This document shows, one piece after another, positions 1 through 37,154 of a stretch of DNA of 37,154 nucleotides. The position numbers were made by a program, and so were the translations under genes. Each line of letters starts with the position of its first letter. The first letter of the stretch is position 1. The notes beneath the pieces are model-generated. The model saw only the letters and a program-made list of their open reading frames with translations. It did not search any database and was not told the origin of the DNA. The stretch comes from a virus. Location of the stretch: the IMG/VR virus record IMGVR_UViG_3300034152_000581, positions 1 to 37,154 of that record; one strand, 5' to 3'.

Positions 1-1010
1 ATTTACTACCGTAACAGGAACTACTATTACAGAAGTAAATCCTGCTGTATTACCAGTAATGTTTGTAAATTGACCGGTATCACCAGTGACCGTTGCACCG
101 GATAGTTGAGTTGTAAAAACACCACTTACAGCATTAACTGTTGTACCTGTAATAGTAGTTCCTGTTACGGTAGTAAATCCTGCCGTATTACCAGTAATTG
201 TTGCGCCAGAAAGTTCAGTTGTAAAAATTCCACTAGTTGCTTCAAGAATTCCAAAGTCACCTAAAACACCGCTAATTGAAGCACCATAAATGTTTGATGT
301 TCCAGTAATATTTGTTGCATTTACATTTGTAAAATTACCAGTGGTGCCAGTGATAGTTGTTCCGGAAAGTTGAGTTGTGTAAATGCCAGATACAGCATTA
401 ACTGTTGTACCTGTAATAGTAGTTCCAGTAACAGTGGTAAATCCTGCTGTATTGCCAGTTAAAGTGCTGAATTGACCAGTATCACCAGTAATCGTTGCAC
501 CAGATAATTGAGTAGTGAATACACCAGACGTGGCATTAATTGTTGTTCCACTAAGAGTTCCTGTAATTTGAACACCTGAACTAAATGTGCCAGATCCTTC
601 AACAGAAAGATTGCCCGATACGGTTAAATCACCTGTAATTTCATGATTACCTGCAATTAAAGTATTAAATGTTCCAGTTGTAAATTCTGAATTTGTTCCC
701 GTAACAGTTGCACCAGAAAGAAAAGTTGTAAATATTCCGCTTACACCGGTTACAGTTGAAGCTTCGATCGTATCACCTGTAATTGTGGTGCCAGAAATTT
801 GATTAGTAAAAACCCCTGATACACCTGTGATTGTTGTAGCTTTTACTGTGTTACCTGTTACTGTTGCTCCAGATATTTGCGTTGTAAATATGCCTGATAC
901 TACGTTTAAATTTGAATATTGACCGGTATTACCAGTAATTGTGGTACCAGATAGCTGAGTAGTGAATACACCAGATACACCAACTTGTGTCGTAAAATTG
1001 GATAGTGTGC
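1..1010 (-). repeat. Tandem protein-coding repeats of the fibre gene
   Basis: Degenerate repeats of roughly 75-110 bases encode variations of SG(V/I)(F/Y)TTQLSG(A/T)T(I/V)TG. Near-identical blocks recur, for example around 60-190 and 380-520. They are in-frame coding repeats, not an RNA or CRISPR array, and could support recombination between units. Confidence 0.75.
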
Positions 1011-1347
1011 CTGTAAAAGTTGTACCACTGGTTGTACCTGTTACATTTAAATTGTTTTCAACAACAACACCACTAAATGTTGCTAAACTTTCTCCGGTAA
1101 TTCCTGATACAAAAGTACTGGTACCGCTAACAGTTAGGTTGCCATCAATAATGACATTACCGCTAAAAGTACCTCCTGATCCTAAAACATAATATTGATT
1201 TAAATAATCTTTAAACCCTGAAAACGTAATTTTTTTATTACGTAAAACAGGGTCAACCTCAAAAACATGGACAAGGTTGAGGAGATCGGCTTCATCAATC
1301 TCTGCCCCTGCAATTTCAGGAAATTCACTTATTCGTCTATTTGCCAC
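1..1347 (-). CDS. Tail fibre-like repeat protein (C-terminus beyond window)
   Basis: The reading frame is open from a GTG at 1347 to the left edge, so at least 449 residues are present and the C-terminus is missing. Residues 1-60 (VANRRISEFPEIAGAEIDEA...) are non-repetitive and resemble the virion-attachment end of cyanophage fibres. The rest is a Thr/Gly/Ser/Val-rich array of units like SGVFTTQLSGATITGNT, typical of beta-structured phage fibre shafts. A role in host adsorption is inferred; the receptor-binding tip would lie outside the window. The gene is the last of the minus-strand late genes here, 40 bases downstream of a small membrane protein gene. An alternative is another extracellular repeat adhesin, but the phage context favours a fibre. 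Confidence 0.75.
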   Translation of the reverse strand, partial: MANRRISEFPEIAGAEIDEADLLNLVHVFEVDPVLRNKKITFSGFKDYLNQYYVLGSGGTFSGNVIIDGNLTVSGTSTFVSGITGESLATFSGVVVENNLNVTGTTSGTTFTGTLSNFTTQVGVSGVFTTQLSGTTITGNTGQYSNLNVVSGIFTTQISGATVTGNTVKATTITGVSGVFTNQISGTTITGDTIEASTVTGVSGIFTTFLSGATVTGTNSEFTTGTFNTLIAGNHEITGDLTVSGNLSVEGSGTFSSGVQITGTLSGTTINATSGVFTTQLSGATITGDTGQFSTLTGNTAGFTTVTGTTITGTTVNAVSGIYTTQLSGTTITGTTGNFTNVNATNITGTSNIYGASISGVLGDFGILEATSGIFTTELSGATITGNTAGFTTVTGTTITGTTVNAVSGVFTTQLSGATVTGDTGQFTNITGNTAGFTSVIVVPVTVVN

Positions 1348-1387
1348 CTAAAAATAACCAAGCCCTATCCAACTATTATAGACTGAA

Positions 1388-1705
1388 TTATTTTTCTCGA
1401 ATTTCAATACGCGGCAATAGATCTGTAGTAAAGTTCCAGGCTGCTTGAATACCTGTAACGATACCGCAGGCTAAAGCGATAACAAGAAGAAGTTCTGCAA
1501 TAGTAAGATTTCGGCGAACATAAATAACTTCTGGTTCCCTGTTTAAAACAGGAGCCTGTTGTTGCATCGCCTGCTGTTGACGAATGGCATTTTCTAGTGC
1601 CATGCGCTTCATCTCTTGGAGCTGCTCAGCCGTAATGCTTGTTTGTACAAACTGTTGTTCAGGAGCTTGACCAGGGATGTTACTGGAAGGAACTTGATCT
1701 TCCAT
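1388..1705 (-). CDS. Small single-pass membrane protein
   Basis: A 105-residue protein of unknown function. Residues 1-60 are hydrophilic and Gln-rich (IRQQQAMQQQAP) with helix-forming stretches. Residues about 66-90 (NLTIAELLLVIALACGIVTG) form one transmembrane helix, followed by a short charged tail. It lies between the tail-fibre gene and a divergent plus-strand gene. A single membrane span with a long cytoplasmic domain is compatible with a holin-like or virion-associated role, but nothing here proves it. The ATG start at 1705 sits just left of a 47-base divergent intergenic gap. Confidence 0.65.
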   Translation of the reverse strand: MEDQVPSSNIPGQAPEQQFVQTSITAEQLQEMKRMALENAIRQQQAMQQQAPVLNREPEVIYVRRNLTIAELLLVIALACGIVTGIQAAWNFTTDLLPRIEIREK

Positions 1706-1752
1706 AAAAAATGTGCAATTATTTTTCTAGACTTTAGCATTAAATCTCAAGG

Positions 1753-2220
1753 ATGGAAACACAGAGTAAAACAGGAATTAAAACTGCATTACAAAATATT
1801 TCTGATGAACTAAAAGGCATCAGGGTAGTCCTTGGAGCGATGTGGCACAGTCGTTATAAAAACGAAGAAACTGATGTTGCGTCACCAGAAATTTATGCAG
1901 ATGAATATATCTCAGTTGATGAATGCGCTAAACGTCTTTCTGTAACGGATCAAACGATCCGTAATTGGATTCTTCAGGGCAAAAAAAATCCCAGTAACGG
2001 CTGGGTACAAGGGGTGCATTATATCACAATTCCAAAAGGAAACAACAGAACAATGGTTAGAATTCCCTGGAATAATTTGATCTTATCTTTTCATAAAGGC
2101 CCGGAAGCAAACTTAAGAACATTTGATTCTCCTGGAGCAAAAAATCTTTATACTGCAAATAACGAATTTAAATACCAACCAAATCCAAATGTAGCAACAC
2201 CTGCAGACGTCAATAAATAA
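1753..2220 (+). CDS. Helix-turn-helix DNA-binding protein
   Basis: 155 residues. Residues 1-40 may form a coiled coil. Residues about 54-115 (YISVDECAKRLSVTDQTIRN... through a hydrophobic IPWNNLILSF end) match the layout of excisionase or MerR-like winged HTH domains: a recognition helix followed by a wing. The C-terminal 40 residues look disordered. CAAGG lies immediately upstream of the ATG. It opens a plus-strand group (1753-4295), with the next ATG two bases after its stop. It is probably an early transcription regulator; DNA target unknown. Confidence 0.65.
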   Translation: METQSKTGIKTALQNISDELKGIRVVLGAMWHSRYKNEETDVASPEIYADEYISVDECAKRLSVTDQTIRNWILQGKKNPSNGWVQGVHYITIPKGNNRTMVRIPWNNLILSFHKGPEANLRTFDSPGAKNLYTANNEFKYQPNPNVATPADVNK

Positions 2221-2221
2221 T

Positions 2222-2683
2222 ATGTCTCATCGTTTTGATCTGGTCGATATAGATAACCTCACGTTAAAAGATTGCCTGGTGCAATTGCCCAGATCTTTGT
2301 CTAAACAAGTAAAACCTTTTCTGCCGCCCGAGGGTTCTTTTGATGAGGCGACTCTTAAGAGATACTTAAGAATGTTAAGAGATTTCGAAATGGAAGATCC
2401 CAATACTTCCATGACTCTTGCCAACAGATTGCGTCTCGCGTTTCTGGATATGCAGCCTGAAACAATTTGTAATCGCTTCCCCAGGGCAGACCTACCTCTC
2501 AAGCGAAGACTTAGGTGTGTTGCAGAATACTTAATAAGATCAGGGGAATTTGAAAAACTACGAGATAGTAAAGGAAATCTTTTAAAAAAACGAGGTGTGA
2601 TGGGTAAGCTGGTGGTCATATACCAACCGTTGCCTAAAATGATTGTAATATTAAAAAGGCAACAATTGATTCCACATGACTGA
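2222..2683 (+). CDS. Hypothetical protein, plus-strand cluster
   Basis: 153 residues, not recognised. The protein is mostly helical and rich in Leu and Arg, with a basic central region (LPLKRRLRCVAEYLIRSGEF) and a hydrophobic beta-like end (MGKLVVIYQPLPKMIVILKR). The ATG follows the upstream stop by one base, and its end overlaps the next gene by 8 bases, so translation is probably coupled. Its position among regulatory and nucleotide-metabolism genes suggests an early function. Confidence 0.6.
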   Translation: MSHRFDLVDIDNLTLKDCLVQLPRSLSKQVKPFLPPEGSFDEATLKRYLRMLRDFEMEDPNTSMTLANRLRLAFLDMQPETICNRFPRADLPLKRRLRCVAEYLIRSGEFEKLRDSKGNLLKKRGVMGKLVVIYQPLPKMIVILKRQQLIPHD

Positions 2684-3068
2684 TCGACGTGAAAAGCTTT
2701 TGCTTCAGACGTTAAGCAATCCAGATGATCCTACAGAAGCAAAGATGCTTGACACTGTAATGAAGTTGATCCTTGCGGACATGGGTCAACATTACACTCG
2801 ATTCTGGAACGCTGAGGGTCCAGGGGTTATGTGCATGCAGCCAGGCCAGGAGCGTGCTGTCGTTTGGATGACGTTAGAAGAATTAAGTTCTGCTGCAGAT
2901 AAACTAGATTCAGAAAACAAGGGTGATCTTGCAGAAACTTTCAGGCGTATTCTTAATGCTGCTCAACGAATCAAGCCTGACGAAAAAGCTGGTTATATTA
3001 TTAACGACGATAGTGGGTTAAGATACATGGAAATTGATTACAACAAAACAGCTGATGGGGCTTCGTAG
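2676..3068 (+). CDS. Hypothetical protein, plus-strand cluster
   Basis: 130 residues, not recognised. The N-terminal half is helical (TEAKMLDTVMKLILADMGQH); a short beta-like segment (GVMCMQPGQERAVVWM) follows, then a helical region. It overlaps the preceding gene by 8 bases and the following Dam-like gene by 14 bases if that gene starts at its first ATG. No catalytic motif is visible. Confidence 0.6.
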   Translation: MTDRREKLLLQTLSNPDDPTEAKMLDTVMKLILADMGQHYTRFWNAEGPGVMCMQPGQERAVVWMTLEELSSAADKLDSENKGDLAETFRRILNAAQRIKPDEKAGYIINDDSGLRYMEIDYNKTADGAS

Positions 3069-3648
3069 GGGTAATACAAGAACTGAAGATTTTGAATGGA
3101 TTACAAATCGTGATCTAGTTGATTCTGCACATCTAATTCTTGGTGAGATTGATTTAGATCCAGCAAGTTCAGCAAAGGCAAATGAATATGTTGGCGCTAA
3201 AAATTTCTATACACCAAAAGAAGATGGACTAAATCAAACACCCTGGTACGGAAGTGTTTATTTATTTCCTCCCAGCAACTCATATTTCTGGGATAAAAAA
3301 AATGCTAGGTGGAAAGCAACCCGAGGTTTATCTCCTACGTTGACATCGGGAAATGCATTGTGGTGGCGTACGTTAAAAAAGAAATGGTTAGCAAATGAAG
3401 TTGATCAGGCAATATTCTTTACTAATTTTCCTGACATGATTATGTATGCACAAGACATATTTGATCATCCTGTTTGTATTATGAAATCCAGACCATCTTT
3501 AATTAGGCACTATTATGCAGATGGCTCAACGATATCAAAAAATACCGCTTGTTCTTTGATAGTTTATTTGCATTCCAAAACCAATGTCGAAGAAAAAACA
3601 AATGAGTTTATTAAGATATATTCAGAAAAAGGCCGAGTGCTTGTTTAA
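3055..3648 (+). CDS. Phage Dam-like adenine methyltransferase family protein, atypical catalytic motif
   Basis: 197 residues from ATG 3055; an upstream TTG at 3034 is possible but overlaps more of the previous gene. The N-terminal block (ITNRDLVDSAHLILGEIDLD then PAS) and the FYTPKEDGL...PWYGSVYL segment match the phage DNA N6-adenine methyltransferase (Dam) family. Where the family carries the catalytic (D/N)PP(Y/F) motif, this protein reads FPPS at residues 71-74. Motif IV is therefore degenerate and activity is uncertain. Family function would be methylating adenine in phage DNA to evade restriction. The next gene, dCTP deaminase, fits a DNA-metabolism group. Confidence 0.65.
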   Translation: MGLRRGNTRTEDFEWITNRDLVDSAHLILGEIDLDPASSAKANEYVGAKNFYTPKEDGLNQTPWYGSVYLFPPSNSYFWDKKNARWKATRGLSPTLTSGNALWWRTLKKKWLANEVDQAIFFTNFPDMIMYAQDIFDHPVCIMKSRPSLIRHYYADGSTISKNTACSLIVYLHSKTNVEEKTNEFIKIYSEKGRVLV

Positions 3649-3707
3649 GGTTTTTTAATCTTTGGATAAGAAATCTAGGGTATAGTGATTGAACTGACCA
3701 ATTCAGT

Positions 3708-4295
3708 ATGTCAATTCTAAGCGACAAAGAGATCAAAGAACTAGCCCTGGAACAGGGTATGATTACTCCCTTTGAAGAGAAACTTGTTCGTACTAAAAAT
3801 GGCAAAAAGGTTATTAGCTACGGCTTAAGTTCATATGGTTATGATATTCGTTTTTCACCTAAACAATGTTTGATTTTTGGTCGTCCATCAGAAGGGGATT
3901 GCGATCCAAAAGATTTTAATCGCGATATCCTTAAACCTGCAGAGCTACATACAGATGAACGTGGCCAATATTTTTTGTTGCCGCCATATAGTTATTGTCT
4001 TGGTGTAGCTGAAGAGTGTTTGAAAATGCCAGAGGATGTCACTGCTTTGGCTATTGGCAAAAGCACATATGCACGTTCAGGTATTCTTGCTAATTTAACT
4101 CCAGTTGAAGCTGCTTGGGAAGGACACCTTACACTTGAGATCAGTAATTGTACTGGACTTTTTAATCGTATTTATGCAGATGAAGGTATCTGTCAATTGA
4201 TTTTCTTCCGTGGTGAACCGTGTAGTACTACGTACGAAACTAGGTCTGGTAAGTACCAGGGGCAACCATTAGAAGTTGTGGTTAGCAAAGTTTAG
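3708..4295 (+). CDS. dcd: dCTP deaminase
   Basis: 195 residues, the usual length. Dcd deaminates dCTP to dUTP, feeding dTTP synthesis through dUTPase and thymidylate synthase. Visible family motifs are YGLSSYGYDIRFS at 38-50, GKSTYARSG at 117-125 (the GRSS-type substrate loop) and EAAWEGHLTLEISN at 134-147, where Glu138 corresponds to the catalytic glutamate of the bacterial enzyme. The C-terminal YQGQ is also typical. It is the last plus-strand gene of its group and overlaps the convergent 4292-4693 gene by 4 bases. A 59-base gap upstream contains a TATAGT and a short dyad (ACTGA-CCAAT-TCAGT). Confidence 0.92.
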   Translation: MSILSDKEIKELALEQGMITPFEEKLVRTKNGKKVISYGLSSYGYDIRFSPKQCLIFGRPSEGDCDPKDFNRDILKPAELHTDERGQYFLLPPYSYCLGVAEECLKMPEDVTALAIGKSTYARSGILANLTPVEAAWEGHLTLEISNCTGLFNRIYADEGICQLIFFRGEPCSTTYETRSGKYQGQPLEVVVSKV

Positions 4296-4693
4296 AATAA
4301 ATCTATTCTTTGATACGGTCTACCGGAGAATGGCTGGGGCTTTTCAGCATATTTCATGCCACCGACTGGCCCCATCTGGTCACCTAAGCTTGGAGTAAAC
4401 GTTCCAGAGATATATGCTTCATTCTTGGTAGGCTTACCACGAATCAATGGCTCATCAATTGAATTCTTCTGACGGTACTTTCCAGCTGCTTTCGCTGCTT
4501 GAAAAAACTTACGAACACGATTCTGCTTTCCTTCGTTACGGGTATCAGCTCGATCGGCAATTGCTTGCTCATCTTCATCAAGACGTCGCACGTCAACATC
4601 GTAGCTACGTTCAGGGGTGAGATCAGTTACATAACCACCTGAACTAGCTGAGTCTTTTGCGCGATTATAAGTGGGGTCTGAAAAGCTTGCCAT
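4292..4693 (-). CDS. Hypothetical protein
   Basis: 133 residues, not recognised. It is hydrophilic and rich in Asp, Arg and Lys (YDVDVRRLDEDEQAIADRAD, then a basic RVRKFFQAAKAAGKYRQK), and probably extended or disordered. It is convergent with dcd (4-base overlap) and divergent from the 4736 gene across a 42-base gap that must hold both promoters. A small virion or DNA-associated protein is possible, without evidence. Confidence 0.6.
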   Translation of the reverse strand: MASFSDPTYNRAKDSASSGGYVTDLTPERSYDVDVRRLDEDEQAIADRADTRNEGKQNRVRKFFQAAKAAGKYRQKNSIDEPLIRGKPTKNEAYISGTFTPSLGDQMGPVGGMKYAEKPQPFSGRPYQRIDLF

Positions 4694-4735
4694 AGTAGAA
4701 TTCTAATTGAGGTCAACTTAGATTTATAAAAAAAC

Positions 4736-5083
4736 ATGGATCAGTTCTTAGACGCTTTTATTGAGTCAAATGATGAAGTAAAAAGCAGGATGCTTGATGC
4801 ATCCATGTTTGGTCAAGAATTAGATAATGAAGAAGCAGATGTGCCTCTTTATGACCAATACAACCGTGGTTTGGTTGCCACGCAGGAATCTCGTCCTAGG
4901 ATGAACCTGTCTTTAGATCCAATGCAAAAGCGATGCGGTGTGACGGGAACAATTCCAAGTGCGGAGGAAGGGATCGCGATGGGAGCGATGCCCCAGCCAC
5001 GAGCACTGGTGATCGAACTGGATGCGGAACCCAGCGAGGAAGAGATGGAGATGTCTCGGAAACGTCGTGGTTTGAGCCGGTAG
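4736..5083 (+). CDS. Hypothetical acidic protein overlapping the DUF3310 gene
   Basis: 115 residues, not recognised. The first 75 residues are acidic (FIESNDEVKSRMLDASMFGQ); the end is Glu/Met-rich then basic (EEEMEMSRKRRGLSR). Its last 151 bases are shared with the next gene, read in another frame. The shared stretch is about 59% GC, while the flanks are about 41%, which suggests dual coding. No clear Shine-Dalgarno precedes the ATG. An alternative is that both frames form one product through a -1 frameshift. Confidence 0.6.
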   Translation: MDQFLDAFIESNDEVKSRMLDASMFGQELDNEEADVPLYDQYNRGLVATQESRPRMNLSLDPMQKRCGVTGTIPSAEEGIAMGAMPQPRALVIELDAEPSEEEMEMSRKRRGLSR

Positions 5084-5382
5084 ATACCGATACAACTACT
5101 GATTGCCCTGGTGGGGTTTGCCCTGTACCTTGGGCCGTAAAAGAAGAGACCCCTAAATTATTTGATAATGTTTTGAAACCCAAACATTATAATAATGACG
5201 GAGGCATTGAGTGTATTGAAGGTATCGAAGCGCAGTTAACGCCAGAAGGATATATAGGATTCCTACAAGGTAACTGCGCCAAATACCTTTGGAGGTGGCG
5301 TGATAAAGGGGGTATTGAAGATCTAAGGAAGTGTAAATGGTACCTTGATCGTCTGATCTCAATGGCAGATGATGAGTCCTAG
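4933..5382 (+). CDS. DUF3310 family protein
   Basis: 149 residues from ATG 4933. The C-terminal 60 residues (KPKHYNNDGGIECIEGIEAQ ... GFLQGNCAKYLWRWRDKGG) match DUF3310, a domain common in tailed phages and often near nucleotide-metabolism genes; its biochemical function is not established. The N-terminal 50 residues overlap the previous gene in a different frame and are Asp/Gly/Arg-rich, so their reality is less certain. No Shine-Dalgarno is visible at 4933, and a TTG just before the KPKHYNN motif is the only later candidate start. It overlaps the convergent NblA-like gene by 4 bases. Confidence 0.75.
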   Translation: MRCDGNNSKCGGRDRDGSDAPATSTGDRTGCGTQRGRDGDVSETSWFEPVDTDTTTDCPGGVCPVPWAVKEETPKLFDNVLKPKHYNNDGGIECIEGIEAQLTPEGYIGFLQGNCAKYLWRWRDKGGIEDLRKCKWYLDRLISMADDES

Positions 5383-5675
5383 AAAGGACTGCAGAGTTCA
5401 TCTTGATAATCATCATCGTCTTCATCCTCGCTCACTGCAATTGCAAGCTGGGCGAGTTCAACGTCTGTGGGGATATCAAAATCTAATTCGATCCCTTCTT
5501 CTTGTAGCATATCTTTGACTGCTTGAATCTCCAGGAGCCGCTGGTGATAGAGGTTTAAGAGTGCGACAACAAGTTGGTCCCAGGTTAATTCTTGCGCTTC
5601 AAGTTCAGCCCGACGCATGGCGAGCTGCAAATGAAGGGGCATTTCGAATTCCCTTGTTTCTGCAGATTGTCCCAT
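5379..5675 (-). CDS. NblA-like phycobilisome-degradation adaptor (candidate)
   Basis: 98 residues. Residues 10-62 align without gaps to the NblA family by eye: a QL-x-x-R-R segment, then the LTWDQLVVALLNLYHQRLLE block matching the NblA L(S/T)xExLxxLLxxLxxQ helix, then AVKDMLQEEG matching the conserved K-x-M/L-L end. The last 30 residues are an acidic tail (EDEDDDDYQDE) not usual in NblA. NblA adapts phycobilisomes to Clp proteolysis, and phage copies are known from freshwater cyanophages. Here that would free amino acids or alter light harvesting. It lies immediately downstream of the endolysin gene. The short length makes this only a candidate; another helical hairpin protein is possible. 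Confidence 0.5.
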   Translation of the reverse strand: MGQSAETREFEMPLHLQLAMRRAELEAQELTWDQLVVALLNLYHQRLLEIQAVKDMLQEEGIELDFDIPTDVELAQLAIAVSEDEDDDDYQDELCSPF

Positions 5676-5700
5676 GCGTAATCCGATCGCTTCTTTTATT

Positions 5701-6336
5701 TTACTCCCATGACCTGTAATTTGAATCTTCGTTGGTGAGATGAAACTGATTATTGAATTCCGCTAGTACATATGGATTAATTTGGTTTTCTAGTGATCTA
5801 ATAGCTCTGATTTCATTTGGTGTTGCAGAGTACATCCTGAATGCTTTCAGAAGTACTTCTCCAGAGGTCCAGGCGTTGGCATTCATCTCCGACAGGAATA
5901 GACGTACTTCTTCCCTGCGTCGTTCCACGAGGTTACCAATGACTTTATGTTGATTATCAAAGACCCAATGCGTCATGGACTCTGCTGCTGCAATCCATTC
6001 CTCCTTATCACAGTAATCAATTATTTCACTGTAAAGAAACGGATCCCAACCAATTGAATGGATAAAGGATACCAGGGCTTCCTCCATGGAGTGATCTAAG
6101 CCCAGGTTGAGTTGTCTTAAATCATCAGCAATGACTTGAACTTCTTTTAACAAATATTCTGCTGCCTTCTGCCTGGTACAACAATTCCCCTGTTTCACTG
6201 GAGAACCATCTGGATAAAATTGAGTGCCATAACCTAGGCTATATGGCTCTGCACCAGTCTCCGGATCAGGGTATGCCCTTTCATTAAACCCCTCATAGAG
6301 TTTGATGAGTTTAATTGCCCGTGAATAATCGGACAT
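5701..6336 (-). CDS. Endolysin, GH24 (T4/P22-type) lysozyme
   Basis: 211 residues. The N-terminal half carries the GH24 lysozyme signature: LIKLYEGF with catalytic Glu15, Asp24 in YPDPETG, and SLGYGT with Thr38, followed later by the RRREEVRLFL helix at the end of the fold. It would cleave the glycan strands of peptidoglycan at lysis. The C-terminal 65 residues are an extra segment of unknown role. No signal peptide is visible, so a separate holin is expected. A sigma70-like promoter lies just upstream (6360-6389). Confidence 0.85.
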   Translation of the reverse strand: MSDYSRAIKLIKLYEGFNERAYPDPETGAEPYSLGYGTQFYPDGSPVKQGNCCTRQKAAEYLLKEVQVIADDLRQLNLGLDHSMEEALVSFIHSIGWDPFLYSEIIDYCDKEEWIAAAESMTHWVFDNQHKVIGNLVERRREEVRLFLSEMNANAWTSGEVLLKAFRMYSATPNEIRAIRSLENQINPYVLAEFNNQFHLTNEDSNYRSWE

Positions 6337-6359
6337 TATGTATAGGCATAATTATTTGT

Positions 6360-6389
6360 ATTGTAACTCAAAACTTAAACAATTGTCAC
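6360..6389 (-). promoter_or_regulatory. Candidate sigma70-type promoter for the endolysin gene
   Basis: On the minus strand GTGACA (6389-6384) is followed after 18 bases by TACAAT (6365-6360); each box differs from consensus at one base. It overlaps the stop of the upstream basic-protein gene and lies 24 bases before the endolysin ATG. No start-site data are available. Confidence 0.4.
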
Positions 6390-6658
6390 CATGCCTTACA
6401 AGACCAGTACCCAGCGGTTAGTTTACTTTTCTTCTCGTCACAGTTATGACGTGCACGAAAACTTTTGCGCCGTTCTGGATCATTTTTTTTAATTGTCATA
6501 TTGGCATCACCAAATCTTACAATTTTTTCTTTGCCTCCTTCACATGCTTTAACTACAGATTTTTTCCCTCCACGGACATCTCTCCTTGGTTTATTGCAAG
6601 GCATTTTATCTTTTGCAATCTTAGCTGCTTTAGCTGCTTTTTTTCTTTTGTTTGACAT
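6386..6658 (-). CDS. Small basic Cys-containing phage protein
   Basis: 90 residues, about one third Lys/Arg. The core MPCNKPRR...VVKACEGGKEKIVRFG...RRKSFRARHNC...LTAGYW is a pattern I recognise from short proteins conserved across cyanophages and other marine phages; the function is not known. Four Cys residues (in MPC, KAC, HNC and SCK) could bind metal. The highly basic N-terminal 20 residues precede the usual MPCNKP start, so a second start at the internal ATG is possible. Its ATG overlaps the stop of the 921-residue gene by one base (TAATG). Confidence 0.75.
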   Translation of the reverse strand: MSNKRKKAAKAAKIAKDKMPCNKPRRDVRGGKKSVVKACEGGKEKIVRFGDANMTIKKNDPERRKSFRARHNCDEKKSKLTAGYWSCKAW

Positions 6659-9423
6659 TACTTAAATCCTTTAAACAGAGATGTAAATTCAGAGATGTAA
6701 GACTCAGCTGCATTTGATTTTGTTGATTCAGCTTCGTCATCTTCAAATAGTCTAAAGTAACTAGATGCTGGAGTAGTATCCTCTTCTTCTTTTGTTTTAT
6801 CAATTGGAGAACCAAAAATATCTTCTTCTGTTCCAAAGAAACTACTTACATCAGCCAATGCTTCAAAGGGATCAGTCGAAACTTCTGTCAATTTTAAATC
6901 TCCGGACATTGCTTTAGCCAATAACTGTTGCTCTGATTTGCTGGTATCAGACATAAACTCATCGTAAAACTGGTCTTCCGATCCCGCGTAACCGGAGTTT
7001 TTAAATATTTTATATAAAGCAGTTTCTTCTGGGTTATCTACAGTTTTTTCGTCTTCCGCTCTTTCAATGTATGAAACTCCTAGTCTTTCTTGTGTTGGTT
7101 TTAATTTTTTCTCATTAAGATATTTAATTGACTCACGAATATCTTGTGCCTGATTGGTGCGTACTGCTTCAATAATATAATCTTTTACTTCTTCTAGTGA
7201 TGCAGACAGTGGATCCAATCCATACATTTCAAGGATTTTATTCCATTCTTCTTTGTTTTCTTCTGGACTAATGCCTTCAAGCAACTCATCTGCAAACTCT
7301 TCTGGAGTGGTAAATTGCAAGAATGGTTGATCGCCAATTTCAAGATCAGCTTCCTCAATGGCTGGTACAACCACATTATTTATATATGCTTTAGCATCAT
7401 CAATTGTTACAACATCTTCAGCTGGATCAAAGCCTTCACCCATCCCCTTCACTTGATAATGTAATTTTGCAAAGTCGTCTTTATTGTTTGGATCTAATCC
7501 GTAATAATATGCCCATTGGCTCCAGGTATAATCTCCTACCTTGATAGTATCTCCATTATTTTTTGCATCTTCCCAATCTTTAGCCACTTCATCTTTTTGC
7601 CTTTGATATAGATCTGCTTTGGCTTCGTTTTGATCTACTGTTGGATCAAAGTAAAAATCAGAATTGAATTTGCCTCCTGTCGCTGATGCAATTTGGTCAT
7701 AAAACAATTTTGCCCTGACATTCGCTACATCTTTTAAAGCTTTAACAGCATCCTGTGTTTGAAAAATATTTTGTTCTTCTTCTTTGACATCCATATAACT
7801 AATGAATTCATCCATTGATTTTGATTGATCAAATCTAGGTTTTAAATATTGATCAATAAATGTTTGAGCAAAACCCTGTTCAACTTCAAGCATCTGCGTT
7901 GCGTCTTCTGGAGACATGACTTCCGTCATTTCTTGATAACGTTTTGTTAATTCGTTATCAAACCAGTTTTGCCAATTGTAGATTGTCGAGTTAGATGAGA
8001 TCCCTGTGAATTGAGAAATTTGTTTTTCTAAGGATTCTTGTGTCTTTTCAGGGTCTTGTGTTATCGATAAAATACCGCCAACACCAGTGTCACCAAGTAA
8101 AGAGTTTGCTAGTGTTTCATTAACACTAAGGATTTCATCGTAGCCAGGAAGACCGCGAAACAAAGAAAGGTTTGATTCTTTTCTTTTTTGCTCCAGGAGT
8201 TTTTGAGATGCCTGTTTTAATGCATCTTGTGTAAGAGCACCAAAGACTTGTTGTTCTTGTGCATCTCTTGCTTGAATTGTTTTTAATGCTTCTGCTTCAA
8301 GCAGACCCACGTTTTCATCTTCCCAATCAATCCCTGTTCCACTGGTACCAAGGCCCAGAACACTATCTCTGTATATTTGAAGCTCTGCGTCTGTTAATTT
8401 TTCTGTATACTGAGTTGCTTCTTCTGGTTCTACTGCAGCATTAGCACGTAATCCTGAATATCTTCCAGTATTTGTATAGTGTTGTTGTAAATATGTTTCA
8501 TAAGTATACCTGCCAGTTATATCTAAATCCTGAAAAGTTTTTCCGTTTAAACTAATTCCTGAAGTTGCATTATTCCAGGCTTGAACCGCACTTGGAGCTT
8601 GATTGGCATAATACTGTGCATCAAAACCACCGACAGGAGGTTGAGCACCTTGTCTTACTGGGTCCCAAGGGGTTACTTTGTTTTCTAGATAATAAGCACC
8701 AATTGCATCAATACCTCCCTTATTAGTTAAGTTGTCTTTCGCGGGAGGATGAATGCTGTTTATAGCATTTGTAATCAGTTGTTTATAGTTCCCTCCATTA
8801 CTGTTCTTTACATTTCTAATAATATTTTCAAATCTTCTCTTTGCCTGGGGGCTAAAATATTTATCTCCAGCAAGTTTTAACTCACCATCTTTTACACTTA
8901 TTAAAGGTCGTTCAGCCGGAGCAATAATACGCCCTTCGTTCTTACCGTATCTATTCCAATGATCTAATGCTCCTAAATACTCCGCCGAACCATCACCAAA
9001 ACCGGGAAAAGAATTTCTATCATAAGTAAACTGAGCACTTGTAGCATATCCAACCAAATTATCTGCGCCACCGGAAGTGTTTGTATATGTTTTTACATAG
9101 TTTTTTAAGTCTCTTGCAAAATCAGTTGCCTCTGGCGATTGTCTAATTGCACGAATTAAATCATTAGATTTGTTTCCTGAATTTCTTAAATGAAAGTCAA
9201 CTGCCCCTGGTTCTGGTTCTCTACCAAGAAAAGTTCTATAGGCATTGATGACTATCTGGCTAAGATTTCTTCCTTCTCCGCTGTTTCGCAGTTCATTAGC
9301 AATATCACCATATGAGCGGCCTTCTTGGTAGTATTGATTAATATAATGATTTAATCCCCCTTGATCCGCGATGCGCCCAAGATTGTTAAAATATAAAACT
9401 CTTATATTAGCTTCAACCGTCAT
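6658..9423 (-). CDS. Large DUF4214-domain virion protein (candidate)
   Basis: 921 residues. Residues about 5-98 contain two DUF4214-like repeats (IRVLYFNNLGRIADQGGLNH and VINAYRTFLGREPEPGAVDF), a domain common in cyanobacterial secreted and S-layer-associated proteins. The remainder is long, mostly helical and very acidic, rich in Asp, Glu and Gln, without recognised domains or membrane spans. It is the largest gene of the window and sits in the late operon between an HNH nuclease gene and a basic protein gene. A structural or host-contact role is inferred; no enzyme motif is visible. Confidence 0.65.
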   Translation of the reverse strand: MTVEANIRVLYFNNLGRIADQGGLNHYINQYYQEGRSYGDIANELRNSGEGRNLSQIVINAYRTFLGREPEPGAVDFHLRNSGNKSNDLIRAIRQSPEATDFARDLKNYVKTYTNTSGGADNLVGYATSAQFTYDRNSFPGFGDGSAEYLGALDHWNRYGKNEGRIIAPAERPLISVKDGELKLAGDKYFSPQAKRRFENIIRNVKNSNGGNYKQLITNAINSIHPPAKDNLTNKGGIDAIGAYYLENKVTPWDPVRQGAQPPVGGFDAQYYANQAPSAVQAWNNATSGISLNGKTFQDLDITGRYTYETYLQQHYTNTGRYSGLRANAAVEPEEATQYTEKLTDAELQIYRDSVLGLGTSGTGIDWEDENVGLLEAEALKTIQARDAQEQQVFGALTQDALKQASQKLLEQKRKESNLSLFRGLPGYDEILSVNETLANSLLGDTGVGGILSITQDPEKTQESLEKQISQFTGISSNSTIYNWQNWFDNELTKRYQEMTEVMSPEDATQMLEVEQGFAQTFIDQYLKPRFDQSKSMDEFISYMDVKEEEQNIFQTQDAVKALKDVANVRAKLFYDQIASATGGKFNSDFYFDPTVDQNEAKADLYQRQKDEVAKDWEDAKNNGDTIKVGDYTWSQWAYYYGLDPNNKDDFAKLHYQVKGMGEGFDPAEDVVTIDDAKAYINNVVVPAIEEADLEIGDQPFLQFTTPEEFADELLEGISPEENKEEWNKILEMYGLDPLSASLEEVKDYIIEAVRTNQAQDIRESIKYLNEKKLKPTQERLGVSYIERAEDEKTVDNPEETALYKIFKNSGYAGSEDQFYDEFMSDTSKSEQQLLAKAMSGDLKLTEVSTDPFEALADVSSFFGTEEDIFGSPIDKTKEEEDTTPASSYFRLFEDDEAESTKSNAAESYISEFTSLFKGFK

Positions 9424-9427
9424 TTGC

Positions 9428-9796
9428 TTAATCTGTTAAACCAGGTTTCAGGTATTCTAAATCATCAGGGAATAACTGAACAACATTTCTGTTCATCCAC
9501 TGTCTGATTCTTTTAAGTCTTTGTTCACAAAAGTAATCTTGCTGTGTGTACCAGGCTTCCATGTCATCGCTGCCTTTATTGGCATTGCATTTACGGCAAG
9601 CAGGCAAAAGGTTATGGCAATTGGAGGAACCAGATTTAAACCTTGGAACGATATGATCTAAACTTGTTGCTTCATCACCACAGTAACCGCACTTATGATC
9701 CCAGGCTTTATATATCTCTTCTCGAAAACGTTTTTTGGCAAGTTTGGGAGTTAGTTCGACAAGTAGAGCGAGAGGTTCTTCCGCACTTGCAAACAT
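9428..9796 (-). CDS. HNH endonuclease
   Basis: 122 residues with a complete HNH fold: CGYCG at 36-40, the DHIVPR core (Asp47, His48) at 47-52, NCHNLLPACRKCNANKG at 59-75 with Asn62 and CxxC (67, 70), giving the four zinc-binding cysteines. HNH proteins nick or cut DNA as homing or packaging nucleases. The gene is free-standing, not in an obvious intron, and starts four bases before the 921-residue gene. Its location away from the terminase favours a mobile homing-type nuclease. Confidence 0.85.
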   Translation of the reverse strand: MFASAEEPLALLVELTPKLAKKRFREEIYKAWDHKCGYCGDEATSLDHIVPRFKSGSSNCHNLLPACRKCNANKGSDDMEAWYTQQDYFCEQRLKRIRQWMNRNVVQLFPDDLEYLKPGLTD

Positions 9797-9879
9797 TATT
9801 CAACTGCCGTTAATCTAATTCTACTTCGGTTAAACCCAATACAAAACGAATGGCAAATCTAAATAAAACCTTAAATATA

Positions 9880-9918
9880 TTGACTTTTTGTGTTGGATGT
9901 GTAACCTGAAAAAGTCAA
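9880..9918. promoter_or_regulatory. Inverted repeat in divergent intergenic region
   Basis: A perfect 10-base inverted repeat, TTGACTTTTT at 9880-9889 and AAAAAGTCAA at 9909-9918, is separated by 19 bases. The left arm provides TTGACT, followed 16 bases later by TAACCT, a plausible weak -35/-10 pair for the plus-strand excisionase-like gene; the right arm gives the same -35 for the minus strand. The symmetry suggests an operator for a dimeric regulator. Confidence 0.45.
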
Positions 9919-9934
9919 CCACAAACACTTGACA

Positions 9935-10147
9935 ATGGCTTCCAGCAGCACCTGGCTTCCTGTGCACAAAGCAGAAAAAGTCCTTGGTATCGATCGCGAA
10001 GAACTCTTTCGTATGCGTGATGACGGCACGCTGAAGCTTGGTCCACACTACGCAGCGTTTCCTGAGACGCGCTCCAGGGACACCTACCGCTGGAACGTGA
10101 CTAAAGTACGCAAAGCTCTTTCGAAGCTGAATGAAGCTTCTTGTTGA
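9935..10147 (+). CDS. Excisionase-like small HTH protein
   Basis: 70 residues from ATG 9935; an in-frame TTG lies two codons earlier. WLPVHKAEKVLGIDREELFR forms the helix-turn-helix, and the HYAAFPETRSRDTYRWNVTK block forms the wing, the arrangement of cyanobacterial excisionase-like proteins. It would bind DNA as a recombination directionality factor or repressor. It converges with the integrase-like gene and overlaps it by 47 bases. An inverted repeat lies just upstream. Confidence 0.6.
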   Translation: MASSSTWLPVHKAEKVLGIDREELFRMRDDGTLKLGPHYAAFPETRSRDTYRWNVTKVRKALSKLNEASC

Positions 10148-10526
10148 CAGGTGCGTAGATTAGTTTACGCATCTTATAGGCAATCAACAGATTGGGGATG
10201 GTCAGCTTGATCGTCCCCTTTTTAATGCTGTCAGTTAGCTTGTCAGTCATGCGTTGCCATTTCTCTTCTGTTTTAACGGGCTGCTTTTCCTTGAGCTGGA
10301 AAAGAGAAACCCACTGTGGGTGCAGTGGGCGGATAGGACGTTTCTTATTTTTGATAATAATTTGGTTGTCGTCGGTCCAGGTAAATCCCTTTAGCTCATC
10401 GGGTGACTTACCGTAAACGGATATCATGCCATACAACCAGCCAGCCTTACGCAGGCCAGGGGTTGTCAGCATTTGAAAACATTCATCAATAATACGTTGG
10501 TCGTGAAGCGGGTTAGCGGAAATCAT
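10101..10526 (-). CDS. Degenerate tyrosine-recombinase (integrase)-like protein
   Basis: 141 residues. GWLYGMISVYGKSPDELKGF plus the later RPIRPLHPQW resembles the start of the catalytic domain of cyanobacterial integrases (W-M-x-G-M-L-A-T-Y-G-L-R-x-x-E...PLYPEW). The first catalytic Arg of the GLR motif is replaced (YGKS, 39-41). Residues 117-121 (YKMRK) resemble the YDLRH box II, but its His is missing, and no nucleophilic Tyr region follows. N-terminal DNA-binding domains are absent. It looks like a truncated, inactive integrase or a repurposed DNA-binding remnant. Confidence 0.5.
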   Translation of the reverse strand: MISANPLHDQRIIDECFQMLTTPGLRKAGWLYGMISVYGKSPDELKGFTWTDDNQIIIKNKKRPIRPLHPQWVSLFQLKEKQPVKTEEKWQRMTDKLTDSIKKGTIKLTIPNLLIAYKMRKLIYAPVNKKLHSASKELCVL

Positions 10527-10596
10527 TGGGTGTACCTAGCTTGTTGCAGTCACTATACACACTCATCTTCTCTTCTGCCGTAACAATTCTTCTTAT

Positions 10597-10617
10597 AACC
10601 CAGCTTTATTGCGGGTT
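10597..10617. terminator. Weak hairpin after a late gene
   Basis: AACCC and GGGTT (10597-10601 and 10613-10617) can pair around an 11-base loop in the gap between the minus-strand genes 10635-10868 and 10101-10526. No long T tract follows on either strand, so it is a weak terminator candidate only. Confidence 0.25.
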
Positions 10618-10634
10618 GAATTTATTATAAACGA

Positions 10635-10868
10635 TTACAATCCACTAGGCAAAACGCCACTTGCGAAAGCTGCCCACGCTAACCCAATTGCTTCTATCGT
10701 TGAGCGTTCACCTGATCCGTATGGTAAATTCACTACATCACCTGCATGGTATACAGCAGGGTTGCCATCGACTTGAATTTCACTATCACCAAACTTTCTT
10801 TTTGCGCGTTGTTCTGTTGAGTAGATAAAGTTAGTCTCAACAATATCACCAAAGTTAGGTTCTGTCAT
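10635..10868 (-). CDS. Hypothetical small protein
   Basis: 77 residues, not recognised. It has a beta-like character (IVETNFIYSTEQRAKRKFGD, then GNPAVYHAGDVVNLPYGSGE) and a hydrophobic end (AIGLAWAAFASGVLPSGL). The ATG overlaps the upstream gene's stop by 4 bases (ATGA), and an AGGAGGT lies 13 bases before it, so it is co-translated with the 515-residue virion protein. Probably a small virion component. Confidence 0.6.
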   Translation of the reverse strand: MTEPNFGDIVETNFIYSTEQRAKRKFGDSEIQVDGNPAVYHAGDVVNLPYGSGERSTIEAIGLAWAAFASGVLPSGL

Positions 10869-12412
10869 GATGCAGGATTACCTCCTTGTGATGGGCGATA
10901 TGCTGTACCATTTTTATCGTACATAACAAATCCTTGCATTAATACAAAAGTTGATGGAATATTAAATAACTTTTGCATCATAGGCATCATCATTGGCGCT
11001 TGACAGTTATAGGGCGGAACATCCATATAAGACAATCCATATTTCAATAAATTTGTAGCGGCTTGTTCTTGATCTTTTTCTGTTTGTTGTACTAATCTTT
11101 GTTCCCATTCAGCCATACCTTCTTCCATGACAGGAAAATCAGATGGCTCTGTTGGAAAAACACCTTCTTCATATTTCATTGCATAAATATGTTTGCAGTA
11201 CCTAAACTCATCAAGAAGGGGTGTCCATGTATCGGTCAATGAAGTAATAACATTTCCTGCAGCAGAATAATCGTTGAATGAGGGCATGCCTTCTGCTTTT
11301 GCTCCAGGCACTGAAGGATCGCTGGTGCTGCGAGTATACACAGATCCAAAATCTCTAAATACACCAGGATCATCCCTGGTGCTACCAGGTATTGTTTGTG
11401 AATTTGGAGTAACTGTCGGGGGAATATTGTATTCAGGTGACGGAGAAATAATCTCCATTTGCCTGTTGGTTATAGCATCTGTCATTGCTTGGTTTGCAAC
11501 TTTACCAGCAATGCGCATAACTTCATATCGACCTGGCTTTAGATAAGCTGCTCGACTAAGTGGAAACTTAGCACTTTTACGCTGACCAAGGCTTGATAAA
11601 TATGCATATTCTCTTCGTGTAAAATCTTGACAAGAACAACAGTATCTTGTTCCTGTCATAAAATAACGTCCAACGTTAGGGGGCCTGGTTGCTGGTGTAA
11701 CCAAAATGCGATCGGGTGTAGCCTCTACGGATCCACGTTTCCTTAGAGTTAAAATTCCCGTAAAAGGATTTGTTTCTACAAGTACTGCTTGTACGTAGCC
11801 ATAGCGAGTTTGATTTGCTGGATTGATTGTATCTCTTGTAATCGGTGTACCGCCAACATCAATAATTCTGTCTTCTAGAATCTCACCATTAATTGCTTTG
11901 ATCCCCCCTGGCACTCCAGGTACAGCAACATAAAGCGGAGGTGGTAAGGGGTTAGATGTATTCCATGTACCGGCTAACTGAACATACCAAAACTCATCAT
12001 CTTCTGTAACCGAAGCTATAGCTGCTGGTGTGCCACCGCTATCGAGTACGTTATCAAAGCGTAGGCTACCTGCAATACGAGCACCTGCCCAGTGCATACC
12101 AAGTTCTTTGTTCTTGGTTGGGAAACCTTTAAAGACACCTGGAATAGTTGGTGGATTACCTCCTGTTCCAGGTGTGCCTGCAGGAACAGGAATAAAATAA
12201 TTAAACGAATAATCAAAAGAATTATCGACAAAAGATGCTGTCGCTAATTCATATCCCCTTCTCCAGCGGGACCATGCAGATTCTCTGTTTACTGTGTACA
12301 AAGAATCTGGGACACTGCCACCAAATTCAGATTTAATTGGCTTAACGGAGAAGTTGTCGCCACCTGTTATTTTTCCAAAGCTACCAAATGCATTACCAGA
12401 GCGGCGTGCCAT
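10865..12412 (-). CDS. Virion protein with split SWIM-like zinc motif (candidate)
   Basis: 515 residues. I recognise no named family, but the segment RYCCSCQDFTRREYAYLSSL (257-276) and RYCKHIYAMKYEEG (404-417) together give a CxC...CxH pattern like a SWIM zinc finger with a long insert. Similar Cys-rich CxC/CKH structural proteins occur in cyanophages, from memory. The N-terminal 240 residues are Gly/Pro/Thr-rich and beta-like; the end contains a Met cluster (APMMMPMMQKL). It is followed by a 4-base-overlapping small gene and preceded by a 259-residue structural-looking gene with a 6-base gap. Confidence 0.6.
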   Translation of the reverse strand: MARRSGNAFGSFGKITGGDNFSVKPIKSEFGGSVPDSLYTVNRESAWSRWRRGYELATASFVDNSFDYSFNYFIPVPAGTPGTGGNPPTIPGVFKGFPTKNKELGMHWAGARIAGSLRFDNVLDSGGTPAAIASVTEDDEFWYVQLAGTWNTSNPLPPPLYVAVPGVPGGIKAINGEILEDRIIDVGGTPITRDTINPANQTRYGYVQAVLVETNPFTGILTLRKRGSVEATPDRILVTPATRPPNVGRYFMTGTRYCCSCQDFTRREYAYLSSLGQRKSAKFPLSRAAYLKPGRYEVMRIAGKVANQAMTDAITNRQMEIISPSPEYNIPPTVTPNSQTIPGSTRDDPGVFRDFGSVYTRSTSDPSVPGAKAEGMPSFNDYSAAGNVITSLTDTWTPLLDEFRYCKHIYAMKYEEGVFPTEPSDFPVMEEGMAEWEQRLVQQTEKDQEQAATNLLKYGLSYMDVPPYNCQAPMMMPMMQKLFNIPSTFVLMQGFVMYDKNGTAYRPSQGGNPAS

Positions 12413-12418
12413 GACTAC

Positions 12419-13198
12419 CTAGAAGAAACCACCCTGTGCGTATACGTGTGCACCGTTGGTATAACCAGAAATATTAGGCCCATCAGGGAAGACGCCAACG
12501 TAAAGGCGATCGCCGCGCTCTAGGTAAATTCCTTTGTTGCGTAAGGGTGCAGTATTACCAAGACCAGTTGTATTACCTGCAGCCATTACGGGCACTGCTA
12601 TTTGAGGCAAGTTATCAGAACAATCTACTTGCTGTGTATCTGCTGGTATTGTTTTTGAAAAAACTACACGATAATCACCAGATGCAGGGATTGGTGTTGT
12701 TGTACCACGGGTTTGATAAAAAACAAATGTTGCGGCAGGTTGATGACCATACACTGCCCCCTGGTACGCAAAACCACTTGATGTACCACCGGAGTAAATG
12801 ATATCTGTATTGACTTGAGTTAGTTGAGCAGAACCTGTATATGTATAATACCCCTCTCCACTTTCTGCTGCAGTACCTAAAGTTCCTGTATCCGTAATTT
12901 TAACAATCTGACCGCTGGTCAAAGTAATATAAGTACCAGAGGTTGCAGTTGTTACATTATAATCTTCTGAACGGTAAAAGTCATTACGAACAATAGAAAT
13001 TGAATCGATTACACCACCATTGTTATTGTCTTCACTTAAATTGGCATCCATGTCTACCAAGAGAGCTGGAGCTTGTCCACCTTGAACAAAAAGCGTGTTA
13101 CTGGCCTGGCTTCCTACAACCTGCGTTGTAACCCTTACAGCGTCAAATAAAGGACGATCTGTAAACAAGGGTTGCTTGTTGGTACTGGTGCTGCTCAT
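12419..13198 (-). CDS. Probable virion structural protein, beta-rich
   Basis: 259 residues rich in Thr, Ser, Gly and Val with alternating beta strands and few helices (SGTYITLTSGQIVKITDTGT), as expected for tail, fibre or capsid-surface proteins. The C-terminus (RNKGIYLERGDRLYVGVF) resembles jelly-roll-like virion proteins of cyanophages. AAGGT lies upstream of the ATG. It is in the late operon between the lambda-R-type hydrolase gene and the 515-residue gene. Exact role unknown. Confidence 0.55.
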   Translation of the reverse strand: MSSTSTNKQPLFTDRPLFDAVRVTTQVVGSQASNTLFVQGGQAPALLVDMDANLSEDNNNGGVIDSISIVRNDFYRSEDYNVTTATSGTYITLTSGQIVKITDTGTLGTAAESGEGYYTYTGSAQLTQVNTDIIYSGGTSSGFAYQGAVYGHQPAATFVFYQTRGTTTPIPASGDYRVVFSKTIPADTQQVDCSDNLPQIAVPVMAAGNTTGLGNTAPLRNKGIYLERGDRLYVGVFPDGPNISGYTNGAHVYAQGGFF

Positions 13199-13230
13199 TT
13201 ACTGTTACCTTTCTATTTAACTATTGTATC

Positions 13231-13929
13231 TTACTTGAACATGCCAAGGGGGGAACCACTCATAAATCCTTGCAATAAACCTTGTGTTAATTGCTGAGTA
13301 GGGCTTGGTTGATTAATTTGATTCAATAAATTCTGAAATAAAGATGCTTTCATTAAATCTTTAATATTGTACTTGGGTGCTGTTTGTTCAGGAGCCTGGG
13401 TTGTTGGCTGTGGTTGTTGAGTTGTAGTAGCTACAGGAGTTGCTACTTGTTCTCCATAAACTTTTTTAAGCTCATCATAAGATTTTACTGGTTGCCCCCA
13501 ATAACTCTTGCCTTCACGTGTAGGCAAAGATGCCCATTCAGGAGCAAGCTTCGCAACAAATTCAGGTGTCAACCCCTTTTCTTGAAGATAAGAAAGCCCA
13601 CCTAGTCCCAATGTGCGTTGTCTTGCTAGATCAAGTGCAGCAATATCTTGTTCAACTGGACCAAAGCTTTGTAGCCCAAGTTTTTTTTGTTGTCGTTGCC
13701 AAGTTGGTGTGAGAAATTGATATGCACCTGCAGCACTACTTGAGTAACCTCCCCCTGTAATTACTTTATCGGGATGCTGCTTAAGATCAGGCGCCAGTCC
13801 ACCACCGAACATGACGCGATAAGAGTCAGGGCCTTTACGTTCGGTGCCTTCTGCGTAACGAATCATTCGCAACAAGGCTTGCCCCTGGGGCGTTGTCCTG
13901 AACTTTTCGTAAAAAGCCCTATCTGCCAT
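13231..13929 (-). CDS. Lambda R-type transglycosylase (GH104) with C-terminal tag
   Basis: 232 residues. Residues 10-155 match lambda endolysin R-like lytic transglycosylases: LLRMIRYAEGT with catalytic Glu27, YRVMFGG, HPDK, SSAAGAYQFLTPTWQ, the EQDIAALDLA helix and WASLP. It would cleave peptidoglycan glycan strands. A Gln/Pro linker (about 165-185) leads to a C-terminal tag (LFQNLLNQINQPSPTQQL...LLQGF) shared with the M23-like protein. With a separate GH24 endolysin present, this enzyme is probably virion-associated and used at DNA entry. Its stop overlaps no gene; its ATG overlaps the upstream stop (TAATG) with AAAGGAG before it. Confidence 0.8.
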   Translation of the reverse strand: MADRAFYEKFRTTPQGQALLRMIRYAEGTERKGPDSYRVMFGGGLAPDLKQHPDKVITGGGYSSSAAGAYQFLTPTWQRQQKKLGLQSFGPVEQDIAALDLARQRTLGLGGLSYLQEKGLTPEFVAKLAPEWASLPTREGKSYWGQPVKSYDELKKVYGEQVATPVATTTQQPQPTTQAPEQTAPKYNIKDLMKASLFQNLLNQINQPSPTQQLTQGLLQGFMSGSPLGMFK

Positions 13930-15143
13930 TACTCTTCTCCTTTACGCTTCTTCATGCCTTCTGCATATTTACGCATGAAATCTTGAACACCTGCTGCTGC
14001 CGTATCCAGTTGACCAATACGACCTTCTTCATCCATCGGAATAACTGGTTGTGCTGCACCAGGGGGATTCAATCCTTCCATTAGTGGGTTAGCAGTCTTA
14101 GGAGTAGTCATATCGCCGTACATAGCACGATTAATAGCTAAGCCAAGATCACGCGTTGCTGCCATATCTTCTGGCGTTTGCATTGCACGTTGACCTTGTG
14201 CATATAGATTCATCTGCGGCATGTACGGATTGGCTGCCATCATTTGCTGTGTGCGAACAGCCTCACGTTGGTATGCGCGTTCCTGAGGGGATGTGCCAGT
14301 AAACGCTGGTGGTGGTAATTGCGGGGCGGGAGGTGCTACATCACTACCAGGTTGCCTAATAGGAGTGGACGGACCTGCATCCATATCGCCACTGCCACCA
14401 TACATTTCCCTTAGTTCAAGTGGACTTATCTTTAATCCACCACGCTTGCGTTCTGCATCTAATGTGCCAGGACCCAAGCCTCTGGGAAAGGCTGCTTCCA
14501 AAGCACCTGCAGTAAGTAAACCACCACCAACAGTTGTGGCCCCACCTGCAAGACCTGTCAGGCCTAATCCTTTCGCAAGGGATCCTCCCATGCCAATACC
14601 TGGAACGGGATTTAATAAATCAAAACCAAAACCAATTTTTCCGCCGCCAGCACCCATCATTCGACCTAAAAAATTCTGTGCGCCAGCCTGGCTTGCTTTT
14701 CTTGCTTTTCCTAACGCTTGAGTCATACCTGTTTGACGACTTAATGCATAATCAGTAGCAAGGGGACTGCCAGGAATATTTGTGCGTGGAGCAACTGATG
14801 TTGGCGTAGGGCGTACTGGTTGTGTGCCCACAGATGGAGCCCGTAAAGCACCACCCGCTCCTTGTCCTACGGGTCTTGGGGCTGGGGACTGTGCTCTAGC
14901 GGCCCTAGTCAAAGTTGTCTTCGCTTTATTTCGTGCAGCTTCTTTTGCTGCGCCAGGGGCCATGCGTTGAATGTCTGTGAGCGTATTTAAGAACTGGGTT
15001 GGCAATGCACCAAAATTAACACCCTGAGGTACAGTGCGACTTAAAACATTTTCTGCCGCTTCTTTTAAGAACTTGTAATTTGTTGGATCTACGGCCTGAC
15101 CTAGTGCTCGCCCACCGAATTTTCCAAGAAGACCAATAGGCAT
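13929..15143 (-). CDS. Gly/Ala/Pro-rich probable virion or ejection protein
   Basis: 404 residues, not recognised. The middle contains a glycine-zipper-like hydrophobic stretch (about 180-215: LAKGLGLTGLAGGATTVGGG), which could insert into membranes. The flanks are Pro/Gln/Arg-rich and disordered. GGAGGT lies 7 bases before the ATG. It sits directly after the adaptor-like gene and before the transglycosylase gene, consistent with an internal or tail-associated protein delivered with DNA. Similar zipper stretches recur in several other genes in this window. Confidence 0.6.
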   Translation of the reverse strand: MPIGLLGKFGGRALGQAVDPTNYKFLKEAAENVLSRTVPQGVNFGALPTQFLNTLTDIQRMAPGAAKEAARNKAKTTLTRAARAQSPAPRPVGQGAGGALRAPSVGTQPVRPTPTSVAPRTNIPGSPLATDYALSRQTGMTQALGKARKASQAGAQNFLGRMMGAGGGKIGFGFDLLNPVPGIGMGGSLAKGLGLTGLAGGATTVGGGLLTAGALEAAFPRGLGPGTLDAERKRGGLKISPLELREMYGGSGDMDAGPSTPIRQPGSDVAPPAPQLPPPAFTGTSPQERAYQREAVRTQQMMAANPYMPQMNLYAQGQRAMQTPEDMAATRDLGLAINRAMYGDMTTPKTANPLMEGLNPPGAAQPVIPMDEEGRIGQLDTAAAGVQDFMRKYAEGMKKRKGEE

Positions 15144-15145
15144 GA

Positions 15146-15607
15146 CTACCTCCAGTTAATGTTTAGATAAACGTTTGAACCTACAGCATTATCTGCTGGG
15201 CCAGGTAATGCTTGGATGTATTCGGCACCAGATCTTTCATAACGATACCGTGCCTGCATTGGATCCTTGTAGTTGGGAACATAAAGAATTTGTGCAAGGC
15301 GATTGGTTTCGTAGAGATAAATCTCATCCCAAACCTTTAATGCTTCTTTGGCATTACTTGATCTAATTGTACGATCAACATCTCCTGCAATGCTTTCAAG
15401 GCGAGTAGAAGGTGACGTAGCAACTTCTGTTTTGGCTTCAGCGGTATTGCAACGTCCAATTTGTGTAACAATTTTATTGTAGAAATAAGAATCAGGAACG
15501 GTATTCATGGATTCTTCCAGGCGAGCATAGTCGCCCGCTGGAACTGACACCACGTAATACCCGAGGTGATACCTTACTCTACTTTTGTCAAAATCGGAAA
15601 GCTGCAC
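15146..15607 (-). CDS. Head-tail adaptor-like protein (candidate)
   Basis: 153 residues from a GTG start. Mostly helical (DFDKSRVRYHLGYYVVSVPA; then ARLEESMNTVP, KEALKVWDEIYLYETNRLAQ), with a short conserved-looking end (YRYERSGAEYIQALPGPADN). Size, helical content and position after portal and capsid genes fit a head-completion or adaptor protein, but I cannot name a family. No Shine-Dalgarno is clear; a TATAAT lies about 20 bases upstream on the minus strand. Confidence 0.5.
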   Translation of the reverse strand: MQLSDFDKSRVRYHLGYYVVSVPAGDYARLEESMNTVPDSYFYNKIVTQIGRCNTAEAKTEVATSPSTRLESIAGDVDRTIRSSNAKEALKVWDEIYLYETNRLAQILYVPNYKDPMQARYRYERSGAEYIQALPGPADNAVGSNVYLNINWR

Positions 15608-15642
15608 TTATACACTCTGATATGACTTTATTATAAAAGCAA

Positions 15643-16278
15643 TTAACCAAGAAATCCTTTATAAAGCTCACCCATTAACTGATCAGCAATTGTTGGTTGC
15701 TTTTGTTGATTGAGTAAATTCTGAAATAAAGCATATTTTGCATAATCTTTGTATTGATCCTGTTCACTAACCTTGGGTTGTGTTTGAGCACCAGGTTGTG
15801 GTTGTGGTTGAGTCTGACTCTGTGGTGCGGTTACAGCAGCCTTTCTACCTCCTCTGGTATGTAGTAATTGAATCTGATAAGGGTTACCCTGCGCATCAGT
15901 TGTTGTAATCGTCCCTAAGCCCTCTCCGGGCTCGTAGGAGCCGTATCCCTTATATGTGATAGGTGTACCCCCTCCGATACCAATATCAAGCCCCTGATGG
16001 AACGTAGAGGCCCCTGCGACAGGTGCTGCACGTTGGCCATATTCAGAAGTTACTGGAAAGTTCCAATTCCAATTCTCACCCTGCTGTTGTACCAGGGGTG
16101 TTTTATTTTCACCAATTAATACATTCTGCAAAAGAGAGCGAATGTTTCTTGGGTTAATTTTTTTGCCCTTATCTTTACCAAACTGTGGAATTACACGCAC
16201 ATCAAGATGCGCACCAGTTGTAGGAAATACATCTTCCCCTGGTCTTGCAATATAACCTGCAGGAATTAAACCGGCCAT
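15643..16278 (-). CDS. M23-like peptidase, apparently circularly permuted, with C-terminal tag
   Basis: 211 residues. Residues 76-143 carry an M23 (LytM) endopeptidase core: SEYGQRAAPVAG, FHQGLDIGIGGGTPI with the HxxxD zinc motif (His94, Asp98), a G-x-G strand, and IQLLHT (His140). The element that normally ends the fold, GPHLHFEVR, seems to lie at the N-terminus instead as TGAHLDVRV (22-30), suggesting a circular permutation. M23 enzymes cut peptide crosslinks of peptidoglycan. A Gln/Pro linker precedes the C-terminal LFQNLLNQ tag shared with the 13231-13929 enzyme. Probably a virion-associated lysin. Confidence 0.65.
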   Translation of the reverse strand: MAGLIPAGYIARPGEDVFPTTGAHLDVRVIPQFGKDKGKKINPRNIRSLLQNVLIGENKTPLVQQQGENWNWNFPVTSEYGQRAAPVAGASTFHQGLDIGIGGGTPITYKGYGSYEPGEGLGTITTTDAQGNPYQIQLLHTRGGRKAAVTAPQSQTQPQPQPGAQTQPKVSEQDQYKDYAKYALFQNLLNQQKQPTIADQLMGELYKGFLG

Positions 16279-16299
16279 TATCTTTTATTTCTTATTCTA

Positions 16300-16329
16300 A
16301 AACTAAAAATCCCCTGGAATTACCAGGGG
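16300..16329 (-). terminator. Intrinsic terminator after the HhH-protein gene
   Basis: On the minus strand CCCCTGG (16329-16323), loop TAATT, CCAGGGG (16317-16311), then ATTTTTAGTTTT. The hairpin begins 8 bases after the stop of the 16338-16778 gene. It is the clearest Rho-independent terminator in the window and should separate the capsid-proximal transcript from the hydrolase operon. Confidence 0.8.
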
Positions 16330-16337
16330 AACACAAC

Positions 16338-16778
16338 TCAAACCCTAACAAGATCAGCGGCAAAAACAGAGTCCCAATCCACCCTTTTGATTTGTCTTAG
16401 CTGTTCCAGGCTTGCAAACTTTTCACCCGATAATGAAAGCTGTAGATCTTTTATCTCTTTTGCTGTTTTAAGACCAATACCTTTAATGTGATCTGCAATC
16501 ATCTGTGCCGTAGCACCATTAATGTTTAAACGTGTATCGGGTGGAAAAGAACGTGGTTCTTCTTTTGCCGCCGCATCTTTTACTTGAAGAGTTTTTACTT
16601 TCTTCGTAGCTTGTTGATCGGGCTCAATCTCAGTCTTGTAAGTGGTAAAGATACGACCGTCTTGGTCTTCAACCATGAACCAGTCGCCATTATCCCATTC
16701 ACTGACAACTTTTACTCTTGTGCCGGTTTTTTTGTGCTGATAAAGCATAGGACCAGATAAAACATTACCTGGTCCCAT
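16338..16778 (-). CDS. Helix-hairpin-helix protein with N-terminal SH3-like segment
   Basis: 146 residues. Residues 84-146 (RLNINGATAQMIADHIKGIG, then a second hairpin) match a ComEA-type helix-hairpin-helix domain, which binds DNA non-specifically. Residues 11-50 are beta-rich (TGTRVKVVSEWDNGDWFMVE) like a small SH3 or KOW fold. The two parts are joined by a charged linker. It lies after the 266-residue capsid-associated gene and is followed by a strong terminator. A role at the DNA-entry end of the capsid is possible but unproven. Confidence 0.7.
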   Translation of the reverse strand: MGPGNVLSGPMLYQHKKTGTRVKVVSEWDNGDWFMVEDQDGRIFTTYKTEIEPDQQATKKVKTLQVKDAAAKEEPRSFPPDTRLNINGATAQMIADHIKGIGLKTAKEIKDLQLSLSGEKFASLEQLRQIKRVDWDSVFAADLVRV

Positions 16779-16791
16779 AATACCTCAATTA

Positions 16792-17592
16792 TCAGCTAAC
16801 GGTGCGACCAGTCAGATAACCATCGATATCTTCATAGCCAGGTGCATCATCGGGTTGGATGTAGCACACTTCAACCACCAGGTAACCAGTACGATTGGCG
16901 GCAGAGTCAGCATCAGAAATATACAGACCACCAGAGGTAGCGGTAGCATTGCCACTATTTTTAGTGAACACCTTAAAGGTGGTAGCAGCGGTGGCTTCAT
17001 AGTTCACAACGGAACCAGAGACGCCTGCGGCACCGGTGGCAGTCAGGAAGGGGAAGGAGCCAAAAGCTTGTGAACCGCCAGAGAAGTAGATCTTGCCAGC
17101 AGCATCACCGGACACAGTGGAAGTCAGGTTGGCTTGAATCACTCCCTCACCAACGCCAGAGGCTGCGGTGGGACCACTGGAATCGCGGCCAAAGGAAATG
17201 AGCACACCAGTAGCAGCATACACACCAGAAGCAACACGGCCATCGCCCCAGCCTTGAGCGACTGACAGAGCAGTACGATAGACGTAAGCAGGTTGAGTGC
17301 TGGAACCACTGATCACAAGACCAGTGATATCGGTACGTGTATCATCATTCCGATAAGGGGAAGGGATGATCACATCACCGGTAGCAACCAATGTACCGCC
17401 AGAGGTAGCGGTCACGGGAACATAACCACGAACCTGGAAATAGCGATAACCAGGAACAGCAAGAACAGAAGTGGGACCACCGTTGGAGGAATCATTAGAG
17501 CCACTGTCATTGGTATCAATATTTCGATACCAACCATTGAGGGGCTCGTTCCAGTTACCAGGGTAGATCTTCTTGGAAGACAGGTAGGACAT
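16792..17592 (-). CDS. Abundant virion protein, capsid-associated candidate
   Basis: 266 residues, beta-rich and high in Gly, Ser, Thr and Ala (VTATSGGTLVATGDVIIPSP), with Trp/Tyr clusters near the N-terminus (YPGNWNEPLNGWYRN). It is directly downstream of the capsid gene with a 33-base gap. An AGGAG lies 8 bases before its ATG, one of the best ribosome sites here. The region is more GC-rich than most of the window, as is the capsid gene, which fits high expression. A head-decoration or fibre protein is likely, family unknown. Confidence 0.6.
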   Translation of the reverse strand: MSYLSSKKIYPGNWNEPLNGWYRNIDTNDSGSNDSSNGGPTSVLAVPGYRYFQVRGYVPVTATSGGTLVATGDVIIPSPYRNDDTRTDITGLVISGSSTQPAYVYRTALSVAQGWGDGRVASGVYAATGVLISFGRDSSGPTAASGVGEGVIQANLTSTVSGDAAGKIYFSGGSQAFGSFPFLTATGAAGVSGSVVNYEATAATTFKVFTKNSGNATATSGGLYISDADSAANRTGYLVVEVCYIQPDDAPGYEDIDGYLTGRTVS

Positions 17593-17625
17593 TTATTTCT
17601 CCTAGAAAGTTATATGTATAAGTTA

Positions 17626-18645
17626 TCAAACAGTGCCATCATCAGACAGGAAGCTGTAAGCGGTGGTAACGAAATCCTTGTTCAGAATTTCAAAACCAGC
17701 ATACAGTTGCCAGATCAGGATAATAAAGCGGCTAAAGTCATCGTTGTTATTGATGAGCACCTGAGCGTTGGGGCCACCGATACCCACGCCAATGGACTGA
17801 GGACCGAAGAAGAAACCTTGTGCAACTTCTTGAGAAGAATAGTTGCTAGCGTCAGTGAAATCAGCAGTAACGTTCTTGGTCGGGAAGTTGGTGGATTCGA
17901 AGAACTTAACACCTTCGAACTGAACACCAGTCGGCATCACAGGCTCACCAGCCAGGAAATAACCCTGACCAGCCTGGGGACCCATGAAGAAGCTGGAGTT
18001 GTTAGGCATCATGGGATTACCCATGTACATGCCTTGGCCAGGTGCACCTGCGTAACGTGCAATCTCACGGAAGTCACTATCACGACGCAGATGCATCATG
18101 AAGGTGGGATCACAGATGCAGCGATAAAGGCCATCAGCGAAGGTGGGGACGTTGCGCTTACGCATGTCCTTAACAACTTCCAGGAGATCGGTGCGAACAG
18201 AGAACTGCTGCACTTGATTACCATACTCAGTAGCAGTGTAATCAATACGACCTTGGGAATCTTTGACCTTACCACCAGCGAAGTAGTAACCACCCTGGGA
18301 AGAAGAGGCAGCACCGTTGGCTTCTGCTTTGGCAAGTTCGTCAATGAACACACGATCGCGCCAGCGGCGATAATCGTCAAGCAGAGTCAGGGAACCGATG
18401 CTCTGATGGAACATGTTCAGGTTACCGGTATCCAGCAGCAAACGCTGGGCGGTAATCAGGGTTTCACGAGCAATCTTAAAGGTGGAAGGCTGGGTAGGAT
18501 CTCCCGGATCTGCAGGGCCAGTGTACTCTTTAAGCACAACAAGCACCTTCTCTTTAGTGATGTTGCGGCTGTTAGCAGTACCGATGGTTTGGTCAGCAAT
18601 ACGCTCACGGCTGTCCTTAGTACCAGGGGTTCCCCAGAACTTGTA
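17626..18645 (-). CDS. Major capsid protein, exon 2
   Basis: Encodes the C-terminal 339 residues, beginning YKFWGTPGTKDSR, of a protein split by a group I intron; exon 1 is at 19536-19751. The spliced product would have about 411 residues. The segment FADGLYRCICDPTFMMHLRR and the helix TLLDDYRRWRDRVFIDELAK resemble HK97-fold coat proteins of the N4 gp56-like kind. Position after portal and scaffold supports the capsid assignment. The apparent in-frame TTG at 18648-18646 spans the 3' splice site and is not a real start. Codons and GC are higher than average, as expected for an abundant protein. Confidence 0.8.
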   Translation of the reverse strand, partial: YKFWGTPGTKDSRERIADQTIGTANSRNITKEKVLVVLKEYTGPADPGDPTQPSTFKIARETLITAQRLLLDTGNLNMFHQSIGSLTLLDDYRRWRDRVFIDELAKAEANGAASSSQGGYYFAGGKVKDSQGRIDYTATEYGNQVQQFSVRTDLLEVVKDMRKRNVPTFADGLYRCICDPTFMMHLRRDSDFREIARYAGAPGQGMYMGNPMMPNNSSFFMGPQAGQGYFLAGEPVMPTGVQFEGVKFFESTNFPTKNVTADFTDASNYSSQEVAQGFFFGPQSIGVGIGGPNAQVLINNNDDFSRFIILIWQLYAGFEILNKDFVTTAYSFLSDDGTV

Positions 18646-19535
18646 CAAATGTTATCCCAAGGGCTCTTTATCCCTTGGTTCTTACGGTTTATCATCCCGT
18701 AAGCTCAGACTATATCATCAAGCAACTTTCGTTACTTGTCCTGCGCTCGTGCCCTCTTATCGTCTTCATCTGCAAAAGCAATGTTAAGACTCGCTGCATA
18801 CATTTCAGAATTTTTTGTTCTGTTTTTGTAATGCAGGGTCACTTTATTTTGTAACGTTGAATGCACATAAGGCCGTAACAGCGTTACAAACTTAGGCATC
18901 TCTCCACTTAAGATTCTTAAGCGATAGTGTTTTCGATCTAAATAAAGTCTTGGATTAAGACTTGTTAAATCGTGTATCCAAGAAGCAATTATTTTTGCTT
19001 CGTGTTCGGAACAATACGTTGCAAGAAGTCCCACATTATTGGAGCTTACTACACAACCATCATCCATCCAAAAAACAGCTAAAGCTTCTAAACCCAGTCC
19101 ATCTAAGTATTCTTGAGAAAACTGTTTTTTACCTTCAGGATAAAATTGCTCTCTTAAAGGGACCAGTAGTTTACTGGTTACCATAGACTGGCAAGAATCA
19201 TAAGTTTTCAAGGTACGCTTATCGTAAACCTTCCTAGAAGCAACTTTCCCATTCGTCCCTAGTTCTTGATTAACTTTGGACATTTTCCACTCAAGAAAAA
19301 ATTTTTGTTTTTCTGAGTGAGTAAAAGATAAATAACAAGTGTTTTTACCTTTTGGGTACCCCAGGCATCCATCGCCTAAAGTACATGCTTTGGAAAAGGA
19401 AAGGTTCACTGTGTGACCAAGGGTAGTCGTTGGACCTTCCGACCATTTCTGGGCGGCTTGGCTGCTGATTGCCCGATGTTAGCGCATTGAAGGGTTTCCA
19501 GCAATTCACAGGATTTAAAGACCGCTACAAATTCA
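18646..19535 (-). ncRNA. Group I intron in the capsid gene
   Basis: An 890-base intron interrupts the capsid gene between Arg (CGT) and Tyr (TAC), phase 0. P1: exon end GACCGT pairs with the guide GCGGTC, giving the required U-G at the splice site. P10: TTGTA just before the guide pairs with TACAA, the first bases of exon 2. The last intron base is G. Core elements in order: P AATTGCTGGAAACC (19506-19493), Q AATCAGCAGCCAAGC (19470-19456), R GGTCCAACGACTA (19436-19424), S GATGATATAGTC (18719-18708); GACTA/TAGTC forms P7. Two hairpins (CTTACGG/CCGTAAG and CCAAGGG/CCCTTGG) follow as P9 elements. The endonuclease gene sits between R and S, in the P8 loop. Confidence 0.9.
18732..19409 (-). CDS. 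LAGLIDADG homing endonuclease, intron-encoded
   Basis: 225 residues from a GTG start inside the P8 region of the group I intron. Two LAGLIDADG-type motifs are seen: ACTLGDGCLG (8-17, Asp13) and LEALAVFWMDDGCV (107-120, Asp116/117), separated by about 100 residues, so the protein is a monomer with two half-sites (LAGLIDADG_2 type). It would cut an intronless capsid allele near the insertion site and let the intron home. The N-terminus is short: the first motif begins at residue 8, so an upstream non-standard start is possible. The frame ends 13 bases before the S element. Both acidic catalytic positions are present, so it is probably active. Confidence 0.88.
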   Translation of the reverse strand: MNLSFSKACTLGDGCLGYPKGKNTCYLSFTHSEKQKFFLEWKMSKVNQELGTNGKVASRKVYDKRTLKTYDSCQSMVTSKLLVPLREQFYPEGKKQFSQEYLDGLGLEALAVFWMDDGCVVSSNNVGLLATYCSEHEAKIIASWIHDLTSLNPRLYLDRKHYRLRILSGEMPKFVTLLRPYVHSTLQNKVTLHYKNRTKNSEMYAASLNIAFADEDDKRARAQDK

Positions 19536-19751
19536 ACGGTCTAACTGCACAGTTTGGCCGGGCTGAGAAGTGAAATCGTGAACCACCACGGGTTCAACGG
19601 CCATTTCTGTAATGTATGCAGGGTGGGGGCGATAAAGCTCCGCACCTAAAATCTTTGGAAAGTCAGTATCAAGAAACACTTTCTTTTGTCCTCCAGTATT
19701 GTTGGATTTTTCAATCGGATGAAAGATAGAGACCGGAGTCTTATCTAACAA
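19536..19751 (-). CDS. Major capsid protein, exon 1
   Basis: Encodes the N-terminal 72 residues of the capsid protein, ending TSQPGQTVQLDR; the next in-frame codon in unspliced RNA is TGA, the first bases of the intron. The only usable start is TTG at 19751 (or ATT one codon earlier), because an in-frame TAA lies five codons upstream of the TTG; no Shine-Dalgarno is visible. The start is therefore uncertain. The sequence (ILGAELYRPHPAYITEMAVE) fits the N-terminal arm of an HK97-fold coat protein. The upstream gene ends 32 bases earlier. Confidence 0.75.
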
Positions 19752-19783
19752 AATTTTAGCAGGTTAAAGTTTTGGCAAACTTT

Positions 19784-20350
19784 TTAGTATTGAAGAGTGG
19801 AGATAGACTGGCGTGCACCAGGCATATTGCTTGATGCATAAGACTCGGGATCAATGCCTTGTTGGAACCCAGGCATACCCAGAGCACCTGGTACAGCACC
19901 AAGTGCAACACCACCGAGACCTGCAGCGGCAGCAGAAGCTGGAACCATGCCAGCTGCAAATGTTGGCGCAGCTGCAGCAGAAAGATTTGCTGGAGCAGAA
20001 AGTAGGCTGGTTCTTGCGATATTACCAATAGTTTGAGGTGAATAAAGGGTTGCAGATTGACCGCGACTCATGTATTCAGGACTATTAATAATTGCTTGTT
20101 CAGTTCTTTGTCTTAAAGAACGACCAGTTTTTCCTACTGGTTTATCCAGACCTTTTTCAATTAAACCTGGAATTACTCCGCCATACTTTCCAGCTAATTT
20201 ACGTGCACCTAATAAACCACCGGCTGCACCAGCTGCACCAAGACCTGCAGCTAATCCAGCAGAACCTGGATCTTCACCTTGAGAAAGGGCATACCCACCA
20301 GTTGCTAAACCAGCAGCGGCGGGTACACCATATTGAAGTAGAGGACGCAT
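19784..20350 (-). CDS. Gly/Ala-rich glycine-zipper protein
   Basis: 188 residues from ATG 20350, 4 bases after the scaffold stop; an in-frame TTG at 20368 would overlap the scaffold gene. The protein is strongly Gly/Ala-rich with two hydrophobic zipper-like stretches (VPAAAGLATGGYALSQG; GLAAGLGAAGAAGGLLGARK) and another near the end (MVPASAAAAGLGGVALGAVP). It may associate with membranes or with other virion helices. It lies between scaffold and capsid genes, where a minor head protein or maturation factor could be expected; no protease motif is seen. Confidence 0.6.
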   Translation of the reverse strand: MRPLLQYGVPAAAGLATGGYALSQGEDPGSAGLAAGLGAAGAAGGLLGARKLAGKYGGVIPGLIEKGLDKPVGKTGRSLRQRTEQAIINSPEYMSRGQSATLYSPQTIGNIARTSLLSAPANLSAAAAPTFAAGMVPASAAAAGLGGVALGAVPGALGMPGFQQGIDPESYASSNMPGARQSISTLQY

Positions 20351-20354
20351 GGCA

Positions 20355-21326
20355 TCACTCCATAACAAACAGTTTGTTTGCGATCACATCAGGGGTAGCT
20401 TGATTAATAACGCGCCAGGCGTTCTGGGGGTCACGCTCCATAGTTGACTTGAAGCTCTCCCAGAAGTTTTGAGGTTGCTGAGGAGCAGCGGCAGCGGGAG
20501 GAGCGGGGAATTGACCCATGCCAGGATTTACAGCTTGAGTCTGGTAACCAGGGGTTTCAAGCTGAGCTTCGTTTTCATAAACGGGATAAGGACCTTCGGG
20601 ACCGAAGAACTTGAGGGTGTAGTCACTCAATACATCGGGATTGGTCAAGATCTCGTTATAAGCAAGGTTTTCCTGATGCTCATTAACAGAGAATGCAGCA
20701 TAACCCTTCAGCGTTTCAGTTGCTTGTTGGCCCCAGGCAATAGCACTATCAAGAACGCCTTCCAGATTTAGAGCGTACTGGTTTAGAATTGCCGGAGCCT
20801 CGGTTCCGTACGCTTCGACCACCATCCGACTTTCCGGACTCCAGTTCAGGACGTCCGCCACGTCCCCCAAGGAGCTGACCGAGTAGGTTTGGGAAGAGTT
20901 GTTGGATGAGGTCTGGTTTGTTGACCAAGTCTGCGGAGCCGATTGTTGCGTAGGTTGGACGCTCGGTTGTCCGTAATTGGCCGGGGTATACTGAGTCGGA
21001 TTGATCTGCTGCGATTGTTGACCCTGGAACGGGGAGGGCACCGGGCTTCCCAGCAGATTGACCACCTTGTTGAATGCCGTCTCCCAGGGGTTGCTCTGGG
21101 GCGCCACCGGTTGGGATTGGGGGGCGTACTGAGACGGGTTTGATTGGTAACTGGTAGCCCCCTGAGGCGCCACTTGGGGCACTGCCTGGGGGTAACTGGT
21201 CCCCACCTGGTACTGAACCGGAGCTTGGGGCGCCTGCTGTTGGGGTGCCGGTGCGACGTAGCTGCTCGGAGCGACCGCCGGTGCTTGGTTCGTCTGTGGG
21301 GTCGATTGGACGGTAGCGTCCTGCAT
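20355..21326 (-). CDS. Scaffold-like capsid assembly protein
   Basis: 323 residues. The N-terminal 170 residues are Gln/Pro/Ser-rich and disordered. The C-terminal half is helical (ESRMVVEAYGTEAPAILNQY ... TETLKGYAAFSVNEHQEN), with a conserved-looking end (RVINQATPDVIANKLFVME). Position between portal and capsid genes and the disordered-plus-helical make-up match phage scaffolds. The ATG at 21326 has a strong AAAGGAG seven bases upstream, although it lies inside the portal frame. The first 578 bases are shared with the portal gene in the +1 frame. Confidence 0.65.
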   Translation of the reverse strand: MQDATVQSTPQTNQAPAVAPSSYVAPAPQQQAPQAPVQYQVGTSYPQAVPQVAPQGATSYQSNPSQYAPQSQPVAPQSNPWETAFNKVVNLLGSPVPSPFQGQQSQQINPTQYTPANYGQPSVQPTQQSAPQTWSTNQTSSNNSSQTYSVSSLGDVADVLNWSPESRMVVEAYGTEAPAILNQYALNLEGVLDSAIAWGQQATETLKGYAAFSVNEHQENLAYNEILTNPDVLSDYTLKFFGPEGPYPVYENEAQLETPGYQTQAVNPGMGQFPAPPAAAAPQQPQNFWESFKSTMERDPQNAWRVINQATPDVIANKLFVME

Positions 21327-23076
21327 AACTCATCTCCTTTTGTAATGCTTCTAGAGTTCGATACAGATATGGAGTTAAATCCAGTTTGGGATCTGCAGCC
21401 ATCGGAAGATCCGGTGCCTGAGGGTGGGGAGTCTGCATCATTCCCCCCACTAAACGAGCAAATTGAGAGTATGCACCCTGTAACTCGTTTACCATTCTGA
21501 ACGGGAACCCAGATAGCATCTCGGCCCGTTCCTCATCCGTTTTTGATGGGAAGAGGTACTTCAGTGCTTCAATGCTATCAACCCCTAATTCTTGCAAGTT
21601 CCTAACAACAATAGAGTTGTTAAGAATATCTTGCGTAGAATCTTCGTATACGGGTCCCAGCCAGCGCCATAACATGGTGATATCACCATCTGGTATCAAT
21701 CCTTTGACACCAGGGGGAATCATCTGCGCTTCTACACAAGCCATCATAAGACGCTTTAGTTGTTGTTCATATACTTTCATTGCTTCGTTGTAGCCTGCTT
21801 GCATCTCTGGTGACATCTCACCTTCTGGAGGTACAGGCTTTTCAATCTTTGCGGCAGCCGCAAGACTATCCTTAAACAACTGCTCTTCCTGGTAAATGAT
21901 TAACTCAAAACAACGACATAAGCCGTGTTCATAAATTGCATTAGCTTTTTTCTTAGATGTTGCCGATACACGACCGAATAATGATTTGTATTCCGTAGCA
22001 GTGACACCAGCACTAATGGATAATTCATCAACACCACCCAATGCTGTGCGAATTTCCTCTCGATACTGTCGAACGAACGCATTCTGATCTCCACTGATGG
22101 CATCTGGGACGATATAACCTACTCGATCGTTCGGTTCCAGGTTCGCAATAACTCTTGGCACTCGAATCTGCCCATCAACACCGCGAGATACGGGATCTTG
22201 CTTAAATGTAGACCTACTGAGCCCCATGGGACTAGTAAATCCTGAATTTGCAGCAATAGATGGACGCTGAACGCCTGTATCACCGCCGACATCAATGAGA
22301 TCAGTCTTGGGACGGGACGAAAGCAGAGTTGGATTCCCAAAAAATTGTAAATTCTTCCGCATGTTGCGGACTAATTCATCGTGAATGACGATGTGATTAG
22401 CTAAAACATCAAAATCACCACTGCCTTCCATTGAAAAGCCTTTGGGATTGTTGAAAATCTCTACGCAAGGTATGAATTGCAACGTATTTTTAAATGTTTT
22501 GGTCTTACCAGGGATCATGTAGTTAACATTATCGAAAGACATCTCGCCTTCCGAGTGAGTTTCTTCGATTACATCTTTTTTAATGGACAATCGGATGTAT
22601 CGTTTAGCCCCCTGGGACTCATTGTTACCATATCCAGTAAGATCTGCGGAATTAATCTCTTGATTGAACCCATTACCACGCTTGACTTTGTAACTGTAGA
22701 TGATTACGACTTCTTCCAGTTCCCCATCAGTGTTGTAATAAGAGCGATACTCATGAGAACGAAAGTAATAAAGGCGATAGTTTGCGTCTGTGGGACGGAT
22801 ATAAAACATTCCTTTACCATCGCAAAGGAAATAATCCCAGATTGAATCAAGTCGAGTATCAAGTTTGTTGTATTTGGCTACACGATCAATAAAATCTTTG
22901 CGTTGATTACCGAAATTATCTTGAGAAGGAAAGAATTCAACACCCTGACGGATGCCAAATAATTTCATCTGGGCAATATGAGATGCAACGATTCCTGTGT
23001 CAACGCCAGCGCTACCGTCACGCTCAATATAAGCGTCGATGATTTCCTTAAGACGAGATTTGGCGTTACCAGACAT
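20749..23076 (-). CDS. Portal protein
   Basis: 775 residues. The first 580 residues look like a tailed-phage portal: helical stem and wing segments, SGVTATEYKSLFGRVSATSK near the tunnel-loop region and a long helical crown (FRMVNELQGAYSQFARLVGG). Portals form the 12-subunit ring through which DNA is packaged. The last about 190 residues are Gly/Pro/Ser/Arg-rich (GGRGGRPELESGKSDGGRSV) and overlap the scaffold gene in another frame. Its ATG overlaps the previous stop (TAATG). The tail is either a real extension or a frame kept open by the overlap; truncation would leave a portal of normal size. Confidence 0.8.
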   Translation of the reverse strand: MSGNAKSRLKEIIDAYIERDGSAGVDTGIVASHIAQMKLFGIRQGVEFFPSQDNFGNQRKDFIDRVAKYNKLDTRLDSIWDYFLCDGKGMFYIRPTDANYRLYYFRSHEYRSYYNTDGELEEVVIIYSYKVKRGNGFNQEINSADLTGYGNNESQGAKRYIRLSIKKDVIEETHSEGEMSFDNVNYMIPGKTKTFKNTLQFIPCVEIFNNPKGFSMEGSGDFDVLANHIVIHDELVRNMRKNLQFFGNPTLLSSRPKTDLIDVGGDTGVQRPSIAANSGFTSPMGLSRSTFKQDPVSRGVDGQIRVPRVIANLEPNDRVGYIVPDAISGDQNAFVRQYREEIRTALGGVDELSISAGVTATEYKSLFGRVSATSKKKANAIYEHGLCRCFELIIYQEEQLFKDSLAAAAKIEKPVPPEGEMSPEMQAGYNEAMKVYEQQLKRLMMACVEAQMIPPGVKGLIPDGDITMLWRWLGPVYEDSTQDILNNSIVVRNLQELGVDSIEALKYLFPSKTDEERAEMLSGFPFRMVNELQGAYSQFARLVGGMMQTPHPQAPDLPMAADPKLDLTPYLYRTLEALQKEMSYAGRYRPIDPTDEPSTGGRSEQLRRTGTPTAGAPSSGSVPGGDQLPPGSAPSGASGGYQLPIKPVSVRPPIPTGGAPEQPLGDGIQQGGQSAGKPGALPVPGSTIAADQSDSVYPGQLRTTERPTYATIGSADLVNKPDLIQQLFPNLLGQLLGGRGGRPELESGKSDGGRSVRNRGSGNSKPVRSKSGRRS

Positions 23077-23294
23077 TAACTATTTTTCTTTTTTTCTTTG
23101 TACATCTTAGCAGATCTTACAGCTTTACCAGCTTTTTTAGCTGCTTCTGTATTTGGCACGAATTGTTTACCTTTTCTACTAGCAGCTTTTTTCTTCTCGT
23201 CAGTTTCACGTCGTTGTTCTGGCGTTAATTTGGCCCAGGCTTTTTCTGGTAGGTAGCGTTCAGTACGCCCTTTTTCTTCTGCAAGATCAGCCAT
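23076..23294 (-). CDS. Small basic protein, possible C-terminal half of a viral domain
   Basis: 72 residues, strongly basic. RTERYLPEKAWAKLTPEQRR ... KAASRKGKQFVPNTEAAKKA resembles the C-terminal half of a Lys-rich domain that, from memory (DUF5872-like, name not certain), is found as one protein in large eukaryotic viruses and some phages. The matching N-terminal half seems to be the next gene upstream, 25 bases away. It directly precedes the portal (TAATG overlap). Possibly DNA- or capsid-associated. Confidence 0.6.
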   Translation of the reverse strand: MADLAEEKGRTERYLPEKAWAKLTPEQRRETDEKKKAASRKGKQFVPNTEAAKKAGKAVRSAKMYKEKKKNS

Positions 23295-23319
23295 TATTCA
23301 CATTCTCGATAAATAACGT

Positions 23320-23595
23320 TTATTTGGAATCCCGATATTTTTTAGCTGCAGATTTAGCCTTCTTGCGTTTTTCGTATTCTTCACGCGTCTGCCATTTTTC
23401 CTCACCCCATTTCTTTAAACGGTTTGTTTTTGATGTAGGCTTCTTACCTTCATATGTACCACCTGCATCTTTGTAGTATTTTGTGGCAAGTTGCATTGCA
23501 CGGGCAGAGTGCTTACCACCCATTTTCGCTTTTGCTTTACGCTTAGCAGCTTCCCACTTTTCGGGGTCTTTTTTCTTTGCTACACCGTCAGCCAT
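23320..23595 (-). CDS. Small basic protein, possible N-terminal half of a viral domain
   Basis: 91 residues. The pattern MADGVAKKKDPEKWEAAKRK, GGKHSARAMQLATKYYKDAG, then KKWGEEKW is one I recognise from short Lys-rich proteins of cyanophages and large viruses (probably DUF5872-like). Function unknown. The complementary C-terminal part is encoded by the next gene. High positive charge suggests DNA or RNA contact in the virion. Confidence 0.65.
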   Translation of the reverse strand: MADGVAKKKDPEKWEAAKRKAKAKMGGKHSARAMQLATKYYKDAGGTYEGKKPTSKTNRLKKWGEEKWQTREEYEKRKKAKSAAKKYRDSK

Positions 23596-23627
23596 TACGA
23601 AACAAACTTACGATCAAAACCAGTTGC

Positions 23628-24023
23628 TTAACGCATCGGTGTAGGAGGTAATCCACCACCACCGGGACCATAGGGACCGTAACCCATGCCTGGATAATTG
23701 CGCACGGGAGTATTAGGACCTTGTGCAGGACCCTGCTCACCACCGGGGAGCTGAGCCATCATCCCACCCATGTTACCAACAGCACCAGGCATACCACCCA
23801 TACTTGCCATTGGAAGTTGAGGACCACCGAGGCGACGCATCAGTTCTTCAGCGGCTTCACGTTCTCCTGGAGCGCCCTGCTCTTGACGATTACGAATGCC
23901 ACGCATCTTGCGTGTTTTTGGACTTTCGTTAATCTCAAAACTAGGACCACCTGCGATCATGCCAGGAGACGTTGCCGCAAGACCAGCAGTATTACCTAAA
24001 TAACCGCCCTGGATTCCAAACAT
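23628..24023 (-). CDS. Gly/Pro/Met-rich low-complexity protein
   Basis: 131 residues from ATG 24023, two bases after the sulfotransferase stop; a TTG at 24035 would add four residues and overlap that gene. The C-terminal half is Gly/Met/Pro-rich (GGMPGAVGNMGGMMAQLPGG ... PGMGYGPYGPGGGG) and likely disordered. A short basic helix precedes it (TRKMRGIRNRQEQG). No domain is recognised. Probably a minor virion component. Confidence 0.55.
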   Translation of the reverse strand: MFGIQGGYLGNTAGLAATSPGMIAGGPSFEINESPKTRKMRGIRNRQEQGAPGEREAAEELMRRLGGPQLPMASMGGMPGAVGNMGGMMAQLPGGEQGPAQGPNTPVRNYPGMGYGPYGPGGGGLPPTPMR

Positions 24024-24024
24024 T

Positions 24025-24621
24025 TTATTTATCAATATTTTCTTTCATTCTATCCTCAATACATTTTTTATTGTTGCTCCAGGTTCTAAAATTACAAGGC
24101 TCATCAACATGCCACTGCTTTACTGTAAAGTTTTTTCTTAATTCTTTATTAACAAAAAAAGGATGACTCCTTAGGTCTTGATAATGCAATTCAGTCCATT
24201 TAGACGGAGCGACTTCATCTTTTAATTGCTCCCATAACGCGATCATTTTATCAACATGCTGTTCCATGTATTCATCCCAGTTACTGAAGTCTTCCTTGCA
24301 CCATTCAATTCTTCGCATGCTTTCAAGGATCTCATCCCTGGGGCGAACCATACCCACAAAATGTACATCAGGTGCAGCAAATAAGATATGACGATATCGC
24401 TGAAGGGCAAAAGGTGCTTGTATTACAACATCTTTTTTGCCTGCTTCATCTAAAGCATGGAGAATATTTAGAGTATTTGAAAAAGGTAAAAGATCAAACT
24501 CTTCTAAAAAACCATAGCCCAATCCATGAGCAATAATTTGTGACGCAAGCATTGTGCCACTACGCTGGCAACCAGTGACTATGATTGGACCAGGAGTTGG
24601 TATTAATTGACAGGATTGCAA
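24025..24621 (-). CDS. Sulfotransferase family protein
   Basis: 198 residues. IIVTGCQRSGTMLASQII (13-30) is the PAPS 5'-phosphosulfate-binding loop, and VGMVRPRDEILESMRR (89-104, Arg93 and Ser101) the 3'-phosphate-binding motif. The family moves sulfate from PAPS to hydroxyls of sugars, lipids or proteins. The protein is short but covers the core. The only start is TTG at 24621, because an in-frame TAA lies just upstream; it overlaps the AbrB-like gene by 19 bases and is probably translated by coupling. Its target is unknown; modification of a virion or host-surface glycan is an inference. Confidence 0.75.
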   Translation of the reverse strand: MQSCQLIPTPGPIIVTGCQRSGTMLASQIIAHGLGYGFLEEFDLLPFSNTLNILHALDEAGKKDVVIQAPFALQRYRHILFAAPDVHFVGMVRPRDEILESMRRIEWCKEDFSNWDEYMEQHVDKMIALWEQLKDEVAPSKWTELHYQDLRSHPFFVNKELRKNFTVKQWHVDEPCNFRTWSNNKKCIEDRMKENIDK

Positions 24622-24785
24622 AGCGAGTTATCGTTCAGCCTGCTCAGTATAATAGCTTCATCTTTGATGCGCCAGTCAAGAATATCACCTTCTTGCCAGC
24701 CAAGTGTATCAATGAGATCATCGGGAAACTCGATGAATAAATCACCGTTATCGGTTTCCTGTAATTCGATGATGTAATCAGTCAT
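24603..24785 (-). CDS. AbrB/MazE-like swapped-hairpin protein
   Basis: 60 residues. The pattern DLFIEFPDDLIDTLGWQEGD followed by ILDWRIKDEAIILSR matches the SpoVT/AbrB or MazE-like fold (phi-P-x-x-phi-hydrophobic-x-x-phi-G-W-x-x-G-D). Such proteins dimerise and bind DNA, and are common in cyanophages. No toxin partner is adjacent. It overlaps the upstream coiled-coil gene by 4 bases (ATGA) and the sulfotransferase gene by 19. Confidence 0.7.
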   Translation of the reverse strand: MTDYIIELQETDNGDLFIEFPDDLIDTLGWQEGDILDWRIKDEAIILSRLNDNSLCNPVN

Positions 24786-25072
24786 CGTAATAATTTTTCA
24801 ATCATCCTATCAAGTTTAGTATTGATCTCCTTGAAATGATCATGCATCTGTTGAATTTCTCTAAGAAAATCAACCTTTAAGACATATTCAATTGGCATAC
24901 GTTTGACTTGTTCCTCAACTTCGTGGAGCCTCATTTCTGAATCTCGCAAACGTTGATGTGTTTGATGGAAACGGTCATGAAAGCGAGACATCAGCTTTGA
25001 AACGGCCCAACCACCTCCCGTGATTGCGCCAATGACAGATGTCAAGCCCAAAGCAATGTACTCTGGTCCCAC
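24782..25072 (-). CDS. Membrane-anchored coiled-coil protein next to terminase
   Basis: 96 residues from GTG 25072. Residues 4-25 (EYIALGLTSVIGAITGGGWA) form one transmembrane helix; residues 30-96 are a long coiled coil (RLRDSEMRLHEVEEQVKRMP ... EINTKLDRMIEKLL). This arrangement recurs beside the large terminase in marine podovirus-like phages and resembles holin or spanin-accessory proteins. In T7 the lysis genes also sit beside the terminase. The lysis role is inferred. Confidence 0.6.
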   Translation of the reverse strand: MGPEYIALGLTSVIGAITGGGWAVSKLMSRFHDRFHQTHQRLRDSEMRLHEVEEQVKRMPIEYVLKVDFLREIQQMHDHFKEINTKLDRMIEKLLR

Positions 25073-25106
25073 AACAATAACTAGCTTCTTTTCTATATTG
25101 TAAATC

Positions 25107-26633
25107 TTAGTAATCCACCTGGAGCTTTCCTCGTTTCATGAGTCCGTTGACGAGCCATACGAGGGCATCAACACAGTCATCATGGGAACTTACGCCAAAA
25201 TTTGTCATCTCTTCAAACAGTGTGGTGAAATTTCGATAACGATTGAAAATAACCTTTCGATCCTCGAAAAGTCCCATCACACCACGAAATCTAGCCAGTT
25301 TATCACCACGGAAACCTTTTACTGCATGCCATACCAAATTATACAAATTTTCATCATTTAAACAGATTCTTTTGAAGTCAGCTTCAAGTGAAGCCTGGTA
25401 CGCAACAGCTTCTGAGTAAATATCACAGGTTGAAAAGGTAGGAAAATAATTTTCATTCGCATCTTTACCAATGACGGACCAGTCATATAGAAGCTCTTTG
25501 AGGGCATCAAGTTTCTCAAGGTTACCCATCGCTCGCATACGCCTGTAATCAATGATGTGAATTTTATCTCCAATCCTTCCGCCAAGAACAAATACTGTGT
25601 AATCGTTTTTCTCTTTTGTACCAGCAGATAGATCCACTCCAACACCAAGAGTGTCAAATTCAGTTGCGATCTCAGCTTTGATGAGTAGTTCTGGCGCCAA
25701 GGACAACTCATTCTGTCTGACGATTTGATTCATGTACTGAAAAGAAAAAGCAATAGGCGCTTGCCGTTTCTTTTCTTTCAGGTATTCCAAGGACCACATC
25801 TCAGGCCAATACGATTCCTCCTCACCCGTTTCCTCATTGTTTTGAATTGCTGACAATACAATCTGCATCCAATTGTTTTGCGGACAGAACGTTGTTGCAT
25901 GAATATCGTCGTGCCTAAATCTGGTACCAAGGCAAATTGCCCTGCCTCCTTCAAACATCGTTGGCGAGATAACTGCATTCCAGTTATCTTGCATTGTTTT
26001 CCTGATGTCGGGATTTGATATGTCTGTACTACTTTTGATTGGGTCGTCGATTATGCACAAATGGGATCTTTTGGAGGTAACTGAACCTTTGAGGCCAGCA
26101 GCACATAAAGTAAACTGTTCTTCACCGGTAGTATCAATACCAGCAAACTTATGGTCAATAGACCAGTACTCATTGCTAGTTACATTCTTAAGTAATCGAA
26201 CAGATGGAAATACATCTTGATATTTTTTACTATCAATGATCCGTTTAATGGTAGCTGACTTAGATCTTGCAATATCAACTGTATAAGACAAATAAAGAAT
26301 CTGCAGTGATTTTTTGGCGGTAGTATGAATTCCTATAGCCCAAGCAGTAAACAAACCTAACACTGTGCTCTTGGCTGAACCTCTGGGACCTAATAGATCA
26401 ATGTTTGGACCTGCAATCTTTGTTAAGCAGCTAGTATCTTCATTTGTTACTAATTGTTTATGCCATTCCTTGTGATGATTTGCTGGTGGCTTATCGGCTA
26501 CGTATTCACAAAAGAAACCAAAGTCTTCTCTTGCACGCTCCAGGAGGTCTTCATTTTTACTTTTACGGATCTTGTGCTTTTGGATAGCAGCTTTTGCATT
26601 CCGTCTATAAGCAAGATGAAGATGAGAGGGCAC
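25107..26633 (-). CDS. terL: Terminase large subunit
   Basis: 508 residues from GTG 26633. ATPase domain: Walker A LLGPRGSAKST (80-90), Walker B LCIIDDP (192-198, Asp196/197), coupling motif ICLGTRFRHDD (233-243). Nuclease domain: VGVDLSAGTKEKNDYT with Asp334, and DDCVDALVW near residue 487. It drives ATP-powered DNA packaging into the prohead through the portal and cuts the concatemer. Length is normal. It precedes portal and capsid genes, as in most tailed phages. Confidence 0.93.
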   Translation of the reverse strand: MPSHLHLAYRRNAKAAIQKHKIRKSKNEDLLERAREDFGFFCEYVADKPPANHHKEWHKQLVTNEDTSCLTKIAGPNIDLLGPRGSAKSTVLGLFTAWAIGIHTTAKKSLQILYLSYTVDIARSKSATIKRIIDSKKYQDVFPSVRLLKNVTSNEYWSIDHKFAGIDTTGEEQFTLCAAGLKGSVTSKRSHLCIIDDPIKSSTDISNPDIRKTMQDNWNAVISPTMFEGGRAICLGTRFRHDDIHATTFCPQNNWMQIVLSAIQNNEETGEEESYWPEMWSLEYLKEKKRQAPIAFSFQYMNQIVRQNELSLAPELLIKAEIATEFDTLGVGVDLSAGTKEKNDYTVFVLGGRIGDKIHIIDYRRMRAMGNLEKLDALKELLYDWSVIGKDANENYFPTFSTCDIYSEAVAYQASLEADFKRICLNDENLYNLVWHAVKGFRGDKLARFRGVMGLFEDRKVIFNRYRNFTTLFEEMTNFGVSSHDDCVDALVWLVNGLMKRGKLQVDY

Positions 26634-26662
26634 TTTTTAGTTTAACTGCTTGTTAAATACTA

Positions 26663-26929
26663 TCAGATCAATAGACTATTTTGACCCCAAGAGTTACCAA
26701 GTAATTGATTAAAAGTGTTTGCGGCTTCTTCTCTTTCTTTCGCACTAAAGCTTGGAGATTGAGAAATGTACGCGAGTTGAGATAGCGGTGACTCTATGTT
26801 TGAATACCTACCTGCAAGCGGTGTACTAGGTGAATTAGGTGTAGCGTTAAACCTTGGTTTTAAATTAGTACTAAAACCTTTAGTGGGAACCTTGGGCGTA
26901 CTTTTAAGATCAGGCTTATAACTAAACAT
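26663..26929 (-). CDS. Hypothetical small protein
   Basis: 88 residues, not recognised. The first 55 residues are Pro/Ser/Thr/Asn-rich and disordered (STPKVPTKGFSTNLKPRFNA); a helix follows (AKEREEAANTFNQLLG). It is the last of four small genes between the small-terminase candidate and the large terminase. Probably a minor virion or packaging accessory protein. Confidence 0.5.
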   Translation of the reverse strand: MFSYKPDLKSTPKVPTKGFSTNLKPRFNATPNSPSTPLAGRYSNIESPLSQLAYISQSPSFSAKEREEAANTFNQLLGNSWGQNSLLI

Positions 26930-26942
26930 TTACCATTCAGGT

Positions 26943-27116
26943 TTATTTTTTATCTTTTTTAAATTTCTTTGCTGCTTTAGATGCACGCTTAGCTTTAGCT
27001 TCATCTAATGCATCTTTACGCTTTTCATTATCATCTTTATCAGTGCCATCTTTATTCTTGGCATTCTTATTCTTGAAGTACTCAAGAAGCTGCGGTGGCA
27101 TTTTACCTTTAGCCAT
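26943..27116 (-). CDS. Tiny lysine-rich protein
   Basis: 57 residues, beginning MAKGKMPPQLLEYFKNKN and ending in a run of Lys/Ala (KAKRASKAAKKFKKDKK). Strongly basic; N-terminal MPPQLLEYFK is a pattern I associate with short cyanophage proteins near the terminase. ATG at 27116, 5 bases after the previous stop. Probably DNA-binding; function unknown. Confidence 0.6.
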   Translation of the reverse strand: MAKGKMPPQLLEYFKNKNAKNKDGTDKDDNEKRKDALDEAKAKRASKAAKKFKKDKK

Positions 27117-27121
27117 AATCT

Positions 27122-27280
27122 TTATCTTTGTTGCATCTGAGCGTTAAGCAGCTCCTGGAAAGCTTCAGGGGAGGCCTGTGCGCCCTGCTGACGATTCTTA
27201 GACATCTGTCGCACCATCTCCATCAACTGCTGTGGATCGATGCTCTGAGGCCCTTCTGGTTGCCGCTGCTGTGGTTGCAT
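27122..27280 (-). CDS. Tiny glutamine-rich protein
   Basis: 52 residues, about one quarter Gln (MQPQQRQPEGPQSIDPQQLM, then helical EAFQELLNAQMQQR). ATG at 27280, 5 bases after the small-terminase candidate's stop and 5 before the next gene, so it is tightly packed in the operon. Function unknown. Confidence 0.5.
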   Translation of the reverse strand: MQPQQRQPEGPQSIDPQQLMEMVRQMSKNRQQGAQASPEAFQELLNAQMQQR

Positions 27281-27285
27281 GTTAT

Positions 27286-27903
27286 TTAATCTTCATATTG
27301 TATTTTAGCCCATACAGACATTGATGCTTCCTGCAGGGGGCCTTCGATTGGATCATCTTTAAAGATTGCACCAAGCTCTCTCAGTGCCCTATCGGCACCA
27401 GCCATCAGCAAACCCTTGCGATCTTTAGAAGAAATAAAGGAATCTACCTGCGCAATAGTACTACGCAATTCTTTTTGCATTGCGGCAATGCGAGCAACAC
27501 CCACATCACGTTTAACTGCAGCAGATTCAATATCAACTCTGAGTTTACGAATGTCTTCTTGCATTTTCTCGATTTCATCCATCAAGATTGCAAGATGATC
27601 AGGTTTATCGAATTTACGATTTAACCAATCATCGACAGCCGTAATGCTACCGTTGTATCCCAAGAACCTTGCATAAAGGTAAACCTGAACAGAAGAAAAC
27701 ATTTCTTCTGCGAAAGCATAAAAAGATTCTTGGGATGCAGAGTCTAGATTATCGTACCAATGCTCAAAAACCTTAATATCGATAAGCGCGTTGGGCCTGC
27801 TCGTAATCTCGGGCTTCGTCTTGTTGACTGAACTCTTGAGATTGAGCCGCTGACTTTCTCTGTTCCTCAGCTCCTTTACCGATAGTTTCTCGTTCTTGGG
27901 CAC
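27286..27903 (-). CDS. Small terminase subunit (candidate)
   Basis: 205 residues from GTG 27903, which has GGAGGAG four bases upstream. Layout matches a small terminase: a basic N-terminal arm, a helical region with possible HTH (VYLYARFLGYNGSITAVDDW), a central coiled coil (LMDEIEKMQEDIRKLRVDIE ... AAMQKELRSTIAQVD) and a short C-terminal segment. Small terminases recognise the packaging site and activate TerL. Genes for it normally lie just upstream of terL, as here. The first 131 bases overlap the upstream gene in the +1 frame. No sequence-family match can be claimed by eye. Confidence 0.5.
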   Translation of the reverse strand: MPKNEKLSVKELRNRESQRLNLKSSVNKTKPEITSRPNALIDIKVFEHWYDNLDSASQESFYAFAEEMFSSVQVYLYARFLGYNGSITAVDDWLNRKFDKPDHLAILMDEIEKMQEDIRKLRVDIESAAVKRDVGVARIAAMQKELRSTIAQVDSFISSKDRKGLLMAGADRALRELGAIFKDDPIEGPLQEASMSVWAKIQYED

Positions 27904-28018
27904 CAGACTCCTCCATTTTCTTCTTAGAGAATTCGTAGGCTACTCCGGCAGCTTGACGATATTTGTCAAGATCAAACCAATCGTCTTCAGAATAAGTGAG
28001 ATCGACGTCAGCAGCCAT
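27773..28018 (-). CDS. Hypothetical acidic/Gln-rich protein overlapping next gene
   Basis: 81 residues, hydrophilic and helical, rich in Glu, Gln, Ala and Tyr (LDKYRQAAGVAYEFSKKKME ... QSQEFSQQDEARDYEQAQRA). Its last 131 bases are shared with the small-terminase candidate, in another frame; shared GC is about 49% against about 36-40% on the downstream side. ATG at 28018, 14 bases after the preceding stop. A +1 frameshift would fuse the two frames. Confidence 0.6.
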   Translation of the reverse strand: MAADVDLTYSEDDWFDLDKYRQAAGVAYEFSKKKMEESGAQERETIGKGAEEQRKSAAQSQEFSQQDEARDYEQAQRAYRY

Positions 28019-28032
28019 TTGAAATTAACCAA

Positions 28033-28197
28033 TCAGAAATTGCTCATCATTGAAGCAAGGCCCTGTGCGTACACATCACGACGGCCTTCAACAGACTTTT
28101 GACGCTGCTGACGTTTCTTGGAGCTTTCGAGCTTATCAAGCAGTTGCTGGAACGTTGCCAGATCTACTGCAGCATCTTGATCGTAATTTAAAGCCAT
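28033..28197 (-). CDS. Tiny helical protein
   Basis: 54 residues (MALNYDQDAAVDLATFQQLL, then basic ESSKKRQQRQKSVEGRR and AQGLASMMSNF). Amphipathic helices with a basic centre. ATG at 28197; it heads the packaging group. An AT-rich gap (28198-28242) with a TATAAT on the minus strand lies upstream and may hold a promoter. Function unknown. Confidence 0.55.
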   Translation of the reverse strand: MALNYDQDAAVDLATFQQLLDKLESSKKRQQRQKSVEGRRDVYAQGLASMMSNF

Positions 28198-28242
28198 TGT
28201 TTTTATTTATTGGCGTTTCTTAAATTATAACTTATATTATTT

Positions 28243-28890
28243 TTAAAATTGGAACGCAGAAATCAAACTTCCATAAATACCTTTATCTCTATCAATCCTG
28301 GCAACATCTCTCGCTGTTTTGCCTTTTACCTCTTCAGATTTAACATCAAATTCACCACCAATAGTGGCTACATCTCTTGCGGATTTACCACGAATTGTTT
28401 CTACATCTTTAAGACCAGCGTTAACAATATCTTGCAAGTCTAGTGCTCCTTGTGTTCGAATATTTTCAACACCAAGAGCTGCTTCTTTTTCCCTGTCAGC
28501 AACATAGGTTGTGGCTTCTTTTTGGCGATCTGCAGTATATTGAGTCGCCCCAGCCCCAATCCTTGCTACTTCAGTCGATGTCCTGCCTTGTATTTCTGCA
28601 ATATATTTATTAGATTGATTACGCATATTTTCAATTTCTTTATTAATATTTGCTAAATCAATTGTTTTTTGATAGTCATATTCAAAAGGCGTCATGCCCT
28701 CGCGCCAATTTACAACACGAGAAGCTTCTTCAGGTGTAGAAATATTAGAAATTCCAAGAGCCCTAGCAGCTTTTTCAATTTGATCATCACCAATATGTCT
28801 TAATGGTTGAAAAGCATCACCACCAAGACCAAATTTCCTAATTTGCTTCCTGCTGTTGGAGATACTTTGACCAAGGATTCTTACTGGCAT
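28243..28890 (-). CDS. Coiled-coil repeat protein, probable virion protein
   Basis: 215 residues. From about residue 70 on it is a long helix with a repeated motif: GRTSTEVARI (101-110), GKSARDVATI and GKTARDVARI, separated by helices rich in Glu, Lys and Ala. The repeats suggest a filament or helical bundle. The N-terminal 65 residues are not recognised. It ends 33 bases after an upstream intergenic gap and is followed by the AT-rich gap before the packaging genes. Confidence 0.6.
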   Translation of the reverse strand: MPVRILGQSISNSRKQIRKFGLGGDAFQPLRHIGDDQIEKAARALGISNISTPEEASRVVNWREGMTPFEYDYQKTIDLANINKEIENMRNQSNKYIAEIQGRTSTEVARIGAGATQYTADRQKEATTYVADREKEAALGVENIRTQGALDLQDIVNAGLKDVETIRGKSARDVATIGGEFDVKSEEVKGKTARDVARIDRDKGIYGSLISAFQF

Positions 28891-28925
28891 GTTTCACACC
28901 ATTAATTAAAGTTTAGTAATTTAAA

Positions 28926-29342
28926 TTAAGTATAGCCTGGACGTCCTTCGATCTTACCAAGACCTCGTCCATACAGGCCTGTATATTTACCACCAAAAAC
29001 ATTTGGCGCGCCATAATATGCGGCCATTTTTTCTTCGTCTTCACTTAATGGCAAATATCCACGATTTTCAGGCCTAGCCGCAAGATCTTGAGTGACATAA
29101 GAAGTGATTTCACCAGGTGATTTAATTCCTGCAGCATTAAAATATTTTTCATATTTAGTTAACTCACTTTGAGGAATAGCCTTGCCAGATTTAAAGCTTG
29201 AATAAGCAGCAGGCACCAATACGCCAAGATCTGGCTCACCAATATTTTTTGCTTGATTTAATAAGTCTTGAAATGCAGCAAGCGTATCTTTAGCTGCAGT
29301 TTTTTGACTACTTCCAGCAAGCCAATCAAGAAAAGATGACAT
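28926..29342 (-). CDS. Hypothetical protein of the late module
   Basis: 138 residues, not recognised. It begins MSSFLDWLAGSSQKTAAKDT and is helical, with a Gly/Tyr-rich end (GAPNVFGGKYTGLYGRGLGK). AAGGAG lies 8 bases before the ATG. It may be a minor virion protein, because it lies between coiled-coil and glycine-rich genes. Confidence 0.55.
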   Translation of the reverse strand: MSSFLDWLAGSSQKTAAKDTLAAFQDLLNQAKNIGEPDLGVLVPAAYSSFKSGKAIPQSELTKYEKYFNAAGIKSPGEITSYVTQDLAARPENRGYLPLSEDEEKMAAYYGAPNVFGGKYTGLYGRGLGKIEGRPGYT

Positions 29343-29353
29343 TTAATTACTCC

Positions 29354-29842
29354 TTATGTAAAGCCCATTAATTTACCTGCTAATGCAATTCTACCTGGAG
29401 ACGCTCCAGAAGCTAACATATTTCCTTGCATTGCACGCCTAAAGTTTGTACGTGCTGCAGGATTAAATGCATTATATTGATTTTGGAAATCATATGCAAT
29501 TCCTTGTCTTGCAAAATCAAGGTCTGCAAAAAGATTTTGTGCACCAAGCTGAGCACCTGCAAATTGTTTTTGAGCACGAAGCTGTTCTTTAGCTCGTTCA
29601 TTTGCCATTTTGGCGGTTGCTCGTGCAGCAGAAGCTTCTTTACCTGGTACCATTCCATCAAAAATACCTTGGCCTAGAACACTTACTAGTCCTAGACCAG
29701 CTGTTGCTGTTAATGGATCCATACCTAAAAACCCTCCTGATTTAGATGCTGCTGGTGGTCCTTGAGCAATGTAGTCAACTGGTGTAGTGCCACCAGAGAA
29801 ATCATAATTTCTCCAGGAAGAACCAAATTCTGGCAAAGCCAT
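29354..29842 (-). CDS. Small Gly/Ala protein, ejection-protein candidate
   Basis: 162 residues. A hydrophobic glycine-rich stretch at about 38-60 (DPLTATAGLGLVSVLGQGIF) is followed by a long helix (KMANERAKEQLRAQKQFAGA) and an Arg/Ala-rich tail. This order, membrane-active helix then amphipathic helix, resembles small T7-like internal virion proteins. The start ATG at 29842 is 9 bases after the previous stop. Confidence 0.55.
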   Translation of the reverse strand: MALPEFGSSWRNYDFSGGTTPVDYIAQGPPAASKSGGFLGMDPLTATAGLGLVSVLGQGIFDGMVPGKEASAARATAKMANERAKEQLRAQKQFAGAQLGAQNLFADLDFARQGIAYDFQNQYNAFNPAARTNFRRAMQGNMLASGASPGRIALAGKLMGFT

Positions 29843-29851
29843 GGTTATATT

Positions 29852-30337
29852 TTACCTGAAGTAACTTCTACCTGGAATATTAACGGTCATATTAGGCATT
29901 GATGAACCAGGTAAAATTGGTTGTGCTGCAATATTAATTCTTGCGGGATCGTATTGCCGTCCTGCATAAGCGTAATTCTTAATAGCGGCAGGAACATCTT
30001 TCAATAAAGAAGCAAAAGCGTTTGACAGCATGCCGTACTTCATTTGTTTTTCAGCACGACGCTCAAACATTGGCTCTAAGATTTCTAGTTGTTCTTTAAG
30101 CCTTTGTGAATCATTCATTCGTTGTTGATTCCAATCCGTATATTTCAATATACCAAGCATATTTGGATCCATGTTACTCACTTGGCTCCAATCAAAACCA
30201 GAAGAAGAACTTCCTCCTGGCATTAAACCACTATAGTTTGTATTAAAACCTGCCAATACATTTGGCGCAGAGGTGGGAAAAGTATTTGTTAGACCTTTAT
30301 CTAACAAACTAAAATTGTAAGGAGCACTTTTACTCAT
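29852..30337 (-). CDS. Hypothetical virion-module protein
   Basis: 161 residues from ATG 30337; a GTG at 30343 would overlap the upstream stop. The N-terminal half is Ser/Gly/Asn-rich, the middle helical (NDSQRLKEQLEILEPMFERR), the end beta-like (MPNMTVNIPGRSYFR). Not recognised. Tightly linked to the 30340-31368 gene. Confidence 0.55.
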   Translation of the reverse strand: MSKSAPYNFSLLDKGLTNTFPTSAPNVLAGFNTNYSGLMPGGSSSSGFDWSQVSNMDPNMLGILKYTDWNQQRMNDSQRLKEQLEILEPMFERRAEKQMKYGMLSNAFASLLKDVPAAIKNYAYAGRQYDPARINIAAQPILPGSSMPNMTVNIPGRSYFR

Positions 30338-30339
30338 GA

Positions 30340-31368
30340 TCACCCAAAGCTAATGGAAGGCGCCTGGAGAGTAGATCCAGCATAAGGATTAGCTGTCATT
30401 GCAGTACGAACCGTGGCACCAGTTTCTGCTTGTGCGCCAGTGGCTAATTTACCTGCTGTGGCCAAGGTACCAAGCATTGCATAGTTTTGGCCCATCGTAT
30501 TAACCATTGCTTGCTGACGAGTTAACTGATTACGTTGAAACTGTTCAGCGATAGGCATTAAACGTTGTTGTGCTTGAACCATCATGTCAATATCATTCTG
30601 CCTTAAATCTTTACTTGCCGCAATGAATTGATTCATGCCAGCCTGGCCAAGCTCCATTTCGAGTTCAGCCAAACGCCTAATCGTACCCTCTTGCTCAGAC
30701 AAAGAACCTTCTTTACCACTAATGGCTTGGCCTGTAGCCTTAGCTTTTTGGGATTCGGCCACTGAACCAGCGCCATATCCAAGAGCAGACATCAATGCTG
30801 GAGCAGCGTAACCAATACCTTTTGCAAAAATATTAGGACTTTTTCTTAAACCAGAAGTCAAAGCAGAAGTAGCGCCACCAAGAGCAACAGAGCCTACTGT
30901 ACCCACGCCTGCTTCTAAAGGACGCCCTTCCATTAAACTACCCAATGCCATCGTTGCAGTAGGAGCAAGAGTGGCTCCAGCAAGTAATGATCCACGAGGA
31001 AACAAAACATTACGTGCGTTAACGGGAGGCAAGGGTGAAACACCGCCCCGCCCTCGAGTCACAGAACGAACATTTGCATTTCTTCCCTGACCACTAGATG
31101 TAACATCTGTTCTTCCAGGTGCTCCACGGCCTGCATCTGTTGTAACACCAGGGCGTTGTAAATCTTCAGGTGAGAAATCACCGGTAATCACTGGGCCTTG
31201 GCCGACACCTCCAAACATTCCCTGCAAACCAACTGCTTGAAGTAGTTGTTGCATTCTATTGCCACCTTGCTGAGGCATTACTGTTTGTACTTGACCAGGC
31301 CTTGCAGCACTGCCGCGGCGACTGTAATTCTGGTCCTCGTTTTCTATGTTGCCGGTAACGCGAGCCAT
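30340..31368 (-). CDS. Glycine-zipper virion/ejection protein candidate
   Basis: 342 residues. The N-terminal 110 residues are Gly/Arg-rich and disordered. Residues about 128-205 hold several hydrophobic Gly/Ala-rich segments (LAGATLAPTATMALGSLMEG; GVGTVGSVALGGATSALTSG; GYAAPALMSALGYGAGSVAE). A helical Gln/Met-rich region follows (MELGQAGMNQFIAASKDLRQ). It fits a protein that interacts with membranes during DNA delivery, by analogy with known ejection proteins only. Confidence 0.55.
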   Translation of the reverse strand: MARVTGNIENEDQNYSRRGSAARPGQVQTVMPQQGGNRMQQLLQAVGLQGMFGGVGQGPVITGDFSPEDLQRPGVTTDAGRGAPGRTDVTSSGQGRNANVRSVTRGRGGVSPLPPVNARNVLFPRGSLLAGATLAPTATMALGSLMEGRPLEAGVGTVGSVALGGATSALTSGLRKSPNIFAKGIGYAAPALMSALGYGAGSVAESQKAKATGQAISGKEGSLSEQEGTIRRLAELEMELGQAGMNQFIAASKDLRQNDIDMMVQAQQRLMPIAEQFQRNQLTRQQAMVNTMGQNYAMLGTLATAGKLATGAQAETGATVRTAMTANPYAGSTLQAPSISFG

Positions 31369-31405
31369 TATTTAAGTTATTGTTTCTAGTAATTAGATTC
31401 TAACA

Positions 31406-32389
31406 TTACACACCCTGAGTATACTCTTGAACCGTAGGTAATTGTGATTGGCCTTGTGTTGCAAGCATTGCATTCGCAATCTTACCCATTGCTGCACCAG
31501 CTAAAGCACCACCTGCACCAACGGCAGCTGTTGTGCGTGCTCTAGGTAAATTTTTAGATCCACGCAACAATGCTCCTGTGGCACCAGCGCCACCAGCTAA
31601 TGCACCTGCTGCTTGCAAGCCAACAGGAAAACCAACAATACGAAGCTCTGGTTCACCTTGTAGGTTTTCCATTGTGCCTTTAACAATACCAACGCCCAAC
31701 GGACCTTTTTCGTTATACAAATAATTCATGTAATTTGAATAACGTTGTTTTGTAAGTTCTGGAATATCTTCTTTTGCGGTTTCATATTTAAGTGGACGAC
31801 CTTGGCGCCCCAGGGCAAAGCGATCAATTAATTCAGGTAACACCTGACCAGTTTGCCTACGATCTTCTGAACCCTCTTCTGCATAAGATTGAGCAAAGCC
31901 TTTTGGTCGCCCAAGCTCTCCAGGATTGGTAATATCAAATACACCAAGAGAAGCGCTTACTGGAACACCAACGGCAGCTAATTCGATCACTGCTCGTTGG
32001 GCAGAGTCGTAATTATAAATTCTATCTCCAATAATTTGTTCTGCAGCAACATCGGCAATTGCCATTGGGTGGTTATATCTCCAATACGTATGCCTAGATG
32101 CATCATCAGCAACGTCAGTTAAAAGTCTTGCGCCTAATGCACCAGTAAGTTGTGCGGGTGTGCTAGCTGTAATACCAGCTTTTTCTAATGCGCCGTAATA
32201 ACCACCAGCCAACCCAGGAATAACACTATGAGAATAACGTTTTCTTGTTATTTTATCTTTGCTTGATTTTGACCCAGATCCCTCAACGACTTGACCATAC
32301 TTTATATCAGCCAGTTTATCTTGAATAGCGACACCACGTTGAAAGCCCTTTTGGATATCTTGTCTTATATTTTGTAGTTGTTGAAACAT
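31406..32389 (-). CDS. Virion-module protein with C-terminal glycine zippers
   Basis: 327 residues. The N-terminal 240 residues are mixed alpha/beta and not recognised (HSVIPGLAGGYYGALEKAGI, GDRIYNYDSAQRAVIELAAV). Residues about 255-310 contain two strong zipper segments (LQAAGALAGGAGATGALLRG; AVGAGGALAGAAMGKIANAM). ATG immediately follows the stop of the 192-residue gene. Likely virion-associated. Confidence 0.55.
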   Translation of the reverse strand: MFQQLQNIRQDIQKGFQRGVAIQDKLADIKYGQVVEGSGSKSSKDKITRKRYSHSVIPGLAGGYYGALEKAGITASTPAQLTGALGARLLTDVADDASRHTYWRYNHPMAIADVAAEQIIGDRIYNYDSAQRAVIELAAVGVPVSASLGVFDITNPGELGRPKGFAQSYAEEGSEDRRQTGQVLPELIDRFALGRQGRPLKYETAKEDIPELTKQRYSNYMNYLYNEKGPLGVGIVKGTMENLQGEPELRIVGFPVGLQAAGALAGGAGATGALLRGSKNLPRARTTAAVGAGGALAGAAMGKIANAMLATQGQSQLPTVQEYTQGV

Positions 32390-32968
32390 TTAAACCCCCA
32401 CGATTGCGCCCATATTTGCAGCAACATTACCAAGATCATATTGTTGTGGTTGCATCATTTCTTCTAACTGTTGACGCATATAAGTATTTTCTAAACCTTG
32501 AGCCTGTAGCATGGTGCCAGGAAAATAAGCATTAGGTGTACCCATGCGACCAGCAAGAACACCTTGATTGATCAAATCACGCTGAATGTTTTGTTGCATG
32601 ATTTGTTGAGGCTGCGAAATGTTGCTAGGTGTTACTGGCATTTCGCCACCGGCAACAGCAATACCAGACAAAACAGACGCACCAATATTTACTGGCATCT
32701 CAAGTTTTGAACGTACTTTTTCCTCCACCATTTTTTTGGTTTTGGGATCTTGTACCATTCTCGTCGTCCCAGGGCGCAACTTCCTTACTGCAAGAGTTGC
32801 TGGATAAGATGCTGCTACATCAGCAAGACCATACTTTAATGCAGTACCAGGATCAGCGCCGGACAGTAAAGATAAACCAGTATTTAACCCACCACTAACA
32901 AGTGCGTCACGGGCAACATCTTTATTTTTAGCAGCAAATTTTAAAAGCTGTTGAAATAGTTTGCCCAT
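32390..32968 (-). CDS. Hypothetical virion-module protein
   Basis: 192 residues, not recognised. The N-terminal half is helical and Ala/Gly-rich (NTGLSLLSGADPGTALKYGL); the C-terminal half is Gln/Met-rich (QPQQIMQQNIQRDLINQGVL). The segment LSGADPGTALKYGLADVAAS resembles the SQGEDPGSAGLAAGLGAAGA region of the 19784-20350 protein, so the two may be distant relatives. Its ATG has a TTATAATAAAAG about 30 bases upstream on the minus strand. Confidence 0.5.
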   Translation of the reverse strand: MGKLFQQLLKFAAKNKDVARDALVSGGLNTGLSLLSGADPGTALKYGLADVAASYPATLAVRKLRPGTTRMVQDPKTKKMVEEKVRSKLEMPVNIGASVLSGIAVAGGEMPVTPSNISQPQQIMQQNIQRDLINQGVLAGRMGTPNAYFPGTMLQAQGLENTYMRQQLEEMMQPQQYDLGNVAANMGAIVGV

Positions 32969-33006
32969 TTATTTATCTTTGCATTCTTTTATTATAAGGT
33001 GTTTAA

Positions 33007-33582
33007 TTATGCCTTTTTATCTTCTTTGTCTTCATCATCTTTCTCAAAGCCTGATTTGCCAGATAGCAAAGTTTCCACAGACACCTTACCTTCGGCTTCG
33101 GCCTCTGCTTTACCTTCTGCTTGTGCCATAATATATCCCCTGGGATCAGGATTTTTAGCACTAGGCATAGGATCTTTGATTTTATCGCTGGGTTTAATTG
33201 TTGGACTCAAGCGATATGCATCAACCCAAAACTCATTAAACTCTGGGTCGCGAGTAAAGTTTCTTGGGTTATTTGGCATACCCGTATCAAAACTATAATC
33301 CTCACTCCTGTTAAAACGTCCCAGGCCAGCGAATAACTCAAATTCTTCTGGTTGATTACCAGTGAAATTAAGTCTGGGATTTAATGCAAGTTTTTTAGTT
33401 ACTAATTTATTTGTGAGTTCTTTGGGACCAAAACGATTCACATTAAAAGGTGGTTCACCTTGAAGTGCTGATACGGAAAAGTTCTTTACGTAATCCATTT
33501 TATCTCTGGATTTACGCCTAAAAAATTTACCTACATCATTAAGGTAATCCTCTGGATTGGTAAGTCTTGAGTCCCTTGGCAT
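33007..33582 (-). CDS. Hypothetical charged protein
   Basis: 191 residues, not recognised. Mostly polar and Asn/Arg/Pro-rich (NNPRNFTRDPEFNEFWVDAY) with an acidic-basic tail (FEKDDEDKEDKKA). ATG overlaps the upstream stop by one base (TAATG). Probably a minor virion component or assembly helper. Confidence 0.5.
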   Translation of the reverse strand: MPRDSRLTNPEDYLNDVGKFFRRKSRDKMDYVKNFSVSALQGEPPFNVNRFGPKELTNKLVTKKLALNPRLNFTGNQPEEFELFAGLGRFNRSEDYSFDTGMPNNPRNFTRDPEFNEFWVDAYRLSPTIKPSDKIKDPMPSAKNPDPRGYIMAQAEGKAEAEAEGKVSVETLLSGKSGFEKDDEDKEDKKA

Positions 33583-33812
33583 TAGTCTTCTTTCTTGGTT
33601 TTAGATTTCTTATCTTTATGTAAACCTACCAAGGTTTTGCGCAAGTTTGCTTGCTTAACTGTTTTTTCGTCGTATTTTTCTGGATTAGCTAAAACATTAG
33701 CTTGAAGCTGAGCAGATGTAATACCACGCTTCTTGGCTTTTGCAGTAAATGCTCCAGGGCGATTAATCGCCTTCTGAATCCATTTTTTATCTTTTTTCTT
33801 TTTTTCAGCCAT
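33582..33812 (-). CDS. Small lysine-rich protein
   Basis: 76 residues from ATG 33812, two bases after the upstream stop; a TTG at 33818 is also in frame. Very basic (MAEKKKKDKKWIQKAINRPG ... KAKKRGITSAQLQANVLANP) with a Lys-rich end. The pattern KWIQKAI-x-RPGAF-x-AKAK is one I recognise from small proteins of cyanophages and other phages. Probably DNA-associated in the virion. Confidence 0.65.
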   Translation of the reverse strand: MAEKKKKDKKWIQKAINRPGAFTAKAKKRGITSAQLQANVLANPEKYDEKTVKQANLRKTLVGLHKDKKSKTKKED

Positions 33813-33814
33813 GA

Positions 33815-36289
33815 TCAAAATAATTTAGGTTGAATAACCGCCTGAGATGTTAATGGAGTTGATCTTCCAACCATTCTTTGTTTCATATAAGATTCTAACT
33901 GTTGTGCTGCTACATCAGCAGGACTTTGGCGTTGACGTGCACCATAGCCGGTAACACCTGGAATTGTTCGTTGCTGTGGAGGCAAACCAGCAACACGTGT
34001 ACGTGGACCTTGGCCCAGGTAATCAGTTGCAGTTACGTCAGGCATTGTGCGACGTAAAACTTCTAATTCTTGAGGAATTTTACCCGTCATGGGATTGCGT
34101 TCTGATCGTTTACGAGCTGCTTTACGTACTGCTTCTGACATAAGAACGGAACGCCTAGACGCCTCTGTTTTGGGTTGAGAACCAAGGCTTTCGATAGCTG
34201 CAGCATAATCAGGAGCAACAGGGACATCACCCTCTGGAGCAGACGAAGCAAGTCGCATTGCTTCAGCAGTTATTTCTTCTTTTGTATATTGAGGTTCAGA
34301 AGGACGTTTTTTAGGATCAGCTTGACGTTCTAGATCTGGACGTACACCATAAATATCAGTAGTACTGCCAACACCTGGTTCATCTATAGTTGATGAAGTT
34401 CTTGGATCTTGCCACCTAGAAGCAGCAGCACCCGTTTCATCATAATCACGATAACGCCCACCACTTTGAATTGCGCGAATTTGTTCATAAAGCGCTTCGC
34501 CTGCAGTAAATTCAGCAACATTTCTTCCGCCACCACCTTTAGGATCTGTGTCAATCATTTTACGATCAGAACGAAGTTCCATTGTTTCAGGAATAAATTC
34601 ACCTGTCAAAGGATCTTGTTCACCAAAAACTCTTGGTGTACCACCGGACCAGTCAATTGTTGTTGGATACTTTTTAATGTCACTTGTATCAGCAAGCATT
34701 TCTTGTGCTTTATTTCGCGCACCACGGAGACGCGCTTTTAAAAGATTATCTTCAGCATAGACATCAGGATTTTTAGGTGTATACATATCAGGATTTTCAA
34801 ATTGATTTTCTAATTTTTGTTTACGCGCTCTCATTGCATTTGCCATTTTTGTATTTCCTTGACTAACAGCTTGATTTAAAATATTTTCTACTTTATCCAG
34901 ACTAGCAAGAATTTCTTCGCGTTTAATATTATTAATTTTTTCATATCGCTCAGCAACATCTGCTTCTACTCCCGTAAGCCAGTCTTTCTTTTTGCTGATT
35001 TGATCTTGGTAAAAATCTTCTGCTGATGTAGCAGTACTTTCTGTAATAACAGGTCTACGCAAATCAGCAAGGTCAACTTCTCCCATGCCAGGTACATTTA
35101 CTTTGATGCCTGTTTTTTCAATGACAGGAGTTATGTTTTCACTTGGATAACCTTCTGTTGACATTGCAGAACCACTTTCAAATGCCCTTGCTTTTGCTTC
35201 AGGCATATTTTCAAACGTTTCAAAAGTAACAGGGGATAAACCAAATTCCTTGGCTGTTACCCTTGGATCTCCCGTCATTGCATATATTTCCATTGCTTGA
35301 CGGTTTGCACTATGCGTAGGACCAAATTTATATGCTCCAGGGCCTAAGCGTCTTGCTAGTTCTTGTTCAACTCTAGCGTGAGTCGGCGGCATATTTTTTA
35401 TGGGATCAAGTTCAAAGTCGTTTTGCATTGCATCCCAAACCTTACGCCTTTCATTAATTAGAAAGTTTTTAACTTCAGGAGTTCCTTGGCTAATTGTTCC
35501 TTCCGCTTGATCAATGGGAATACCATCTGCAGTTTGTGAAGCAGCTTGAGTAATAGGCGCATCAGAAGAAGAAGGTGCAACTTGTTGGTTAATATCTTCC
35601 AGCGCATCTACTTCCATTAAGTTAATATCTTCATTACGTTGCAGCTGCTGGCGTACACGACCAGTCATTTGATCTTCACCAGAGCCAACTGCATTAATTT
35701 GTTGATCAACAACAGCTGCCTGTTCGCGTTTAGCAAAATCTGTTAAAGCTTGTTGTGAAATAGCATCAGCTTGTTCTTTTACTTGCGTTTGTAAATCAGA
35801 ACCAGAAACTGTTTGACCTATAGATGATGTAACAGTAGCTGCTGGAGCCTCGACTGACTCCACAAAACGACTGAGATCTTGGGTAGCACGTTTAATAACC
35901 CCTGGATCCTGCTGAACAACTTTCTTTACCGCAGGATCGGACTCTTGACGAGTCAACTCTTTGCTCTTGCCAACATTGACAGTTCTATCTAAATCTTCTC
36001 TATTTAAATCTTTAATTTCTATACCTGACTGGCCAGTGGTTTTAGTAGCTTTAGGAATTTTATTACGTCCTCTTAGAGCTAATGCACCAGCACCTGCACC
36101 AGCTAACGCAAGACCAATGCCTACACCCATAGACATAGGATCAAACCCACCTTCCTGAGGTTGCTTAAGCTGATTGCGGCGGAACTCGACAACCCGTGGC
36201 GCAAGCTGAGCACGTTCTTCCGGTGAATCAGGTACTTGCACACCCGTTGCTTGACTATATGCGTAAAAATCTGCTGGTGAGACAGGCAT
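33815..36289 (-). CDS. Large low-complexity virion-module protein
   Basis: 824 residues. Residues 47-80 contain a glycine-zipper membrane segment (MGVGIGLALAGAGAGALALR) followed by a basic patch. The rest is polar, helical and rich in Glu, Gln, Thr and Arg, with no recognised domain (MRARKQKLENQFENPDMYTP; LRGARNKAQEMLADTSD). It is the first gene of the minus-strand late module, transcribed away from the 36290-36405 gap. A large ejection or internal core protein is a reasonable guess. Confidence 0.55.
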   Translation of the reverse strand: MPVSPADFYAYSQATGVQVPDSPEERAQLAPRVVEFRRNQLKQPQEGGFDPMSMGVGIGLALAGAGAGALALRGRNKIPKATKTTGQSGIEIKDLNREDLDRTVNVGKSKELTRQESDPAVKKVVQQDPGVIKRATQDLSRFVESVEAPAATVTSSIGQTVSGSDLQTQVKEQADAISQQALTDFAKREQAAVVDQQINAVGSGEDQMTGRVRQQLQRNEDINLMEVDALEDINQQVAPSSSDAPITQAASQTADGIPIDQAEGTISQGTPEVKNFLINERRKVWDAMQNDFELDPIKNMPPTHARVEQELARRLGPGAYKFGPTHSANRQAMEIYAMTGDPRVTAKEFGLSPVTFETFENMPEAKARAFESGSAMSTEGYPSENITPVIEKTGIKVNVPGMGEVDLADLRRPVITESTATSAEDFYQDQISKKKDWLTGVEADVAERYEKINNIKREEILASLDKVENILNQAVSQGNTKMANAMRARKQKLENQFENPDMYTPKNPDVYAEDNLLKARLRGARNKAQEMLADTSDIKKYPTTIDWSGGTPRVFGEQDPLTGEFIPETMELRSDRKMIDTDPKGGGGRNVAEFTAGEALYEQIRAIQSGGRYRDYDETGAAASRWQDPRTSSTIDEPGVGSTTDIYGVRPDLERQADPKKRPSEPQYTKEEITAEAMRLASSAPEGDVPVAPDYAAAIESLGSQPKTEASRRSVLMSEAVRKAARKRSERNPMTGKIPQELEVLRRTMPDVTATDYLGQGPRTRVAGLPPQQRTIPGVTGYGARQRQSPADVAAQQLESYMKQRMVGRSTPLTSQAVIQPKLF

Positions 36290-36405
36290 TAAATTTTATA
36301 ACGTAATTTTTCTTTGTACTTTTATTTTAAATCAAAAAATTCAGAAGGGGTAACTTAGAGTAAACTAAATACAAGAGAAAGTTTTGCAATTTTAGTACTG
36401 GGTAA

Positions 36406-36639
36406 ATGAAAATACCAAAGACTAGTGATGAGCGAAAAATTGAAAGAGCAATTGGATTAGAAGCAATTGCTCGTACAGCAGAAGAAATGCAACAAAGAGG
36501 TGAAGATCCTATTGATGTACGTACTTTTATTGGTGGTGCACGCAGAAAATTAGCAGAAGAAGCACCTGATCCTGAACAATACAGTAAAGCATTGGATTTA
36601 GTTAATGAATACACACGTTTAGTGGGTCGCAAACGCTAA
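36406..36639 (+). CDS. Hypothetical small helical protein
   Basis: 77 residues, not recognised. Helical and charged (MKIPKTSDERKIERAIGLEA ... DPEQYSKALDLVNEYTRLVG). It is divergent from the 824-residue gene across a 116-base AT-rich gap and lies next to the candidate origin. It could be an early regulator, but no DNA-binding motif is clear. Confidence 0.6.
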   Translation: MKIPKTSDERKIERAIGLEAIARTAEEMQQRGEDPIDVRTFIGGARRKLAEEAPDPEQYSKALDLVNEYTRLVGRKR

Positions 36640-36655
36640 TGATAGAAACCAAAAA

Positions 36656-36682
36656 TAGCGCAAACGTCCAGTTTTGACGCTA
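36656..36682 (+). terminator. Hairpin downstream of the 36406-36639 gene
   Basis: TAGCG and CGCTA pair at the base, with CAAA and TTTG continuing the stem after a one-base bulge. It lies 17 bases after the stop. The T tract comes only about 25 bases later, so termination would be weak; it could also be an origin hairpin. Confidence 0.35.
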
Positions 36683-36752
36683 AAATAGGATAATATATTA
36701 TTTTTTAATTTACAAATAACGTAAATGTGTCTTGGTGCGTACCAGGATTTTA

Positions 36753-36780
36753 TTTTTATGCGCCTTGGCGGCGCTAAAAA
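36753..36780. other. Symmetric GC-rich dyad flanked by A/T runs
   Basis: GCGCC-TTGGC-GGCGC (36760-36774) is flanked by TTTTTA on the left and TAAAAA on the right, which extend the stem to 11 pairs with one bulged T. It is symmetric, so it could be a bidirectional terminator or a protein-binding dyad. Confidence 0.4.
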
Positions 36781-36897
36781 CGTAGTATCTTTTGCTTTTT
36801 TGCAAAAACGTACAGTTTATACCTGATTTGGGTTAAAAATTACCTGACACCTCTCACACCCGCCATATGAATGGGGATATGTATAGAAAAAAAGAAA

Positions 36898-36913
36898 GGG
36901 TGGGATGGGTGGG
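36898..36913 (+). other. G-quadruplex motif
   Basis: GGGTGGGATGGGTGGG: four runs of three guanines with loops of 1, 2 and 1 bases, a pattern expected to fold as a stable parallel quadruplex. It lies 40 bases left of the DnaA boxes. No similar motif was noticed elsewhere in the window. Confidence 0.7.
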
Positions 36914-36952
36914 TTAGGTAGTAGCTAACAGCGGGAGGATGTTTACACAGCC

Positions 36953-36985
36953 TGTGGAAAACTCACAGGAAGTTGTGGAAAACTC
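36953..36985. other. Two DnaA boxes of cyanobacterial type
   Basis: TGTGGAAAACTC occurs at 36953-36964 and 36974-36985, 21 bases apart (two helical turns, same face). TGTGGAAAA is the reverse of TTTTCCACA, the DnaA box used in cyanobacteria. A weaker inverted match, GTTTACACA, lies at 36941-36949. This suggests use of host DnaA at an origin. Confidence 0.55.
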
Positions 36986-36988
36986 CGA

Positions 36989-37008
36989 GGTAAGTATATT
37001 TGCTTACC
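36989..37008. other. Inverted repeat next to DnaA boxes
   Basis: GGTAAG (36989-36994) and CTTACC (37003-37008) flank an 8-base AT-rich loop, and TTTTTTT follows shortly after. It may be a weak plus-strand terminator or part of the origin structure. Confidence 0.35.
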
Positions 37009-37154
37009 GTTACTTTTTTTCGTGACACTCGCAACCCATTCTAGCATACCTCAGCTTTTTTGTCAAACTTGGGACATCCCCGCTCCTGCTTGACAGGAAT
37101 GATTGTTAGTCACAGGGGATAGACGGGGGCTGCGCATCCGTAACACGCAGATTG

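Follow-up and report, generated by a model that had tools for sequence, protein, structure and literature searches.

Two putative head-assembly genes of a cyanophage share about 580 nt of DNA in different reading frames, and we asked whether both readings are under selection and what the extended portal sequence might do. The DNA analysed, referred to as the window, was the 37,154-base virus record IMGVR_UViG_3300034152_000581. Two minus-strand open reading frames, running from 23076 to 20749 (775 aa) and from 21326 to 20355 (323 aa), have 578 nt in common (20749..21326), which encode residues 584-775 of the putative portal protein and, in the +1 frame, residues 1-192 of a scaffold candidate. 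Overlaps of the +1 type in virus genomes have a median length of 14 nt (interquartile range 8-26; PMC8903798). In the literature searched, which did not include the S-EIV1 genome paper (ISME J 2015), we found no dsDNA phage lineage that maintains an out-of-frame portal/scaffold-like overlap of ~500-650 nt. The present overlap links two genes of head assembly and is fixed throughout a widespread cyanophage lineage. It offers a natural test of the sharing of DNA between two proteins, with a motif set against a linker. We consider it very probable that the overlap is real, conserved, and dual-coding in the S-EIV1-like cyanophage lineage.

The two genes and their junction

The portal gene (20749..23076, minus strand) was annotated by sequence only as phrog_20475, a "virion structural protein" of the head and packaging category. 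No match was obtained in a Pfam search, and hhalign comparison with three named portals returned nothing, the alignment depth probably being insufficient; a named portal family was thus not matched by sequence. The AlphaFold model of the protein was poor (mean pLDDT 40); S-EIV1 rows were left out of the structure-prediction alignments. When this low-confidence model was searched against the PDB with Foldseek, the leading matches were portals (best E 1e-4), and the fold matches included the portals of T7, P-SCSP1u, Kp9, and SaPI1; the model also matched portals in a viral structure library. Judged from the predicted structure, the product of the first gene is folded like a portal. The matched portals comprise ~390-560 residues, whereas the core here comprises ~583 (residues 1-583; 21327..23076, minus strand) and reaches approximately to the start of the second gene, in agreement with the proposal of the first-pass annotation that the portal tail is an extension. 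In this core, which lies outside the overlap, synonymous sites varied freely, about 0.5 differing per alignment window.

The second gene (20355..21326, minus strand) lies between the portal gene and the major capsid gene and encodes an acidic protein (pI 4.15). Its residues 1-151 were predicted to be disordered, and helices were predicted at residues 80-91, 153-241, and 288-322 (model mean pLDDT 46). The N-terminal helix NPWETAFNKVVNLL (residues 79-92; 21051..21092) is conserved, the helical region (residues 153-241; 20604..20870) starts at the end of a portal motif described below, and the C-terminal helices (residues 288-322; 20361..20465), also conserved and on the same minus strand, form a candidate coat-binding end. 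The protein is probably a scaffold, as suggested by its position, acidity, and elongated predicted helices, and its layout would probably be a disordered acidic arm at the N terminus, followed by an elongated middle of helices and, at the C terminus, by helices that are conserved. It could instead be another head or internal virion protein, with the product of the 19784-20368 gene or another protein serving as scaffold. This alternative, which we regard as rather doubtful, is favored by the finding that the second gene matched no family or structure (phrog, Pfam, and structure searches; the PDB search with the model was empty) and by the presence of another uncharacterised gene between it and the capsid gene, whereas the position, the pI of ~4.1, the elongated helices, the disordered N terminus, and the conserved C-terminal helices all suit a scaffold.

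The intervening gene (19784-20368, minus strand) encodes a Gly/Ala-rich product of 194 aa, possibly an internal or ejection protein and a candidate partner of the portal tail. The adjacent major capsid gene is split after ...QTVQLDR by an 890-nt group I intron (18646-19535, minus strand; RF00028, E 2e-7, below the gathering score), which carries a LAGLIDADG endonuclease open reading frame (18732-19409); the intron site was empty in the 121 loci examined, S-EIV1 included. At the gathering score, no RNA family was detected in the window with Rfam.

The scaffold start fell at portal codon position 2, that is, in the +1 frame, in 81/81 relatives of the first set, so that both the 578-base overlap and the frame given in the first-pass annotation were borne out. 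The strong Shine-Dalgarno sequence AAAGGAG noted there (21334..21340, minus strand) is separated from the scaffold ATG by a 7-nt spacer and was likewise kept in 81/81 of these relatives. The start context AAAGGAGATGAG[T/C]TATG was near-invariant, and AAAGGAG was also found in variant start contexts. Programmed +1 frameshifting, which would give a portal-scaffold fusion, could be considered since the scaffold frame is +1 relative to the portal; it is hardly credible, however, given that the scaffold gene is equipped with a ribosome site and ATG of its own, both near-invariant, and that a stop lies in the same frame a short way upstream.

The GC content was 60.2% in the overlap, compared with 49.2% in the remainder of the scaffold gene, 45.5% over the 580 nt upstream of the overlap, and 42.1% in the whole window; earlier hand counts for the first three segments (61, 48, and 47%) were close. 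The overlap is the GC-richest 578-nt stretch of the window, exceeded only by its own shifts. The rise fits codons rich in P/A/G/R together with avoidance of stops in two frames, but high GC is not required by dual constraint alone.

Conservation among relatives

Relatives were taken from the best 80 IMG/VR loci of a first scan, with more from three further scans and one bacterial MAG contig. At least 600 matching stretches are present in IMG/VR, and the cyanophage lineage is widespread. The overlap measured 506-644 nt in the first 81 sequences. After repeats were removed across all loci, 152 distinct portals with the stop in hand were available; the overlap was kept in 151 of them (480-644 nt, median 599), with identical phase in all, and every complete scaffold (142/142) was 314-335 aa long. 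Portals stopping near 21330, which had been named as evidence against an overprinted tail, were therefore absent from 151/152 distinct relatives. The lone exception has an overlap of 185 nt; its portal stop is 9 nt away from the end of the contig and falls in a single-base difference, possibly a sequencing error. No outgroup lacking the overlap was found in four viral-contig scans with the best 80 matches taken from each, all of which exceeded ~73% portal identity; a genome-contig search gave one further relative, that on the bacterial MAG contig, and no relative outside the lineage was found in these searches.

The sole isolate relative found, in an isolate search extended even to E 10, was Synechococcus phage S-EIV1 (KJ410740), the portal of which is 72% identical. 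The overlap is likewise present in this phage (554 nt). In its GenBank record the whole portal is annotated, but the second gene is given only as 59863-60264 (the last 133 codons), whereas the full homologous frame extends over 59287-60264; the deposited annotation thus cuts short a head gene in the only isolate of the lineage found here. In the same record, within positions 60784-62010, the major capsid gene also appears to be misannotated: the capsid-homologous frame spans 61003-62007, with its first part upstream, and an opposite-strand gene is annotated over it (60784-61545).

Constraint on the two reading frames

The third forward frame of the overlap DNA contained a mean of 6.5 stops, and the portal frame contained none in 51 dereplicated sequences. 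Synonymous recoding of the scaffold predicted between 3.6 (own codons shuffled) and 9.2 (family codon usage) portal-frame stops, and the portal frame stayed open in just 0.0-2.2% of the recodings. The open portal frame through the overlap is not due to chance; both frames are open beyond chance, in relatives too, as in an out-of-frame overlapping gene pair.

The homologue alignment proposed in the first-pass annotation was carried out for the same 51 sequences, with substitutions classed by their effect in both frames; the ratios are based on pairwise counts and block resampling with no phylogenetic model, and the intervals are approximate. The scaffold frame gave a dNN/dNS of 0.30 (0.21-0.41) and the portal frame a dNN/dSN of 0.66 (0.46-0.98) over the whole tail, compared with 1.28-1.54 for matched pseudo-frames (portal body, 1.47; scaffold beyond the overlap, 1.28). 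When the two clades were analysed separately, the portal-frame ratios were 0.77 (0.51-1.16) and 0.59 (0.37-0.88), with pseudo-frames at 1.49 and 1.74; the evidence is weaker in clade 1 alone, where the interval reaches 1.16. Up to the conserved motif, the portal-frame ratio was 0.50 (0.35-0.67). Portal-tail amino-acid identity was 0.63, compared with 0.45 for pseudo-frames, and portal synonymous variation fell from ~0.5 of codons in the core to 0-0.3 from the scaffold ATG on. Both readings are under purifying selection, the portal frame as far as the motif and excluding the last ~40 residues. Synonymous variation in the portal also dipped outside the overlap, to 0.33 at codon alignment columns 1530-1620 and to 0.15 some 45 nt upstream of the scaffold ATG (both versus ~0.5); residues with few synonymous codons may account for both dips.

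Constraint on the portal frame peaked at the start of the tail and at the motif IGSADLVNKPDLIQQLFPNLLGQL (residues 712-735; 20872..20943, minus strand), where it was strongest. The consensus IGSADLxNKPDLIxQLFPN gave a dNN/dSN of 0.21 (0.12-0.42) and lies opposite the disordered S/T/Q linker of the scaffold. Beyond it, the basic end of the tail (residues 736-775; 20752..20871, minus strand) is without amino-acid constraint (dNN/dSN 2.73 for the last ~40 residues), the portal frame being free from scaffold residue 153, where the predicted scaffold helices start. Free substitution in the portal frame, earlier named as a reason to abandon a selected tail, is thus absent up to the motif and true of these final residues, and the earlier statement that two frames constrain every base was too strong. 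Constraint is divided along the DNA, with the motif of one protein opposite mostly linker of the other.

The portal tail ahead of the motif has a charge of -2.8, compared with +8.2 predicted by scaffold coding alone, whereas the basic end has a charge of +6.5, compared with an expected +5.6. These charges suggest that portal selection reaches the motif and then ends. We considered and rejected binding of DNA or of the scaffold by the basic end, its charge being explained by scaffold coding. The last ~40 residues therefore behave as they would under passive read-through, in which loss of the portal stop left a functionless tail, its frame kept open by scaffold composition. For the tail as a whole this explanation is very improbable: an openness so rare among recodings was nevertheless kept in nearly all distinct relatives, the ratios up to and within the motif are low, and the charge of the earlier tail is far from the passive expectation.

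A possible role for the portal tail and parallels in other phages

The C-terminal domain of the P22 portal faces inward, has been linked to ejection proteins, and has a dispensable end of 50 residues (PMC4992974). By analogy, the present tail would most likely act as an inward tether bearing a docking motif, and we lean toward a flexible interior tether that captures an interior partner in procapsid assembly; its interior position, the docking, and the scaffold identity are what we infer. The portal gene continues ~190 codons beyond a complete core and takes in the first 60% of the next gene; the latter would initiate independently in the +1 frame from its own strong ribosome site. The G/S/P-rich tether would reach into the capsid interior, and the short hydrophobic motif IGSADLxNKPDLIxQLFPNLL near its end would catch the partner, the final basic ~40 residues probably being carried along to the next portal-frame stop. 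The partner might be the scaffold or, with the same tentative standing, an ejection or core protein. In the P22 procapsid, this C-terminal portal domain lacks structure, and the part of the portal contacted by the scaffold is the wing (PMC12005531); by this analogy, a known contact at the wing rather than the C terminus speaks against scaffold docking. Docking of the motif on the very scaffold arm encoded by the same DNA seems unlikely; if true, one mutation could change the portal and scaffold faces of their procapsid-nucleating interface at the same time.

Which frame is older bears on how the overlap arose. The tail is an add-on past a full portal core, which favors the portal tail as the overprinted frame, whereas the predicted disorder of the scaffold arm favors the opposite direction. 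The N-terminal half of the scaffold could be the newer frame if the gene once began downstream and gained an upstream start inside an existing portal tail, a history to which we give appreciable but less than even weight. The predicted disorder of the first 151 residues, with the folded part starting just past the portal motif, is consistent with such a history, and the short S-EIV1 gene model in GenBank shows that a downstream open reading frame is available; however, constraint is stronger on the scaffold frame than on the portal frame, and codon usage does not set the frames apart. An apparent codon-usage signal for an older portal frame disappeared against pseudo-frame controls, neither overlap frame having better codon usage than pseudo-frames do.

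Long out-of-frame overlaps are known from phiX174 and from Rz/Rz1. As in the small ssDNA phage system, genes overlap here out of frame and a C-terminal extension runs over a neighbour, but this is a tailed dsDNA phage, and the genome of its isolate relative is 79 kb. The Rz/Rz1 overlap, like the present one, is long, out of frame, and found in tailed dsDNA phages; its genes, however, are lysis genes rather than head genes, one lying wholly or largely inside the other. In lambda C/Nu3, the nested scaffold gene has its start within the head gene upstream and is read in the same frame, so that protein sequence is shared. The scaffold start lies inside an upstream head gene in both cases, but the frames differ only here, and the frame was +1 in all relatives. 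The C-terminal barrel of P22 gp1 resembles the portal tail in being an extension past the core, and its end is dispensable (PMC12005531, PMC4992974); that domain is a helical barrel with no dual coding reported, whereas the tail here is G/S/P-rich.
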